A DNA stretch of 64,000 bases, taken from positions 11,317,927-11,381,926 of the forward strand of contig CM060855.1 in the NCBI GenBank assembly GCA_030737835.1, given 5' to 3'. A program made the position numbers and the translations under genes. The notes under the pieces were generated by a model. The model saw only the letters and a list, made by a program, of their open reading frames with translations, was not told where the DNA came from and did no database searches. This document shows, piece after piece, positions 1-64,000 of the stretch. This stretch comes from Acorus gramineus (lineage: Eukaryota > Streptophyta > Magnoliopsida > Acorales > Acoraceae). How positions within the stretch are numbered: the stretch's first letter is position 1; each line of letters begins with the position of its first letter.

Positions 1-461
1 TCCTTTGGCCTCTATTTGGATGAAGGTATAAGACAGGTATAAGACAAAATAAGCATTGATAATGGGCATAAATAAGCGGGTATGCTAGGTTTGGGCTGAC
101 CAGTGGCAATGCTATGGGTTGGGCCTCATTACACAGGGCACTGGATGTGGCCGAGAGGGGGGCTAATATTAGTCAAAACTAAGATCCATTAGATGCAAAA
201 GAAGTAGAAAATATTAAAACAACAGACATTTCTGCAATCACATTTACACTCCCAACGTGTTTTTTTGTTGTTTAATGAAATACATGCGCTTACAAAAAAA
301 GAATGGAACATATATAATAGAATGAATCGAATGCATGTTATTTTACATTTTCCTAATCTAGTATATATTTTAATAAGTAAGCATTGAGATTTAATTTAAA
401 ACATCATGATGGTCTAAAATTTTGTTATCAACCACTAAACTATAAGTTCAAATTAAGCATC

Positions 462-905
462 GGAAAGGGGCGGGCCCGACCCGCTGAAACAAGGCTCAGG
501 CCCGCGGCCAAAAGCCCAAGCCCTACCCACGTGCCTTGGCTTGAACGGGCCTGATGGGCTGTGCCCAGATTTTAAACATTTTAATTTTTTAACTTTAAAT
601 GGTTCATTTGTATATAAATATTAAAAATAACACAAAATTAAAAATATAATGTTGAAAAAAATATTTAAATCTATTAAATTTTTAAAAATAAACATATTAA
701 ATTAATTAATTATTAAAAAAATTAAATAACTACATGTGTTTAACTAGGTTGGCACCTATATAAATGTTAATAATTTACATAATTTAACAACAATTAAAAT
801 AAAAATTACATGTGACTTATTTATTGTATTGACACCCACAGGCCGACGGGCCAGCCCAAACGGGCCTAGGTGGGGAGGGCCTGCAGACCAGGGCCGGCCC
901 GTGAA
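462..905. mobile_element. possible non-autonomous DNA element with GC-rich ends
   Basis: Two short GC-rich blocks (about 465-560 and 840-905), rich in GGGCC and GGCCC words, enclose a very AT-rich core of about 280 bases. The right end reads CAGGGCCGGCCCG, similar to terminal inverted repeats of some plant hAT-type elements, and the left end carries a roughly inverted counterpart. No clear target-site duplication was found, so the exact ends and superfamily are uncertain. Confidence 0.35.
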
Positions 906-1059
906 CTTGAATAATGTCTGAAGCACAGGCTATGATGGCATTGATATAATTTAAACAGCAACCTTAAATTAGCATGGGATAGCAGGGTAGACTTTTTGAG
1001 AATGTTATTGATTTATTAAACTGGACATGAAGCATATTTTTGAGACCACCCTCATACAT

Positions 1060-1061
<2 letters not shown>

Positions 1062-1090
<29 letters not shown>
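1062..1090 (+). repeat. poly-G run of 29
   Basis: Twenty-nine consecutive G residues, followed after five bases by a further G5. This is very rare in an AT-rich plant intergenic region. It could be a true slippage-prone tract or an artefact of assembly or low-complexity filling; the sequence alone cannot tell. Confidence 0.95.
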
Positions 1091-1093
<3 letters not shown>

Positions 1094-2579
1094 GGCGGGG
1101 GCACGGCTCATGTGTCCAAACCCCATGAGCAAAGTCCCAAATATATTTACAAAAAAAAATCTAGATTGTTTGAATATTTTACATCATATTATTTTAAAAT
1201 ATAAATATTATGAAATAGATATACAACATTACACAACCATTTAAATTAAAACTTCTACCTTATCATATGCACTTAATAAAAAACAACCAAAACAATAAAT
1301 ATTTATGGAATTAAAAATTGCAAAAAAAAATTACAAAAAATAAAAAGGGGTTAAACACTATATTATTCAACCAAGAGAAATATAAAGATGGATTGGAGAG
1401 AAATAGTGAAAAAAAAAAAAAAGGTTACGAGAGGAGTGAGGGAGACAGGAGTCTTGAAATTTAAATGCTGGTTAGAGAGATCTAAGGAGAGAAATTTTGA
1501 ATGATGTTAAACAAAGTGAGAAAGTGGGTTGAGAGATACTAATTCACCGTTTTTAATTGTACAAAATGATACATTTCACCGTCCATTTTTTTAAATATCA
1601 TTGATCAAATGATTCAGAAGGACCCTCCCTGGATGGGGCCCTACCCAATTGCCTTAGTAATCTTTGGTCGGCTATGAGTAACTCTGGTCTAGAAAGATAA
1701 ATATATATAACCTTTTAGGATCCTCATTATATTCTCCTCACATGATCAAAACATGCACCATCGATCCCTTCAATACATTGCACGTAGATGCAAAAATGAT
1801 TAAATCTTTTTTGAAAATGTATTTATATTTTCGAAGTTCCTAACATTTCACAACAAAAAAAAAAAAAATCAACATCACTATGAACAGTTATTTTCTCCCA
1901 ACAAACAGAAAAAGGACCAACTTGGTATGGTGGATCAAGTTGCATGCACTCATCACTGACCACTCCTGTTCTTCAAAAAAAAACTTTATGATTAGCTCTC
2001 TCTCACTTTGTTTTTATGTCCTCAGTACAATGGATGTTAATGTTCAAATCTTGAATCCTAAGTCCTTGTGTTCATATTCTTTCAATGAAAGGTCCATTCA
2101 TTTGCCAAACTTTTGCGTACCAACTCTGGCCAAAACATGAATTCCTGTCTAGTTTAGTTTTTACTTTAGTTTTGCTCTCTCTATAATCCACAGATGTGTG
2201 GCATGGTTTTGGATATTTAATCAATTCAAACTGTTCATGGTTCTAGAATCATAGTTGTGACTTTAGACATCCAAATAAAGGCACGTTTCCCACCGTATGA
2301 ACATTACACCCCCACATAAAATTTAATCTGATTTTGTACTTTAAACATTGATTGCTTATCCGAAACTATAAAACAAAACCTCCTCCCCTTTGAGAATTGT
2401 CAAATGAAAAATTATAATTCACATCCTATAGGGATAAAGATTTATGAAACAATAATTGTAAAATTTATCAAACATATACATATATACAAGCAAGACATGC
2501 ACAACACATGTGATCATCTCCAAGTATTTATTTATTGAGGCATTTATTTATTAGGAAATATTAAAGCTGATCCAAAATG

Positions 2580-3900
2580 TGTTAGGATTATATCAGGATC
2601 CAGTGTACACATCGGATGGCTATAATGAAACCATATTAGGGTAGACACCTAATTGGTAGAATATTAATTAAGATTTGATTTTGATTAAATTTTAAGTGAA
2701 TCTCTTAAAATTGAAAATAATATTTGTTTGTTAATTAGGAGAGTGAATCTTCATCGGGGAACAATATTATTTGTTAATTGGGAGATTACTTGGGAAGAAA
2801 GTTATTTATTTCTATAAATATCATGTTTCTTGGCAAGACTTGTCAAGGCATGATACAATATAGAGATCATAAAGAAAGGTTGAGAGGGTTCTAAGAGAGG
2901 GTAACTCTTTGAGAGAGTTTGTAAGTCTCTTAGGGTCTGTTTGGATGGAGGCATGAGTTATTTTGGGGTTTATAAATTGTTGACTTTATCAATTGAATAA
3001 ATGATTTTCTGTTTGGTTGTGTTTTCAGTTATTCTCATTGAGAAACACAATAATAAAGGTTGGAGTGTATGGTTGATAAAGAATAAAATATGAATAAGGT
3101 GTAAAAAGTTGATTTGACATGTGGGCCTTATTGATGTATAAGAGGTGATGACAGATGATTTAATGTAATGACATGTGATTTAATAGGTGGGTTCCCTTAT
3201 ACCAATAGAAGAATAACACAATTCCATGGGGGGACTTGGAATACAAATACCAGCTTATTCTCCCCTAATTCTACATAGCTATACTCACTTATTCTCTCTG
3301 CCTAAACACATTTTTTTTTGTTATTCTCCTCTATTCCCACCTATTCCTCCCCTATACCCAAACACCCCCTTAATGTATATCAATTATCAAAGTGGATTAT
3401 CTGCTTTTACCTCGTGGTTGTAGGCTTAGGCTAAACCACATATATCTTGAGTTATTCATGTGATGTGATGTTTCGTTCTGGTATTCGATCTCGGGTTTAT
3501 TGTTGGCTTTTCGTGATTGCCTTTCAAATAGTGGTATTAGAGCTCCAGGTTTCAACCCAGGAGGATGAGATTTGAAGAACGATGATAAATAGCGACACGG
3601 GTTGATGAATCTATACTATCGATGGATGTACTGTTAGAAACTCCAACAATGGCGTGTCATACACGGTTTCATGTAAAGAAAAAGAAGAAAAAAAATCATG
3701 TAAGGTTGAATGGAGCTCTCAGTGGTGGAAGCGGCACATTTATTCAGGTGTGCAATGATGACCCCGATTTGTTGTGGGTCCAAGATCCACCGAGAAGCGG
3801 ATGCAAGAGGAACGGCTTGGTTCGTTTATCAATCCTATATACTACGCTCATCTCCTCGACAAGAGGAACGCAATACAATGTGTTTCCACTACCAATAATT
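2580..3900 (+). mobile_element. copia-type LTR retrotransposon fossil (5' part)
   Basis: A 5' LTR-like segment starts with TGTTAGG near 2,580, has a TATA-like CTATAAATA, and ends just before a primer-binding site TGGTATTAGAGC (3,532-3,543), which resembles the initiator-Met-tRNA primer site of plant copia elements. A Tourist element sits inside the LTR (2,933-3,369), so the LTR proper is about 510 bp. The leader and perhaps the first internal bases follow. No gag-pol or 3' LTR was recognised. It is a broken old fragment; the right end is approximate. Confidence 0.55.
2933..3369 (+). mobile_element. Tourist-like (PIF/Harbinger) MITE, copy A
   Basis: This 437 bp element begins GGGTCTGTTTGG and ends CCAAACACCCCC, imperfect terminal inverted repeats, and is flanked on both sides by TTA, the 3 bp target duplication typical of PIF/Harbinger elements. 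It carries no coding capacity. It lies inside an older copia-type LTR. Related copies are at 27,306 and 39,276. Confidence 0.75.
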
Positions 3901-4323
3901 AATGAAACCAAAACTCATTTAAATCTAAAAACTTAGTGAAAATCCAAGTTTCCAACACATCTTTCACCAAGCCGAGGGAAAAAGCGGGAAAAAAATCCAA
4001 CGTGAGACTAATTAAGTCATGATCAAAAGACAATCAGTCTAATTAATCTTAAATAAATAAATAAATAAAATAATGTTAAAGACAACCCTACATACAGACG
4101 TTATCTTATGCTCAAAGTGCTATACTTTATATAACAAATTATGTATCTTCTAATGAATAAATATCATACATCGGGTCCAAGAAATGGGACTAAAAGAGTG
4201 CCCAGCTAATAATTATCCAAGTTGCAACAATTGTACATATGTTGTTGGGGTTATCCACATTTGATCATGTCTTCAACTTTTATATTCACTCACTATTCTC
4301 CGATGCATTGCATGTAGATCCTC
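3901..4323. other. gene-free spacer
   Basis: AT-rich sequence between two retroelements. No gene, RNA or repeat structure was recognised, apart from a short AAATAAATAAAT tract near 4,050. Confidence 0.5.
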
Positions 4324-4834
4324 TTAACGACATGAAAAACTGATAAAAAGATCCAACCAACATTGAGATCTCATAAGCTCTTTGAATCCACAAGTAAGAA
4401 AACCCCAAAAGAGAGGAAATTCAAAATATTATTGATAATAAACTGTCAACCCTAGATTATAAGTCTGTTATTTATACTAATAACATAAAATTAAAAAATT
4501 ATTAAAAATAGTAAAATTTAAAAATTAATTTTTCTGATTTTATGAGATCTTAAATGATCATAGGAATTGATAGAAATCAAATCCGATCTATTATGATTGA
4601 GATATCATAAATCTAAAATTTACTAAAAATAGTAAAATCTCTAATTTAAAGGCTTAAATAAATGAATTTTTAAAAAATAAGAATTGTTAATTGTATAACA
4701 ACTAATCCTAAAGATCTCCTCTATATATTTCAACATATAAAATTTCGTGCAATTCTGAGATCGTGGCCAATGATTTGTAATTTATTTGATGGACCTCTTT
4801 TGGTGGTCTCATCTGCATAATCTGTCATTCATCA
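4324..4834 (-). repeat. LTR of the gag-only element (downstream copy)
   Basis: About 511 bp, directly repeated at 6,162-6,686. In element orientation this is the 3' LTR. Similarity covers the whole length with scattered differences and small indels. Confidence 0.85.
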
Positions 4835-6161
4835 GACTCCTCTTCTTCAAAAGAACTCGTCCTCGAGTTCTTTCGCTCTTCAATTGATGTTTCATTGCAT
4901 TGTATTTCATCTTTGGGCAAGAGAAGAAATATTTTCTTGACTTCAAATTTCTTTTCAATAAAATTGATCATGTAGAAAGTTGAATGCACTTCGATTTATA
5001 TCCCAAATTTCTTCACCATTGTAGTAGTTGCAAAGTCTTCATCGTTATCATTGTTGATGATGGCATCCAAAACACTCTTGTTGATGATGCATATATCCTG
5101 CAACACGAGCTTCTGTAGGGTCTCTTCTATCTCAGGGGTCACCGCTATGGACTATGGAAACAACTCCTCTTGTTCTCCTCCAATAACATCTTCAGAATCA
5201 CCAGAGAAAACAACATCCTTTGTTTTTTTATTGCTCATGTCCTCATTGGTCTTTAGTTCAACGATGAAGTTGGCCCGCTCACCTTCTTCTTCAGCGAACT
5301 CGGTGCCATCATATATATCATCACCACTTATGTTGTTACTTTTGTCCTCATCAATATCTGATTCAACCAGATGTTGATAATAGGGTTCGACTTTCGGACT
5401 CTTCTGATTTTTTGAAGGACTTTCTTTGGTCGCCTCCATCGATCCATCAACCATAACTTACACGCTTGATCTCTCTAATTGTGAATCCACCATTGCGGCT
5501 TGGCGACAATTTTGATATAATTGGGGCACATATTGTTCATAATTTGGTGGTAGAAATTGATCCATGAGGAGTTGTTTCATCCTCCTCCACATACAAATAA
5601 GTGCTCTTCCTCGCCGTTGTCGGGTTCTCTGAAGTTGGTCCCACCAGGCAGCGGCACCACTTTTTAATTGAAATGCCACCAATTTGACCATCTTCTCCTT
5701 TGGAACCTCCATCATCTCAAAGAATCTCTTGATCTCTGAAATCCAACTAAGGAAATCCTCGATCTGCATATTACCATTGAAATACAGAATATCCGCCTTC
5801 AATAGGTAATCATTGTATTTCATACGCCACCTCCCCGGCTGATATCTATGAAGTCCATCATCTTCATCATCTGAATCTTTCTCATCATCAAATTGATCAT
5901 GTGGAGAACGTCGAATCACGTTCGATGCAATAGGTCGGCCTTGGAAAAATCCCTCAGCGCGTCTCCTATCACCTCCAGGATGCTTGTTGTTGGCATTGAG
6001 GTTCAAGCCAGCAATCATCTCGCGGATCTCTCGCATTTGATCGCGTTGTTCCTCGAACGCTTTCTACAGGTCCTCCAACCCACGACCACCGTCAATAGGT
6101 TGGTTGTCTCTCACTTTGTTACCTTCCATCGAAGCCAGGCAAATTCTTGCTCTAATACCAC

Positions 6162-6686
6162 CTAACGCAACGAAAAACTGATAAAAAGATTCAACCAGCT
6201 TTGAGATCTCATAAGCTCATTGACTCCACAAGGAATCCTTGAATCCACAGAGAATAAAACTCCAAAAGAGAGGAAATTCGAAATATTATTGATAATAAAC
6301 TGTCAACCCTAGATTACAAGTCTGTTATTTATACTAATAACATAAAAATAAAAAATTACTAAAAATAGAAAAATTAGAAAACTAATTTTTCTGATTCTAT
6401 GAGATCCTAAATAATCATAGGAATTGATAGAAATCAATTTTGATCTGTTATGATTGAGATATCACAAATCTAAAACTTATTAAAAATAGTAAAATATCTA
6501 ATTTAAAAGCCTAAATAAATGAATTTTTGAAAAATAAGAACTGTTAATTGTATAACAACTAATCCTAAAGATCTCTTCGATATATTTCACTATATAAAAT
6601 TTAGTGCGATTCTGAGATCGTAACCATTAATTTATAATTTATTTAATAGATTTGGTGATCCCATCTGCATAATCTGTCCTACATCA
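6162..6686 (-). repeat. LTR of the gag-only element (upstream copy)
   Basis: About 525 bp, directly repeated at 4,324-4,834. In element orientation this is the 5' LTR; the primer-binding site follows it at 6,149-6,160. Confidence 0.85.
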
Positions 6687-7106
6687 TCCTCAAACAGCAG
6701 CCTTGACACCTACTCAAAAAATATCTTACACAACTGAAAACAATTATTATCTTGAAATGATGATGATGATGATATTGATGATCAGGCCAACTTGGTTTAA
6801 ACAGTGGCCATTGCTGGTCCTTCACGAGATAAACAGCTCTCCCATCTGTATTCAATACAGTGCATTCATGCGCACACTATTTAGTTTCAGAGACACTTTA
6901 TAACTAGGACCTGCTTTTGCACACCAAATTTAACCCTTTGTTTGGTATTCAATGTTCACTGATGTGAACTTTGTTTTTTTTTGGATGTTAGAGCAGGTGA
7001 CAGGTCTCTCGATTCATGTAATGTGGGATCTAAGATTACACCCAATGAAATCACAATTTCCAAATTAATGTTGGGGTATGGAAACAATTATTTCGAGATT
7101 CTGCAT

Positions 7107-7250
7107 TTTTTTTTTCATTATTGGAGAACTTCAATATTAATAATTGAGAAAACCCATATACACAAAATCACCCAAAAACCCTCAAGACTGGAGAATCCGA
7201 ATATGTGACCAATGAAAATCAAACTCATAACTCTTGACAAAATAACAATA
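7107..7250 (-). mobile_element. degenerate Au-type SINE
   Basis: On the minus strand this resembles the better-preserved SINE at 36,027-36,170. Both share an A-rich tail (T run at 7,107-7,115 on plus), the CATTATTGGAGAAC-like segment and the GTGATTTTG-like body. The tRNA-like head is decayed. Confidence 0.35.
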
Positions 7251-7330
7251 TTATTGTCAAATGCTTGTTTTTTGGAATAGTGTTTTTTAAAATATATTTA
7301 CGCAAATTTCATGAGAATAAAATATAATGT

Positions 7331-8190
7331 GGAGAAAATTTATATTTTTAATAATCAATTAAGAATCTATTCCTTGTAAAGGAACGAGAGCGGCTAAGGC
7401 TTGACTTGGGTTGCCATCAGCCTCGGTTTTTTTGTTCTTCTTTTTATGTATTTTATTTCAAAATATCTATTCTCTCATTCCATTAAGACATTATTCTATC
7501 TAAAATAGAAATGCTCATATTTTCATAAAAAAGATAAAAGAATCTATCCCTTTTAATTTTCTTTTAAAAAAACAACATTCTTTTAAAGTAATAAAACAAG
7601 AAGTATTGCCCCCAACTTGGAGTTAACTGTGCATATATACTTTTCCAAACAAGCCAAACAAAATCCCTCAACATTCAGTCCATGCAATTACAGCCAGGGA
7701 ACCTGTACAGTACATAACGTTGGAGAAAATATATATTTTTAATAATCAATTAAGAATCTATTCCTTTTAAAAATAATAAAAATAAAAAGAAATCCAACAA
7801 GAATTATTGCCCAACTTGGAGTTAACTGTGCATACTTTTCCAAACAAGCCAAACAAAATCTTCAACATTCAGTCCATGCGGTTCCATGGCCTCTTTGGCT
7901 TGCTCGTACTCAAGCATTATTCAGGATCTACTGTATATACTGAGAACATTAATTTGGACTTTGTTATATATCAATCTTATCAAATAATTTAGGGACATGC
8001 ATGTGTTGGGGCACGCAATGTGTTGTACGTGAGGGGGTGGGGGTGTTAAAATTGTAGTGGAGGAATAAGGGGCATGCTTCCAGCTTGTTCTGTTTAACTT
8101 TTGACATGATTGTTTTAATAAATATGACAAATACCAACCATTTCATAAAATAAAATAAAAAACATTCAGTCCATGACAGTTACAGCCACA
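7331..8190 (+). repeat. local direct duplication
   Basis: A block with TTAATAATCAATTAAGAATC at about 7,349 recurs at about 7,739. A second block with AACTTGGAGTTAACTGTGCA occurs near 7,615 and again near 7,813. ACATTCAGTCCATG occurs near 7,671, 7,865 and 8,162. The order is conserved but the spacing differs, indicating a tandem duplication of a few hundred bases followed by deletions. No coding function is apparent. Confidence 0.6.
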
Positions 8191-11100
8191 GAAACTATTA
8201 TGCATATTAAGCTTAATTAGGTATCTTTGTTGATCCATTGAGGATTGAAGGAATCAAATCTATGAGGGCATATAAGCACTCAACCACCTGCATTACATGA
8301 CAAGGAAGGGGTGGGGGACCATAATGACCTAATTAAAACATGCAATAACATGTGATCGCGATGATCACGGGGAAGCAAAGGAAATTCGATTCAAAAACAC
8401 ATCATGACAAAGTGTCAATTAAGAAGATGTAGTAGATTTGTTGAACAAAAAGGTTCACTGTGATTAGGGTAGGTGGGGATTAAAACCCAATGGGAACCAA
8501 GATTTTAATTGTAAAATTAGTTTTTAGATAATTGATTCCTAACTGATTAGTATAAACTCTAGTTTTAAGGTTTATATGTTTTAAAAATCAACAAAATAGG
8601 TTTTATGAAAAAAAATTGGTTTAGCTTTTTGTTGCGAGATGTCTTGTATTATAGAAAAAATAGGCTAGTTTATGAAAGTCTAGGGGCAACCCAAATTATT
8701 TGAAAGTTTGATAATTTTTCCTCTAGTTTATTCTAATTATTTAGTCTTTTTTTTGTTAGGATTAGTAGATAAATTTTCTTGAGAAAAAAGGGTGGTGTTG
8801 AGGAGAGAGAGACTGAGATAATTTTGTAATTGGATTAATTAACAACAGTGAATCGTTCATGTTCTCCTTCATATATGTAGATAAATTTTATCAAACCACA
8901 TAAATCTACATATTTTCTTTTATGTTTTTTTTATTATTATTTTTCTACAGGTGTTAAGATCTAACCCTTAAATATTGGTGCGTCAACACTTTTTTAACTC
9001 GCATTAGTGATTATTTTAATCAATTTAGAGTATATAAATTATTTGTAAAATCAGTCCCAAATAGTTCCCAAAACACGCGAAAACAAGTGTTTCCTCAACT
9101 ACCCAGATCGCTCTGATGCTAATTATTATACATGTTACGAAAACGTACAATAAACCTAAGACAACAAGTAAGATATAATCTTAATTAACCCAGTCAATTA
9201 AGTGTACAGTCCAACATGATGTCATCATTTGTACACCAATATAATCCAGGGAAAAGGCTAACAAATAAATAAATAAATAAACAAATAAAGGAGTGCATTC
9301 AAAGCTACAATTTCAATGTCAAGTTGGCAAAAGTGATACAGTCACACTGCATTTTTTGTATTTGCCATGCATGTAAAAAATGGGAGGGACAAAATTGTGA
9401 TGTTTGTGCATTCACTCACTGTGGTCCAATGTGTGAACAACCATTACAGAAGTGCTACAGTTTATCATGTCGGTTGTGGTCGATCCATTTTTCATTAATT
9501 GATAATCATAAGTTTGGCATTATACATATAATAATATAATATATATATATATATATAGTTGTTGTGCAGCATCATATCGGACCGGATGTTGGTCGGAAAA
9601 CGTGGTTTTTAGGGGCCCATTTTTTATTTTTTTTATTTGAAGATTCACGGATGAGAAGAGTGAGGTTTAATATATTTGTAACTTTTTGCTTTAAAAAATT
9701 AGTTTTGTTTTTTTTTTTTGAAAAAAAAAAAAAACGAATTGTCTCAACTTGTGGGAGTATTGTATCTATATATATATCTACTGACTAAAATTTGCTGATA
9801 TTTGCTTAGAAACCAATTGTCAATCTAATTTTACTTTTATAAGATCAGTTTTTTGGATAATCCATTCAGATTGAATATTTTTAAATTTAACTTTTAATTT
9901 TTAATTTTTTATGTTTTAAAAGTCAAACAAAAATTGTTTTTATGAACAAAAAGTTAATTAACAGTTGCTTTTATGAAATTGTTTATCAATTTAAAGCATA
10001 AATTGCTTTTTGAAAAAGTAATTCCACTTGGGCCTTAGGGGGGTTTTGTAAAGGAGTTTGAAGGAATGATTTTCATTGCTGCGTTCGGAAACCTCTTATT
10101 AATTTTTTTAAAAATATTTTTATAATTAAAATTTTGTATTACACTTTCATAAAATACTTGACCACCAGGTGCATTTGGAACAAAGATCTAGTTTGGAACA
10201 AGTATGATTCATTCACGTTCAAACATGATTGATGCTTCTAAAATCTAAAAACTACTGTATCTAATAAACAATATGAAGTGTGACATTTTGTTTTTCTGCA
10301 AAGGCTGATGTAAAGATTATGTGAAATATTTTTCACAGAACCTTGGATTACGATTGTTATTATTATTTATATAATCATTGTGGTAGTTGACATGTTCCAT
10401 CAAGACCAGCTAATATGGGGAGAGCAAATAGTGCACGTTTAGACACACGTGTCCACTCATGGACCACATCCGAATCAGCACGTGTGTGTGTGTGTGTGCA
10501 CCACTTGTACTTTAGAAAGAAAAATAAAATAAAATGGACACAGCAGGACTGAAAGAGACACTGTACTCTGTGATTTGGGTCCAACAGAACGTGATTCATG
10601 TCCTCCTGGCCCCCACACACGCTCTGTTATTTATTCCTCATCATATAAATATCCCGGATACTGTATTTTCTTTTATTCTTATGTCATTATCATTTTTCGG
10701 TGAGACATAAATATGTTTTACATGGATAAGTTTTTCTTTCATATAGAAAAAAAAGATAGATGAAGATGAAGAGATATACATAAAGAAAAATAAAAACAAA
10801 AGAGTAGCGCCAAAATGCTCATGAGAGAGAAGATATTTAAGAGTTTTTTGTTTGGGATTATCTATCAATAAATAGACTCCCTTCAATCCATATTTAGAAA
10901 GTGCAAAGACCATCCTGGATCAAAAAATAATTTTTCTATCATATTAAAAAAATTTATTTTAGTATTCATAAATAAATAAATAAAATTTGTACATTGTGTG
11001 GGACATCTAAAATCAATGCCAAACTTGTGTAGGATAATGATTAGTTGAATATAAATTTTCTTTAATATTACCATGATACCATCCATATGTTGGATAAGGT

Positions 11101-12108
11101 ACAAGAGCTAGATTGCAATTTAAGTTATCATTAGAAATTCAACCACGAGCAAAGCATTTGTTGATAAATAATAAATGCATGTATATGACTACCAATGTTA
11201 GCTGAGCATTGAACCACTACAACTCCTAACAGTAACATTATCTATTTGATTTTATTTTAAAATTTTGAAATATGTATACACGGGATTAGATATTGACACC
11301 ACATGCACTAGAGCTTTACCTAAAAAAATAAATAGGTGGAGGGGAGGTTTGATACGTTTGGATTAGGTCTACATTCGTGATCGTCTGATCTTCTCATTTT
11401 ATTGTGGTTGAGATATTTTATAAGATTTTAAAATTAAATTTAGAATTCAATTAAATTATTAATATTTTTTTTTATAATTTAATTAAATTATGTATCTCAA
11501 AATGATAAGATAAGATGATCACAAACGCATTATAGAATTAAATTATCTTACGCATTGGATTAATCCGATCTTTGATTTGATGTAACAATATTTTCAAATA
11601 AAGCAAGCAAGAAAAAGAGCTTTCATATATGGAGGGGGTCCACTAGTTTACTGTATATATTTTTTTTGTCAATTTTTTTTTTAAATACATTATCATATGT
11701 ATTATTATCATATATATATATATATTGTCAGTCTTGTGTTGACCCATTTTGGATTAGGTAGGTTGATGATTGAAGTGCCTCCCTTGAAGTGCCTCCCTTT
11801 TAAGTATGAGAAATACAACTAACAAAGAACAAGTGGTGTTTTAATATCTTTTCGAGATTTCCAATACTTCCAAACTGTTTGTAAAAATCTAACCAACAGT
11901 AACTCACTTTTTTTTATATTATTGGAACAACTATTCTCAACAAACAATATTCTACAAATCTTATCCTTTATGGTTCCTAGGAGTTTCCAAATTGCCTTTT
12001 CTTTTGTTGGAGTCCAATAATATTGAGAGGCCACATTTTAGCTTCAATTTTTAGTAAGCATTATAAAATCTTATTTTATCCTACATAAACTGTGATAGAA
12101 ATGTAAAC

Positions 12109-12139
<31 letters not shown>
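12109..12139 (+). repeat. (TAA)n microsatellite
   Basis: About ten uninterrupted AAT/TAA trinucleotide units. Confidence 0.95.
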
Positions 12140-12772
12140 GAAAGTTAAGGATGCCAACTCTCGCAGCAGGTTAATAATTTTTTTACTATGGCTTTATACA
12201 CAAATAATATCTTATTTTTTGTGGCTTGGTAAGTTGTCATGGTCTTCAGAGTGGAACAACAAATTCTATATCCACTTTTACTGTCGGTTTTCTTTGCATG
12301 TAAGGAAAAGGAAAGAAATACATGCAAAGAAAACCAAACTTAAAAAAATAGAACCATACAGTGCAACAGGTGGAAACAATGCTTTTTTTCTTCTTTTTTC
12401 TTTCACAGTGTTGAACAAGAACCAACAACACCCACTGATCCAAAACGTGTGGGATCACACAAAAATATATATACACACAAAAGATAAGAACACAAGATCT
12501 TTGAATCTCTCCATATAAAAACAATTAAGCTCATCTTAACCTGTATTATTTCTTTACCCAGCAAAAAAAAATCATACAAAATGTTTGGATTCAGCAGGCA
12601 ATGGAAAGCTCTCCAATTCACATTACACAGGAGGTTTCCCCTGCTTTGACCAAAAAAAGACACAATACCATGTAGACATCTAAAAACAGATCGAGAATCT
12701 GATAATGAATTCAGAAACCAAAGATGTTCTTATAGAAAATTATATGAAGAAGAGAGTTGGTCATCATGATCA

Positions 12773-15229
12773 TTATATCACCAACTTCGTTAAAGACTTT
12801 GCGCTATCGATTCCATTGTTGGGTTTGCTCGGGTACCACAACTGCTCCGTGCCTTTCTCGAGGAAACCAGCGCCATCGAGGGAGAGTGTCCCTTCGCTTG
12901 ATTTCATGGTTGCCGGATAAGGCATTGAAGATTTAGTCACCCTGTGGAGAGCCCAAAATACATTGCAAAAGTTAAGTTCGATTTGTTATGTTAGTTAATC
13001 TATTGATTATGTTAGATTGTGGGAGAAGAAAAACACAATATAGTTGTACAAGTCATCCCCTGAAATGGGAAGGAAATTTGATAGGTCTAAAGTTTTTGAG
13101 ATGAAGACTCATTGTTTAGTATGAGAGAGTCAAAAGACTGTATTTATAAATACAAAAGGTGAAACGCTAAATAACGAAGATCCTAAACTAGACTTACATG
13201 ATGTCTCTTAACAGATTCAATGATAAAAATCATATGCGCAGCGCTAATGTGACCAATCACACAAAGAAACTATAGAATGGAAGTAGAGCTAAATACCTCT
13301 CCTTGCGCTTCTCCAGAAAGCGAGCCAATGAAGCATTGCGTGCCTGGGGTACAGCTGCACAATCACAAATTCACTCGATCTAAGAAGCATTTCACGCATC
13401 ACATATAACAAATTACACAAATGTTGCAATATAGGCGATACAAAAACTTATATATATATATATATGTATATATACCTCTTGGCATGAGTGTGTGGGCTGG
13501 GGAGACGAGCTTCGAGGGCTGCTCGGGTTGTCTTGCAGGAGCAACATTGTTTGTTGCATTGTTCATCACCTTGGCTGTGGCGATTTCATCGATTCCACTC
13601 GACCCGGTAGCCGATTGAGCTCCTCCACCTCCAGAATAGGAGGCGACTGAGATTGGGCTTGAAAGCGCAGAGGCGGAGCAAGGAGAACCATCTCCCCCTG
13701 TCACCATCTTAGGGGGCAACAGTGGCACTTGTGCCCTCGGACTAGCAGCACTTGTGGGAGTCGACTGGGATGAACTATTGCCTGCCAAGAACATGATGGC
13801 CTGAGCCTGGATTTGGATGGACGAACATCAGCGCCACAAAATCGAGACACCATGGGATTGTAATTCAAAATGAGTAATGTAAAATATATACCTTCTCAGG
13901 TGGGATGTTGTCATACACATTCACTGTACCACCATAAAATATGGTTAGCTGTGCCACCACCGGTGGAGGCTTCTTCGATACATTCCTATAGGGGTGAAAT
14001 TCCAAAAAATTACTTAGAAAACCTCAATAAGTTCATTGACTTGATTCAGTTTAAAAACATTTGTTTTACCTTGGAACAGGAGTGATGCATCCAAAGGGCT
14101 GTTGTGGTTTCAAATGCCCCATTGTTGAATTGGGACCGTTCGATGTGGCGGTGGCATGAACTTTGAAATAAGGATGGTTAGAGACCGGGAACGCCCGAAT
14201 CTCGTGATGGTACTCCATTTGTTGAGCCGGGTATGATGGGATCGTTGCGTGATGGATGCTTGGGCTGCTATTAAGATTGAAGTTCCTCTGTAAACAACAG
14301 AGCACAATACCAAGTGAGTGATGATCCCATGAATTCAAAATCTAAACTTTGAGTAGGTGAATGAATGAAGTGAACCTGTGATGCTGTTACAAGGGAGAAT
14401 GGTTTGTTATGGTGGGCGTTCATGGAGTCCGGCACAGGGTGAAACCCGGATGAGGGGAGGTGATCGAAAACGAGCTTCTTCGGCCTCTCCTCTTGGGATG
14501 ACTTGAAAGACATGAATTGTTGGAGTGTTGAGAACTTGTTTGTGAATGGCCACTGAAGTGTGGAACTCCCCAAGAAGGCTGATTGTAATGAAAAAGATTA
14601 CCAAATCATCAGAAGCAGATCTCATAATAGACCAACCAAAAAATATGTCAAAAAGGCACAACCACCAATTACAATATTGGTAAAGCTAAATCAACCTATC
14701 AAAGCATTAATGAATCTCACAATCTCATTAAACACGAAGCCAATTGAATTTTTTGAATGATGCATCAGAATAGACAAATTAACGGCAATAAAAAAAAAAA
14801 GTGAGGCAACAATAAATGGCATCCAGTTTACATATAGTAGCACTGAAAATAATGAAAATCATTGTATTCTAAATTTGGGAAGGAAACCCAATTATCACAT
14901 CTCGTACACCAAACATCCAACTAAGGAATTCATTTCCAATCACAGTGTCAAAATCAATTGATTAACCGAGGGCATTCCAGGAATAAATTCTACAAAACGC
15001 TAAAAACTTCCAAAGATCAAATCTTCACATCAAAACAAGATCATTGGCACAAATCCAACAATACCCAGATAACCAAAACCTTCCAAAAACATTCAAAACT
15101 AAAAACCCACATCAGAAATGTTAAAAAAAAAATTCCCAGACCTGGATCCTTACAGCCGGCCTTCACCTCGTCCTCCTTCACGAAAGCCACCGATTCTCTC
15201 CCATTCATTCCCAGAAAGTCCCTCTCCAT
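12773..15229 (-). CDS. JAZ3: JAZ3/JAZ4-type jasmonate ZIM-domain repressor (TIFY family)
   Basis: Nuclear co-repressor of jasmonate signalling: in this family the TIFY/ZIM domain recruits NINJA and dimerises, and the Jas motif binds MYC2-type factors and the COI1-JA-Ile receptor, leading to degradation. Exons (minus): 15,142-15,229; 14,376-14,578; 14,070-14,287; 13,892-13,985; 13,476-13,806; 13,297-13,354; 12,773-12,941. All have GT-AG borders and join in frame to 386 aa (Arabidopsis JAZ3 is about 350). The start MERDFLGM is the conserved JAZ3/4 N-terminus; an in-frame ATG 18 codons upstream is rejected for that reason. TIFYGG lies at residues 184-189, the ZIM domain at about 182-211, and the Jas core SLARFLEKRKER at 320-331 with PY at 338-339. 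Six residues separate R331 from PY, where the family usually has five. The exon 5 donor sits in a TA-rich tract. The family is certain; the JAZ3/4 subgroup is very likely. Confidence 0.95.
12942..13296 (-). promoter_or_regulatory. Jas intron (alternative-splicing site) of the JAZ gene
   Basis: This 355 bp intron splits the Jas motif right after the KRKE residues (the AG of the next Arg codon is in the upstream exon). In known JAZ genes, keeping this intron yields repressors lacking the C-terminal PY end, which bind COI1 weakly and resist degradation. Read-through here would add about a dozen residues and then meet a stop codon, giving such a truncated form. The position is seen in the sequence; its use is inferred. 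Confidence 0.6.
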
Positions 15230-15545
15230 GAACCCGTCTCGAGCTATGATATCGAGAATCCGTTCCCAAAATACCTTGCGCAACTGTTCCGAGAAACAAA
15301 GACCGACGCCGTGAATATCTATGCTATTCCCTACTTTGCTTTGCTTCGCTTCGCTTTTTGTGTGTGTGTGTTTTTGTTTCTGTAAGACTTTTTTTTTGTG
15401 GTGGTGGTGGTGGTGGCTATTATTATACTGAGGTTTGATTGAATCAGGACCGTTGGATCATCTGATCCAGTGATTTCCCCAACATGGCTTTCGTTTCCGA
15501 GGGGTGTCACCGGCTGTTCCGGTTGCCCACCCGGTTCCCTTCCAC

Positions 15546-15551
15546 CACGTG
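15546..15551. promoter_or_regulatory. G-box upstream of the JAZ gene
   Basis: A palindromic CACGTG about 317 bp upstream of the JAZ start codon. MYC2-type bHLH factors bind G-boxes in JAZ promoters in the known jasmonate feedback loop. One hexamer can occur by chance, so its role is an inference from position. Confidence 0.45.
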
Positions 15552-17419
15552 CTACAAGGTCCTCTCTTTTTTATAAAAAAAATAAAATAAAAAATACTTC
15601 TTGTGAAAAAAATTAATATTATTTAAATAATTATTCTTTTTTTTTTTCTTTCTAAAGTGTCTCCATTGAAAGTTCGAAACGATGGCATCGATTTGTGGGT
15701 TGGTGTGGTTACCATCGATTGGGCCCGTGATGACGTGTCACTTATGCTAGAATATATTGTTGAAAAAATCTGACAATTAATTACTATTATGATTTTAAAA
15801 ATATTTAACTTTAGTTAATCCCTATTTAGTGCAATCAAGGCCAAAAATAATTTTAGTCTAATATTTGTATCATAATATAATAATTGATCATTATTTTTCT
15901 TTTTTCTTTTCATAATTGTTTTAAATTTTTTTATTAAAAATATTAAATCTTAACTAACGAGATACATAATATACTTTTATAAATAATGTGTATCTCTTAT
16001 AACAATTGTATTTTTTAAAAAAATTTAAAGAAAGATTTAAAGAAAGACCATTCTTATTCAAAAGTTAATGGAATATATACTTTATTAGTTAACGAGGTAC
16101 ATGAAATTCTACGTGGGATTATAAACACTATTTTTCAAGTGAGATAAAAATGTGGAGGGTAGGGCATTGTCCACATGTTGAACGTGCATATCATGAACAG
16201 CAGCTCTTATAAGGAGGATCTAGGGCTAGGGCTGAGGTGTCCAACCCATCATTAACTTCAGAAAAATAAACCACTAATGATCTGCTTTTATTTTTGGTTT
16301 CTCACCTCAAGTGATAGAAAGAGACAATATTTATCTGATGTTTTGTGTCTCAGATCATTAACATCCCATGTGAGGGAAACTTCAAAAAAAAATGCATATA
16401 AAGATTAACTTCTATTTTTGGGATTTAATCACGAGTGACACACACATAGATAGTTATATGCATATATATTTTTTTGTGATCTAAGTCTCCGGGTCATTAA
16501 CATCCCATGTGAATGACATGAAAGTCATTTGAATGAGAAACATACATTAGATGTGCAATGAGCATGTTGTGTTTGTGTACCATACGTATATAAAGAACAT
16601 GAAAACACGCATGTTAGACATGTATTCGATGTGTTCATATTTATCAACAAAAATTAAAAATATTTTATTTTCTGAATTCTTAACATGCGCCCAATACCTT
16701 TTTCCAAGAAGAGATGGTTGCTCAACACATGTAAAAAAAAAAAACTCATGTATCAGGGTGACGCTTTTAATTATTATAAGATTTATGCTCACATACATAA
16801 AATGAACATTATGTATATAGGTTAGTAATAATATGCGATCCATGTGAACTACGTATATACATCTTTTAAATGGATCAATATATGTGTCACTAAAGAAAAC
16901 ATATTGTTTTGAGTTATATGTTTTTTTTATTGACGCATATACCATTTAAATGATGTATATACACGATTCTCACGAACCACGTGTATATATATATATATAT
17001 AGTTTAAGTGGAATTGATAATTAATAAACTATTGTAATAACGATAATAAATTTTTTATTATTAATTATTATTATTTTTATTGTTATTATTTCTATTATAA
17101 TATTACTTGTACCTATCATGTATCATTTTGTCTTGTCCTACTTTCCAAGCATTAGCATGACAGTGCCCATAAAAAATATATTATATATCCATAATTAAAT
17201 TTAATCGTTTTCTAGAATTATTGTGACTAGCTATTTTAAATAAGTTATTCCAATAATCGGATTTGGCATAATAGCTACCTTCCGACAAAGATGTCAAACT
17301 GTTTAATTAGTTGTTTAAAACGTAATTAAGACTATATTTCTCTCAATCCACATCAGTTTGTGAATAATTTTATACCAGTCATGAGAGCACCACCTATTTT
17401 TGTAGACAAAAAGTTGTAT
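15552..17419. other. gene-free stretch upstream of the JAZ gene
   Basis: AT-rich and without a supported exon. A phrase containing CATTAACATCCCATGTGA occurs twice (about 16,357 and 16,495), and a TA tract lies at 16,981-17,001. An open frame on the minus strand at 16,547-16,945 is low complexity and matches no known family. Confidence 0.5.
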
Positions 17420-17428
17420 TAATATTTA

Positions 17429-17982
17429 TGTAAAAATCCAAATACACCCCCCCCCCCCCTAAACTGCTAGAAATCCATATAACTCTCTGACTTTTCCTAA
17501 AGTCCATATAACTCTCTGAAAACACATATGGACCGGAAATCCAAATAGTCCCATGAGTTAAATTTTCGTTGATAAATTATGATTATTTTGTTAATATTCT
17601 ATCTAATTAACCCTGACTGAAAGCATAATATATCAAAAACCTCTTACAATGTGTTAAAAATACGAAAAATCTTCTATAAATGACAATTTTACCCCTCTAG
17701 ATATGGTTTTATAATCTATCAGGCGAAGTAAAATCGTCATCTACAAAAGGTTTTCTGCATTTTTAATAAATTGTAGGGTTGATTTGATATAATGTGTTTT
17801 CAGTCAGGGTTAACAAAATGGGATAATCACATATATAATATTCTTCATCTGTCAATAGAAGTTTAACTCAATGGATTATTTGGATTTACATATGTGTTTT
17901 TAGGGGTTACATGGACTTTTGGAAAAGCCGAGGGGTTGTATGGATTTCAAGCAGTTTATAGGGGGTTATTTGAAATTTTTCC
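17429..17982. mobile_element. Mutator-like MITE with long inverted repeats
   Basis: A 554 bp element whose two halves are imperfect inverted copies: phrases such as AAATCCATATAACTCTCTGA on the left and their complements on the right. It is flanked by a perfect 9 bp direct repeat TAATATTTA (17,420-17,428 and 17,983-17,991), the target-site length typical of Mutator-like elements. A C run (about 14) lies near the left end. It has no coding capacity. Confidence 0.8.
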
Positions 17983-17991
17983 TAATATTTA

Positions 17992-20682
17992 ATACTTTAT
18001 ACATGTTAAATGATTAGATTTCCTTGCTTTAAACAATATCCAATTCTTCGAATAATAATGTTCTTCTAAGCACACTAGAATTTTCGAGGTAATACAAGTC
18101 ATATAAATTCATCATTAATCGAATATAGCCTAAAATCATGATAGAATAATATTTACCAAATGTTTTGTATCTAGATTATGGTCATTGCTTTGATTAATAT
18201 AGATTTAATTTATTTTAAATGAAGACTTGATAGATTTTTCATATATGAGTTTTAGACCGTAGTAAGTGCCCTATCATTAAAAATGGAATCCTTCCAATCA
18301 CTCAATGTTTTTTACTTTCAATGCATACAGAGTAAGATCTCTAATTTTATGATCAAATGCATTTCATGCTTAAAGTTGAGTTGGCATTGTCTGATTACTG
18401 GTTGGTAGGTTGACACCCCCATCGTCAGATAGTGCTTAATTAGCATCTCTCTTAGTCTTAACTTTAATTAGCATGAAATTTCCCTCCACATAATCCAATC
18501 ATCTTGACTTTGATAATACTTAATTAGCATGACTTGGTTGTCATTATATTCTTTAAATTTTTTTTCAAATACGTATATATATGCTTTATCATTGGGACTT
18601 ACTATTATATGAATTTTTTATAAATGGAATAATGAGTACCCTTAGATTATAACATCCAATGTCTACTTTGGGAAATTTGGAAAATAATGTAAATCATTCA
18701 ATGTGGGATCACGAATGTATGTCCCCAATATTAATCATGCTTTCCAAGATAAAACCAAAGGGTTGGTACAAATTATATAAAGGTAAATATTAAACATGAC
18801 TTATAAAGTAGAAAAAAAAAAATAAATACATCTAATTTAATTTTCAACAATACAAAATCTACATGTTTTATATATACCATCATTTCTTAATTAAGTTTAT
18901 TTTCATTCTCAAGGTCATTATTTTACCATTTTTTGCACTTACACCTATCTTTTGTGCTAGGCTTAAATTTCCAATGCAGCATTTGGATCCACTTCTAAAA
19001 AGTCACAAAAATTTGAGTGTTAAAAGTGGATTTAAAAATGACTTTGGGTCAACTGTATGAATTTCAGTATGAACACGATTTCCGAGGGGAAGAAATTCTG
19101 CTCATTAACAAATTCTAAGATCAATCTCACTAAGATATTGAGGCATTAAAATATTGAGCACTCGATCGCTCAATACACCATCAAGAAATTTTAATTAGGT
19201 TGGTGTTATAATATTTTATTTTAGTTTTGTTACCTGGTTGTTTTTTAAGGAACAAAAAAAGTGGACACAATAAAATTATATATGATTACTTAATTAATTG
19301 GCTAGCTATAACTTAGCTGATAGTAGGACAATAATGTTTCACTCCTATTGGGAGCACTGCATAATAATAAAAATAAAAATAGGCACATCACTTCTATATT
19401 TAATATTTTTGCTATAACCTATGCATGGGGAGAGGCAACAATGGGTCCATATTTAAGATTACTTTTATAATAAATTTTTTTTTATTAAGACTATATTTAG
19501 TTGCACGATTGTAAAACTGATTTTAAACAAAGTGTGGGTCTAAAACTGATTTTACACGAAGCGGTCTTTCCACAGCTTTTGAAAACTTAGGTTTTCAACA
19601 TTTTTTTACAAAAATATATATGCAGCTTTTATCCCCAATTTTTTTTCTTTGAAAACGAGTTTGAAAAAAATAGCTTCCTGCAAAACTAAAAACTGTTCAA
19701 CCCTGTTACCAAAAGACCCTAAGATTGTTCATATATAGGATACTGATTTATATCTATAATTGTTATTGAGTAAGTGTATTTGAATTTGTATTCACCGTAT
19801 ATTCACCCAAAAAATACACATTATCCCAAACATCAATTCGAATATATGTAAATAATATTCTATTACATTTTAAATAGTGAATTCTGTTATGCATTCATTA
19901 TAAATTTTAGTCTAAATCCATATCAAGTTATTTTCAATCCATATTTTAGTTTCATATACGTTAATAAAAATTCACTCAAACATATAATCATATTAACAGA
20001 ATATATGTGTCAATAAAACTTTTTTTTTTTTTTCCAGTACATCCATTCAATTTAAGTTCCAAAAACATGTACGGCCTAGATTTGAAATCGAAATGGGAGA
20101 TAGAATTAACATATTCCCATCCTCCCATAAGTAAAGTAGTTGACATGAACTGTACTGATCAGACGGCTCCTAGAAAAAGTACCCAGAAGAATCATGATAG
20201 GGAGAGGTAGCCAACCAATCGAGCATGGAATATAATTTATACTAGTTAAAAGCATACGAAACAGATAGACACGTGACATGACCGACCAAAGCATTCCCAC
20301 ATGCACCAAACCAAGGCCCTACTTTAATAGGTAGGTTAATTAATAAATAAAAAATGTGGTGGGCCCCATATGCCCCCATTCAAAATACTGTTCTCCTGTA
20401 ATAATTTGATGATTACCTCGCGAAATAGTAGAAATCATGATTACATACATCGAATCCATCAACATCAACGGCTACGAAAAAGTCTTATCACATGAAAATA
20501 AGAGTTCCAAAGTCATCTCAACCATCCAATCGCTGATGCCCGTATCACCAGTTTTTCATAGGACGGTCCCTCGGTTCATATCATTTAACCCGGGAAAAAA
20601 ATAGAAAAATAAAACATGCGCGCGAAGAGAAACAGTCTCTCGATTTTTAATTTTAAGTTTTTATAAAAATAGAAAAAAATAG
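17992..20682. other. gene-free stretch
   Basis: AT-rich intergenic DNA without a supported exon. TAATTAGCAT recurs several times between 18,430 and 18,540. From about 20,100 to 20,640 the sequence becomes less AT-rich with more CpG dinucleotides, ending in GCGCGCG near 20,621. No gene was recognised. Confidence 0.5.
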
Positions 20683-20970
20683 AGTAAAAGAATTTTTAAT
20701 TTTAAATTTTTATAAATCATCGCATTTAGTGATCGATTTTTTTTATATATATATTTATGTTTTAGTCTCTAGATTTAAATGATAGTTCTTTTTAGTCCCT
20801 AAAAGGGACCTATCCATATATTATTTAATTTACTTTTTAGTCCCTATGAGGGACTATCCATTAATTATCTTTTAAATTGAGGGACTAAAACCTAAATACA
20901 AAGAAGGGATGGATCGATCAGTAAATATGATGGTCTGTGGAAACTTAAAACTAAAAATCCTTAAAGTAAA
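20683..20970. mobile_element. short palindromic foldback element
   Basis: About 290 bp that is an almost complete inverted repeat centred near 20,825. Matching pairs include TTTAGTGATCGAT on the left with ATCGATCAGTAAA on the right, and ATTTATGTTTTAGTC on the left with the complement of its counterpart ending at 20,897. The phrase TTTTTAGTCCCTA occurs near the centre in both halves. It would fold into a long hairpin. No target duplication could be fixed because the flanks are simple AT sequence. Confidence 0.65.
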
Positions 20971-21561
20971 ATATCATGTATTACTCTTTTAAAAATATAT
21001 ATATTTTATATTATTTTAATATATATTTTATATTTTATAATAACATTTATTTTAATTAACTAAAGTGTTTTTAAAAACTGATAAAGACTATATACCAGAT
21101 TAAACATGTTATTTTTTTAAAAATAAAAATAAAAAATTTCTCAAAACAAATATTCTCACATCAGAACATAACATGACATTCATATTTCACTGTGGAATGT
21201 CCATATTTATTTTATAAAAAAATTGAGATAACATGATTACTCATCAAACATGGTGGTTGCATTAAAAAAAAAAAATTGAATCTGAATTTCTATCTGACTA
21301 CCAAAAATTCTAACCAAATGACAGGTTCTCTAAACAGTCAGAGCAAAATCTGTTAATATTGTTAAATGTGAGCTTAAATAGTGGTTTTAACTTTTAAGCC
21401 AAAAAAAATAAAATAAACCTCCGCTCGCGTTTCGATCCGACGCACAAAAACCGTCATCCGCCGCGAAAAACGATGCACTGTACTACACAGCTGGCCTGCA
21501 TTGACGGTCGTGCACGTGATTGGTTGTGGTCGAAGCCAACACAAACCTGAAAAAAAAAAAA

Positions 21562-22515
21562 GGGTTAAAGACATCTAAGTCCCTACAAACATGGAAAAAC
21601 TCATATAAGTCCCTACTAAAATTAGGACAGACGTACGAGTCCCTGAAAACTCAAAAAAACCCAATTATCATCCCTGAGTTAAATTTCCATCCAAACCTAA
21701 CGGAATATTCCCAGAATATTCTGTCACATATAATTGTGTTGACATTGAAGTCCTTATAAACAGTCATAAAAACAAATTAGTCCATGTAAAAGACAAAATT
21801 GCCCCTGAAAGACTTTTCATTAAATTGTGTACACATTGCAGTCCCTATAAACAATCATAAAGACAAATTAGTCATTGCAAAAGATAAAATTGCCCCTCAA
21901 AGATTTTTACATTTAATTGGATAGACATTACAGTCCTTATAAATAATCGTAAAGACAAATTGGTACATGTAAAAGACAAAAATGCCCCTGAAGAATTTTT
22001 ACATTTAATTGTGTAGAAATTGCAGTATTTTAGAGGGTATTTAATTTTTAAATTGCAATGTATGCACAATTAAATGTAAAAATCCTTCAAGGGTATTTTT
22101 GTCTTTTAGAGGGACCAATTTGTCTTTACGATTATTTATAAGGACTGTAATGTCTATTCAATTACATGTAAAAGTATTTCAAGGGCAATTTTGTCTTTTG
22201 CGGGGACTAATTTGTCTTTATGATTATTTATAGGGACTATAATATATACACAATTTAATGTAAAAATCTTTTAGGGGCAATTTTATCTTTTACAGGGACT
22301 AATTTGTCTTTATGACTGTTTATAAGGACTTCAATGTCTACACAATTATATGTGATGGAATATTGTAGGAATATTCCGTTAAATTTGGATGGAAATTTAA
22401 CTCATGGATGATAATTGGGTTTTTCTGAGTTTCAAGGACTCGTATGTCTATCCCAATTTTAGTAGGGACTTATATTGGTTTTTCAATGTTTGTAAGGACT
22501 TAGATGTCTTTAACC
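21562..22515. mobile_element. foldback element with 92-bp unit arms, copy 1 (954 bp)
   Basis: It starts GGGTTAAAGACATC and ends with the complement, GATGTCTTTAACC. The left arm holds a unique outer segment (about 175 bp) and then three tandem units of about 92 bp, each with a phrase like AGTCCNTATAAA and AAATTGCCCCT. A short spacer near 22,030-22,065 follows, then three units in reverse complement, then the inverted outer segment. The flanks are A-runs, so a 9 bp target duplication cannot be proved for this copy. Copies 2 and 3 show one with a single mismatch. It is non-coding and probably Mutator-like. Confidence 0.8.
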
Positions 22516-22949
22516 TAAAAAAAAAATCAAAACGCATGCAAGTCGTTGTCTGTATCATTTTTTTTTTTAATTCCGGCCCTTCAGAAAAGTAAAAATAAAA
22601 TAAAAGTACGTCAATGCGTTTTAATAATAATTTTTTAATTGTGGGTCCCTGTCTGGCAACACATGTCGGTTCACACAACCCGTTTAAATGCATCGGGAGG
22701 AGGGGGTGCTTTCAGTCACGTGCGCCTCGTAAACCGTGCCGCAAATCCAGTGACCGGGGGAGGTTTATTTGAACCTGGTATCGATTTTCATATAATACTT
22801 TTGGTTTCACACGTGTCCAAGCCCGTTCGTTTGCATGAGAAGCACGTGTCACTGTTGCTGACACCGTGAGTTTGTCCGGTTGCAGACTTGCAGTGAGAGG
22901 GAAGTGATAGAACTGACCTCTCACATGCTGATTTTATGATATAATTAAT
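22516..22949. other. CpG-rich spacer between two foldback copies
   Basis: Positions 22,640-22,920 are notably GC- and CpG-rich compared with the surroundings, as is 21,415-21,545. Open frames cross it on both strands (22,639-22,869 plus; 22,712-22,924 minus) but neither shows a known domain. It contains CACGTG-like sites (near 22,717 and 22,843). It could be an unmethylated regulatory patch or the trace of a lost gene. Confidence 0.4.
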
Positions 22950-23615
22950 GAATCAAAACACCAAAGTCCATATAAACATAGAAAAATCTATATAAGTCCC
23001 TGTTAAAATTGAAACAGACATACGAGTCCCTGAAAACTCAGAAAAACCCAATTATCATCCATGAGTTAAATTTTCATTCAAACTTAACGGAATATTTCCA
23101 GAATATTCCATCACATATAATGGTATAGACAATGAAGTCCTTATAAACAGTCATAAAGATAAATTAGTCACTGTAAAAATCCTTCAGGGGTATTTTTGTC
23201 TTTTACAATGACCAATTTGTCTTTACGATTGTTTATAATGACTGTAATGTCTATTCAATTAAATGTAAAAGTCTTTCAGGGATAATTTTATCTTTTGCGG
23301 GGACTAATTTGTCTTTATGATTATTTATAGGGACTGCAATGTGTACACAATTTAATGTAAAAGTTCTTTTAGGGGCGATTTTGTCTTTTGCATGGACTAA
23401 TTTGTCTTTATGATTGTTTATAAGGACGTTAATGTCCATACAATTATATGTGATTGAATATTATAAGAATATTCTGTTAAGTTTGGATGGAAATTTAACT
23501 CAGGGATGATAATTGGGTTTTTCTGAGTTTTCAGGGACGCGTATGTCTGTTCCAATTTTAGTAGGGACTTATATGGGTTTTTCCATATTTGTAGGGACTT
23601 AGATGTCTTTAACCC
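22950..23615. mobile_element. foldback element with 92-bp unit arms, copy 2 (666 bp)
   Basis: Same outer segments as copy 1, but the left arm has only part of one unit while the right arm has about three units in reverse orientation, so the arms are unequal. It is flanked by ATAATTAAT (22,941-22,949) and TTAATTAAT (23,616-23,624), a 9 bp target duplication with one difference. The left terminus is slightly worn compared with copy 1. Confidence 0.8.
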
Positions 23616-23656
23616 TTAATTAATACATATATGTCAAGATATATAAATAAAAAAAT

Positions 23657-24160
23657 CAGCAGAGAGTAGGCATATCAATTATAAAAAAAAAAAAAAAAAA
23701 ATGTTTGAATCCCATCTAAATTTGTATTTAAAAAATAAAAAATATTTAAAATTCGAAGATCCAAAATACGAATATAGATATCAGTCTATCTGATCCAAAA
23801 AATATCTGTATCTGATATATATTATAAAAATATATATATTTGTATTATATATTGTTCATATTTTTATCTTGTATGATTAATCGTAATGATAATAAATTAT
23901 AATACTATTAAATTTTCAATGTATGATATTTGAAAGAGATAATAAACCTTAAAATCTTAATTTTAATTTTGATGTCTCTCTAAAATATCACTTGATTATC
24001 CAAATTAATGTTAATATTCAAACATGTCAATTATCCAAAAAATATCCGTATTCGAAGGGATCCGAATTCGAAAATTAATATCCGTATCCGAATCCGAAAG
24101 TTAGGATATGGATATTGGCATATCCGATCCATATCCGTCCGATTGACAGACTTAGACAAG
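23657..24160. mobile_element. possible hAT-like element remnant
   Basis: An AT-rich core lies between two ends built from repeated ATCCGAATTCGAA / ATATCCGTATCCG-like words; the end near 24,150 (GATTGACAG) is loosely complementary to the start near 23,665. Such ends are common in worn plant hAT-type elements. The ends and target site are not firm. Confidence 0.35.
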
Positions 24161-24349
24161 AGTGTGTATATATTATACACGACTGACGGTCCATATATTT
24201 TATAATTTTTTATGGAGATTTTTTTTAAAAAAGAAAAATGGTTGTTTGTTACTTGATTTTATTCCTGAGTTTGAATTACAAATTCTGAAATGATGAAGAA
24301 TAGAAATAAATTCAAAATAAAAATAAAGGGGATAAGAATTCTACAAGCA

Positions 24350-24720
24350 AGTAAATGAACCTAGACCATTGAAGTCGTTCAAATCCTGGTTAGACGAGTC
24401 ATCTAAACCAGCGGAGCATCCGCGTTTCCGCCACTCCACGGTGATCAAATTCTCATCTCGGAAGCGGACATCTACTGGTGCAATATGCCTTCGTGATGTA
24501 TCGTCTCAATCTCTCATGCAAGTTTGGAACATTTCTCACATGTTCTCTTGATGCACCCTCGCTCCTATGAAGACAATCTCGTTCCTCATTCTCCATATAT
24601 ATAGTCTTTGCTCCTGCCGCTACGATTGCCTACGAGATCACCGCGGTCAGATTGATATCCCCTGCTTTCTTCATTTCTTTCCCCACGATCCATAGCTCAT
24701 CCATGGAGAAATCAATTAGG
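24350..24720 (-). mobile_element. LINE remnant, C-terminal end of ORF2
   Basis: Read on the minus strand, about 24,580-24,720 translates to a segment ending AKTIYIWRMRNEIVF, the typical end of plant L1-type ORF2 after the zf-RVT region (pattern iYxiWxeRNxxxF). An in-frame stop lies upstream of this motif, and a worn tail follows toward 24,350. It is a short dead 3' piece of a LINE. Confidence 0.6.
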
Positions 24721-27305
24721 TTCTTGAAAATTCTTATTAGAAATCTAAGGTATTGAAAAATTATTTTTAGGTTTCTCCATAAAGATGTTATTCAAAAATA
24801 TTTAATATATTGTATAAAATAATATATATACATTGTTAACCTTTGAATAAAACACCTCCCGTCCAATTATTTCAGTACACTATAAACACTCTCCACTACA
24901 TTATTAAATATCTCAAGTACACTATTAGCACTCCCTATTACATTGTTAACCTTCGCATAATTGGGTAACAACATTTTCAGTATTTTTGAATAACATCCAG
25001 CCAGAGGGACCTAAAAATAATTTTTCAACACTTTAGAAATCTAAAAAAACCTAAAAAATTTTAAGGACCTAAAAATAATAGATGGGTTAATCACAGGAAT
25101 TCCTAATTTTATTTCTCTTAGAATTTTTAATATAAAAATAATGGCCTAAATGAATGAGTGAATCTTAATTATAAATCATGATGAGTTTAATTAGATTTAA
25201 TTTGATTATGGTTCGATTAAATTGAATTCGTTTATAAGTTCTTCAAATCATATATGAGCCAAACAAATAATTATTGACCCTAATCCAAAAGCATGTTTCA
25301 TGTTTAGGTTTTTAAAGTAAACGAACGTTCATTCATTGCTTTGAGCAAGTGGTGCGTTTCTGTGGGGCCATCATAACACACGTGTCAAAGAACCCTTACA
25401 AACCATATATCCTGGACCATTGGATTGCATCACCAATAATAACACGTGTACCCTCAGTGTGTGGTACAGCCCTTTTTTGTCTTGGACACATGCATGGACA
25501 ACAAAGGCTTCGTGGGCATCCAGAAAACATACATAATAACACTATCTACATGACTACATGTTTGTAATATATTATTAAATATATATATTGGTGTGAAATA
25601 TATGCATGTATATATAAATATTGGTTGCTTGATGAACTGCATGCATGTGGACATTTGTTTCGGGCTTAAATATAAATAGACCATTCAATCTTCTACGTCT
25701 TTTTCTGTTGATTATTATTAGCATTCAATGCATTTCTTTGTCTGAAAATTTGAGAACGTATTGGGATTTGACATTATTGATATTATTCAATGAAAATGAA
25801 AGTCATGAGTTGCATTAAGTAAATCCCATCACTGTCCTCCTTCCCATGAATTGGAAAATTGTTAGTAAGTTTATTTTTATTACTAAATTAAACTTGTTAA
25901 TACTTAGTTAATAATTGTGAAAAAGCTACTGTCAAACAGTTTTCTCGTTAAAAAAAATTATTTTGTTAATTTTTAAAATATAAAAATGATCAAAATTAAT
26001 AACTGAAGTTCTAAAATATTTGTTTGAAACTGATCAATTATCTAAACATTGATTTAAAAAATAACAAAAATCCTTATTAATTGATTCCAAACAGAGCCTA
26101 GCTAAGAGCTTCAAGACATATTTAGATAAAGCATATTAAAGGGAGCGAAAAAATTTAGCACAGGAAAAAAGTTAATGAAATTAATGGATGTTATCTTCGC
26201 AATTTTTAAAAATAGATCTGTTCACTTTATAAATATTTGATCTTGACCAAGTAAAAATAATAATAATAATAATAATTTGATCAATGCATTGTCTAAAAAC
26301 ATATCATAAACATCACCTATCACTATCCTTATATTTTTTATGGTCTCTATATTAATATCACAGCGAAAATATAAAAATTCATTGATATATATCTATTTTT
26401 TTATATAAAACTTGAATTAATTATGTTCATGTCTAGAAAAGAATCTCTTGCATCTCGAAATTTAAAGTCATTCCAATCCCAAAAAAGGGTAATCAGAGTC
26501 AGTGGCTTGTGGTCTACTTAAAAATAGAGTACTGTTACACTAAGTTTTTTTTCTCAGTCCAAAACATAGTCCTGTATACTACGTTAGAATTCAATGAAGC
26601 ATATGTCTCGTTAGATATTGTATATACCACATTAATATTTTCTTACACTTATTAAAAATAGGTTCATTCAACTCAAAATGGAGCGATATACACTTTTTAT
26701 CAAAGCGTATACCTCATTAAATGATATTTACTATTTTAAAAAAATGAAAACATGTGAAGTCTGAGTTTGGTTGGTGAATGTTACTGGAGCTAACATTTTT
26801 CTTAAAAATAATGATGTACTTGCGACATGCATCAATTGTACAGTCCAACCAATTTTTTCAAGCTTTATAGATAATAATTTTTATAGAGTGGGGCTACAAA
26901 TGATAGATGTAGACATTTTTGGGTTAACTTCCATACGTAGAGCAAGATATTCTCATCAGTCCAATAATTCAGATTTGCATGGCATGTCCCCTCCAATTAT
27001 AACATTATTTGGATTGGGTTATGTGGGGAGGAAAATTTCAGATGGTTAATCCCAATTCATCTCAAAGTATTGTTGTTTCGATAAGTCGTAATTTTGGAAG
27101 ATACCGGAGGGTGTTCATGTCAAAGACATTTCGATGATCAAGTCAGTAAGAAGGATTAGAGTAACTACCTTTTTAATTCCATGCATTACCCTTTTATATT
27201 CCCCTTTCGTTGTGGTTGTCCAACCATATCCGCTCCATTCGATAGATCTGTTTTTTAAGATAATAATGGTGATGACATGCTTATCCGATCGTGATAAAAC
27301 CCTTA
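24721..27305. other. gene-free stretch
   Basis: AT-rich intergenic DNA. A short less AT-rich patch at 25,340-25,540 carries two ACACGTGT sites. The open frame at 26,771-27,049 (92 aa) has no recognisable domain and no similarity between its flanks and exon borders. No gene is supported. Confidence 0.5.
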
Positions 27306-27763
27306 GGCCCTGTTTGGATAGAGAATTAAGTTATTTTGAAGTGCATGACTATTGTAGTATAAATAAGGAATAAGTGATTTCTTTTGTATTTTTAATTACT
27401 CTCATTGAGAAACATAATAATGAAATTTTTGTTGTTTGATTGACCATAAATAAATTATGGATAAAATGTGAATAAGGCATGTGGATAAGAATTTAAACAA
27501 AGTAAAAAAATTTGATATGTGAGTCACCTTATTTATAAGAGGTGGTGACCGTTGATTTGACAGTGGAGTCCACATATTCAAATAAGTTGAATAACCTGAA
27601 ATAATTTAATTATGTGAGATAGCAGAAATAATTATACCATTTTATACTAACTAATTCTAACATGTAGATCCTCATTTATTCAAGTCTTCCTAACATTCAT
27701 TTTATCACTATTCACCTGTATCTCCAATTATTTTACCCCGAATTCTCCGATCAAACATGAGCT
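27306..27763 (+). mobile_element. Tourist-like MITE, copy B
   Basis: It starts GGCCCTGTTTGGATAG after TTA and shares phrases with copies A and C, such as GAATTAAGTTATT, TCTCATTGAGAAAC and AAATGTGAATAA. The right end (near ATCAAACATGAGC) is worn, so its border is approximate. Confidence 0.6.
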
Positions 27764-30700
27764 CAGTATTTTCAGTGACACAGTGACGGGTTAATTGAGC
27801 CATAAAAAAGTGAGACCTATATATATTCCTTTTGCATTTCCTGTGCATTCTGGAATCCCACTTTGATCTCAATGTATGTCACTCTACAAAATATTCTTCT
27901 TACTTGATATGGAATTATGCAAGTAGCTTATATCATTTCATAACATTTTTGTAATTACTTTTAACTTGTATCACAAAGATATTATTCATTTTGTTTTTCA
28001 ATTAACTTACCGTTCTGAATTGTATTTTCATATATAAGAGATGTACTCATGTATAAGTACAAAATGGAGCAATAGGATCCCATCGACAATTCTGTTGGAT
28101 GTACTTGATACATTATAATAATTAAAGGGACACGTGTTATCAAAATGAACATTTATATACTTAGTCTATTTTACAATCTTGTTTATAGTTACCGCGTCAT
28201 TGACGCAACATATGAAATTGTCTAACACAATATATTCGCAAATACTCTATCACGAAAAACGTAAAAACATATGCATTTAATTTATATGAATACATCCTTT
28301 ATTTTGAAAGAATACAATTTATTAACTAAATATATGCTTTAAAAAAAAATCAAAACGTGTAGAAATTGCAAATGAAGCTAAACATATCATTTTTCTTTCA
28401 AAATTAAGTATTGTTTAGACCACCTCTTGTGGAAGGATGAAAATAAATATAGACATGTACAATATAGGTTGTCATATTTATTCAGCTTTACCTCAACACT
28501 TCTCCATGACCATCTTTGAAAACAAATATATATGAATCAAGATTTCAACAACCTGCCAGCTATGATCTTTGAATGTGGTGAAAGAATGCTTGCAAATTAT
28601 GAAGAACAAGAACCCAGAACATAATCTGAAAGAATCTGAGTCACTTTTCAAAATTCTTTATATAGGTAGTCCTCAAAATTTACAATTAATTTGAACCTCT
28701 CATTCGGCGCCAACACATGTCGATGTGGCATCGGATGCTCCTCATGCACATGTGCAATCTGATGCTTTCATTACCATATATATTTGGTAGTTCCACATTT
28801 GGTTTGAGTGAGTCACATTCAATAATGTGTTATGGGCAAACAAAATTAATATTTGATATGCAAATCAAAGTGAAAACAAATGATGAGTCATTGCTTTTTT
28901 TTTTCTCTGTGGCTTTGCGCGTCATTCGATCACTTGGAATCTCTTCTCCATGATCTTTGTCTGCCACATATATATCTTTGATTCTTCCCCCACAATTTGG
29001 TCACATATTTGGTTGTTAAATATGGATTCTTCAATCTTTTTCAATCCTAACTTTTTCATGTATACAATCAGAGTACAGTTAGGACCAATTTGATGCTCGT
29101 TCTTCTCATTGTATTTGGAATATTTTATTCATGCATTCATACATTTCAGATAAAATGTCTCTTCCATGGAATTTACTAGAACTAGATTTTTGGGAATGAG
29201 TATAATTTTTTCTTCTCGATCAGAGTTAACAATTGGGCCCTTAATTTGGTAGAATCATCCATCTAGGTTGTTCTTTGAACATATATCTAGGTTTCCACCT
29301 GCGCTGGTTATGAAAATAGTGTTACAAGATGTCTAACATTTTAGCATGCGAGAATCTATTCTCGAAAACTCGTAGGGAGACAACCGGATGGTAATTTGAT
29401 CTTTTGCACCCTCATTTCTTTAATCTCTTTCTTGTTAGAGTTAAGAAATATTAGTACAAAGTTGCTAGCTTCATGAGAAAAAAAAAATAGCGAGGAGAGA
29501 GATTGAGATAAATAATATTGTATCTCGATTCCTTCAATAAAAATTCTTGCATTTTTTATGTCATTTTTTTTGCTTAATAAATAAATTATTTATTTATTTC
29601 TTGATCAAATTTTCTCCTTTCCAAAAGGATATATAAGACTTGAATCCATGACCCTCAATGAAAATAAGGTACCTCTACTAACCTAACAAAGAGATGATTT
29701 GGTTTTTTATGTTATTGTTTAACATGCGCTAAAATTGAATCCTAGATTCCTAGGTGACATCGCAATATCAACAAAAAGTTTGTTTGTTTTTTTTTTTTTT
29801 CTACTGGAATCAACAAAAAGATTTTACATTTAAACATATGGCAAGTTGGCAGATGTCATTTAGGAAAACGAGTTTGAAATTACTTATAGTAGTTTTTTAC
29901 AAGCATATATACTTTGGTCAAATTCATACAAACTTTTTTTTATAATTACAAACTATATTTATCTTTCTTCAAAAGATAGGATCATGTGAGGTGTGCAAAA
30001 ATGAGTTTGCATTAATTTGATTAGTACAAAAGAGAATCTCCAAAAGCCATATGCAACCTAGCAGTTGATGAGAATCTTTCAGGAGTGGTGGTAGTGTAAA
30101 ACAAGAGATTCTCATCCTGCAAAACTAGAGATTTCATGACAAATAATTGTCAGTAGTTTGGGAGGAAGGAAAGGAGAGAAATACTTTGGAAACATGCATA
30201 GACAAAAGACAAGATAAAAGGGAAAAGAATGTTAAAGCAAGTGAATGGTGACACATATGTAATAATATATATTAAACAAGTTAGTCTGCTAATCAGTATT
30301 ATCATATAATCTAATCCGTCTTTCCATGACATTATCGCTCGAAAGCGTAGACCGAACTCTGGACCCGAACAAAGATCGATGACGATCCGACATGCCATTT
30401 GTCAATTATATTCTTAATTGATTACAACATTAATTAATCTTCCCTTTTTTGGTTTGATTAGTATTACATTATATTATAAAAGCTGTCATGACTAGTGTGT
30501 GAAACTCACACCCTCCACTTGCCATTGCTTATACTAATTAATCTCAATATGTTTAATGAAAGGCAACTTGTTGTACAAACTGATGATTTGTTCCTCTATA
30601 ATGTATCATGGTCCATGAGTGTCAGAAAGAATAAATCATTTATCAAGTTGCTAAACCTAGGACTCTATGGTGTTAGCATTTATTTTTTTGGCTTAAATAT

Positions 30701-32964
30701 TAGGTATATATTAATGAGGGGACATACCTAAGTGACAGAATTCAAGTTGCAATACAAATTAAAAAAAAAAACTATGTGAAGAAAATCCATTGCCACCCAC
30801 AGCTGTTCTTGACAGGGAAAGATCACTAGACAGCAACATAAGGAGCATGTTGGAGAAGTGGTATTTACCCTATCTAAGGCCTTTCCCACCATTCTTGCTC
30901 CACCAGATTATAAAGAATTCTAAAGAAGGGAAAAAAAATTGTTTATATATTTCTCAAATGGCTGTAACCACGTCACAAGTGAGGCCTATTGCCCATATAT
31001 ATTTAAGAATGATAATTTTTAATTTTAACCAATCACATGTTTTAAGTCATTCTCTCATCTTTTACAAAGTAATGGTCTTCATATATTTTCAAGTCAATTT
31101 AGAAAATGCATATGCATTTAATGCGAGAAAATAGACTAAAATTGAGATCGATTGTAGGATTCCTCAATAAGAATTGAATCACACTATATGTTAGAACTTT
31201 AGTAACTGGTACACAAATTTTTTCAACCTATTATTTCACTAACCTAGTATACACTAGATTTGTGAAGTTATGATTTCCATTATTCAATACATTTCATTAT
31301 ATGATTCATTCCAGTAAGCATTTTATGTTATATTTTTCAAGTATATAAGAGACTTCCTAACATTTTACTTGAACTTTAATTTATGAGACTCTAAAGATAT
31401 AGTCTTTATAAATGAAGCAAGAAGACCAGGTTTGGTACTTTAAAATTGTTTAGGTCAATCGTCCACATAGTGGGGAAAATTGTTAAATCAAAAACTGAAG
31501 GAGAGTCTCAGTATTGTATGTATGAAATGTCTTAATGAGAAATTTCATGTTTATATCCTGTTTAATTTGATAAAGCTGTGATGATTCTTATTTCAGATGT
31601 CTTTCAAGTTTTTATTAATTTGACGTAATCTTTCTTAATCTAAGCCTTTAAGAAAACTGAAAATGAAAAAAAAAATCTTTTCAAGTTATAAGAAGCACAT
31701 TATTTACTCTATATGAGTATAATATAACTAGCCCCCTTTTAAATTATATTTATATACAAATAATTCCTATAAACTATGATAATTTAGGGAATCAAAGTGG
31801 TTCCTTTATTTACATTTTACTACTATAATTTATTGTTTTGAGAGAAATTTATATAGATCAGATATTACAAACCTCTACATAAATTTATGCAGCTCGCAAT
31901 GAATTTGACATGGATTAGGTAATTTAACCAAAATAAGGGCAATATATATAATCATAATTTATCAGTTACTGTTGGAACATCAAATTATATGATAATATAA
32001 AAAAATCATGATATTAGAATGAGATTTTCTGCAAATTGAAACAAGAAATGTTTAATATGTTGCTTGTGGAAAAATAATTAAGGAAGGTGTATCTTGTAAC
32101 ATTTACTTAGAGTTGCTATTGTTTAGTTTTTATTTTATTTTATTTATTTATTTTTTGGTCAGAGATATTTTCAGTAGTTAATAAAATTAAGGGTGCCACC
32201 TGTACTTCCAAAGGCATATATATTAATTCAATTGATATTGGATCATGTACTGTACATATATATGTTTATTACCATATAACAAGTGATTGTCCAATACAAT
32301 GAGTTGTACAAAGGAGCTTATTCAAACCTTAATCTGATTTGATTAAGCACATTTGATTTATTCATTAATTATATCATGCCACCCCATCATCTTCTTTGTC
32401 CATTCAGATTTTACTCTGACCAGTTTTTAAAAAATTCCTTCTCTTCACCTGGCCCAGATCCTGAACCCAAACTGTATCTAGATGGATTAAATACCCTTAA
32501 TTGAGTAGATTAGTTTAATCAAATTCATACATTAACAAATAAAGTCACATGCATTAGACTAGCTAAATCCATACAAGAAATGTGTGTAACAATGATGCTC
32601 ATTGAAGGACTTTATACCCAAAATTTTGCCCAAGTTCTTAACATATCATCCAACACCACTAATGAATCCACATGATCTATACAGACTGTGACTGTGAGCT
32701 TAAATAAATGCTATATAACAAAAAAGGTGGTCATAACCCACACGAGGTCAACTTCTTGGATAGAGTCATGAGTTTGTTTTATGTAAGTATTTGAGTTCGA
32801 ATTCACCATAGCTTATTGTACAAGGTTTGAGGTTAAAATTACCACTTCAGGTTAAATTATTTTATCTCAAGAACATACTTTCACGGATAGATGAGAGGAA
32901 GAAACAAGTATGAAAATTTTACTTGCAGTAATATAAAAAAACAAGAGACAACTATTAAAGCCGT
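27764..32964. other. gene-free stretch
   Basis: About 5 kb of AT-rich DNA with only short, compositionally simple open frames on both strands. No exon, tRNA or clear transposon could be supported. A possible worn tRNA-like head (GAGTTCGAATTC near 32,792) precedes the SINE at 32,965. Confidence 0.5.
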
Positions 32965-33130
32965 ACCTTGGGCCATGGCCTAGTGATTATGTTATGTGAC
33001 ACCTCTCCCTTTTAAGGAAACTCAGGTTCGAGTCCAGCTGCCCATAGAACTAAAAATCACTTGTATAGTCCTTTGGACTGATTTTATATAGACTTATGCT
33101 CTATGTTTTTATGCCCCATAATAGCCCCAG
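32965..33130 (+). mobile_element. possible tRNA-derived SINE
   Basis: It carries a box-A-like TGGCCTAGTGATT near 32,978 and a good box-B GGTTCGAGTCC (33,026-33,036) at about the spacing of a tRNA, followed by a non-tRNA body. There is no cloverleaf, so it is a SINE head rather than a tRNA gene. The 3' end is uncertain. Confidence 0.4.
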
Positions 33131-34662
33131 TCTTTTTAATACAAGTAGTGGTTTGATGCACTATATATCATGTACTTTGTAACATGATCGGCCCTGTAAA
33201 AATTTTTTTATACAAAAGCTATTTTTTTGCTTATGAAAGGCACCCTTCACCACATCCAGATTATTTAAAGGGCTTAAAGGTAATGAGAGCTTCTTCATAT
33301 TTCATTTATTTTGTTTGTCTTTGTAGTTGTTCTAATCAATGTTGTAAAAAGCGTTAGACACTAGTCAGACAGTTTAAGAGGGACTATGGATTAATCACTT
33401 TTTAAAATAATAAATATAATACATATACATATTATATATATAATAATTTTAGACTATAAAATAATAACAAAATAACATTAAAACAAAATTAATAATATAA
33501 ACATAATAGGGATAGAATAAAAAATTAATTAATAGATATAAATTATATAAGACAATTTAATAGCTTATTAGTTAATTAAGAGTTAATAAGAAAAACAATT
33601 AGGCGCTAAGTGTGGATTGGACCTGTCTAAGCATAAATTGAGGATCAATCAGGGCGTAGAAGGGATCTTTAGAACATTGGTTCTAATGGTGTGGCCTTTT
33701 ATCTTAAAACTCACTGTGGATATCAGATTTGTTTTTCACCCACATCTTTGCATGTTTCAGACATTTGATGGGTTTATCAATGGACACCTCCTTTACATTA
33801 ACATCTCTTTGATATTTTCCTAACAGAACAGCTAGATGAAGGGAGGCCCGAGGTGAATCCTAATATAGGTCCCCTATTCAAAAAATCCCAAATAACAAAA
33901 TAAATAAACATAAAAAACAGAGGGAAAAAAATGGATATTTTCTCAAAAAATGATAATAAAATCTAAAAAGGAAACAAAAATCTCAGTAAAAAATAGAAAA
34001 TAATTTTAGACTTAGGGGCCTCCATAGGTGGGGGCCCAACGCGACCCCATCTTGCTCACCTTTGCCCACCGTTAGTCCTGTTCACTAAATCTCAAAAAGT
34101 AGGTAATGCAGCATTACCAACTTCATATAGTGGTATTTTAAACCTACCAAGAAAATACATTACCAACTCTCTAAAACAGCATCATTCATTATGCAACTAT
34201 AAGTTTGGAACCTTCAACCTTGGAAATTTGCATACTCGGAGCCCCATGATTAGCCTTGTTCAGTCAAGAGCAGGAGCAGGAATTTCTATAATTCCAAGGC
34301 ATCATTTTCTCTACTGAATGGATAACTTATGATACTATCTAAAATCAATTTCATTGGATTCACACCAATGTGTACCATAAATTCTGACCTTACAGAAGAA
34401 CATAAGAGATCTATTATATCAAATAGGAATTGTTCATCTTCTATGTATACTATTCACTGCAAGTGCCCCCAGACTTTCCCTTGGACATTGAGAATCGTTT
34501 CAGAAAGAAATGAATGATTCAACAAATTAATTCCCATCCACATGGGAATAAACAAATTTGTCAATAAATGATAATTTACACAAACTATAAATAATATGAA
34601 GAATGCTCATAAATTGTAAAAATAAGTTGTCACACTTTGTATGAGAGATTCAAACTCACAGT
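33131..34662. other. gene-free stretch downstream of PUX2
   Basis: AT-rich. It contains a worn element at about 33,341-33,625 (GTAAAAAGCGTTAG at its left end, like the outer element at 53,943) and another GC-ended patch near 33,840-34,070. The last few hundred bases probably include the PUX2 3' UTR. No exon is supported. Confidence 0.45.
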
Positions 34663-37600
34663 TTATGGTTGAACTGCTGCAGCTGTAGCTGTAAGTGGTT
34701 CACTAATTTTGAGGAGGTCATCACGGAGGCCAGTGAAAACGATGGAATCAGTCTCTATAGGTTTGAACTTTATAAGGGCCGATGGGACCAAATCTTCTTC
34801 CTCGAGCGTCGATGTTTTGTTGCCAGCACTGGGAAATCGTGGGATTAGTCTTCTCTGGGAAAATCCTGGCCGCAAAAGCTCGAATTCCAAGGTGGGCTCT
34901 TTAAGAGATGAGCTGACAAACTATAACAAGGTTGGAAGAAATTTTAATCAGTCACAATCCAACACAAAAATTCACAGATAGTAAAAATTACAAAGGGTTC
35001 TTCCAAAATGGCGTTTCACTGGAATGCTACTATTAAAAAATCAAAACTAAAAACTAATCACTTAATGAAATGGGTGGCTTAAGGTTTTGGAGGCCAACAT
35101 CATCCAATCCAATAGCAACTCACTATGCTTACATAGGTTTCAAGTTCTAATGATTGACATGAGAGTTTTGCTTTTCTGCTTTGTCGAACCATTTGGCAAT
35201 TGAGAAATAAAAAGAGCTTCTAAACTAAGACAGTTTGGGTTGAGAACACATGGAATGAGATCCTCCCTGATAGAAAGGGATGGAGCCCAAGATCACAAAA
35301 CTGAAGGAAAGGGAGAGAGCTTCAACAAGAAAGATTGAATAGTTCTAGGCATGAGGATGGTCTACCTAGTCAACAAAGTAGTAAGTAGTAAGCTACACAT
35401 GTTGGCTCTTTGGCCAGAGCCAAGGGTTTGCGCCCTGACATGATCTGTGAGTGATTATGTAGCATCTGAGTTTTTCTCAATTGATATTATTGGGGTGGGT
35501 TCTTCATCACAAAAAATTGGAAACTTGTCATCAATGAGATAATCGGAAATCAAGTATTCAAATACTAAATGAAACTAGGATGGTAATGTAATCAATGATG
35601 GTTTTAATTTAGATGTTTAGGACTCCAAAAAATGTTTTCCCCAATACCCCACCCCAATCCTAATAGGATGGTCTTACATGACCAAAAGACTACTTAACCT
35701 AAAAGGCTGGTTGGTTCGTCACGATGTCCCGGATCTTTGGATTGACCTTCGAAAAGCTCTCTACTTGGATTACTTCGTTTGCCTGCCTTCCGTTCGTTTC
35801 CTTCTCTTCTTTGGCTTTCCGAACATACTCCGGGCTAGTCGCATGGACCTTTTATCAAAAACAAATATCCCAAAGCTTATAGAAAACCCCCATTGTGTTC
35901 TTATAGATTCCAACCAAGAGATTGTGAATATCACCATAGCAAGCTGAGGTTTTAAGAAGAGCCACTACATTCTCTCTTGCACCATAATTATTTGTGCTTG
36001 TGCTTTTCTTTTTTTTCTTTTCGGGTTTTTTTTTTTTTTATGATAATGAGGGACCCTGACTTTAGTTGGGAAAACCCAAGACGCATAAAATCACCGGCAA
36101 ACCCCATGCATCAATGAAGCAACATCCATGGGGAGAAAAAACCCATGGCTCCATCCAAAGAGCCAACCCCTGTGAATCGATCGCACTCTTGTAAATTCTA
36201 TCACCATCATTCTCTTACTCATTTGTCATCCAATCTATTTTTGGGTGTCGGCAATTATCTCAGGTGATCACTGAAGAGTTTTAGATATTGTTTTTCTTTT
36301 AGGGAGGTACTTCATCTTAAAGGCTGATTCTACATCTTCATTTCTATGTGGTGTTTTTTTTTTTTTTTTTGGTGCGTGCATGCGTGTGTGTGTGTGGGGG
36401 GTGGGGGGGGGGCACTAAAATGTGTCAGATTTGTATTTGAGGGGTGATGGGTTTGTTCATTGTCTCTTGGAGACATCCCATCTCCATGTTCATATCACAT
36501 CTTAATATCATCGGTACAATTAAAATAATAAAGGGAAACATGCATATAACACCCCACAAACATATGAAATTCCATATAACCCCCTGGCTTTTCTCAAAAT
36601 CCAAATAACTCCCCACAAACATAACTAAAATCCAAATAACCCCTTCTGTCAGTTACGTTAACTATGGGTTATCTGAATCTAACTCAACTGTGTAAATTTA
36701 CCATTACACCCTCATCTAAACAAACCTAAACCTAAAATCATGTTCTTCTTCCTCTTCTTCACCTAAATAAACATAAACCTAGCATCCCCTTCTTTCTCTT
36801 CCTCTTCCTCTTCTTCTTTCTTCTTCTTCTTCTTCTTCACCTAAACAAACATAAACATAACGCCCCCTTCTTCTTCTTCTTCTTCTTCTTCTTCTTCTTT
36901 ACCTAAACAAACCTAAACCTAACATCCCACTTCTTCTTCTCCTCCTCCTCCTTCTCCATCTTCTTCTTGAAGTTCAAAATTTTAAATTTGGGTTGTTTAG
37001 AGTGGTAAAAACATAATTGTGAGGGGATTATTTGTGTTTGTGTTTTTCCTAGTTTACAGGGGGGTTATTTGAATTATTGCATTTTGCTTGAGTTAGGATA
37101 ACGGAATATTCCAAGCACATTCTTACTCTGTCAATGGTTATTTAACACAAGAGGGTGATTTGACTTTTAGTTATGTTTGTGGGGGGTTATTTGGATTTTG
37201 GAAAAAGGCAGGGAGTTATCTGGATTTTCATATGGATTTTTCCCAATAATAAATGAACTCTCTATATGTTAGGAGACTAACATAGTTGTCTCGGCAACGC
37301 CTAGGCGATCCAGATGGACCTAGGCGACAGCCTGCCTAATAGCATGTTAATTAAGCGGGCGCCTGGGCCCGCCTACCCCTCTAAATCACACCTAGCCCGC
37401 CCAATCCCTCACCTAACCTCAAAAATAAAAAACAAAAAAAACACAATCGAAAAATTGAAACATCACATACCTTGCCGGCCAACAGTGGAGCGAATTCTCC
37501 CGGTCCCAAGTGAGTCTATTGATTTTCTGTCTCTCCCTCCTATCTCTCCTCAAAATTTCTGAACTCTTATCTCATTCTCCCTCAATCTCTTCCCCATTTT

Positions 37601-40600
37601 CTCCTTCTTTAATGCCACTAGGGTTAGATTATATTAATTTTGTTGAAATGGACATGCACTAATAAATTACATCCATGTGTTCTTTATTTATAAATAGCAT
37701 TCTTCATTTTAAATAATATTCCTGGAAAAATTAAAAAATGGATAAGCAGATAAATAACTTTAATATAATTATCAATCTAAATAATAAAATCTTAATTAAG
37801 CACTACCTAGGCTCGCCTAGCCGCCCAGACAACAATGGGAGACTCATTATTCAATATTTCAATGTGAAGCCTCGTTTGCAATGCCACAATTGTAATAAAT
37901 CTTCAGACAACAAACCACAACCAGTTTTAATAATATTCAAAAGTCATTTCAACTCAAGTTACATTCATCCAACTTAAAAAACATAATGAGAGCTGGCTTG
38001 AGCTAGCACAAGATTCAGCTCATCAAATCAGTCAGGAGCGCACGAATGCCAGCGAAGTTCATCAGTTGAAAGAACATTGATTCCACACTTATTGACAACT
38101 TTTTCTAACTCAATAAATGTTGTTTTGAAATGAAAATTATATCAATGATACGATGCAAGTTCTAATGGAAAGTTTACGACCATTATCCACTTGAAATCTA
38201 CATAGCATAATCTGATGGTTGCAAGGTTGTCTTCATGTATTGTATCTTATGATCATATGCACCTTGACTTGTTGGTGAGAGCCTAAAACAGTTTTTTTGG
38301 CAACTCTGAGCTGCCTCAATCCCTCATTAGCCAATATTACAAACTTTTTTATGGTAACAGAAATAAACTTTTTATGGTAACAAGAATACTACATTTACAT
38401 CCTTGTTGCAAGACACATCTGGAGAATGCTCAATGATGTGACTAGTCTGAATGATAATTTCTCCTCCTTGGACAGCATGTGGGAAGCTGGAAAGATGTTA
38501 AGAGCGAGCAGGAGTGCAAAGGACAATTTCGCAATCCTTTATCACAGCGGTCATTTGAGCCCTTTGGCTATTGCGTAATCACCTTCTCTATAGGGGGATA
38601 AAGATTTATGTGGAAAATGTTTGGGAGATGGTGATTCAATTCATCAATGACTGGGACGCTTCTGCGCGAGGGTTAGAGTATTGTATATTGGGGGAAAAAT
38701 CATCATCAAAGAGTAAGGTGTCATAACCTTGGCGCTTGTGGGTGTACCTCTTCTACCATGGTACACTCTAAAGTGTAGTCAGTTCCCTCTCCGATGTAAT
38801 TATGGTTTTGTATGCTTTGGGCATTCTCTTTGTTTCAAATAATTTGTTTCGAATAATATCAAGGCAGGATGTCTTCTGTTTAATTTGGAAAAAAAAAAAA
38901 AAACAGAAATACCACGTCAAGAATTATGTGAAATTATTTTTTTAATAAAAATATGAAACGTTGTCTGAAATTGTTGTCTTGAATAAATACAGAAAAACTT
39001 TTATCTGATTAATCTGTAACAACATGAATCTACCTCTTCCTTTATCACCACGGACTGTCCAAAGCTATTTGAGTCTTCTCACTTGTTTTGGCTTTCATTG
39101 CAGCCATCTCAATTAGTTCTACATCAGTTTATGCGTCATTAAGCCTAACAAACTTCCTTACATACACTCATTCTCTTATACTTTCTTTGTAAACTTTGTC
39201 ATTACTCCATCTAATTATTTTCTGTACAACAAATCCCTTTCTATTTGTGTAGGCTGCATAGTATTCTGATCCCCAAGCCCCTGATTGGATAGAGAATTAA
39301 GTTATTCTAATATTTATGACTATTCTAGTATAAAAAAGAATAAAGTGATTTTTTGTTTTGTTGTGTTTTGAATTATTCTCGTTGGAAAAAGTAATATTTA
39401 AGTTTTTGTTGTTTGGATAAAATGTGAATAATGATATATAAAAGGTGAACAAATGATAACAATTGATTTATATTGGAGTTATTATATAGGCTTGTTGTTG
39501 GACCCGGGAATAGACCCAACAACAAGCCCATGTGAGGAATCGCCGATTGGGCGCACGGGGTTCAGGGGAAGCACCCCTGACTCAAATTTTTGTCATAAAT
39601 ATTTTGGTCTTTTTTGTTTCTAAAGTTTGTACATCTTATATCTTATATAAGAGATCTTTTGGCTTCCATTACTGAATATAACACTATTTCATTTATTTCT
39701 GCTTGGTATCAGAGCTATAAAAAAAACCCTTGGGTTTCACTTTTTTTTTCTTTTCACTATTATCTTTTCCTCTCTCGGGTCGAGATTTGAGATTTGCAAT
39801 GGACCCAACGCCTAAGGACCCCACGCCATCATCGAGTGTGGAGATCAAGGACACCACCATCCCGTTAGGGCACAATTCTCATGCTCAACGGATTACCAAT
39901 GTGCTCCTTGATGGATGAAATTATCCATCTTGGTCGCGTTCCGTTCGATTATATTTGGGTAGTCGAGGCATGTCAGGCTTTCTTCTTGGCACCTTTAAAA
40001 AGTCGACAGAAACTGATGCGACCTTCAATCAATGGGAGATCAACAACTATACGGTTCTAGGTTGGCTCTTTAACTCCATGGAGACCCGGATCTATAACAT
40101 GTTCATGTATCATAATACGGTCGACTCTCTGTGGGCTGCATTGAAAAAGACCTATGATCATGCTAAGAATGACTCACGGATCTATGAGTTATACAAAGAT
40201 ATTGCCCAGGCCACCCAAGGTTCCCAATCTGTTACCGATTATTTTGGATTTCTTCAGACTCGTTGGGAGGAACTTGTCCACTATGAGCCTCTCTCAGAGT
40301 TGACTAAGGAGGCTACCACGATTGTGGTTGGCCGACTACAACACCAACAGATGTATGCGTTTCTTATGAGCCTTCGACCAGAGTTTGAATCTCTTCATGT
40401 TCAGATCTTGAATACCACACCACTTCCTTCTCTATTTGAGGCATTTGCTATTATTGAGGATGATGAGCATCGGCATCGCCAACATATCTCTTCCTCAGTG
40501 ACCACTAGAACCCTCAGCGATCAGATGGCGTTGGCCGCCACTTCTGGATATGACTCTCACAGCCACGATGATGGTGGCCGCGGTCGTGGTAGGACGTGGA

Positions 40601-43600
40601 CGCAGCAATATTATGACTTGCAGTCACTATGAAAAAACAGGGCATGAGAAAGATGGTTTCTTCCGTACCCACAATTGATGCGATCTTGCAATGTTGGAGC
40701 TCCTCCGTCTGCCCCTTGTGCTATTGTTGCTGATTTCTCGGTTTCGGGTGATGCCGTCACTGCTCCATTTGGGTCCCTTGATATGCGTACTCTTCAGAAC
40801 CATATTGATGCCATGGTACAGGAGAGCCTTGCCTCTCATGTCTCTCATGTTGGTCCTCCTACATATTCTGTTGCTTCTTCCTCTACCTCAGGTATACCCT
40901 CTGCCTACCGTATTAACCAATCAGGGTCTTCTACTTGGGTCATTGTTTCAGGCACTACTAAACACGTATGGTGAGTCTCAATTGTTTGCTCCCTTGACAT
41001 CACCTTCTATGCACAGAGAGGTACGTCTTACTGATGGCTCACTTACACCTGTCATCAGTAAGGGTATTGTTCCATTATCTTCTTCTTTATCATTACCCTC
41101 TGTGTTACATGTTCCCAATCTTGTTCTTAACCTTCTTTCTATTAGCCAATTGACTAAGGTTTTAAACTGTTCAATGACTTTTTACTTTGAACATTGTGTT
41201 TTTCAGGACCTGAGTACACGAAGAATTTTTGGTAAGGGGTATAAGAGAGATGGCCTTTATGTCTTCGAAGAACCACCCACACCCATGCTTCCATTTTACC
41301 CACCGATCATTCGCATAGTTTTTCTCTACAACCTTTAGATTTATGGCATGCTCGTTAGGACATACCAATTTTCAGCATCTACGTTCTTTATTTCCTACTT
41401 TTTGCTCTCCATGTAAGACTGATAAATTTCAATGTACAATGTGTGAGCTTTCTAAACATACATGTAGTACTTATACTTCTCGTATGAATAAAGCTTCCGG
41501 GTTGTTTGATTTGATTCATTCTGATGTGTGGGGTCCCTCTCCTATTACTGCTTTTGGTGGTCATAGATATTACTTGACATTCATTGATGATTTTTCTAGA
41601 TATACTTTGGTTTATCTTCTTAAATCTCAGTCTAAGATATCCTCTCAGTGTGCTAATTTTTTACGCATGATTAAAATATAGTTTAACATTACCGTCAAGA
41701 GTATCAGATCTGATAATGGGGGCGAGTATGTCTCGAGTTCTTTTCGGTCTCATCTGAATGAGTTGGGAATTCTTCAACAGTTGACTTGTCCATATACACC
41801 TAAGCATAATGGGGTGGCGGAACGCAAATCATCATCTCATGAATGTGGTTCGTTGTCTCTTTCTAGGAATGAATGTTCTAAAGTCCTATTGGAGTATGGC
41901 AGTCCACACTGCTGCCTTTTTTATTAATCGGACTCCCAGTCACACGACTCACACTTTAGGAGGTCAAGTTCCTTTCCATTTTTTGTTTCATGGTCGTACT
42001 CTTTTCCCCATCACTCCTCGAGCCTTTGGGTGTACTTGTTTTGTTCAGGATAGGGGGCCTCACGCACCAAACTTGATGATATGTCTATACGTTGTGTTTT
42101 TCTTGGTTATTCCACCATGTCCAAAGGATATAGATGCTATGAACCTATTTCTCGGCGATTGTTTCATTCCCTTAATGTTACATTTTTTTGATGATGTGCC
42201 ATATTTTTCTAATACGGTTCTACAACATTCTTCTTCACCAGTTCGACCGGCTTTATTTTTTCCGTCATTGCTTTTGCCACAGCCACAGTCGCCACCACTA
42301 GGGGTGCAACTCGGTCGGGTTGGATCGGGTTGAAGGCCTGTCCAAACCCAACCCGCGATGCACAGAGCCCAACCCGAACCTGACCTCAACCCGAAGGGTG
42401 CAACCCGAGGTCAACCCGCGGTTCGGGTCGGGTTCGGGTTGAGCCCGGGCTCGGGTTCATTTGCCTTGAGAAGCCAGTATCTTGTTCCTTTGTAATGAAA
42501 AGTAATTCAAAAACATGAAATTGATTTTGTACTCACTGGAACATGTTGGATAAACCATAACTATTACTTTTTTAAAATATGACATTCTAATCTCAAATGC
42601 ATTCATGTTTTCAAAAGTCTATAAATCATAACTATTACTATGCTGAGAATGTGAAAAGAAATACTATTTAGAAGGAAAAAAACATGTTGAGATTCACTCT
42701 ACATATTCGAACTCTTCATTTTCACGATTTTATTTTCCCCTTTCATTTCCAAGATTTTGTTTCCCAAAACCCACATCATCAATGGAAAAAAAAATCTACA
42801 TGATTAAAAAAAAACATATAAAAACGATTGTGAAAAGAAAGAGAGAAAGATCATCCGTGTGTGACTGCGAGGGACGATAGACGGTGGTGGTGGTGGTGCT
42901 TCAAAGAATCAAAGCTTCTCCGTTTATTTTTTTGGCTATGTTTTTGTGATGGCATAGAATAGGTGGCTTTTTTTGGCTTTGTATCTGTGACGGCAGAGAC
43001 CAGGAGAGGAAGAGAGGATTGTGCAAAGAGAGGAATAACATTTTTAGGGTTAGAAATGAACGGTCAAGATTGCACCATGTTAATGGTTTGATTCAATTTT
43101 TAGATTTTAGTTTGGGTAAGTTATTGTGGCATATCATTTTGACGTATATTTTTTGTTGATATACATTGGGCTTCCGGGTTCAAGTTGAACCGCCCAACCC
43201 GACACCCCAACCCGAACCCAACCCAAATTGGGTTCGGGTTAGTTCGGGTTCAGGTTGAACCCGGCATGTAAAAATTTAAACCCAAACCCGCCCACGAACC
43301 GGGTTGGGTCGGGTTAAATCGGGTTCAACCCGTCCAAGTTACACCCCTAGTCACCACCACAGTCTCATCTTATTATATACACTCATAGACCTCACCCACC
43401 TCTCTCTCCTGCTCACTTGTCGACATCCTCCTTGTACTCAAGTATACCTTCTTCCTTGATCACTCCACATTCTGTTTCTGATTTGCCTCCATTTGACTCT
43501 GATGTGCCTATTACTCTTCACAAAGGTCGTCGGAGTTGTGTCACTGCTCATCCTCTTGCCCAGTTTGTTTCTTATCAAGGACTTTCCGATAAGCATGTAG

Positions 43601-45815
43601 TTTATAGCATTGACTCATTTGCCACACAAGCCTCATTAAATAGCCTTTAATGGCTTGTTAAGCAACCAAGTCGAGCAGGAAGAGATCATATGAACTGAAC
43701 CCAAGCCGCTCTTGAGCAAATTGATTTCTTTAAAATCCATTTTGCAGTTGCAGATAGCCAGAATAGATGCAATTGGCCCCCAAAAGTTTTGTTCAATAAT
43801 ATAGAGGTCCCTGGGCAGGGTTCCACATTGTCACTGATCAACTCTATTAAAGCTAGTTAGACATAGTTTACCTCTTGTGAAGTCTATATAAATCAAGAAA
43901 AAAAAGTTGTTACTATTTTTGCAATTATCATGACATTGCTATGGATCCCCACAAGGTGCTAGCTCAGGACTGACCTAAAGGATGGGAACTTAGATGGTGC
44001 TCTGTTGGATTCATTTGAGATAACTCGGCACAACGAAAAATAAAACTGCCGCAGAAAGGTTAAATCAATTGCACATAGCACAAAATATGATGCATCCAAG
44101 AATAATATTCTAACCTCATAGAGTCCAATGGTAGGCTCTGAGGGCAAGAAAACACCCTGTAGCACTACTCCGTCTGGGAACTGTATCCGTATGATGGCAG
44201 CTTTATAACGCTTCCGGTAAGCCTTTGCCTGCTTTTCCTTGTATGACTTGGGAATCAGAAGTTGAGACTCCGCTATCTTTTTCCTCCTCAATTCTGCCTC
44301 TTTTCTTAGTTCCTCTGTCGAGCGATTATAAAAGGAATCTGGCAGGTCAATTTTAGAAGCCACGCTCTCGGGCACAGAAAAAAACACCCGAACCTGTTAA
44401 ATAAAAATTTATAGAACCATAAGACACAATTCACAATCAATGAATTAACATGTGACAGGATAACTTTCACCGAAACATTTCAAAAAATATGTAAAAACAA
44501 ATCCAACCAACTGCTTTGCACAACAATCCACTAGTACACAAGTTCAGTCATTCACAAGTTACAGTGAAAGATTGCAGTATCCATTTCTCAAAACAACAAC
44601 ATAAACCTGCCAAACATAAGTTCGACAACTTCACAAAAGGATCCATTTAGAAAAGCAACCTACTAAACAACAGGAAAACAACCCCCAATTGTGCTCATTA
44701 AAAACATGTCGCTCTAATAACTACAAATTATGGGAGCAAACTGAGCTTGGGGTTAGCCGGTTAGCACCCCACCATCCAATAAAGAGGTCAAGGGATCCAA
44801 TCCTAGGGGTAGGGGCACCGATTTTTCAAAAAAAAAAAAAAACAGAGGGGCGGGGTGTTCGTTCATCATGCAAAAGCCAGGTTAACAAAATCAATTCGAT
44901 GATAACTTTCATCTGTGATAAACAAACAACGACATGAAGCTACTCTCAAATCTTCCAGAACATTAAAAATGTGAAAACAAATGATGCTATATTTTTCATT
45001 TCAGGTCCCAAATGCATTAAAAAAAACATACATGAATTCTAAAACGCATCCATGGAAACACATTAACAACATGGGTATACCTGTCTATCAATCCTCCTCT
45101 GCTCCCGGGGCCGCTCCACCACCAAATCCGAGGAACTCGAACTCTCCTCCTTCAAACTCTGTTCCAACAACAAAACCCCATCCCGAATCACCGCAACGCC
45201 CTCCTCCGACGGAGCCTCCATCACCGCCCACATCTCCCCTTCCTCCTCCCTGAGCCCGAACCCAAGACGCTCCAACATCTCCACCCCGCCCGCAACATCT
45301 CCAACCGCCTCCTTGATCTTCGGATTCCCCATCCGGATCCTCCGGAACTTCGAATTCTCCGGTTCCCTCACTACGTTCCTCAACAACTTAATCACGACCT
45401 CCACCGATTCCCTCTTCGGACCCCCGGACAAGAAATCCCCAACGCATAGGCAAGCCTCGACGTGCGCCGAGATCTCCTCCTCCGACGGGAAGGGTTTGGC
45501 ACAGACGGGGCATTCGAAACCGGGGACGCTGGAGATACCGTCTTCAGCCTTCCTCGTGTTGGAGATGAAGGGGGAGAAGGGATCGAAGCCTCCTGTGGAC
45601 GGAGGGTTTGGCTCCGTCGATCGGGGGATCGGAGGGTTCGGCGGGGGTTTGGCGGTGTTGGAGGGGCGGAGAGGGGGAGCGGACGAGGGGGAGGAGGAAG
45701 AGCTCCCTAAGATCCTGCCTTGGCCCTTGAATTTGGAGGAGGAGGAGGAGGAGGAAGAGAAGGGGTTGTTCATCTTCTTCATGAGGCCCTTCATCTTGTC
45801 CTTCACGTCTTCCAT
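34663..45815 (-). CDS. PUX2: PUX2-type UBX-domain CDC48/p97 adaptor
   Basis: Plant UBX-domain protein that, from work on Arabidopsis PUX2, binds the AAA-ATPase CDC48 at membranes. Exons (minus): 45,081-45,815; 44,115-44,393; 34,663-34,920. All junctions are GT-AG and in phase 0, giving 423 aa. An N-terminal [10 protein letters not shown] and Ser-rich FKGQGR segment come first, then a C2H2/C2HC-like finger (C102, C105, H118, C122/C124), a PUG/PUB domain (about 135-215), a basic helical stretch (about 270-308) and a UBX domain (about 309-390). The start at 45,815 is preferred (CCATGG context, family N-terminus); an in-frame ATG at 45,866 would add 17 residues. The UBX is split after LYE (338) by a 9,194 bp intron; the last exon resumes [16 protein letters not shown]. 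Exon 1 is GC-rich. It is head to head with the IREH1-type gene. Confidence is high on architecture and family. Confidence 0.93.
36027..36170 (-). mobile_element. Au-type SINE in PUX2 intron 2
   Basis: On the minus strand it begins GGGGTTGGCTCTTTGGATGG with GCCATGG (box-A region of Au SINEs). A body and an end CATTATCATAAAA with an A tail (T run at 36,027-36,039 on plus) follow. It is in the same orientation as the host gene. Confidence 0.55.
36533..37244. mobile_element. Mutator-like MITE carrying a TTC-rich tandem array
   Basis: A 712 bp element that starts GGGAAACATG and ends with TTTTTCCC. Its inverted arms of about 100 bp share phrases such as ACAAACATAACTAAAA. The flanking 9 bp direct repeat AATAATAAA is perfect (36,524-36,532 and 37,245-37,253), as in Mutator-like elements. 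The core (36,720-36,970) holds about four tandem units of CT-rich/TTC sequence plus ACCTAAACAAACCTAAACC-like text. Confidence 0.85.
36720..36970 (+). repeat. TTC-rich minisatellite inside the MITE
   Basis: Each unit is a TTC/CTT run followed by CACCTAAACAAACCTAAACC or a close variant and a CATCCC-like tail, repeated about four times with unit lengths of about 50-85 bp. Confidence 0.8.
37281..37837. mobile_element. hAT-like element in PUX2 intron 2
   Basis: A 557 bp element with ends CATAGTTGTCTCGGC and the complement of CATTGTTGTCTGGGC, GC-rich CCTAGGCG subterminal words and an AT-rich middle. GGAGACTAA (37,272-37,280) on the left and GGAGACTCA (37,838-37,846) on the right look like a target duplication with one difference. 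It is related to the element at 54,196. Confidence 0.65.
39276..39492 (+). mobile_element. Tourist-like MITE, copy C, truncated
   Basis: It shares AGAGAATTAAGTTATT and following phrases with copy B. It stops where the copia 5' LTR starts (39,493), so the right half is missing. The copia element probably inserted into it, and the other half was later lost. Confidence 0.5.
39493..43650 (+). mobile_element. Ty1/copia retrotransposon fossil in PUX2 intron 2
   Basis: A 5' LTR of about 210 bp (39,493-39,702; TGTTG start, an 11 bp inverted repeat at its beginning, TATA-like TATATAAG) is followed by the primer site TGGTATCAGAGC (39,704-39,715). A copia gag (about 39,800-40,632), a protease-region remnant, a gag-pre-integrase segment (about 41,340-41,470) and an integrase core (about 41,500-41,830) come next. 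Reverse transcriptase, RNase H and a 3' LTR were not seen. It is broken by several interruptions and carries a 1.05 kb DNA element at 42,298. It lies antisense to PUX2. Confidence 0.88.
42298..43350. mobile_element. hAT-like non-autonomous element nested in the copia fossil
   Basis: A 1,053 bp element with ends CTAGGGGTGCAAC and GTTACACCCCTAG (inverted, one difference), followed inward by many GGGTTCGGGTT-type words on both sides and an AT-rich core. The flanks TCGCCACCA and TCACCACCA look like a target duplication with one difference; read as 8 bp (GCCACCAC/GTCACCAC), it fits hAT. No transposase is present. Confidence 0.75.
44737..44842 (+). mobile_element. tRNA-derived SINE in PUX2 intron 1
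   Basis: Box-A-like TTAGCCGGTTAGCACC and box-B-like AGGTCAAGGGATCCAATCC are followed by a short body and an A tail (44,828-44,842). It lies antisense to PUX2. Confidence 0.5.
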
Positions 45816-47549
45816 GGCTGGTAACTGTTTTGGGATTTTTTTCCCTTTCGGAAAGGGTTTCTTCACGTTTGACTTTTTACGGCAGTTTTTGATTCTGAAA
45901 ACGGTTGTGACGAGGTTTTGTCGGTTTTGATGGATGGAGAAATGGAGTCTATTGACAACTCACCTTGATCTTTTTTTTTAAATTAAAATTTTGTTAATTA
46001 TTAGAATTCAAGGTTAAATTTTTTTGATTAACCATACAAATTGAAAACGTTACTCAAACCCAGTTTAAGGGTTGCGGGATCATATGCGATCGTACAAGGG
46101 TGCAACCTTTGTCGGCTAAATAAAATCTGAACCGATCCAAATTGATTTTTTTACGATCAATAGATTTTTTATTTGACTTGTGTATGGATCGAAAAATAAA
46201 TAAATCGATCTACTCTAGTTTGGGTTTAGTTTTATATTAAAAAAAAAATTGAATTAATCGAACCAAACCGAATTAAATTTAAACACATGATTATTCATAA
46301 TCAATATGATTTATATCATTCTTTTTATATAAAAAATATATTGTTTTATACCATTAATATTTATAACAAATAAATAGAAATTTATACAATTAATCGTAAT
46401 CTTTTGATATTTGTATAAAGTTGTAACCAATCTCTAAAAAATACTCTAACCAACCCAAATTGACAAGAAAAAAAGGGTATGTATATGTTTATCTTTAACA
46501 GTTTGGTTCAGTTCGATTTAATTCAGGTTAACCAAATAAGGTTCAGTTCGATTTTCGGTTTACATGTAGTCATAGTGTGGTTCAATATGGGTTTGTCAAA
46601 AATTGAACCAAACCGATCGAATTGCACTCCTAGATCAGACTAGACAAATCATACTAATAAATCTTTTATATAACTTAGCACAGCTTGAACTACAGTTAAG
46701 ATGGAATATAACATTTTAAAAAAAAGTTATGGATCTTCCTCTTTTATTGCGCTTATGATTGGTTAGTCACACAGTAAATCTAACAAATCAAATGAAATAA
46801 TATAAAATGAATATTAAAGATGAAATAATTATGTATATATGCAATTCGAGAAAAATTCTTCTAATAAGATATATCATGTCATGAGCATATTGTTTTTAAT
46901 CAAATGAATAGCTCATGAATAAGAATACTACAATAAAAATATTAAGTAGTATAATGAGATTAAAACATAGATAAAGTTAGGAAACAGATAAAGATGAAAG
47001 ATTATGTGAATGAATCCCACCAAAGTCTTCCAATTTTCAAGATTACTAAACACACAATAATGATTAAATTAATTCCTCTTACAATTCCATCTACAATTCT
47101 CTAACAGTCTTACTTTTTTCAAAAATAATATATATATTATTTAATAATATATATTTATATAGAATTATGAAATATATACTTTGTCCATTTAAAAGTTTAT
47201 ACATTTCATCCTCATTAAAAAAAAAAAAAAAATCATTGACTAGGGTGTCACAGTAGATCAAAAGCAACTGACGCAGCCCAGGCATTCCTCCCCCCCTTCT
47301 GTTATCCACCTCGATCGATCGATAAGTCAAAAACACCAGCACATCACATGCGTGACAATATTCCCCCCAACGCGTGACATCTCCGTCTCTCACGCTCCTC
47401 TCAGTCCCCCCCCCCCGTTTTCTTCTCCCCCTTCAAAACGCAACACACCATCTTTCGCATCCGAAAATTAGGGTTCATACCTCTCACACTTCACACTCTC
47501 TCCACTTCAACTCCCCCAACAACAACAACAACAAGCGAAGAAATCCAAA
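45816..47549. promoter_or_regulatory. shared divergent upstream region of PUX2 and the IREH1-type gene
   Basis: About 1.7 kb separates the two start codons. The IREH1 side ends in a CT-rich leader with (CAA)n just before ATG (47,515-47,549) and TTAGGGTTC near 47,467, close to a plant telo-box. The middle (46,096-46,632) is a worn hAT-like element. No TATA box could be assigned with confidence. Confidence 0.5.
46096..46632. mobile_element. worn hAT-like element in the divergent promoter
   Basis: The left end AAGGGTGCAAC and right end TTGCACTCCTA are approximate inverted repeats resembling the TAGGGGTGCAAC ends of the element at 42,298. Repeated GGTTCAGTTCGATT and AACCAAACCGA words lie near the ends and AT-rich sequence between. 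The target duplication is unclear. Confidence 0.4.
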
Positions 47550-50500
47550 ATGGTCTTCAAGGGCCGGTTCTTCTCCTCCAAGAAATCCGACTCTTCCAAC
47601 AGCCCCGACCGGTCCAACAGCCCCAACACCCCCACTTCGTCGGGTTCCCCCAACAGATCCGAGAAGAAGAAGGTCAGATCCTTCAAGGACGACTCCCCGA
47701 TCTCCTCCCTCCGGCAGCAGCCGCAGCAGCAGAGGCAGGGAGTGCTGAAGAGGGAGGATGACAAGGGAAAGGAGTCTTCTTCGCAGGCGGCGGCGGCCAG
47801 GCCGAGGAAGGCCCCGCCGGAGTCTCTCTCGCCGATCCTCGCGTCCTCGCTCGGGCTGAACCGGATCAAGACGCGGTCCGGGCCGCTGCCGCAGGAGGGG
47901 TTCGGGTTGAACCGGGGTTCCGGGCTAAGCGGGCTCTCGTCGAGCGGTGGCGCGGGTGGTGACGGGTGTTCGACCTCTTCTTCTGCTACTTCTTCTTCCG
48001 GTTCTTCCCGGTTTCTGGCTTCGGCGGGGAGGGGATTCGCTAAGAAGAAGGACGCGAGGGGAGATGGTGGTGGCGGCGGCGGTGTGAGGAAGAACTTGCA
48101 AGAGGAACGTGTTTTGGAGGGCGGATCTTCTCGGATCAAAGCGGAGGTGCGGTCTGGGTCCCGCCTTCGAAACGGAGAGAACTCTATGGAACTGGGTATA
48201 TTCTTATTTTTTTTTGCCAAGTCTCTCTTGTAGGTTGGCGAAATCATGTTTTGGATTAACCCAAGTACGAGCATAAGCTTCTCATTGGTCGAGAAGATCA
48301 GTTTTTCAATTAACTCAAATAAGATCATATTTTGGATTAACTCAAATGTGAGCTTAAGCTTCTCATTGGTGGATAAAATCATGTTTTTGGTTTAACTCAA
48401 GTATATGAACAACTGGTGGACAATCTTAGTGATTAACTTGTGAATTAGTGGTGTTGATGAATCAAGTGGAACAATGGATTAGGTATTTCAAATTAGATGG
48501 ACACACATTATATAAGTCCTTACCATTATTTGCGATGGGTCGTGGAGCTTACAGAGATGTAATTAAAATGTAAGTCGTATTTGGAGTTTGAAGCTAGAAG
48601 GGGTATCTTGTTAATCCACCATGTTTCTCTAATCGGTGAGAAAATGTTATGCCCTTAATGCAATTTCAAAATGTTATTTTTCCATATGCTTTGAATTTCT
48701 ATATCTTTGTTGGAGTGTTTTTGGTGTTCTTAGGCACTTGATTTGAAATTGGTTGAAAATTATGGTTGCTTGTAAAATATTGAAGTCAAGAAATAAGAGA
48801 GTTATCAACCTAGCGTACAGTTTAGCTTTAGCCGCTTTGTCGACTTTCTATTCAATTTGTTAATTGTGTAGTGCATAACCAGGTTCATTATGTCCCTTGT
48901 ATGTGAAATTCTCAGGAATGTTCTTATATTTCCAAAATTGAATGACTATCCTTGGTGCATCAAGGAGGGAAATGGAAAGTAGAATAAGCTTCTATGGAAA
49001 ATGATATTGATCAGGGATAGAAAGAGTGAGTAGGAAAAGGATTATATTGTGCGATAGGAATGTTTGCTACAATGTTGAATAATTACGCAGAAAAAAATGA
49101 GGAATGTTATTTTCTAAGGGTCCGTTTGGAAACACATATTGAAAAGTAGTTTTTGGAATAAAGCTGCTTTTTAAGATGATTTTAGACCTTGACTTTTATT
49201 GGGATGCTTTTTTTTAATTCAGGAATCAATATTTGAAAGCAGTTGATGTTTGGCAAAGAAAGTTGCTTTTCAATTCAAAAAATCGATTCCAACAAAAAAG
49301 CGTTGTTTTTGAGTTTTTCAAAACATGGATTTCGAGAGAAAAATTAAAAGGAATTTATCTTCCGATTCTGAACAAAGCTGTCCCGTTTGGCTGCATGATT
49401 TTAGCTTTTCAGCTTTTCAAAAAGCAAAAGCTGCTCCAAACGTGCAACCAAACGGGGCCTAAGGGTGGCTCATACTATAAAAGGTTACTAAAGATTATGG
49501 TGTTCAGAGGGTTGCGTTGAATGGAGAACAATTTCAGAGAGAGTTTCAATAAATGAAACATGCATCATATCAAAGAGTACTATAAAGTTAAAAATGATAT
49601 GTTGATATGTCAAAGTTGCATGCTCTTTTTTTTTTTGCGTCATTGTGATTTGTATTTTATAGTTCCTCAGTAGTATACCATGATGTTAAAAGTGTAATGG
49701 ATGATTTTCCATGCTCATTAAATAATAAGCAGTGATATGTCAATCTGCTTCGTACCTTTTCTGAGCGAGTGCTGTGAAAATTTAGGATATGAGAAGCACT
49801 TCACTATGAGAAAAAGGGAAAGTTAGGTGCTCAAATAATGCTATTATGTAAATCTCCTATAAGTTTCTTTATGATAGTAGTGTTTTGTTTAGATGCATGA
49901 GATCAGGAAAGATTGAGATTTCGTCATGTAACATTAAGTTTGATTTATGGGTTAAAGACATCTGCATCCCGGCAAACATGGATAATCCCATATAAGTCCT
50001 TGTAAAAGTTGGGGCAGACACATGAGTTCTTAAAAACTCACAAAAATCTAATTATTATCCTCGGGTTAAAATTTCATTCAAATTTTACAAAATATTTTAT
50101 CACCATGTAATTGTGTAGACATTATAGTTTCCATAAATAATTATAAAAACAAATTAGTCCATGCAAAGATCATATTATTCTTGTAAGACTTTTTATGTTT
50201 CTTCATTTTCATTGAGATATTGATTGAAAATAGTTAAAAATTTGAAGATAATTTAATCATTTCATGTTTATATGTTAAAATTAAGTAGAGTATGTTGGGT
50301 TAGGATTAATTTTTGTTGAAACCAAGGATGTATATGGGTTTTTATGAGTTTTCAAAGACTTATACGTTTGCCCCAACTTTGATAAGAACTTATATGGGAT
50401 TTTTCATGTTTGCAAGGACTTATATTTCTTTAACCCTTGATTTTTTTTATTGGACATAGATGAGGGTGACAAACTAGTGGCCAATAATTTGAAACACAGG

Positions 50501-53500
50501 TTTGTCCTTGATGGTTGATGCATTAGCATCAATATTATCTGTTTTCTAATGTTTGGAGATTAATATATAAATTTATAGTCTTTCGTGTTTCCATTCATAG
50601 CTTCTCAGATAGCTACCTTTTCTTTCCAATGGGCGTGCACTTGTCGTATTTTTATTTTTCAAAATATTGTGGGAAGGTAAAGGTAGTGGCTTGGCTAAGA
50701 TAATGCAATTTGTGTGTAAACTGACAGATACAAAAGTAAAGAAAGTGATTTACAATTTTTTTTGATAGATAATCGGTGGACCTGATCCCAAGACCTCATG
50801 GTTGAGAATTTTGTTGTCAACCATTAGGCTATGTGTCCAACCCCCCAAAAGGGGATTTAAAATTAATATAAATATTTTGTGTTGTTGATGTTCAAATTGA
50901 AGTGGACTGTGTGGTTGGGTAGGGTTGCCCTGGACTGAAAAGCAGTTTGGGTTTGTCTGTTGTGTTCTTCATTACCCCAGGGTCTGGTGTTAGTAATCTT
51001 CTCGGCTACCATCTGTGTTTTTCTTTATTCATGTTACTTTCTTTTATTTTTCTTTTGTTATCTTCAGGGAACTGTGCCTCTTTCCATAATGGAAGTCGGT
51101 GGTAGGGTTCCTACCAATTTTCAAAATATATAAGTTAAAAAAATAATGATCTTCCTCTTTCATACTGGATTCCTGGTTATATCCCATCTTTTGTAGAACC
51201 TGTCATGCCATCTTGTTTAAATGCTGGAACTTAATCTAATGCAATTCTTGTTGTTTTATGGAATTTCCATTGACAGGACCAAACGCTGCATGGGGCCATC
51301 TTGACAGCGTAAAAGGTTCTGATCCGTGCACTCCAGAGGACCAGGTGCTCCAGAATTTTTTTCTTGGTGTTTTCTGTGTAAGTTAGTTGAGTTGTTTTAT
51401 GACCATTTTCCTTGTTTTCACTATTGTGAATATGCTGTAGACTCTGAATGATGCTTATGAGAATCCAAAGGAATCTGAGTCTCCACGTTTTCAAGCAATA
51501 ATACGGGTTACAAGTGCTCCTAGAAGGAAGTATCCAAATGACATTAAAAGTTTTTCTCATGAGTTGAACTCAAAAGGAGCATGGCCGTTTCCAACTTTGA
51601 AGCCTCGAGCCTTGAACAATTTGGAGGTAATTTTACCTTCTAATTCTCATTATGTGATGTTATGTAATGCATTTTCCCCTCTATTATGAGTGCTTAGTAT
51701 TATAGATTGCAAGTCTATTGTTTCTGCTAATGACTTATGTTCTTCATTGGCTTATTTATTCTATGTAGGAGGTATTAGTAGCGATTCGGCAGAAGTTCGA
51801 CAAGGCAAAGGAAGAAGTGAATTCTGATCTGGCTATATTTGCTGGGGAGTTGGTTGGTATGCTGGAAAAGAATATAGATACTCATCCTGAGTGGCAGGAA
51901 ACTATGGAGGATTTATTGGTTCTAGCTCGTCGTTGTGCTGTGATGTTACCTGGAGAATTTTGGCTGCAGTGTGAAAGTATTGTTCAGGAATTGGATGATC
52001 GACGTCAGGAGCTTCCCATGGGCTTACTTAAAAAACTTCATACACGAATGCTTTTTATTCTCACCAGATGCACCCGGTTGTTGCAATTTCACAAGGAGAA
52101 CGAACTTGCTGAGGATGAACATGATCCCGGACTTCGGCAATCAAGAATCTTGTATTCTGCTGATAAACAAGTTCCTTTGGGAACTGGAGAGGTGAAAGTT
52201 TCTAAAACTGAGAGGACCTCGAAAACAACATCAAGAAAGTTTTATAGTCAAGAGCAACACAGTTTGAACTGGAAGAAGGACCGTCCAGTGCGACCTGTTA
52301 ATTTGTTTCCACCTAATGAGCTTGAAGCTGCAAAAGACTTCGATTCGTCTGTGAAGAGGAATCGGTTCACTTCTTGGAGAAGACTCCCTTCCCCTGTAGG
52401 AAAAGATCAAAAGAAAGAAATATCAGATAAAGATGAACTATATAATAGTAAGATGGATTCTATTCAAATGTCAAACAGAGGAGAAATTCCTGATGCAGAT
52501 TTGATCGCGACTAAGACTTCCAAAGATTCGTCAGGACAGTCATCTTCTCCTAAGCATCAACACAAAGTCTCTTGGGGCTACTGGGGAGATCAACCAAATT
52601 TGTTTGACAAAACTGAGATGAAATGTCGCATTTGTGAGGAGGATGTTCTCATTTCTCATTTGGAGGACCATTCAAAAATCTGTGCCATTGCAGATCGATG
52701 TGATCAGAAAGGCTTAAGTATCAATGAGCGTCTTATAAGGATTGCTGAAACTCTTGATAAGATGGTGGAGTCAACTTCACAGAAGGACTCGCAGAATGCT
52801 ATCGGTAGCCCAGATATCATAAAAGTTTTGAACTCAAGCGTCAGTGAGGACCCTGATGTCCCTTCTCCAAAACTCGGTGATTTGTCCCGGAGAGGGTCAG
52901 AAGACATGCTTGAATGCTTCCAGGATAATGACAATTCTGTTTCCATGGATGATTTAAAGGGGCTTCCATTCATGACATGTAAGACTCGCTTTGGTCCGAA
53001 GTCTGATCATGGAATTGCTACATCTTCCGCAGGCAGTGTGACTCCTCGTTCTCCATTATCAACACCAAGAACCAGCCATATAGACTTGCTTTTGGCTGGT
53101 AGAGGTTCCTTTTCTGAAAATGAAGATATTCCTCAGGTAGTTCTTGCTTTAGTTAAGAGTATTTATCTTTTCCACCAATTATTAAAAAAAGGTAAAAATT
53201 CACATATGGATTATTATGTCCAATTAAAACAACAAAACAATGGAGATAAGGAATCTCTGATAAAGCAGAAAAAAAAAACTCCAAAGTGCAGCGATTATCA
53301 ATCCAGCCACATGCACACTTCTACAGCAGTCCCTTCACTTAACATTTTTTTTTTTAAAAAGGAACCCCACCACAAAGCCACTCACTCTGTCCAGACATAT
53401 CTGTCAGCCCCGAGGTTCACCTAATACTTTTTTTTTTAAAACAAAGTTGGCAGGCCATACTAAGTGCTCTCAATGTAACTTCTCTTGCGAATATATACTC

Positions 53501-56338
53501 ATTTTACCCATTTCTGGGCAGCCACATGACCCAGCAAACTGCACGAGGAATAAGTTGGAAGCATTTCTCATATTTGCTTCTATCCCCTTTCTTCTTTAGC
53601 CTTTTAAAACCAGTTTGCTATGCATTTCTAAATGATGTATTCTTCGCTCAAGTACAGCCAAGTCTTCTACATTTCTTCTCATTAAAAAACAATTGAAAAT
53701 CAGAACATCTCAACATCCAGAGTTTCTTCTTCCCCATTACACATCTCACACACAAAATTACCATTCTGCTCTCATTTGTTTTTGTTCTTTTCTGTGAGGG
53801 TTTTACATAACAACCACATGAATGCCATGCTTTTCTGTAGGGTGGGTTGGCTTGAGGGTCAATCCAAGCTTAAGGGGAGGTAGTAGCATCCTGGCCTCAC
53901 CCAAACCCAATCATAACTCGGATTTTTACATATGAACCGATGTTCTAAAAAGCGTTAAGCGCTAGTTGGGCGGTCGATGGATGCCTAGGGATTAATTTGC
54001 TAGCCGGAGATTGAGTGGGGAATAATCTATCACATTTTAATTATCAAAATAATAGATATCTAATTTAAATATAAAAAATATCAAATAAATGCAATAAAAG
54101 GGAAAGAAAAGGAAAAGGAATTAATGAGATTAAACTTTGCTTAATCCCTGCCGAATCCCTGCCTAGCTTAATCCCAGTTTAATCCCTGCTTAATCCATAG
54201 TTGTATGGTGCCTAGGTGACACCTAGGTGACTAGGCATTCCATATGGACCTAGGCGTTCATATGCCTGTATGATAATCGAGAGTCTGTGCCTGTATACAC
54301 GCCTAGGTATTGCTTTTCCCGCCTAGGCGTAATGAATCAGGGCTGACATTTAATGGACATGGCTTTTTTTTTTATGAATGATTGAGATTAAAATCAAAAC
54401 AAAAATAAATGGATAACTAACCTAAATTTTGCTTTAAAATGCTAACCTAAACTTTTTCTATATATCATTTATTGACTCGTGACAAAGAAAATCAAAATAT
54501 TCATTTAAAATATATTGATCAAACAATTCTAATATCCATATGGGTCATGACTAGTAGGGTTTTGGTTTTCTCATTTTTTTTACTACCCAACAAGCTACAA
54601 AAAATGGAGGAAATAACTTCAGAAGTAGTAGCACGATGGTGGGTTTGTCCCCCTTCCTCCAACACACATTGCATTCTAACCATATACTTTCGTTTATGAA
54701 TATAGCAATCTTATTTCAAATTCACTTGTATAGAGAAATAATGCATGCATAATTAGCAAATTTACATTAATAAAATCATTTGCAATCTTCAAAAATACTT
54801 GTACAATTAAGTCTTGGTGGTTACCCAACCGCCAAGACAACTATGGCTTAATCCCACAATTGCTTAATCCTCTGTATGATGCGTGCTAGACTCAATTCTG
54901 CCTATGCGGTCCGCGTAATCCCACTTTTTAGAAAATTGATCTGAAATAGAGCCCAATATGATCATTTGGGTCTTACTTGGGTTCTCTCAATCTATTTGAA
55001 TTTATCATCATTCTTTTTAGGAAATTGACCCTCAGCCTCGAGAGCATTGAGAACAAGGTATGTTCACCATACTGTGAGTGTGAGATTGTGATCCCCATCT
55101 AGCCGCCATAAGGGTTTTAAGCAACCTGCTATCTTCCTGCCAAAAATGACATATTACTTGGGGCATTCAGTACTAAGATGTATATCAACAAACATAGGCG
55201 GCCTCCTTGTCTTAAGCCATGTCACTTGTCAGAAGAACCCAACAAATTTTCCAATAATTAGAGTCAATGTTTTGGCAGTTACAGCAAATGCCCCCTTTAA
55301 TCCGACGGATCAATCTCCCAAAGAAGTCACATGAACAATAATCTTTCACAAGAAATCCTATCTTATGCTATCGTGAAACAAGAATCCTTCAGGGAAAAAA
55401 TTGATCTTTTGCCATAACAAGCTTTATTGAAGTCCAGTTTAAACATTGCACCATTCATTTTCTCTTTTTGTGCAGCAGCCAGCCATACATTCTTGAACCA
55501 CAAGAAAACTATCCAACAATGATTCCCCACCTTATGAAAGCAAAACCCATTAATCGAGAAGTCTATCACCAAGCACCTTGGCAATATTATATATACCCTA
55601 TTCAGAGGCTAATTGACCTATAATCAGTAATGCATTTAACCTTTCTTTTTATGAGTGAGGACAACAAATGCAGAATGAAGATTTCTGCATCTTTATTAAT
55701 AAGAAGCTCCTATAATCTTTGTTTGGGGGCATCTTTATTAATAAGAAGCTCCTATTCTTCTCCCAAAAAAAATGCAGGATGAAAATTTCTGATTTTGTGA
55801 ATGTATCGATGTTTTAGAGGCATATTTGTTTTTTTTAGAAAGATTTGATGGTGAAATGTCTTGAGGATCCCTCTTCCACACCACTGTATCTTCCCTTGAG
55901 CTGTTCTTACTATGAGTACTGTATCCACCACTTATAAACTCTCTCAGATGTCCTAATCTTGAGGAAATAGTATAAGAGCATCTCCAAAAGACTACATTTT
56001 TTTCCCTACATTGTGAGGGAAAATAGGCTCTCTATGACATGTAGGGAGTCATTTTTATTTTGACAATCCAAAAGCCACCCCATCTATCACTAATTGAAAT
56101 GACTTTAAACCCCCCCATTCAACCTTTCTTCTTCCTCCTTCCCTATCTATCTCCCATCAACCATGAAACTTTCCAACCTCTAAAAAAAACCATCTCTATG
56201 TCTCTGGAACAATAGAACCAAAACCACCTCCTCTCACCCACAACATCACAACATCATCAAATCAAAAGCTCCTTAAACAAACCAAATCTGAGATTCTAAA
56301 TGGAGGTGGTGTTTTTTTTCCTTTTGGGTATCACTTGC

Positions 56339-56373
<35 letters not shown>

Positions 56374-59300
56374 ACCTCCCAAAGAATCAAAATAAACATC
56401 AAAGATTAAGAAAAGAAATCAAAGCTAGATGCCTAGATCTAATCTTCTTAAAGAAATCAAGGGTTTTGATTTTTTGATTTTCTAGGGTTTGCAGGGGAGA
56501 GAGGAAGATGAGATCCATAGGGAGGAGACACTTCAGCTGGAAAAAAAATAGTAGGCGAGAGAAAAAAAATGGGTTTTGTTGAAAGGGCAATGTGGTCCAT
56601 TCAATTCGGTTTACAATGTAGTTTTCCCTACAATGCTGCAGACATGTATGCAGCCTCGCAGGGAAAAAATATGGTAGGAAGCCTTTCAAGGAGTCTTTTG
56701 GACCTTTTTTTTTTAATTTTCAGCTCTCTATGTTAGGGAATGTGCCCTGTAGAGTAGCTTTTGGAGATGCTCCAAGACCAATTCAATGGTGAAGGAAAGA
56801 AATAAAAGAAAATTTGCATTTTATTTGTGATGAACCATGTGTATCGGGTAATCTTGGGGGGATTCGAACTCGTCAAGACCTATGAGATGCAAACCCATGA
56901 CTCTAGCCAAAGAGCCAACCCCATGTGGGTTAACTTCAACTATGTTCACTTATGAGGCTTAATATGTTACACTCTCAACTATGGTTCTTTACTTACTGTT
57001 CTCAATTTAAATATTCACTGTTATAATTTTTCTTTATTTTGACAAACTTCTAGGAGAAATCAACATCTAACTTTTTTGTTTCTTATTGGACTAGAAATTT
57101 GAATAACCATATATCTAGACTCTTTTCTTGATAAATGTTGAATTAATTTTAAGTTGCAGTCATAGATTCCAGCTAATAGTGATATGAATGTCATAGAGAA
57201 GAAGTTGATTTTGTTTCTTGGGGATGAAAATATGATTTGTCAGTACTTTTGAAAAATAGGTGTGTCATTTTATTCATGCTCCAATTACTGAGATCTTCAT
57301 GCTTGTTGTGACTTGCTAATGTATTATATTACTGTGAGAGTCATTCTTTTGATTGAGCTAACTTTTTTTGTTGCCAAATATCATTCCTCGAGTGTCACAG
57401 ATAGCTGCGCTTGCTGATATTGCTCGATGCATTGCAAATTTATCCGTTGAGGATGCTGGGTCCATAGAATTTTTGCTTGCTTACATGACAGAACTGCAAG
57501 AAGTTATGCAACGCAGAAAGTTAGATGCAGTTACAGTGGAGACATTTGGAGCACGCATAGAGAAACTCAATAAGTAAGCACCCAATTCTTGAGAGTTTGA
57601 GCAAAGAATGATATTGAATGATTCAAAACTGTAAATTTAATAAAAATTAAATTACGTGGACATGCTTTTTGTACGGTGGTAATTAAACTTTTAAGTTAAT
57701 ACATCCATATACACTATCTGCTACTAGTTTGCCATGTGTTTGTGTTTCTTTTGTTCTAAATGTTTGCATTTTTATAGGGAGAAGTATTTCCAGTTTTGCG
57801 ATCTAGTTACTGATGACAAAGTTGATATCACAAGTACTGTAATTGATGAAGATGGTCCATTGGAGGACGATGTGATTCGTAGCTTGCGAACAAGCCCAAT
57901 TCACAATACCAAGGACCGCACTTCTATTGATCATTTTGAGATTATTAAGCCTATCAGTCGTGGGGCATTTGGTCGAGTTTTCTTGGCTAAGAAATTAGCT
58001 ACTGGTGATCTATTTGCCATTAAGGTACACAATTGCAACAATTTTCATGGTCTTGTAATTGAAACTTGTATGTTTGTTTCAATATCTAGATTTACTGATT
58101 TATATCCTATATAGCAAGTGAAGAGAATGTCCTTAGAGGCATGTAGATTTTAGCTGTTGGTTGACTTCATGTTGGAAGTGGTGAGCCGGCCCTTTTTTCT
58201 ATTTCAAACTGTATCATGTTATTCTTACATGCATGGATGGCATGCTAACTAATGGATCAATTAGTACTGAATTAATGTAAGTGACAGTATGCTAATGCTA
58301 TGTATTTCATAGTGCTCAAGTTGTAATTTTAGCTTCATGCCTGCTACCACATGAATAACTGTTCTTAGCACTTATATATATATATATATATATATGTTGC
58401 ACAGCTTTTTTACTGTTATATTCATGCAGGTTCTCAAAAAGGCAGATATGATCCGAAAGAATGCTGTTGAAAGCATATTGGCTGAGCGTGACATACTGAT
58501 TTCTGTTCGCAATCCTTTCGTGGTGAGAGGTCTAATGAAAATTACTTAATTTTTTACTATAATTAATTTCACAGAGTTTTTTTTTAACCAAAATTATTGT
58601 ATCAGGTACGGTTTTTTTATTCTTTCACATGTCAGGAGAACTTGTATCTTGTGATGGAGTACTTGAACGGTGGAGATTTATATTCCTTGTTGAGGAATTT
58701 AGGTTGCTTGGATGAAGAAGTTGCTCGTATATATATAGCTGAAGTTGTAAGCCAATGATCATTTTGTCCTGATATTGTTTTTTCTTTCTGTGTTCCTTTT
58801 GTTTTGATATTTTCTTTGTTTCTCACTCTCTGTTCCTGCGCCATTTTATTTGTAACGTTAAATATAATGCAGGTCCTTGCATTGGAGTATCTCCACTCCC
58901 TGCATGTGGTCCATCGTGATTTGAAACCAGATAATTTATTGATTGCACATGATGGTCATATCAAGGTTTTATACTTCTCCCTTATTCAAGCTGTCCTCGG
59001 TTATTTGCTTCTAGCCATTTTCAATTTTAATAGGATATCAAGGCTCATCAGTGTTCTCTCAGAGGTTCTATTAAGTATTTTCGGCTGCTCAAGATTAACA
59101 ATTTTTTCATCTATTTCATGTAATTTCCATTTTTCTTTATTTGTTTACTTGTTGATATGCAAATATTTTAATATTTTTACAGAGGAAGGTTCATGCATTT
59201 TTTAGTGGGTAAATAATTTTGAACTTGTTGATACTATTCTCAACTTCTGGAGATTGATCTTTCAAAATCCTACAAGTCGAACTCAAGGATAACTTATCCC

Positions 59301-62300
59301 AATTTCGTGAGATAAAAAGTCCATAGATGTTGTCTTTATTTACATTTGTCAAATTTGGGAGAAAAAGATGGGATAAATATTATCCTAGCCTTAATGCATA
59401 AAAATCTTCATTTTTGTTCAAAATCAAGACATTTATAAGCACTGTATCTTGATTTTTTTGTATAAGAAACGTGATGAGTTGTTCTTTAACCATTTATTCC
59501 GCCAGTTGTCCTTTTTATCTTTTTCTGTGACGAGGAACTTCAACATTTTTTTTCTAAATGTTGAGAAAACTCGGTTGCACAGAATAACCCACAAACTTTT
59601 GCATCAGGTAAAGCCCCAGAGGACATGAACTCGAGACCTATGGAGAGCAAACCCATGGCTCTAGCCAAAGGGCCAACCCCATGTGGGTTACATATCCTCT
59701 TATCCCACCATTTATCCCCTGACCAAGTTAGGCCATAGTGATTAGATAACCAATAACGTGACAGGTATAGTACAAATATTGTGGTGGAATAACAGAAAAA
59801 AAAAGGTTTAGTACAAATATCTTGATGGATTAGGTGAAATGTTATATAAAATGTTAGTTTGACAGCATTTTAATTCTTCGGAATAGTCACATGTAGGCAG
59901 TTGGACGCAAAACAAAAGAAAAAATGCAACTTGCAATTTTTTATGCTTTCAGGTGACCATTACCTTTCTTAAACTTTTTCTTGATTAGCTGGTAAGTGTT
60001 CTTGAGTGAATTTACCCCCCTTTGAAATAGGTACCCCAGTGGGCACCTTTTTTGTGAAAATGCTAATGTCCACTAGATATTTTATTGATATTGGTAGAAA
60101 CCACAGAGGCAAAGGTACAAGGGGATGGGTATATCAGTAATGGCCCCATCACATAAGACAGATTACAGAAAGAGCACTGGACCTCACTCCACCCAAAATA
60201 GACCCTCCCTGTTGACGCTGATGTTCATGCCATCTATAGATCTCTTCAACATGAAAACCATACTATTCCTGAGCAGTGAACCATGGTTGTTCCTCTGAAC
60301 ACACTTCTTCATGTGTTCCCTAGTGCAGCAATATTTTTTTCTACCTTCAGCTGATTGAGCAGACAAGATCAGCAATAGAAATATAGCTACCAAACTTTGC
60401 TACAATGAAGACTTCTTTAGGACAACCAACTTGAGGAGTTCATGAGATTTCAGGTTACCCTTTGGAGATATTTACCTTATCGTCCTCTCATCAAGACATA
60501 TTTATCACCAATAACTAGCATACCTGCTAGTGATTATGTCAATCTCTTTTGTTAATCTGCATTATCATAGATCTTTGAATGCCTTCCTATATGGGATTAT
60601 GAGCTGAACTATTGTGTCACATCATGACAGACTATGGGCATTCAATAAATATAATATATCAAGGAAAACTTTGTCCTCTGTTTACTATACACACCGCTTC
60701 TTAGGCCCCGTTTGGTTGCACGTTTGGGGTAGCTTTTGATTTTTGAAAAGCTAAAAAGCTAAAATCGTGCAGTCAAACGGGCCAGCTTTTTGAAGAATCA
60801 GAAGCTGGATTTCTTTTAATTTTTCCCTGGAAATCTATGTTTTGAAAAGCTCAAAAACAACGTTTTTTTGTCCGAATCGATTTTTTTAATTGAAAAGCAG
60901 ATTTCTCTACCAAACATAAACTGCTTTCAAATATTGATTCCTGAATTAAAAAAAAACATCCTAATAAAAGTCAAGATCTAAAATCATCTTAAAAAGCAAA
61001 TTTATTCCAAAATCTACTTTTCAATCTGTGTTTCCAAACGAACCCTTAGAGTGATACAAACATGATTAAAATTTAATTGTTTTACACTGTTCTATTTTAT
61101 GCCATCATATGATAATAATGATCTATCATGTATGGTGCCAAGTTGAATAGGATGTCATTCTTTATTTCATATATTTAGCAAAGTTCTGAGCTGATCATCA
61201 CTACATAAGAATCCTCCTTTATTTTGCTCATGAAGCACCCCTGCCTGGCTGTAGAACAAAAGGGTAACCGGTCACAGTGATTTTTATGGACCTCATCTGT
61301 TTCGGCCAAGGCAAAACCCATCTTGTCTGAGTCCAATATCCATCCATGTCCAGTTTGAAGTTCACAACTTCATCTGTACGTTAAAATATCTTTTCTTTGC
61401 GAGCGTATCATCTCAACAATTTTGTGCCGTGTTTAGTATGTGCATTATAAATTGCATTGTATTGGTATGCTGGATGAGTAAGATTGGAAATGAACACCGA
61501 CCCCCCACCCCAAACACACACACCCCCACAAAAAAAAAAGTGAACTACTGTCCTCACATCCCTATGCACCTGAGGTCATCAACAGTATGGCAAAACCTAC
61601 ATTCATCATCTACTTGTCAACCCATCTGCCTTGCCTTGATATTTAGTTGCTTAAATTATATGAGCTAATGCTTTTTTTCTCAATATATGTGTGGATGGGA
61701 GTATTTGGGACTTATTTTTGCATTCTGAAATTGCTTACCTATTCATTTGGCTTTTCACTTTTTTTTTTTTTTGGGCAGCTGACAGATTTTGGGCTTTCAA
61801 AGGTTGGTTTAATCAACAGTACCGATGATTTGTCTGGTCCAGCAGCCAGAGGAACCTCTCTTTTTGGAGAAGAGGAGCCTCAATTATCTGCACATGAGCA
61901 TTTAAATCAACGAGAGAGGCGGCAGCAACGTTCGGCAGTTGGAACACCTGATTATTTGGCACCAGAGATTCTCTTGGGAACAGGACATGGTCTGTATAAT
62001 ATCTTATATGCCATAAAATGGTTGTTAGGATTGTCATTGTCCCATATCACTGGAACTTCTTTGCTTTGCATTATTTTAAGAAAAAAAACATTCGTTTATA
62101 CAGGCGCAACAGCAGATTGGTGGTCAGTAGGGGTTATTCTTTTTGAACTTATTGTTGGGCTTCCACCATTCAATGCAGAGCATCCACAGGTTTCTTTCCT
62201 GTATTGTTCACTCTAGATCTTTATTGCATAAGTAGATGAGCTTGACATGGTTAGTCACTACTTTATCAGAATAACATGAACCATAATACCTCTAGGAAGG

Positions 62301-64000
62301 ATTAGAGGAAATTTCTCTTATTTTTTTGCCAAGATTTGTACATGTTTTGCATGTTTCAATAAAACCACTCAATTCTTGTGTTATCAATTATAAAAGCATT
62401 CCCTAGATTATTACATCTACAAGTTTCCATTTTGACAACTTAGTATGTGCGTGCAGACCATTTTTGATAATATTCTCAATCGTAAGATACCTTGGCCTCG
62501 GGTACCTGAAGAAATGAGTCCTGAAGCACAAGATCTTATTGACAGGTAAGAGAAATAGTAATTATTTCAATTCGATTCGTTGTCCTTTTCGTGTATAATG
62601 TTTTTTCATTAGCATCAAAGGAAGGGGATCCGTAAAATGTTGTCCAACCCTTGTTCAAGAAGTTCAATGCTACTTCAGAATTAATGTAATTTTTTAATGA
62701 TTTGGTCAGTTTCTCATGCTATACTACAAATTAAAATAATATCCTGTTCTGTGGGTGATCTTTTGATTCATCTCAGTTGTAAGTTGATTAATAATACCTC
62801 TTGTAATCTTCATTAATATTCTTCATTAATTTCTTCACTGATCATTTCAGTTGTAAGCTTCACAATCACTTTTCAATTTTTAGATATTTTTCTAATTCTC
62901 TAAAAACCTTACTCTGAGTCATACACCAACAAATATCTGTCTTCTGTCATGACTTGTAAGTTTTACTTTTGTAATCTAGTTCAGTATTATACTCTTTAAA
63001 CTTGTATCTATGTTCAGTAGTGATAGGTCATAGGTGTAATATTGGAATATAATTTTCACTGCTAGCGTATAGAAAGAGGTTCCTTGGTGCATGTTGCATG
63101 CAGATTTGCATCCCCTTGCTTTCGCAATGGCAAACAATCTTCAAATATTGGCTGAGAAAAAGGTTGTTCTTGCAAACTTTGTGAGCAAATCAGCAACTTA
63201 GATTGCTTGCTGGATTTGTGGTAGACATTTTTGAGTGTGAGATCACTCTGAACTCTGATATTGATGGATAATGGGATTTGTATATTTTTTATTGTTTCCC
63301 AAGAAATAGGAAACACCCATGACATTTGAAGAAATGTTAGTGATGGTTTACGATCATATTTTATGTATCCTTTTTCAAAATTATATTGGAGGTGTGGACT
63401 TGTAATTGTAGAATGAACACTAGTGAAACGATTACGGAAACATTGTACATCTGAACAATTGCATTGGAAGTTAAAAATTGTTGCCCTTCCTGATTGAGCT
63501 TCATAAAAGATGGAAACTTAGGATGTTCTTTTTTTTACTGAGGAAAGGTTATGTAGCGTGATCATGGCCCATTCTACCAATGTTGAGGATCACCAAATGG
63601 ACAACTATGGATGATTTGTAGAGTCATTTATTATTTATTAATAATTAGGATTAGTTATTATTTATGATATCATTGGATTTAAGATTTAGTTAGGATTTCT
63701 TTTTCAGCTATTAGGAGTTCTGGTGATTTGAGAGGTTTAGAGATTTGTTGAGATCCCAGTTTGTTGGAATTCTCTCCTCCGTAAATAAACTCCATAATCA
63801 CAAAATTACAGAATGAACAATTGTATTGGAAGTTAAAAAATTGTTGCCCTTCCTGATTGAGCTTCATAAAAGATGAAAACTTAGGATGTTCTTTTTTTTC
63901 TGAGGAAAGGTGATGTAGCGCGATCATGGACCGTTCTACCAATGTTGAGGATCACCAAATGGACAACTATGGATGATTTGTAAGAGTCATTTATTATTTG
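47550..64000 (+). CDS. IREH1: IREH1-type AGC protein kinase (5' part, runs off the window)
   Basis: Plant-specific IRE-family Ser/Thr kinase, AGC group near MAST kinases; Arabidopsis IRE acts in root-hair tip growth. Exons: 47,550-48,195; 51,277-51,344; 51,441-51,626; 51,769-53,136; 57,401-57,573; 57,778-58,024; 58,430-58,522; 58,606-58,746; 58,873-58,965; 61,779-61,989; 62,104-62,189; 62,457-62,545. All junctions are GT-AG and in frame: 1,133 codons plus 2 nt, against about 1,300 aa for IREH1, so the kinase end and C-tail lie beyond 64,000. Exon 1 is a GC-rich disordered region starting [13 protein letters not shown] with a conserved [15 protein letters not shown] conserved helical region follows (about 217-420), then the IRE zinc finger (C586, C589, H597/H601, C605, C611). 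The kinase starts at about 867: GRGAFG-type loop RGAFGRV 875-881, K896, E915, HRD with D990, DFG D1008 and APE 1066-1068. A long activation insert is typical of the family. Confidence 0.95.
49118..49459 (-). mobile_element. 342-bp Tourist-like MITE in IREH1 intron 1
   Basis: Ends GGGTCCGTTTGG and CCAAACGGGGCC, flanked by TAA on both sides (49,115-49,117 and 49,460-49,462). It has the same length as, and is the reverse complement of, the element at 60,704. An open frame across it is just the element body. Confidence 0.85.
49949..50436. mobile_element. foldback element, copy 3 (488 bp), in IREH1 intron 1
   Basis: It starts GGGTTAAAGACATC and ends TTTCTTTAACCC, with the same outer segments as copies 1 and 2. 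Only part of one 92 bp unit remains, and the middle has diverged. The flanks TTGATTTAT (49,940-49,948) and TTGATTTTT (50,437-50,445) are a 9 bp duplication with one difference. Confidence 0.75.
50756..50848 (-). mobile_element. tRNA-derived SINE in IREH1 intron 1
   Basis: On the minus strand: box-A-like TAGCCTAATGGTTGA, box-B-like GGTCTTGGGATCAGGTCC, then GATTATCTATC and an A tail (T run at 50,756-50,763 on plus). It is antisense to the host gene. Confidence 0.5.
53943..54934. mobile_element. outer hAT-like element interrupted by another element
   Basis: The left end TTCTAAAAAGCGTTAAGCGC and the right end, the complement of TTCTAAAAAGTGGGATTACG, form an imperfect inverted repeat. GCTTAATCCC words repeat in the subterminal parts. 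The inner element 54,196-54,845 splits it; without it the outer element is about 340 bp. A related worn copy starts near 33,343. Confidence 0.5.
54196..54845. mobile_element. inner hAT-like element (650 bp), nested
   Basis: The ends CATAGTTGT and ACAACTATG are perfect inverted repeats, with CCTAGG-rich subterminal words. A perfect 8 bp target duplication GCTTAATC is present (54,188-54,195 and 54,846-54,853), the hAT length. Same family as 37,281-37,837. It lies in IREH1 intron 4. Confidence 0.75.
55976..56772. mobile_element. MITE with GAGCATCTCCAAAAG ends in IREH1 intron 4
   Basis: A 797 bp element. The left end GAGCATCTCCAAAAG and right end CTTTTGGAGATGCTC are perfect inverted repeats of 15 bp, a terminus common among plant MITEs. 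CCCTACA/TGTAGGG words lie inside both ends. It contains an (AG)15 run at 56,341-56,370. No clear target duplication was found. Confidence 0.65.
56341..56370 (+). repeat. (AG)15 microsatellite
   Basis: Thirty bases of pure AG repeat inside the MITE at 55,976-56,772. Confidence 0.95.
56850..56931 (-). mobile_element. Au-type SINE head in IREH1 intron 4
   Basis: On the minus strand it reads ACATGGGGTTGGCTCTTTGG, then GCTAGAGTCATGG and a box-B-like GAGTTCGAATCC. The body and A tail are not clear, so it may be 3'-truncated. Confidence 0.45.
59546..59690 (-). mobile_element. Au-type SINE in IREH1 intron 9
   Basis: On the minus strand: ACATGGGGTTGGCCCTTTGG, GCTAGAGCCATGG, box-B-like GGTCTCGAGTTC, body, and a T run at 59,546-59,553 on plus as tail. 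Same family as 36,027 and 56,850. Confidence 0.55.
60704..61045 (+). mobile_element. 342-bp Tourist-like MITE in IREH1 intron 9
   Basis: Ends GGCCCCGTTTGG and CCAAACGAACCC, flanked by TTA on both sides (60,701-60,703 and 61,046-61,048). It is inverted relative to the equal-length copy at 49,118-49,459. Confidence 0.85.
63452..63640 (+). repeat. direct repeat near the window end, copy 1
   Basis: About 185 bp closely repeated at 63,814-64,000; shared text includes CCTTCCTGATTGAGCTTCAT and GAGGATCACCAAATGGACAA. The spacing is about 362 bp. It lies in the IREH1 intron after exon 12. It may be part of a larger element continuing beyond the window. Confidence 0.75.
63814..64000 (+). repeat. direct repeat near the window end, copy 2
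   Basis: Second copy of the repeat at 63,452-63,640, cut by the end of the window. Confidence 0.75.

Follow-up and report, generated by a model that had tools for sequence, protein, structure and literature searches.

Three foldback elements with shared ends in one window

Elements whose foldback arms are built from tandem units raise the question of whether size changes copy by copy, through gain and loss of units, or is inherited. We investigated this question with three copies of one such element that lie in a 64,000-nucleotide stretch of Acorus gramineus DNA (here called the window) and measure 955, 666, and 488 bp. The original prediction, made from the window alone, had described them as a foldback family of Mutator-like anatomy that gains and loses ~92-bp units in each arm independently. 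All three copies are foldback elements that share their ends and do not code for protein; no open reading frame of at least 120 amino acids (stop to stop) overlaps any of them in the window.

Copy 1 (positions 21562 to 22516; element L001) is a member of subfamily A (~957 bp) with 3+3 units, as judged by arm alignment, Tandem Repeats Finder, a unit profile (described below), and the presence of the centre marker of that subfamily. The predicted layout of three units, a spacer, and three inverted units stood, but the right end, previously placed at 22515 (954 bp), fits better at 22516, where the last base is T and not C, giving 955 bp. The arms are 88.2% complementary over 961 aligned columns. 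Tandem Repeats Finder detected repeats with a period of 92 at 21726 to 22026 (3.3 copies) and at 22057 to 22353 (3.2 copies), and the unit profile found three full units in each arm, confirming the predicted unit length of ~92 bp. From left to right, copy 1 consists of a 165-bp outer segment (21562 to 21726, plus strand), with the motif AGTCCCT at 21578, 21608, and 21638 (a spacing of 30 bp); units 1, 2, and 3 on the plus strand at 21727 to 21816, 21818 to 21907, and 21910 to 21999 (L001 positions 166 to 255, 257 to 346, and 349 to 438), identified with the unit profile; the short centre of subfamily A (22000 to 22078), from the unit profile and the centre marker; units 3, 2, and 1 on the minus strand at 22079 to 22168, 22171 to 22260, and 22263 to 22352 (L001 positions 518 to 607, 610 to 699, and 702 to 791), again from the profile; and the right outer segment (22353 to 22516, minus strand), from the sequence and the unit profile. 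The 9-bp flanks of copy 1 are little informative because they are all A and lie inside longer A runs. As RNA, copy 1 has a folding energy of -606.3 kcal/mol, compared to a mean of -187.5 (standard deviation, 8.0) for 20 shuffled sequences. A reading as a structured RNA was rejected, since no Rfam family reached its gathering score in the whole window.

Copy 2 (22950 to 23615, 666 bp) is a member of subfamily D (~667 bp), in which one arm is nearly all deleted within unit 1. On the left it retains positions 1 to 65 of the 90 of unit 1 (23114 to 23178, plus strand; 91% identity to unit 1). These are joined directly to unit 3 of the right arm (23176 to 23265), followed by unit 2 (23268 to 23357) and unit 1 (23365 to 23450), all on the minus strand, with 96%, 96%, and 91% identity to units 3, 2, and 1, respectively. 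The left end can be placed at 22950 or 22954; the right flank, TTAATTAAT (23616 to 23624), then has its 9-bp partner at 22941 to 22949 or 22945 to 22953, with one mismatch either way. The description of copy 2 as having less than one unit on the left, three on the right, and one-mismatch 9-bp flanks was correct, but the shared terminus, GGGTTAAAGACATC, is intact at the right end only, the left one having decayed. Copy 3 (49949 to 50436, 488 bp) is a member of subfamily F, which has a single unit in one arm only. Its length and its 9-bp target duplication with one mismatch (left, TTGATTTAT at 49940 to 49948; right, TTGATTTTT at 50437 to 50445) were as predicted. Its unit, which had been called part of one, is in fact nearly full length: a diverged unit of 89 bp (50104 to 50192, plus strand; positions 156 to 244 of the copy in the unit profile) that spans model positions 1 to 90 of 90 and has 78% identity to unit 1 and 79% to unit 2.

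The family is abundant, and its copies are flanked by 9-bp target duplications

The genome searched was the window's own (398.6 Mb). A search with the outer end, which had been suggested as a check, confirmed the shared outer segments genome-wide: the 29-base terminus has 588 exact occurrences (294 forward and 294 reverse) and 1,920 with up to three mismatches (959 and 961), with a reversed control of 0 in both cases. In the window alone, a 14-base terminus with up to three mismatches was found 8 times (6.8 expected), which is not above chance; it is because of the long matches and the genome-wide terminus counts, with their reversed control of 0, that the family is not attributable to chance. 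A 25-base terminus had 0 exact matches in viral_contigs and genome_contigs, collections that by design contain no plants, and there were 0 occurrences of the terminus string in the literature searched. We concluded that the family is a large group of hairpin-shaped non-coding elements in one large genome.

We read 61 elements. A set of 57 loci retrieved with the terminus yielded 49 of these, after removal of six duplicates and two unpaired ends; the other 12 are L088, L089, five members of subfamily F, three of subfamily D, and copies 2 and 3 of the window. The two loci with exact ends and no partner in reach (L082 and L085, among 51 distinct loci) were considered as possible larger elements but have partial or decayed ends, with no coding remains recognized. 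Two further entries, L079 and L080, represent one insertion within a duplicated region. L089 (C2:20771615-20774615) is an A-type foldback that carries a nested insert of ~580 bp, rich in CCCGAACCC and adjoined on both sides by TAG.

The 9-bp flanks were perfect in 27 of 61 elements and had one mismatch or none in 44, the flank match having formed part of the end-pair score where several pairs were possible. When flanks were re-paired in 1,000 permutations, the means were 0.11 and 1.33 and the maxima 2 and 7, respectively. Perfect matches were found in 3 of 61 elements at a length of 8 and in 3 of 61 at a length of 10. Target duplications of Mutator-like elements (MULEs) are ~9 bp long, with a range of 8 to 11 bp, and those of the family are of this type. 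The A+T content of duplications with no more than one mismatch is 96%, compared to 72% for their surroundings.

Arm units are fixed in order and usually in number

Each arm follows one plan, an outer segment and then three distinct units in a single order, and the two arms of an element carry different, inherited versions of the sequence. The unit profile (90 model positions) was built from the elements and then run over the same elements. The full units, numbered from the outside inward, were compared one by one with those of other elements. For 281 of 283 full units, the nearest unit in another copy belonged to the same position class (L1, 46 of 47; L2, 49 of 49; L3, 44 of 45; R1, 48 of 48; R2, 50 of 50; R3, 44 of 44), a count that leaves out one extra unit (L5) of element L086. 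Mean identity between copies was ~0.89 to 0.93 within a position class and 0.78 to 0.84 between classes. The units are frozen in order; repeated gain and loss would have blurred the position classes. In a rough tree of 60 units and six F units, based on 90 columns, unit 1, unit 3, and the F units each formed one group, and unit 2 did not form a single group because the F units fall beside it.

Unit number was counted in 50 copies sampled by terminus, with a unit taken as full if it covered at least 80 of the 90 model positions. The sample is biased, in that 8 of the 50 are best matches to copy 1, the rest come from exact-terminus lists, mostly of one contig, and old, decayed copies are under-sampled. 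Within it, 36 copies have 3+3 full units, one has 4+3, eight have 3+2, two have 3+1, two have 3+0, and one has 2+0. Both arms have three or more full units in 37 of the 50, and the other 13 have a loss in at least one arm, so that losses are not negligible. Lengths pile up at a few values: 957 bp in 12 copies, 955 to 956 bp in four more, and 1,027 to 1,032 bp in seven.

Three of the losses look like in-register exchanges between units. Element L012 (848 bp, 184 below 1,032) has a single left unit that is of the unit-1 type up to position 40 and of the unit-3 type from position 53, and looks like the product of an in-register exchange spanning two units. One arm of L023 contains a chimera of units 1 and 2, and L071 shares its unit layout. 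L072 is 865 bp long, exactly 92 below 957; here, the evidence for a crossover consists of this length and a single base diagnostic of the other unit. Out-of-register changes were found in L003, L004, L015, L070, L075, and subfamily D. The sole gain in the 50 sampled copies is in L086, which has a duplicated inner block and one more full unit. Size changes are rare and mostly losses. Unit turnover as originally proposed is therefore real as a process, in the form of single-arm losses (L012, L072, and L023/L071) and the gain in L086, but it is rare in the sample. As an account of size variation in general it is not supported, with 281 of 283 units position-specific and 36 of 50 copies at 3+3. 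Fixed unit counts in a genome search, which the prediction itself had named as evidence against this mode of size change, are largely what we observed (36 copies at exactly 3+3 and one at 4+3).

Different sizes are mostly inherited subfamilies

We counted subfamily markers in the genome with up to three mismatches allowed; all reversed controls gave 0. The centre marker of subfamily A (short centre) occurs at 481 places (248+233). Subfamily B (~1,306 bp) has a long centre, with a spacer that is at least 95% identical in 40 of 40 cases (best 40 of 447 candidates). In subfamily C (~1,032 bp), the B spacer is shortened at one junction, which is found at 194 places (107+87). The junction of subfamily D, where unit 3 of one arm meets unit 1 of the opposite arm at position 65, occurs at 12 places (3+9). 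All 40 matches for subfamily F (best 40 of 1,679 candidates) span 463 to 498 bp, and 38 of these 40 cover at least 483 of the 488 query positions. All five F members that were read are flanked by 9-bp duplications with no more than one mismatch. In the three fetched D members, the 9-bp duplications contain zero, one, and two mismatches; in the D members L010 and L083, the flanks differ at three and five positions, respectively. Copies 2 and 3 of the window, as members of fixed-length subfamilies, are not individually shrunken elements.

The arms themselves are also inherited. A tree of 114 arms shows two sets (SH-aLRT, 98 and 81) between which every A element (22 of 22) divides its arms, one to each set. 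The same holds for 10 of 11 C elements, the exception being L012, which has lost two units from one arm; among B arms the division is less clean. On this tree, which is weakly supported (72 of 111 inner branches open), size class requires 18 changes, compared to a mean of 63.5 for shuffled classes, and none of 200 shuffles gave a value as low. Gene conversion between arms was considered as a main force and rejected. Identity between the arms of one element was 0.876 for unit 2 and 0.873 for unit 3, compared to 0.895 and 0.899 across elements, and for unit 1 the values were 0.923 and 0.917. The arms of a single element are thus no more alike than those of different elements in units 2 and 3, and marginally more alike in unit 1, indicating that they are not being evened out. 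We concluded that whole hairpins are copied, with size and arm identity inherited; that each of the two arms is for the most part a separate lineage, inherited as such; and that size differences mostly reflect inherited subfamilies and not copy-by-copy growth or shrinkage. The 16 A copies compared are 97.2% identical to their majority sequence. With a substitution rate of 7e-9 per site per year, this divergence would correspond to ~4 million years, although we do not claim an age.

These observations suggest a history in which an ancestral hairpin with 3+3 units would have been assembled once. A few founder changes, in which the centre was replaced or deleted or most of one arm was deleted, may then have given rise to the subfamilies (A, ~957 bp; B, ~1,306 bp; C, ~1,032 bp; D, ~667 bp; E, 924 bp; F, 488 bp). 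Each subfamily would afterwards have been copied at fixed length, with later single-arm unit losses, including in-register exchange between neighbouring units, presumably being rare.

The family is very probably Mutator-like and non-autonomous

Terminal inverted repeats of MULEs exceed ~100 bp; here, the outer segment alone has 165 bp, and the arms of copy 1 are 88.2% complementary over their 961 columns. As in foldback elements, the arms contain internal tandem repeats and the element folds into a single hairpin. Like miniature inverted-repeat transposable elements (MITEs), the family is non-coding, has a high copy number (1,920 near-matching termini), and falls into subfamilies of near-fixed length. 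MITEs are short, and 957 to 1,306 bp is long for one. The long arms, 9-bp target duplications, and AT-rich targets uphold the Mutator-like anatomy of the original prediction. These are very probably non-autonomous MULE foldback transposons, each hairpin being moved as a whole by a transposase acting in trans. As the mover, we infer a mudrA-type transposase from duplication length and anatomy only.

We searched for an autonomous partner. With profiles run over ~1.4 kb of flank at each MULE gene, the outer segment or units were found at 0 of 30 MULE loci, and comparison of the MULE loci among themselves for element boundaries gave no shared termini. The profile match at L088 is the foldback already known there; this locus was rejected as an autonomous candidate, since the foldback, 3.6 kb from a MULE, is a complete 956-bp A copy and its nearness looks like chance. 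With the B spacer as bait for a larger element, only whole spacers were found among the best 40 of 447 candidates. At least 150 matches to the MULE domain in the genome exceed the cut-off (best 150 of 1,162 candidates), which makes a source in trans plausible.

Three other explanations can be weighed against this account. If each arm gained and lost units independently and often, size would differ copy by copy. The in-register losses in L012, L072, and L023/L071 and the duplicated block with an extra full unit in L086 are of the kind expected, and unit number in the nematode family Tm1 does vary between elements and between element ends (PMC3169594). However, with nearly all units position-specific (281 of 283), three or more full units in each arm of 37 of 50 copies, and fixed-length relatives for window copies 2 and 3, we regard frequent turnover as very unlikely. 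We think it scarcely probable that the family is not Mutator-like and belongs to another superfamily with 9-bp duplications, or that the hairpin spread by another route. No transposase with the family's ends was found among the 30 MULE loci (~1.4 kb flanks), but the duplications are exactly 9 bp, the long arms have internal repeats, the targets are AT-rich, and the MULE-domain matches (at least 150, from the best 150 of 1,162) make a trans source plausible.

The third explanation bears on the direction of change and is doubtful, though less so than the other two: the one-unit state of subfamily F could be ancestral, with three-unit arms arising later by tandem duplication. F copies are more diverse than A copies (mean pairwise identity, 0.895 for 6 copies versus 0.952 for 16), and the F unit resembles units 1 and 2 to about the same degree. 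In the unit tree, however, which is unrooted, has 90 columns, and gives rough support, F lies beside the unit-2 rows and not outside all units. We favor an ancestral 3+3 hairpin, moved as a non-autonomous MULE.

AGTCCCT-like sites are regularly spaced in the arms

In each arm, AGTCCCT-like sites lie at positions 17, 47, and 77 and then in pairs exactly 30 bp apart in every unit. Across 61 elements, 832 such sites point inward and 7 outward, and 375 pairs are 30 bp apart. The A consensus arm has nine sites, compared to a shuffle mean of 0.86; the nine are not independent, because six of them are in repeated units. The outer segment alone has three sites, a number reached by 9 of 1,000 shuffles. 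Differences between arms affect 8 of 91 site columns and 18 of 349 other columns (P = 0.21), and comparisons of site conservation between F and A gave P values of 0.84 and 0.59. Conceivably, the arms could be an ordered array of putative transposase-contact sites, with symmetric 3+3 arrays persisting because they would transpose best, but we consider this unlikely, and it stays a guess because the sites are not better conserved than their surroundings. The 30-bp spacing offers a testable guess as to how such long ends might be recognized, which conservation does not yet back. Elsewhere in the window, a short palindromic stretch (20794 to 20886) has four AGTCCCT sites, two in each direction, and is perhaps another small transposon.

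Comparison with known foldback elements

Elements of this kind are already known: foldback MULEs with tandem arm units occur in nematodes and mosquitoes, and in other forms in plants. What is new is this family itself, and its distinguishing point is the fixed, position-specific unit array. No plant family with such an arm build was found in the literature searched, which included few subscription journals.

Tm1, a Mutator/Foldback family of root-knot nematodes (PMC3169594), likewise has 9-bp duplications, composite arms of a terminal motif and tandem units, non-autonomous members, and imperfect arms (mean of 93.15%, compared to 88% for copy 1). Its units are mostly 14 bp long and number 1 to 9, varying by element and end, whereas units here are ~92 bp long, position-specific, and usually three per arm; variation by copy and by arm as a rule, as in Tm1, is not what we found (37 of 50 copies have three or more full units in each arm). 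Tm1 also has transposase-coding members, of which none was found here (30 MULE loci). Muta1 of Aedes aegypti (PMC5225508), a MULE called a type 2 foldback, resembles our family in its subterminal tandem repeats inside the arms and its 8- to 9-bp duplications; it has hundreds of non-autonomous derivatives, some with fewer repeats. It differs in that each arm has nine repeats of 12 bp and in that its source element is autonomous and active. In plant MULEs with multiple terminal inverted repeats (PMC3310237), duplicated arm sequence is similarly amplified as such, with both tandem repeats conserved. The duplicated stretches in those elements are whole arms of at least 100 bp, with up to 29 copies per element, whereas in most copies of our family it is an internal unit that is tripled.

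MuTAnT of Medicago truncatula (PMC4486113) is, like our family, a plant MULE foldback MITE in AT-rich DNA, with fixed subfamilies and 9-bp duplications where detectable. It differs in being mostly 200 to 300 bp long, in its TA microsatellite targets, in having a known autonomous partner, and in consisting of four similar segments rather than an outer segment and three units. The Drosophila foldbacks Galileo and Tetris (PMC3573991, PMC3688188, PMC4079207) also have long arms with internal tandem repeats, which in Galileo hold extra transposase binding sites. Galileo, in contrast, belongs to the P superfamily, with ~210-bp repeats that expand and contract in one subfamily, and the repeats of Tetris are ~220 bp long. 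Our series of hairpin elements is a case for asking whether instability is inherent in the tandem arrays of foldback arms. In this family the arrays are fairly stable, unlike those reported for Tm1: unit order, unit number, and the differences between arms outlast many rounds of copying, and the few in-register losses show which exchange route does act.

Other features of the window

A second foldback family is present at 17429 to 17982, with 9-bp flanks of TAATATTTA on both sides (17420 to 17428 and 17983 to 17991) and repeats ~30 bp apart near both ends. It has ~55 bp in common with copy 2 (76%) and at least 39 further copies in the genome, at 76 to 82% identity (best of 4,563 candidates). 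Direct repeats at 4325 to 4834 and 6163 to 6686 (85.6%) surround a gag-like open reading frame (5458 to 6063; PF03732), and the whole (4325 to 6686) is probably a short, old LTR element. Broken open reading frames of a copia-type retrotransposon lie at 39919 to 42333, with gag and integrase matches below curated cut-offs. Kinase and PUB-domain genes are also present and, with the copia-type and other gag remains and the many MULE genes of the genome, would be in keeping with a plant. The window further contains a run of 29 G's (1062 to 1090), a 351-bp inverted pair (49113 to 49463 and 60700 to 61050; 89.7% identical), and a direct repeat (63452 to 63636 and 63814 to 63999; 95% identical).
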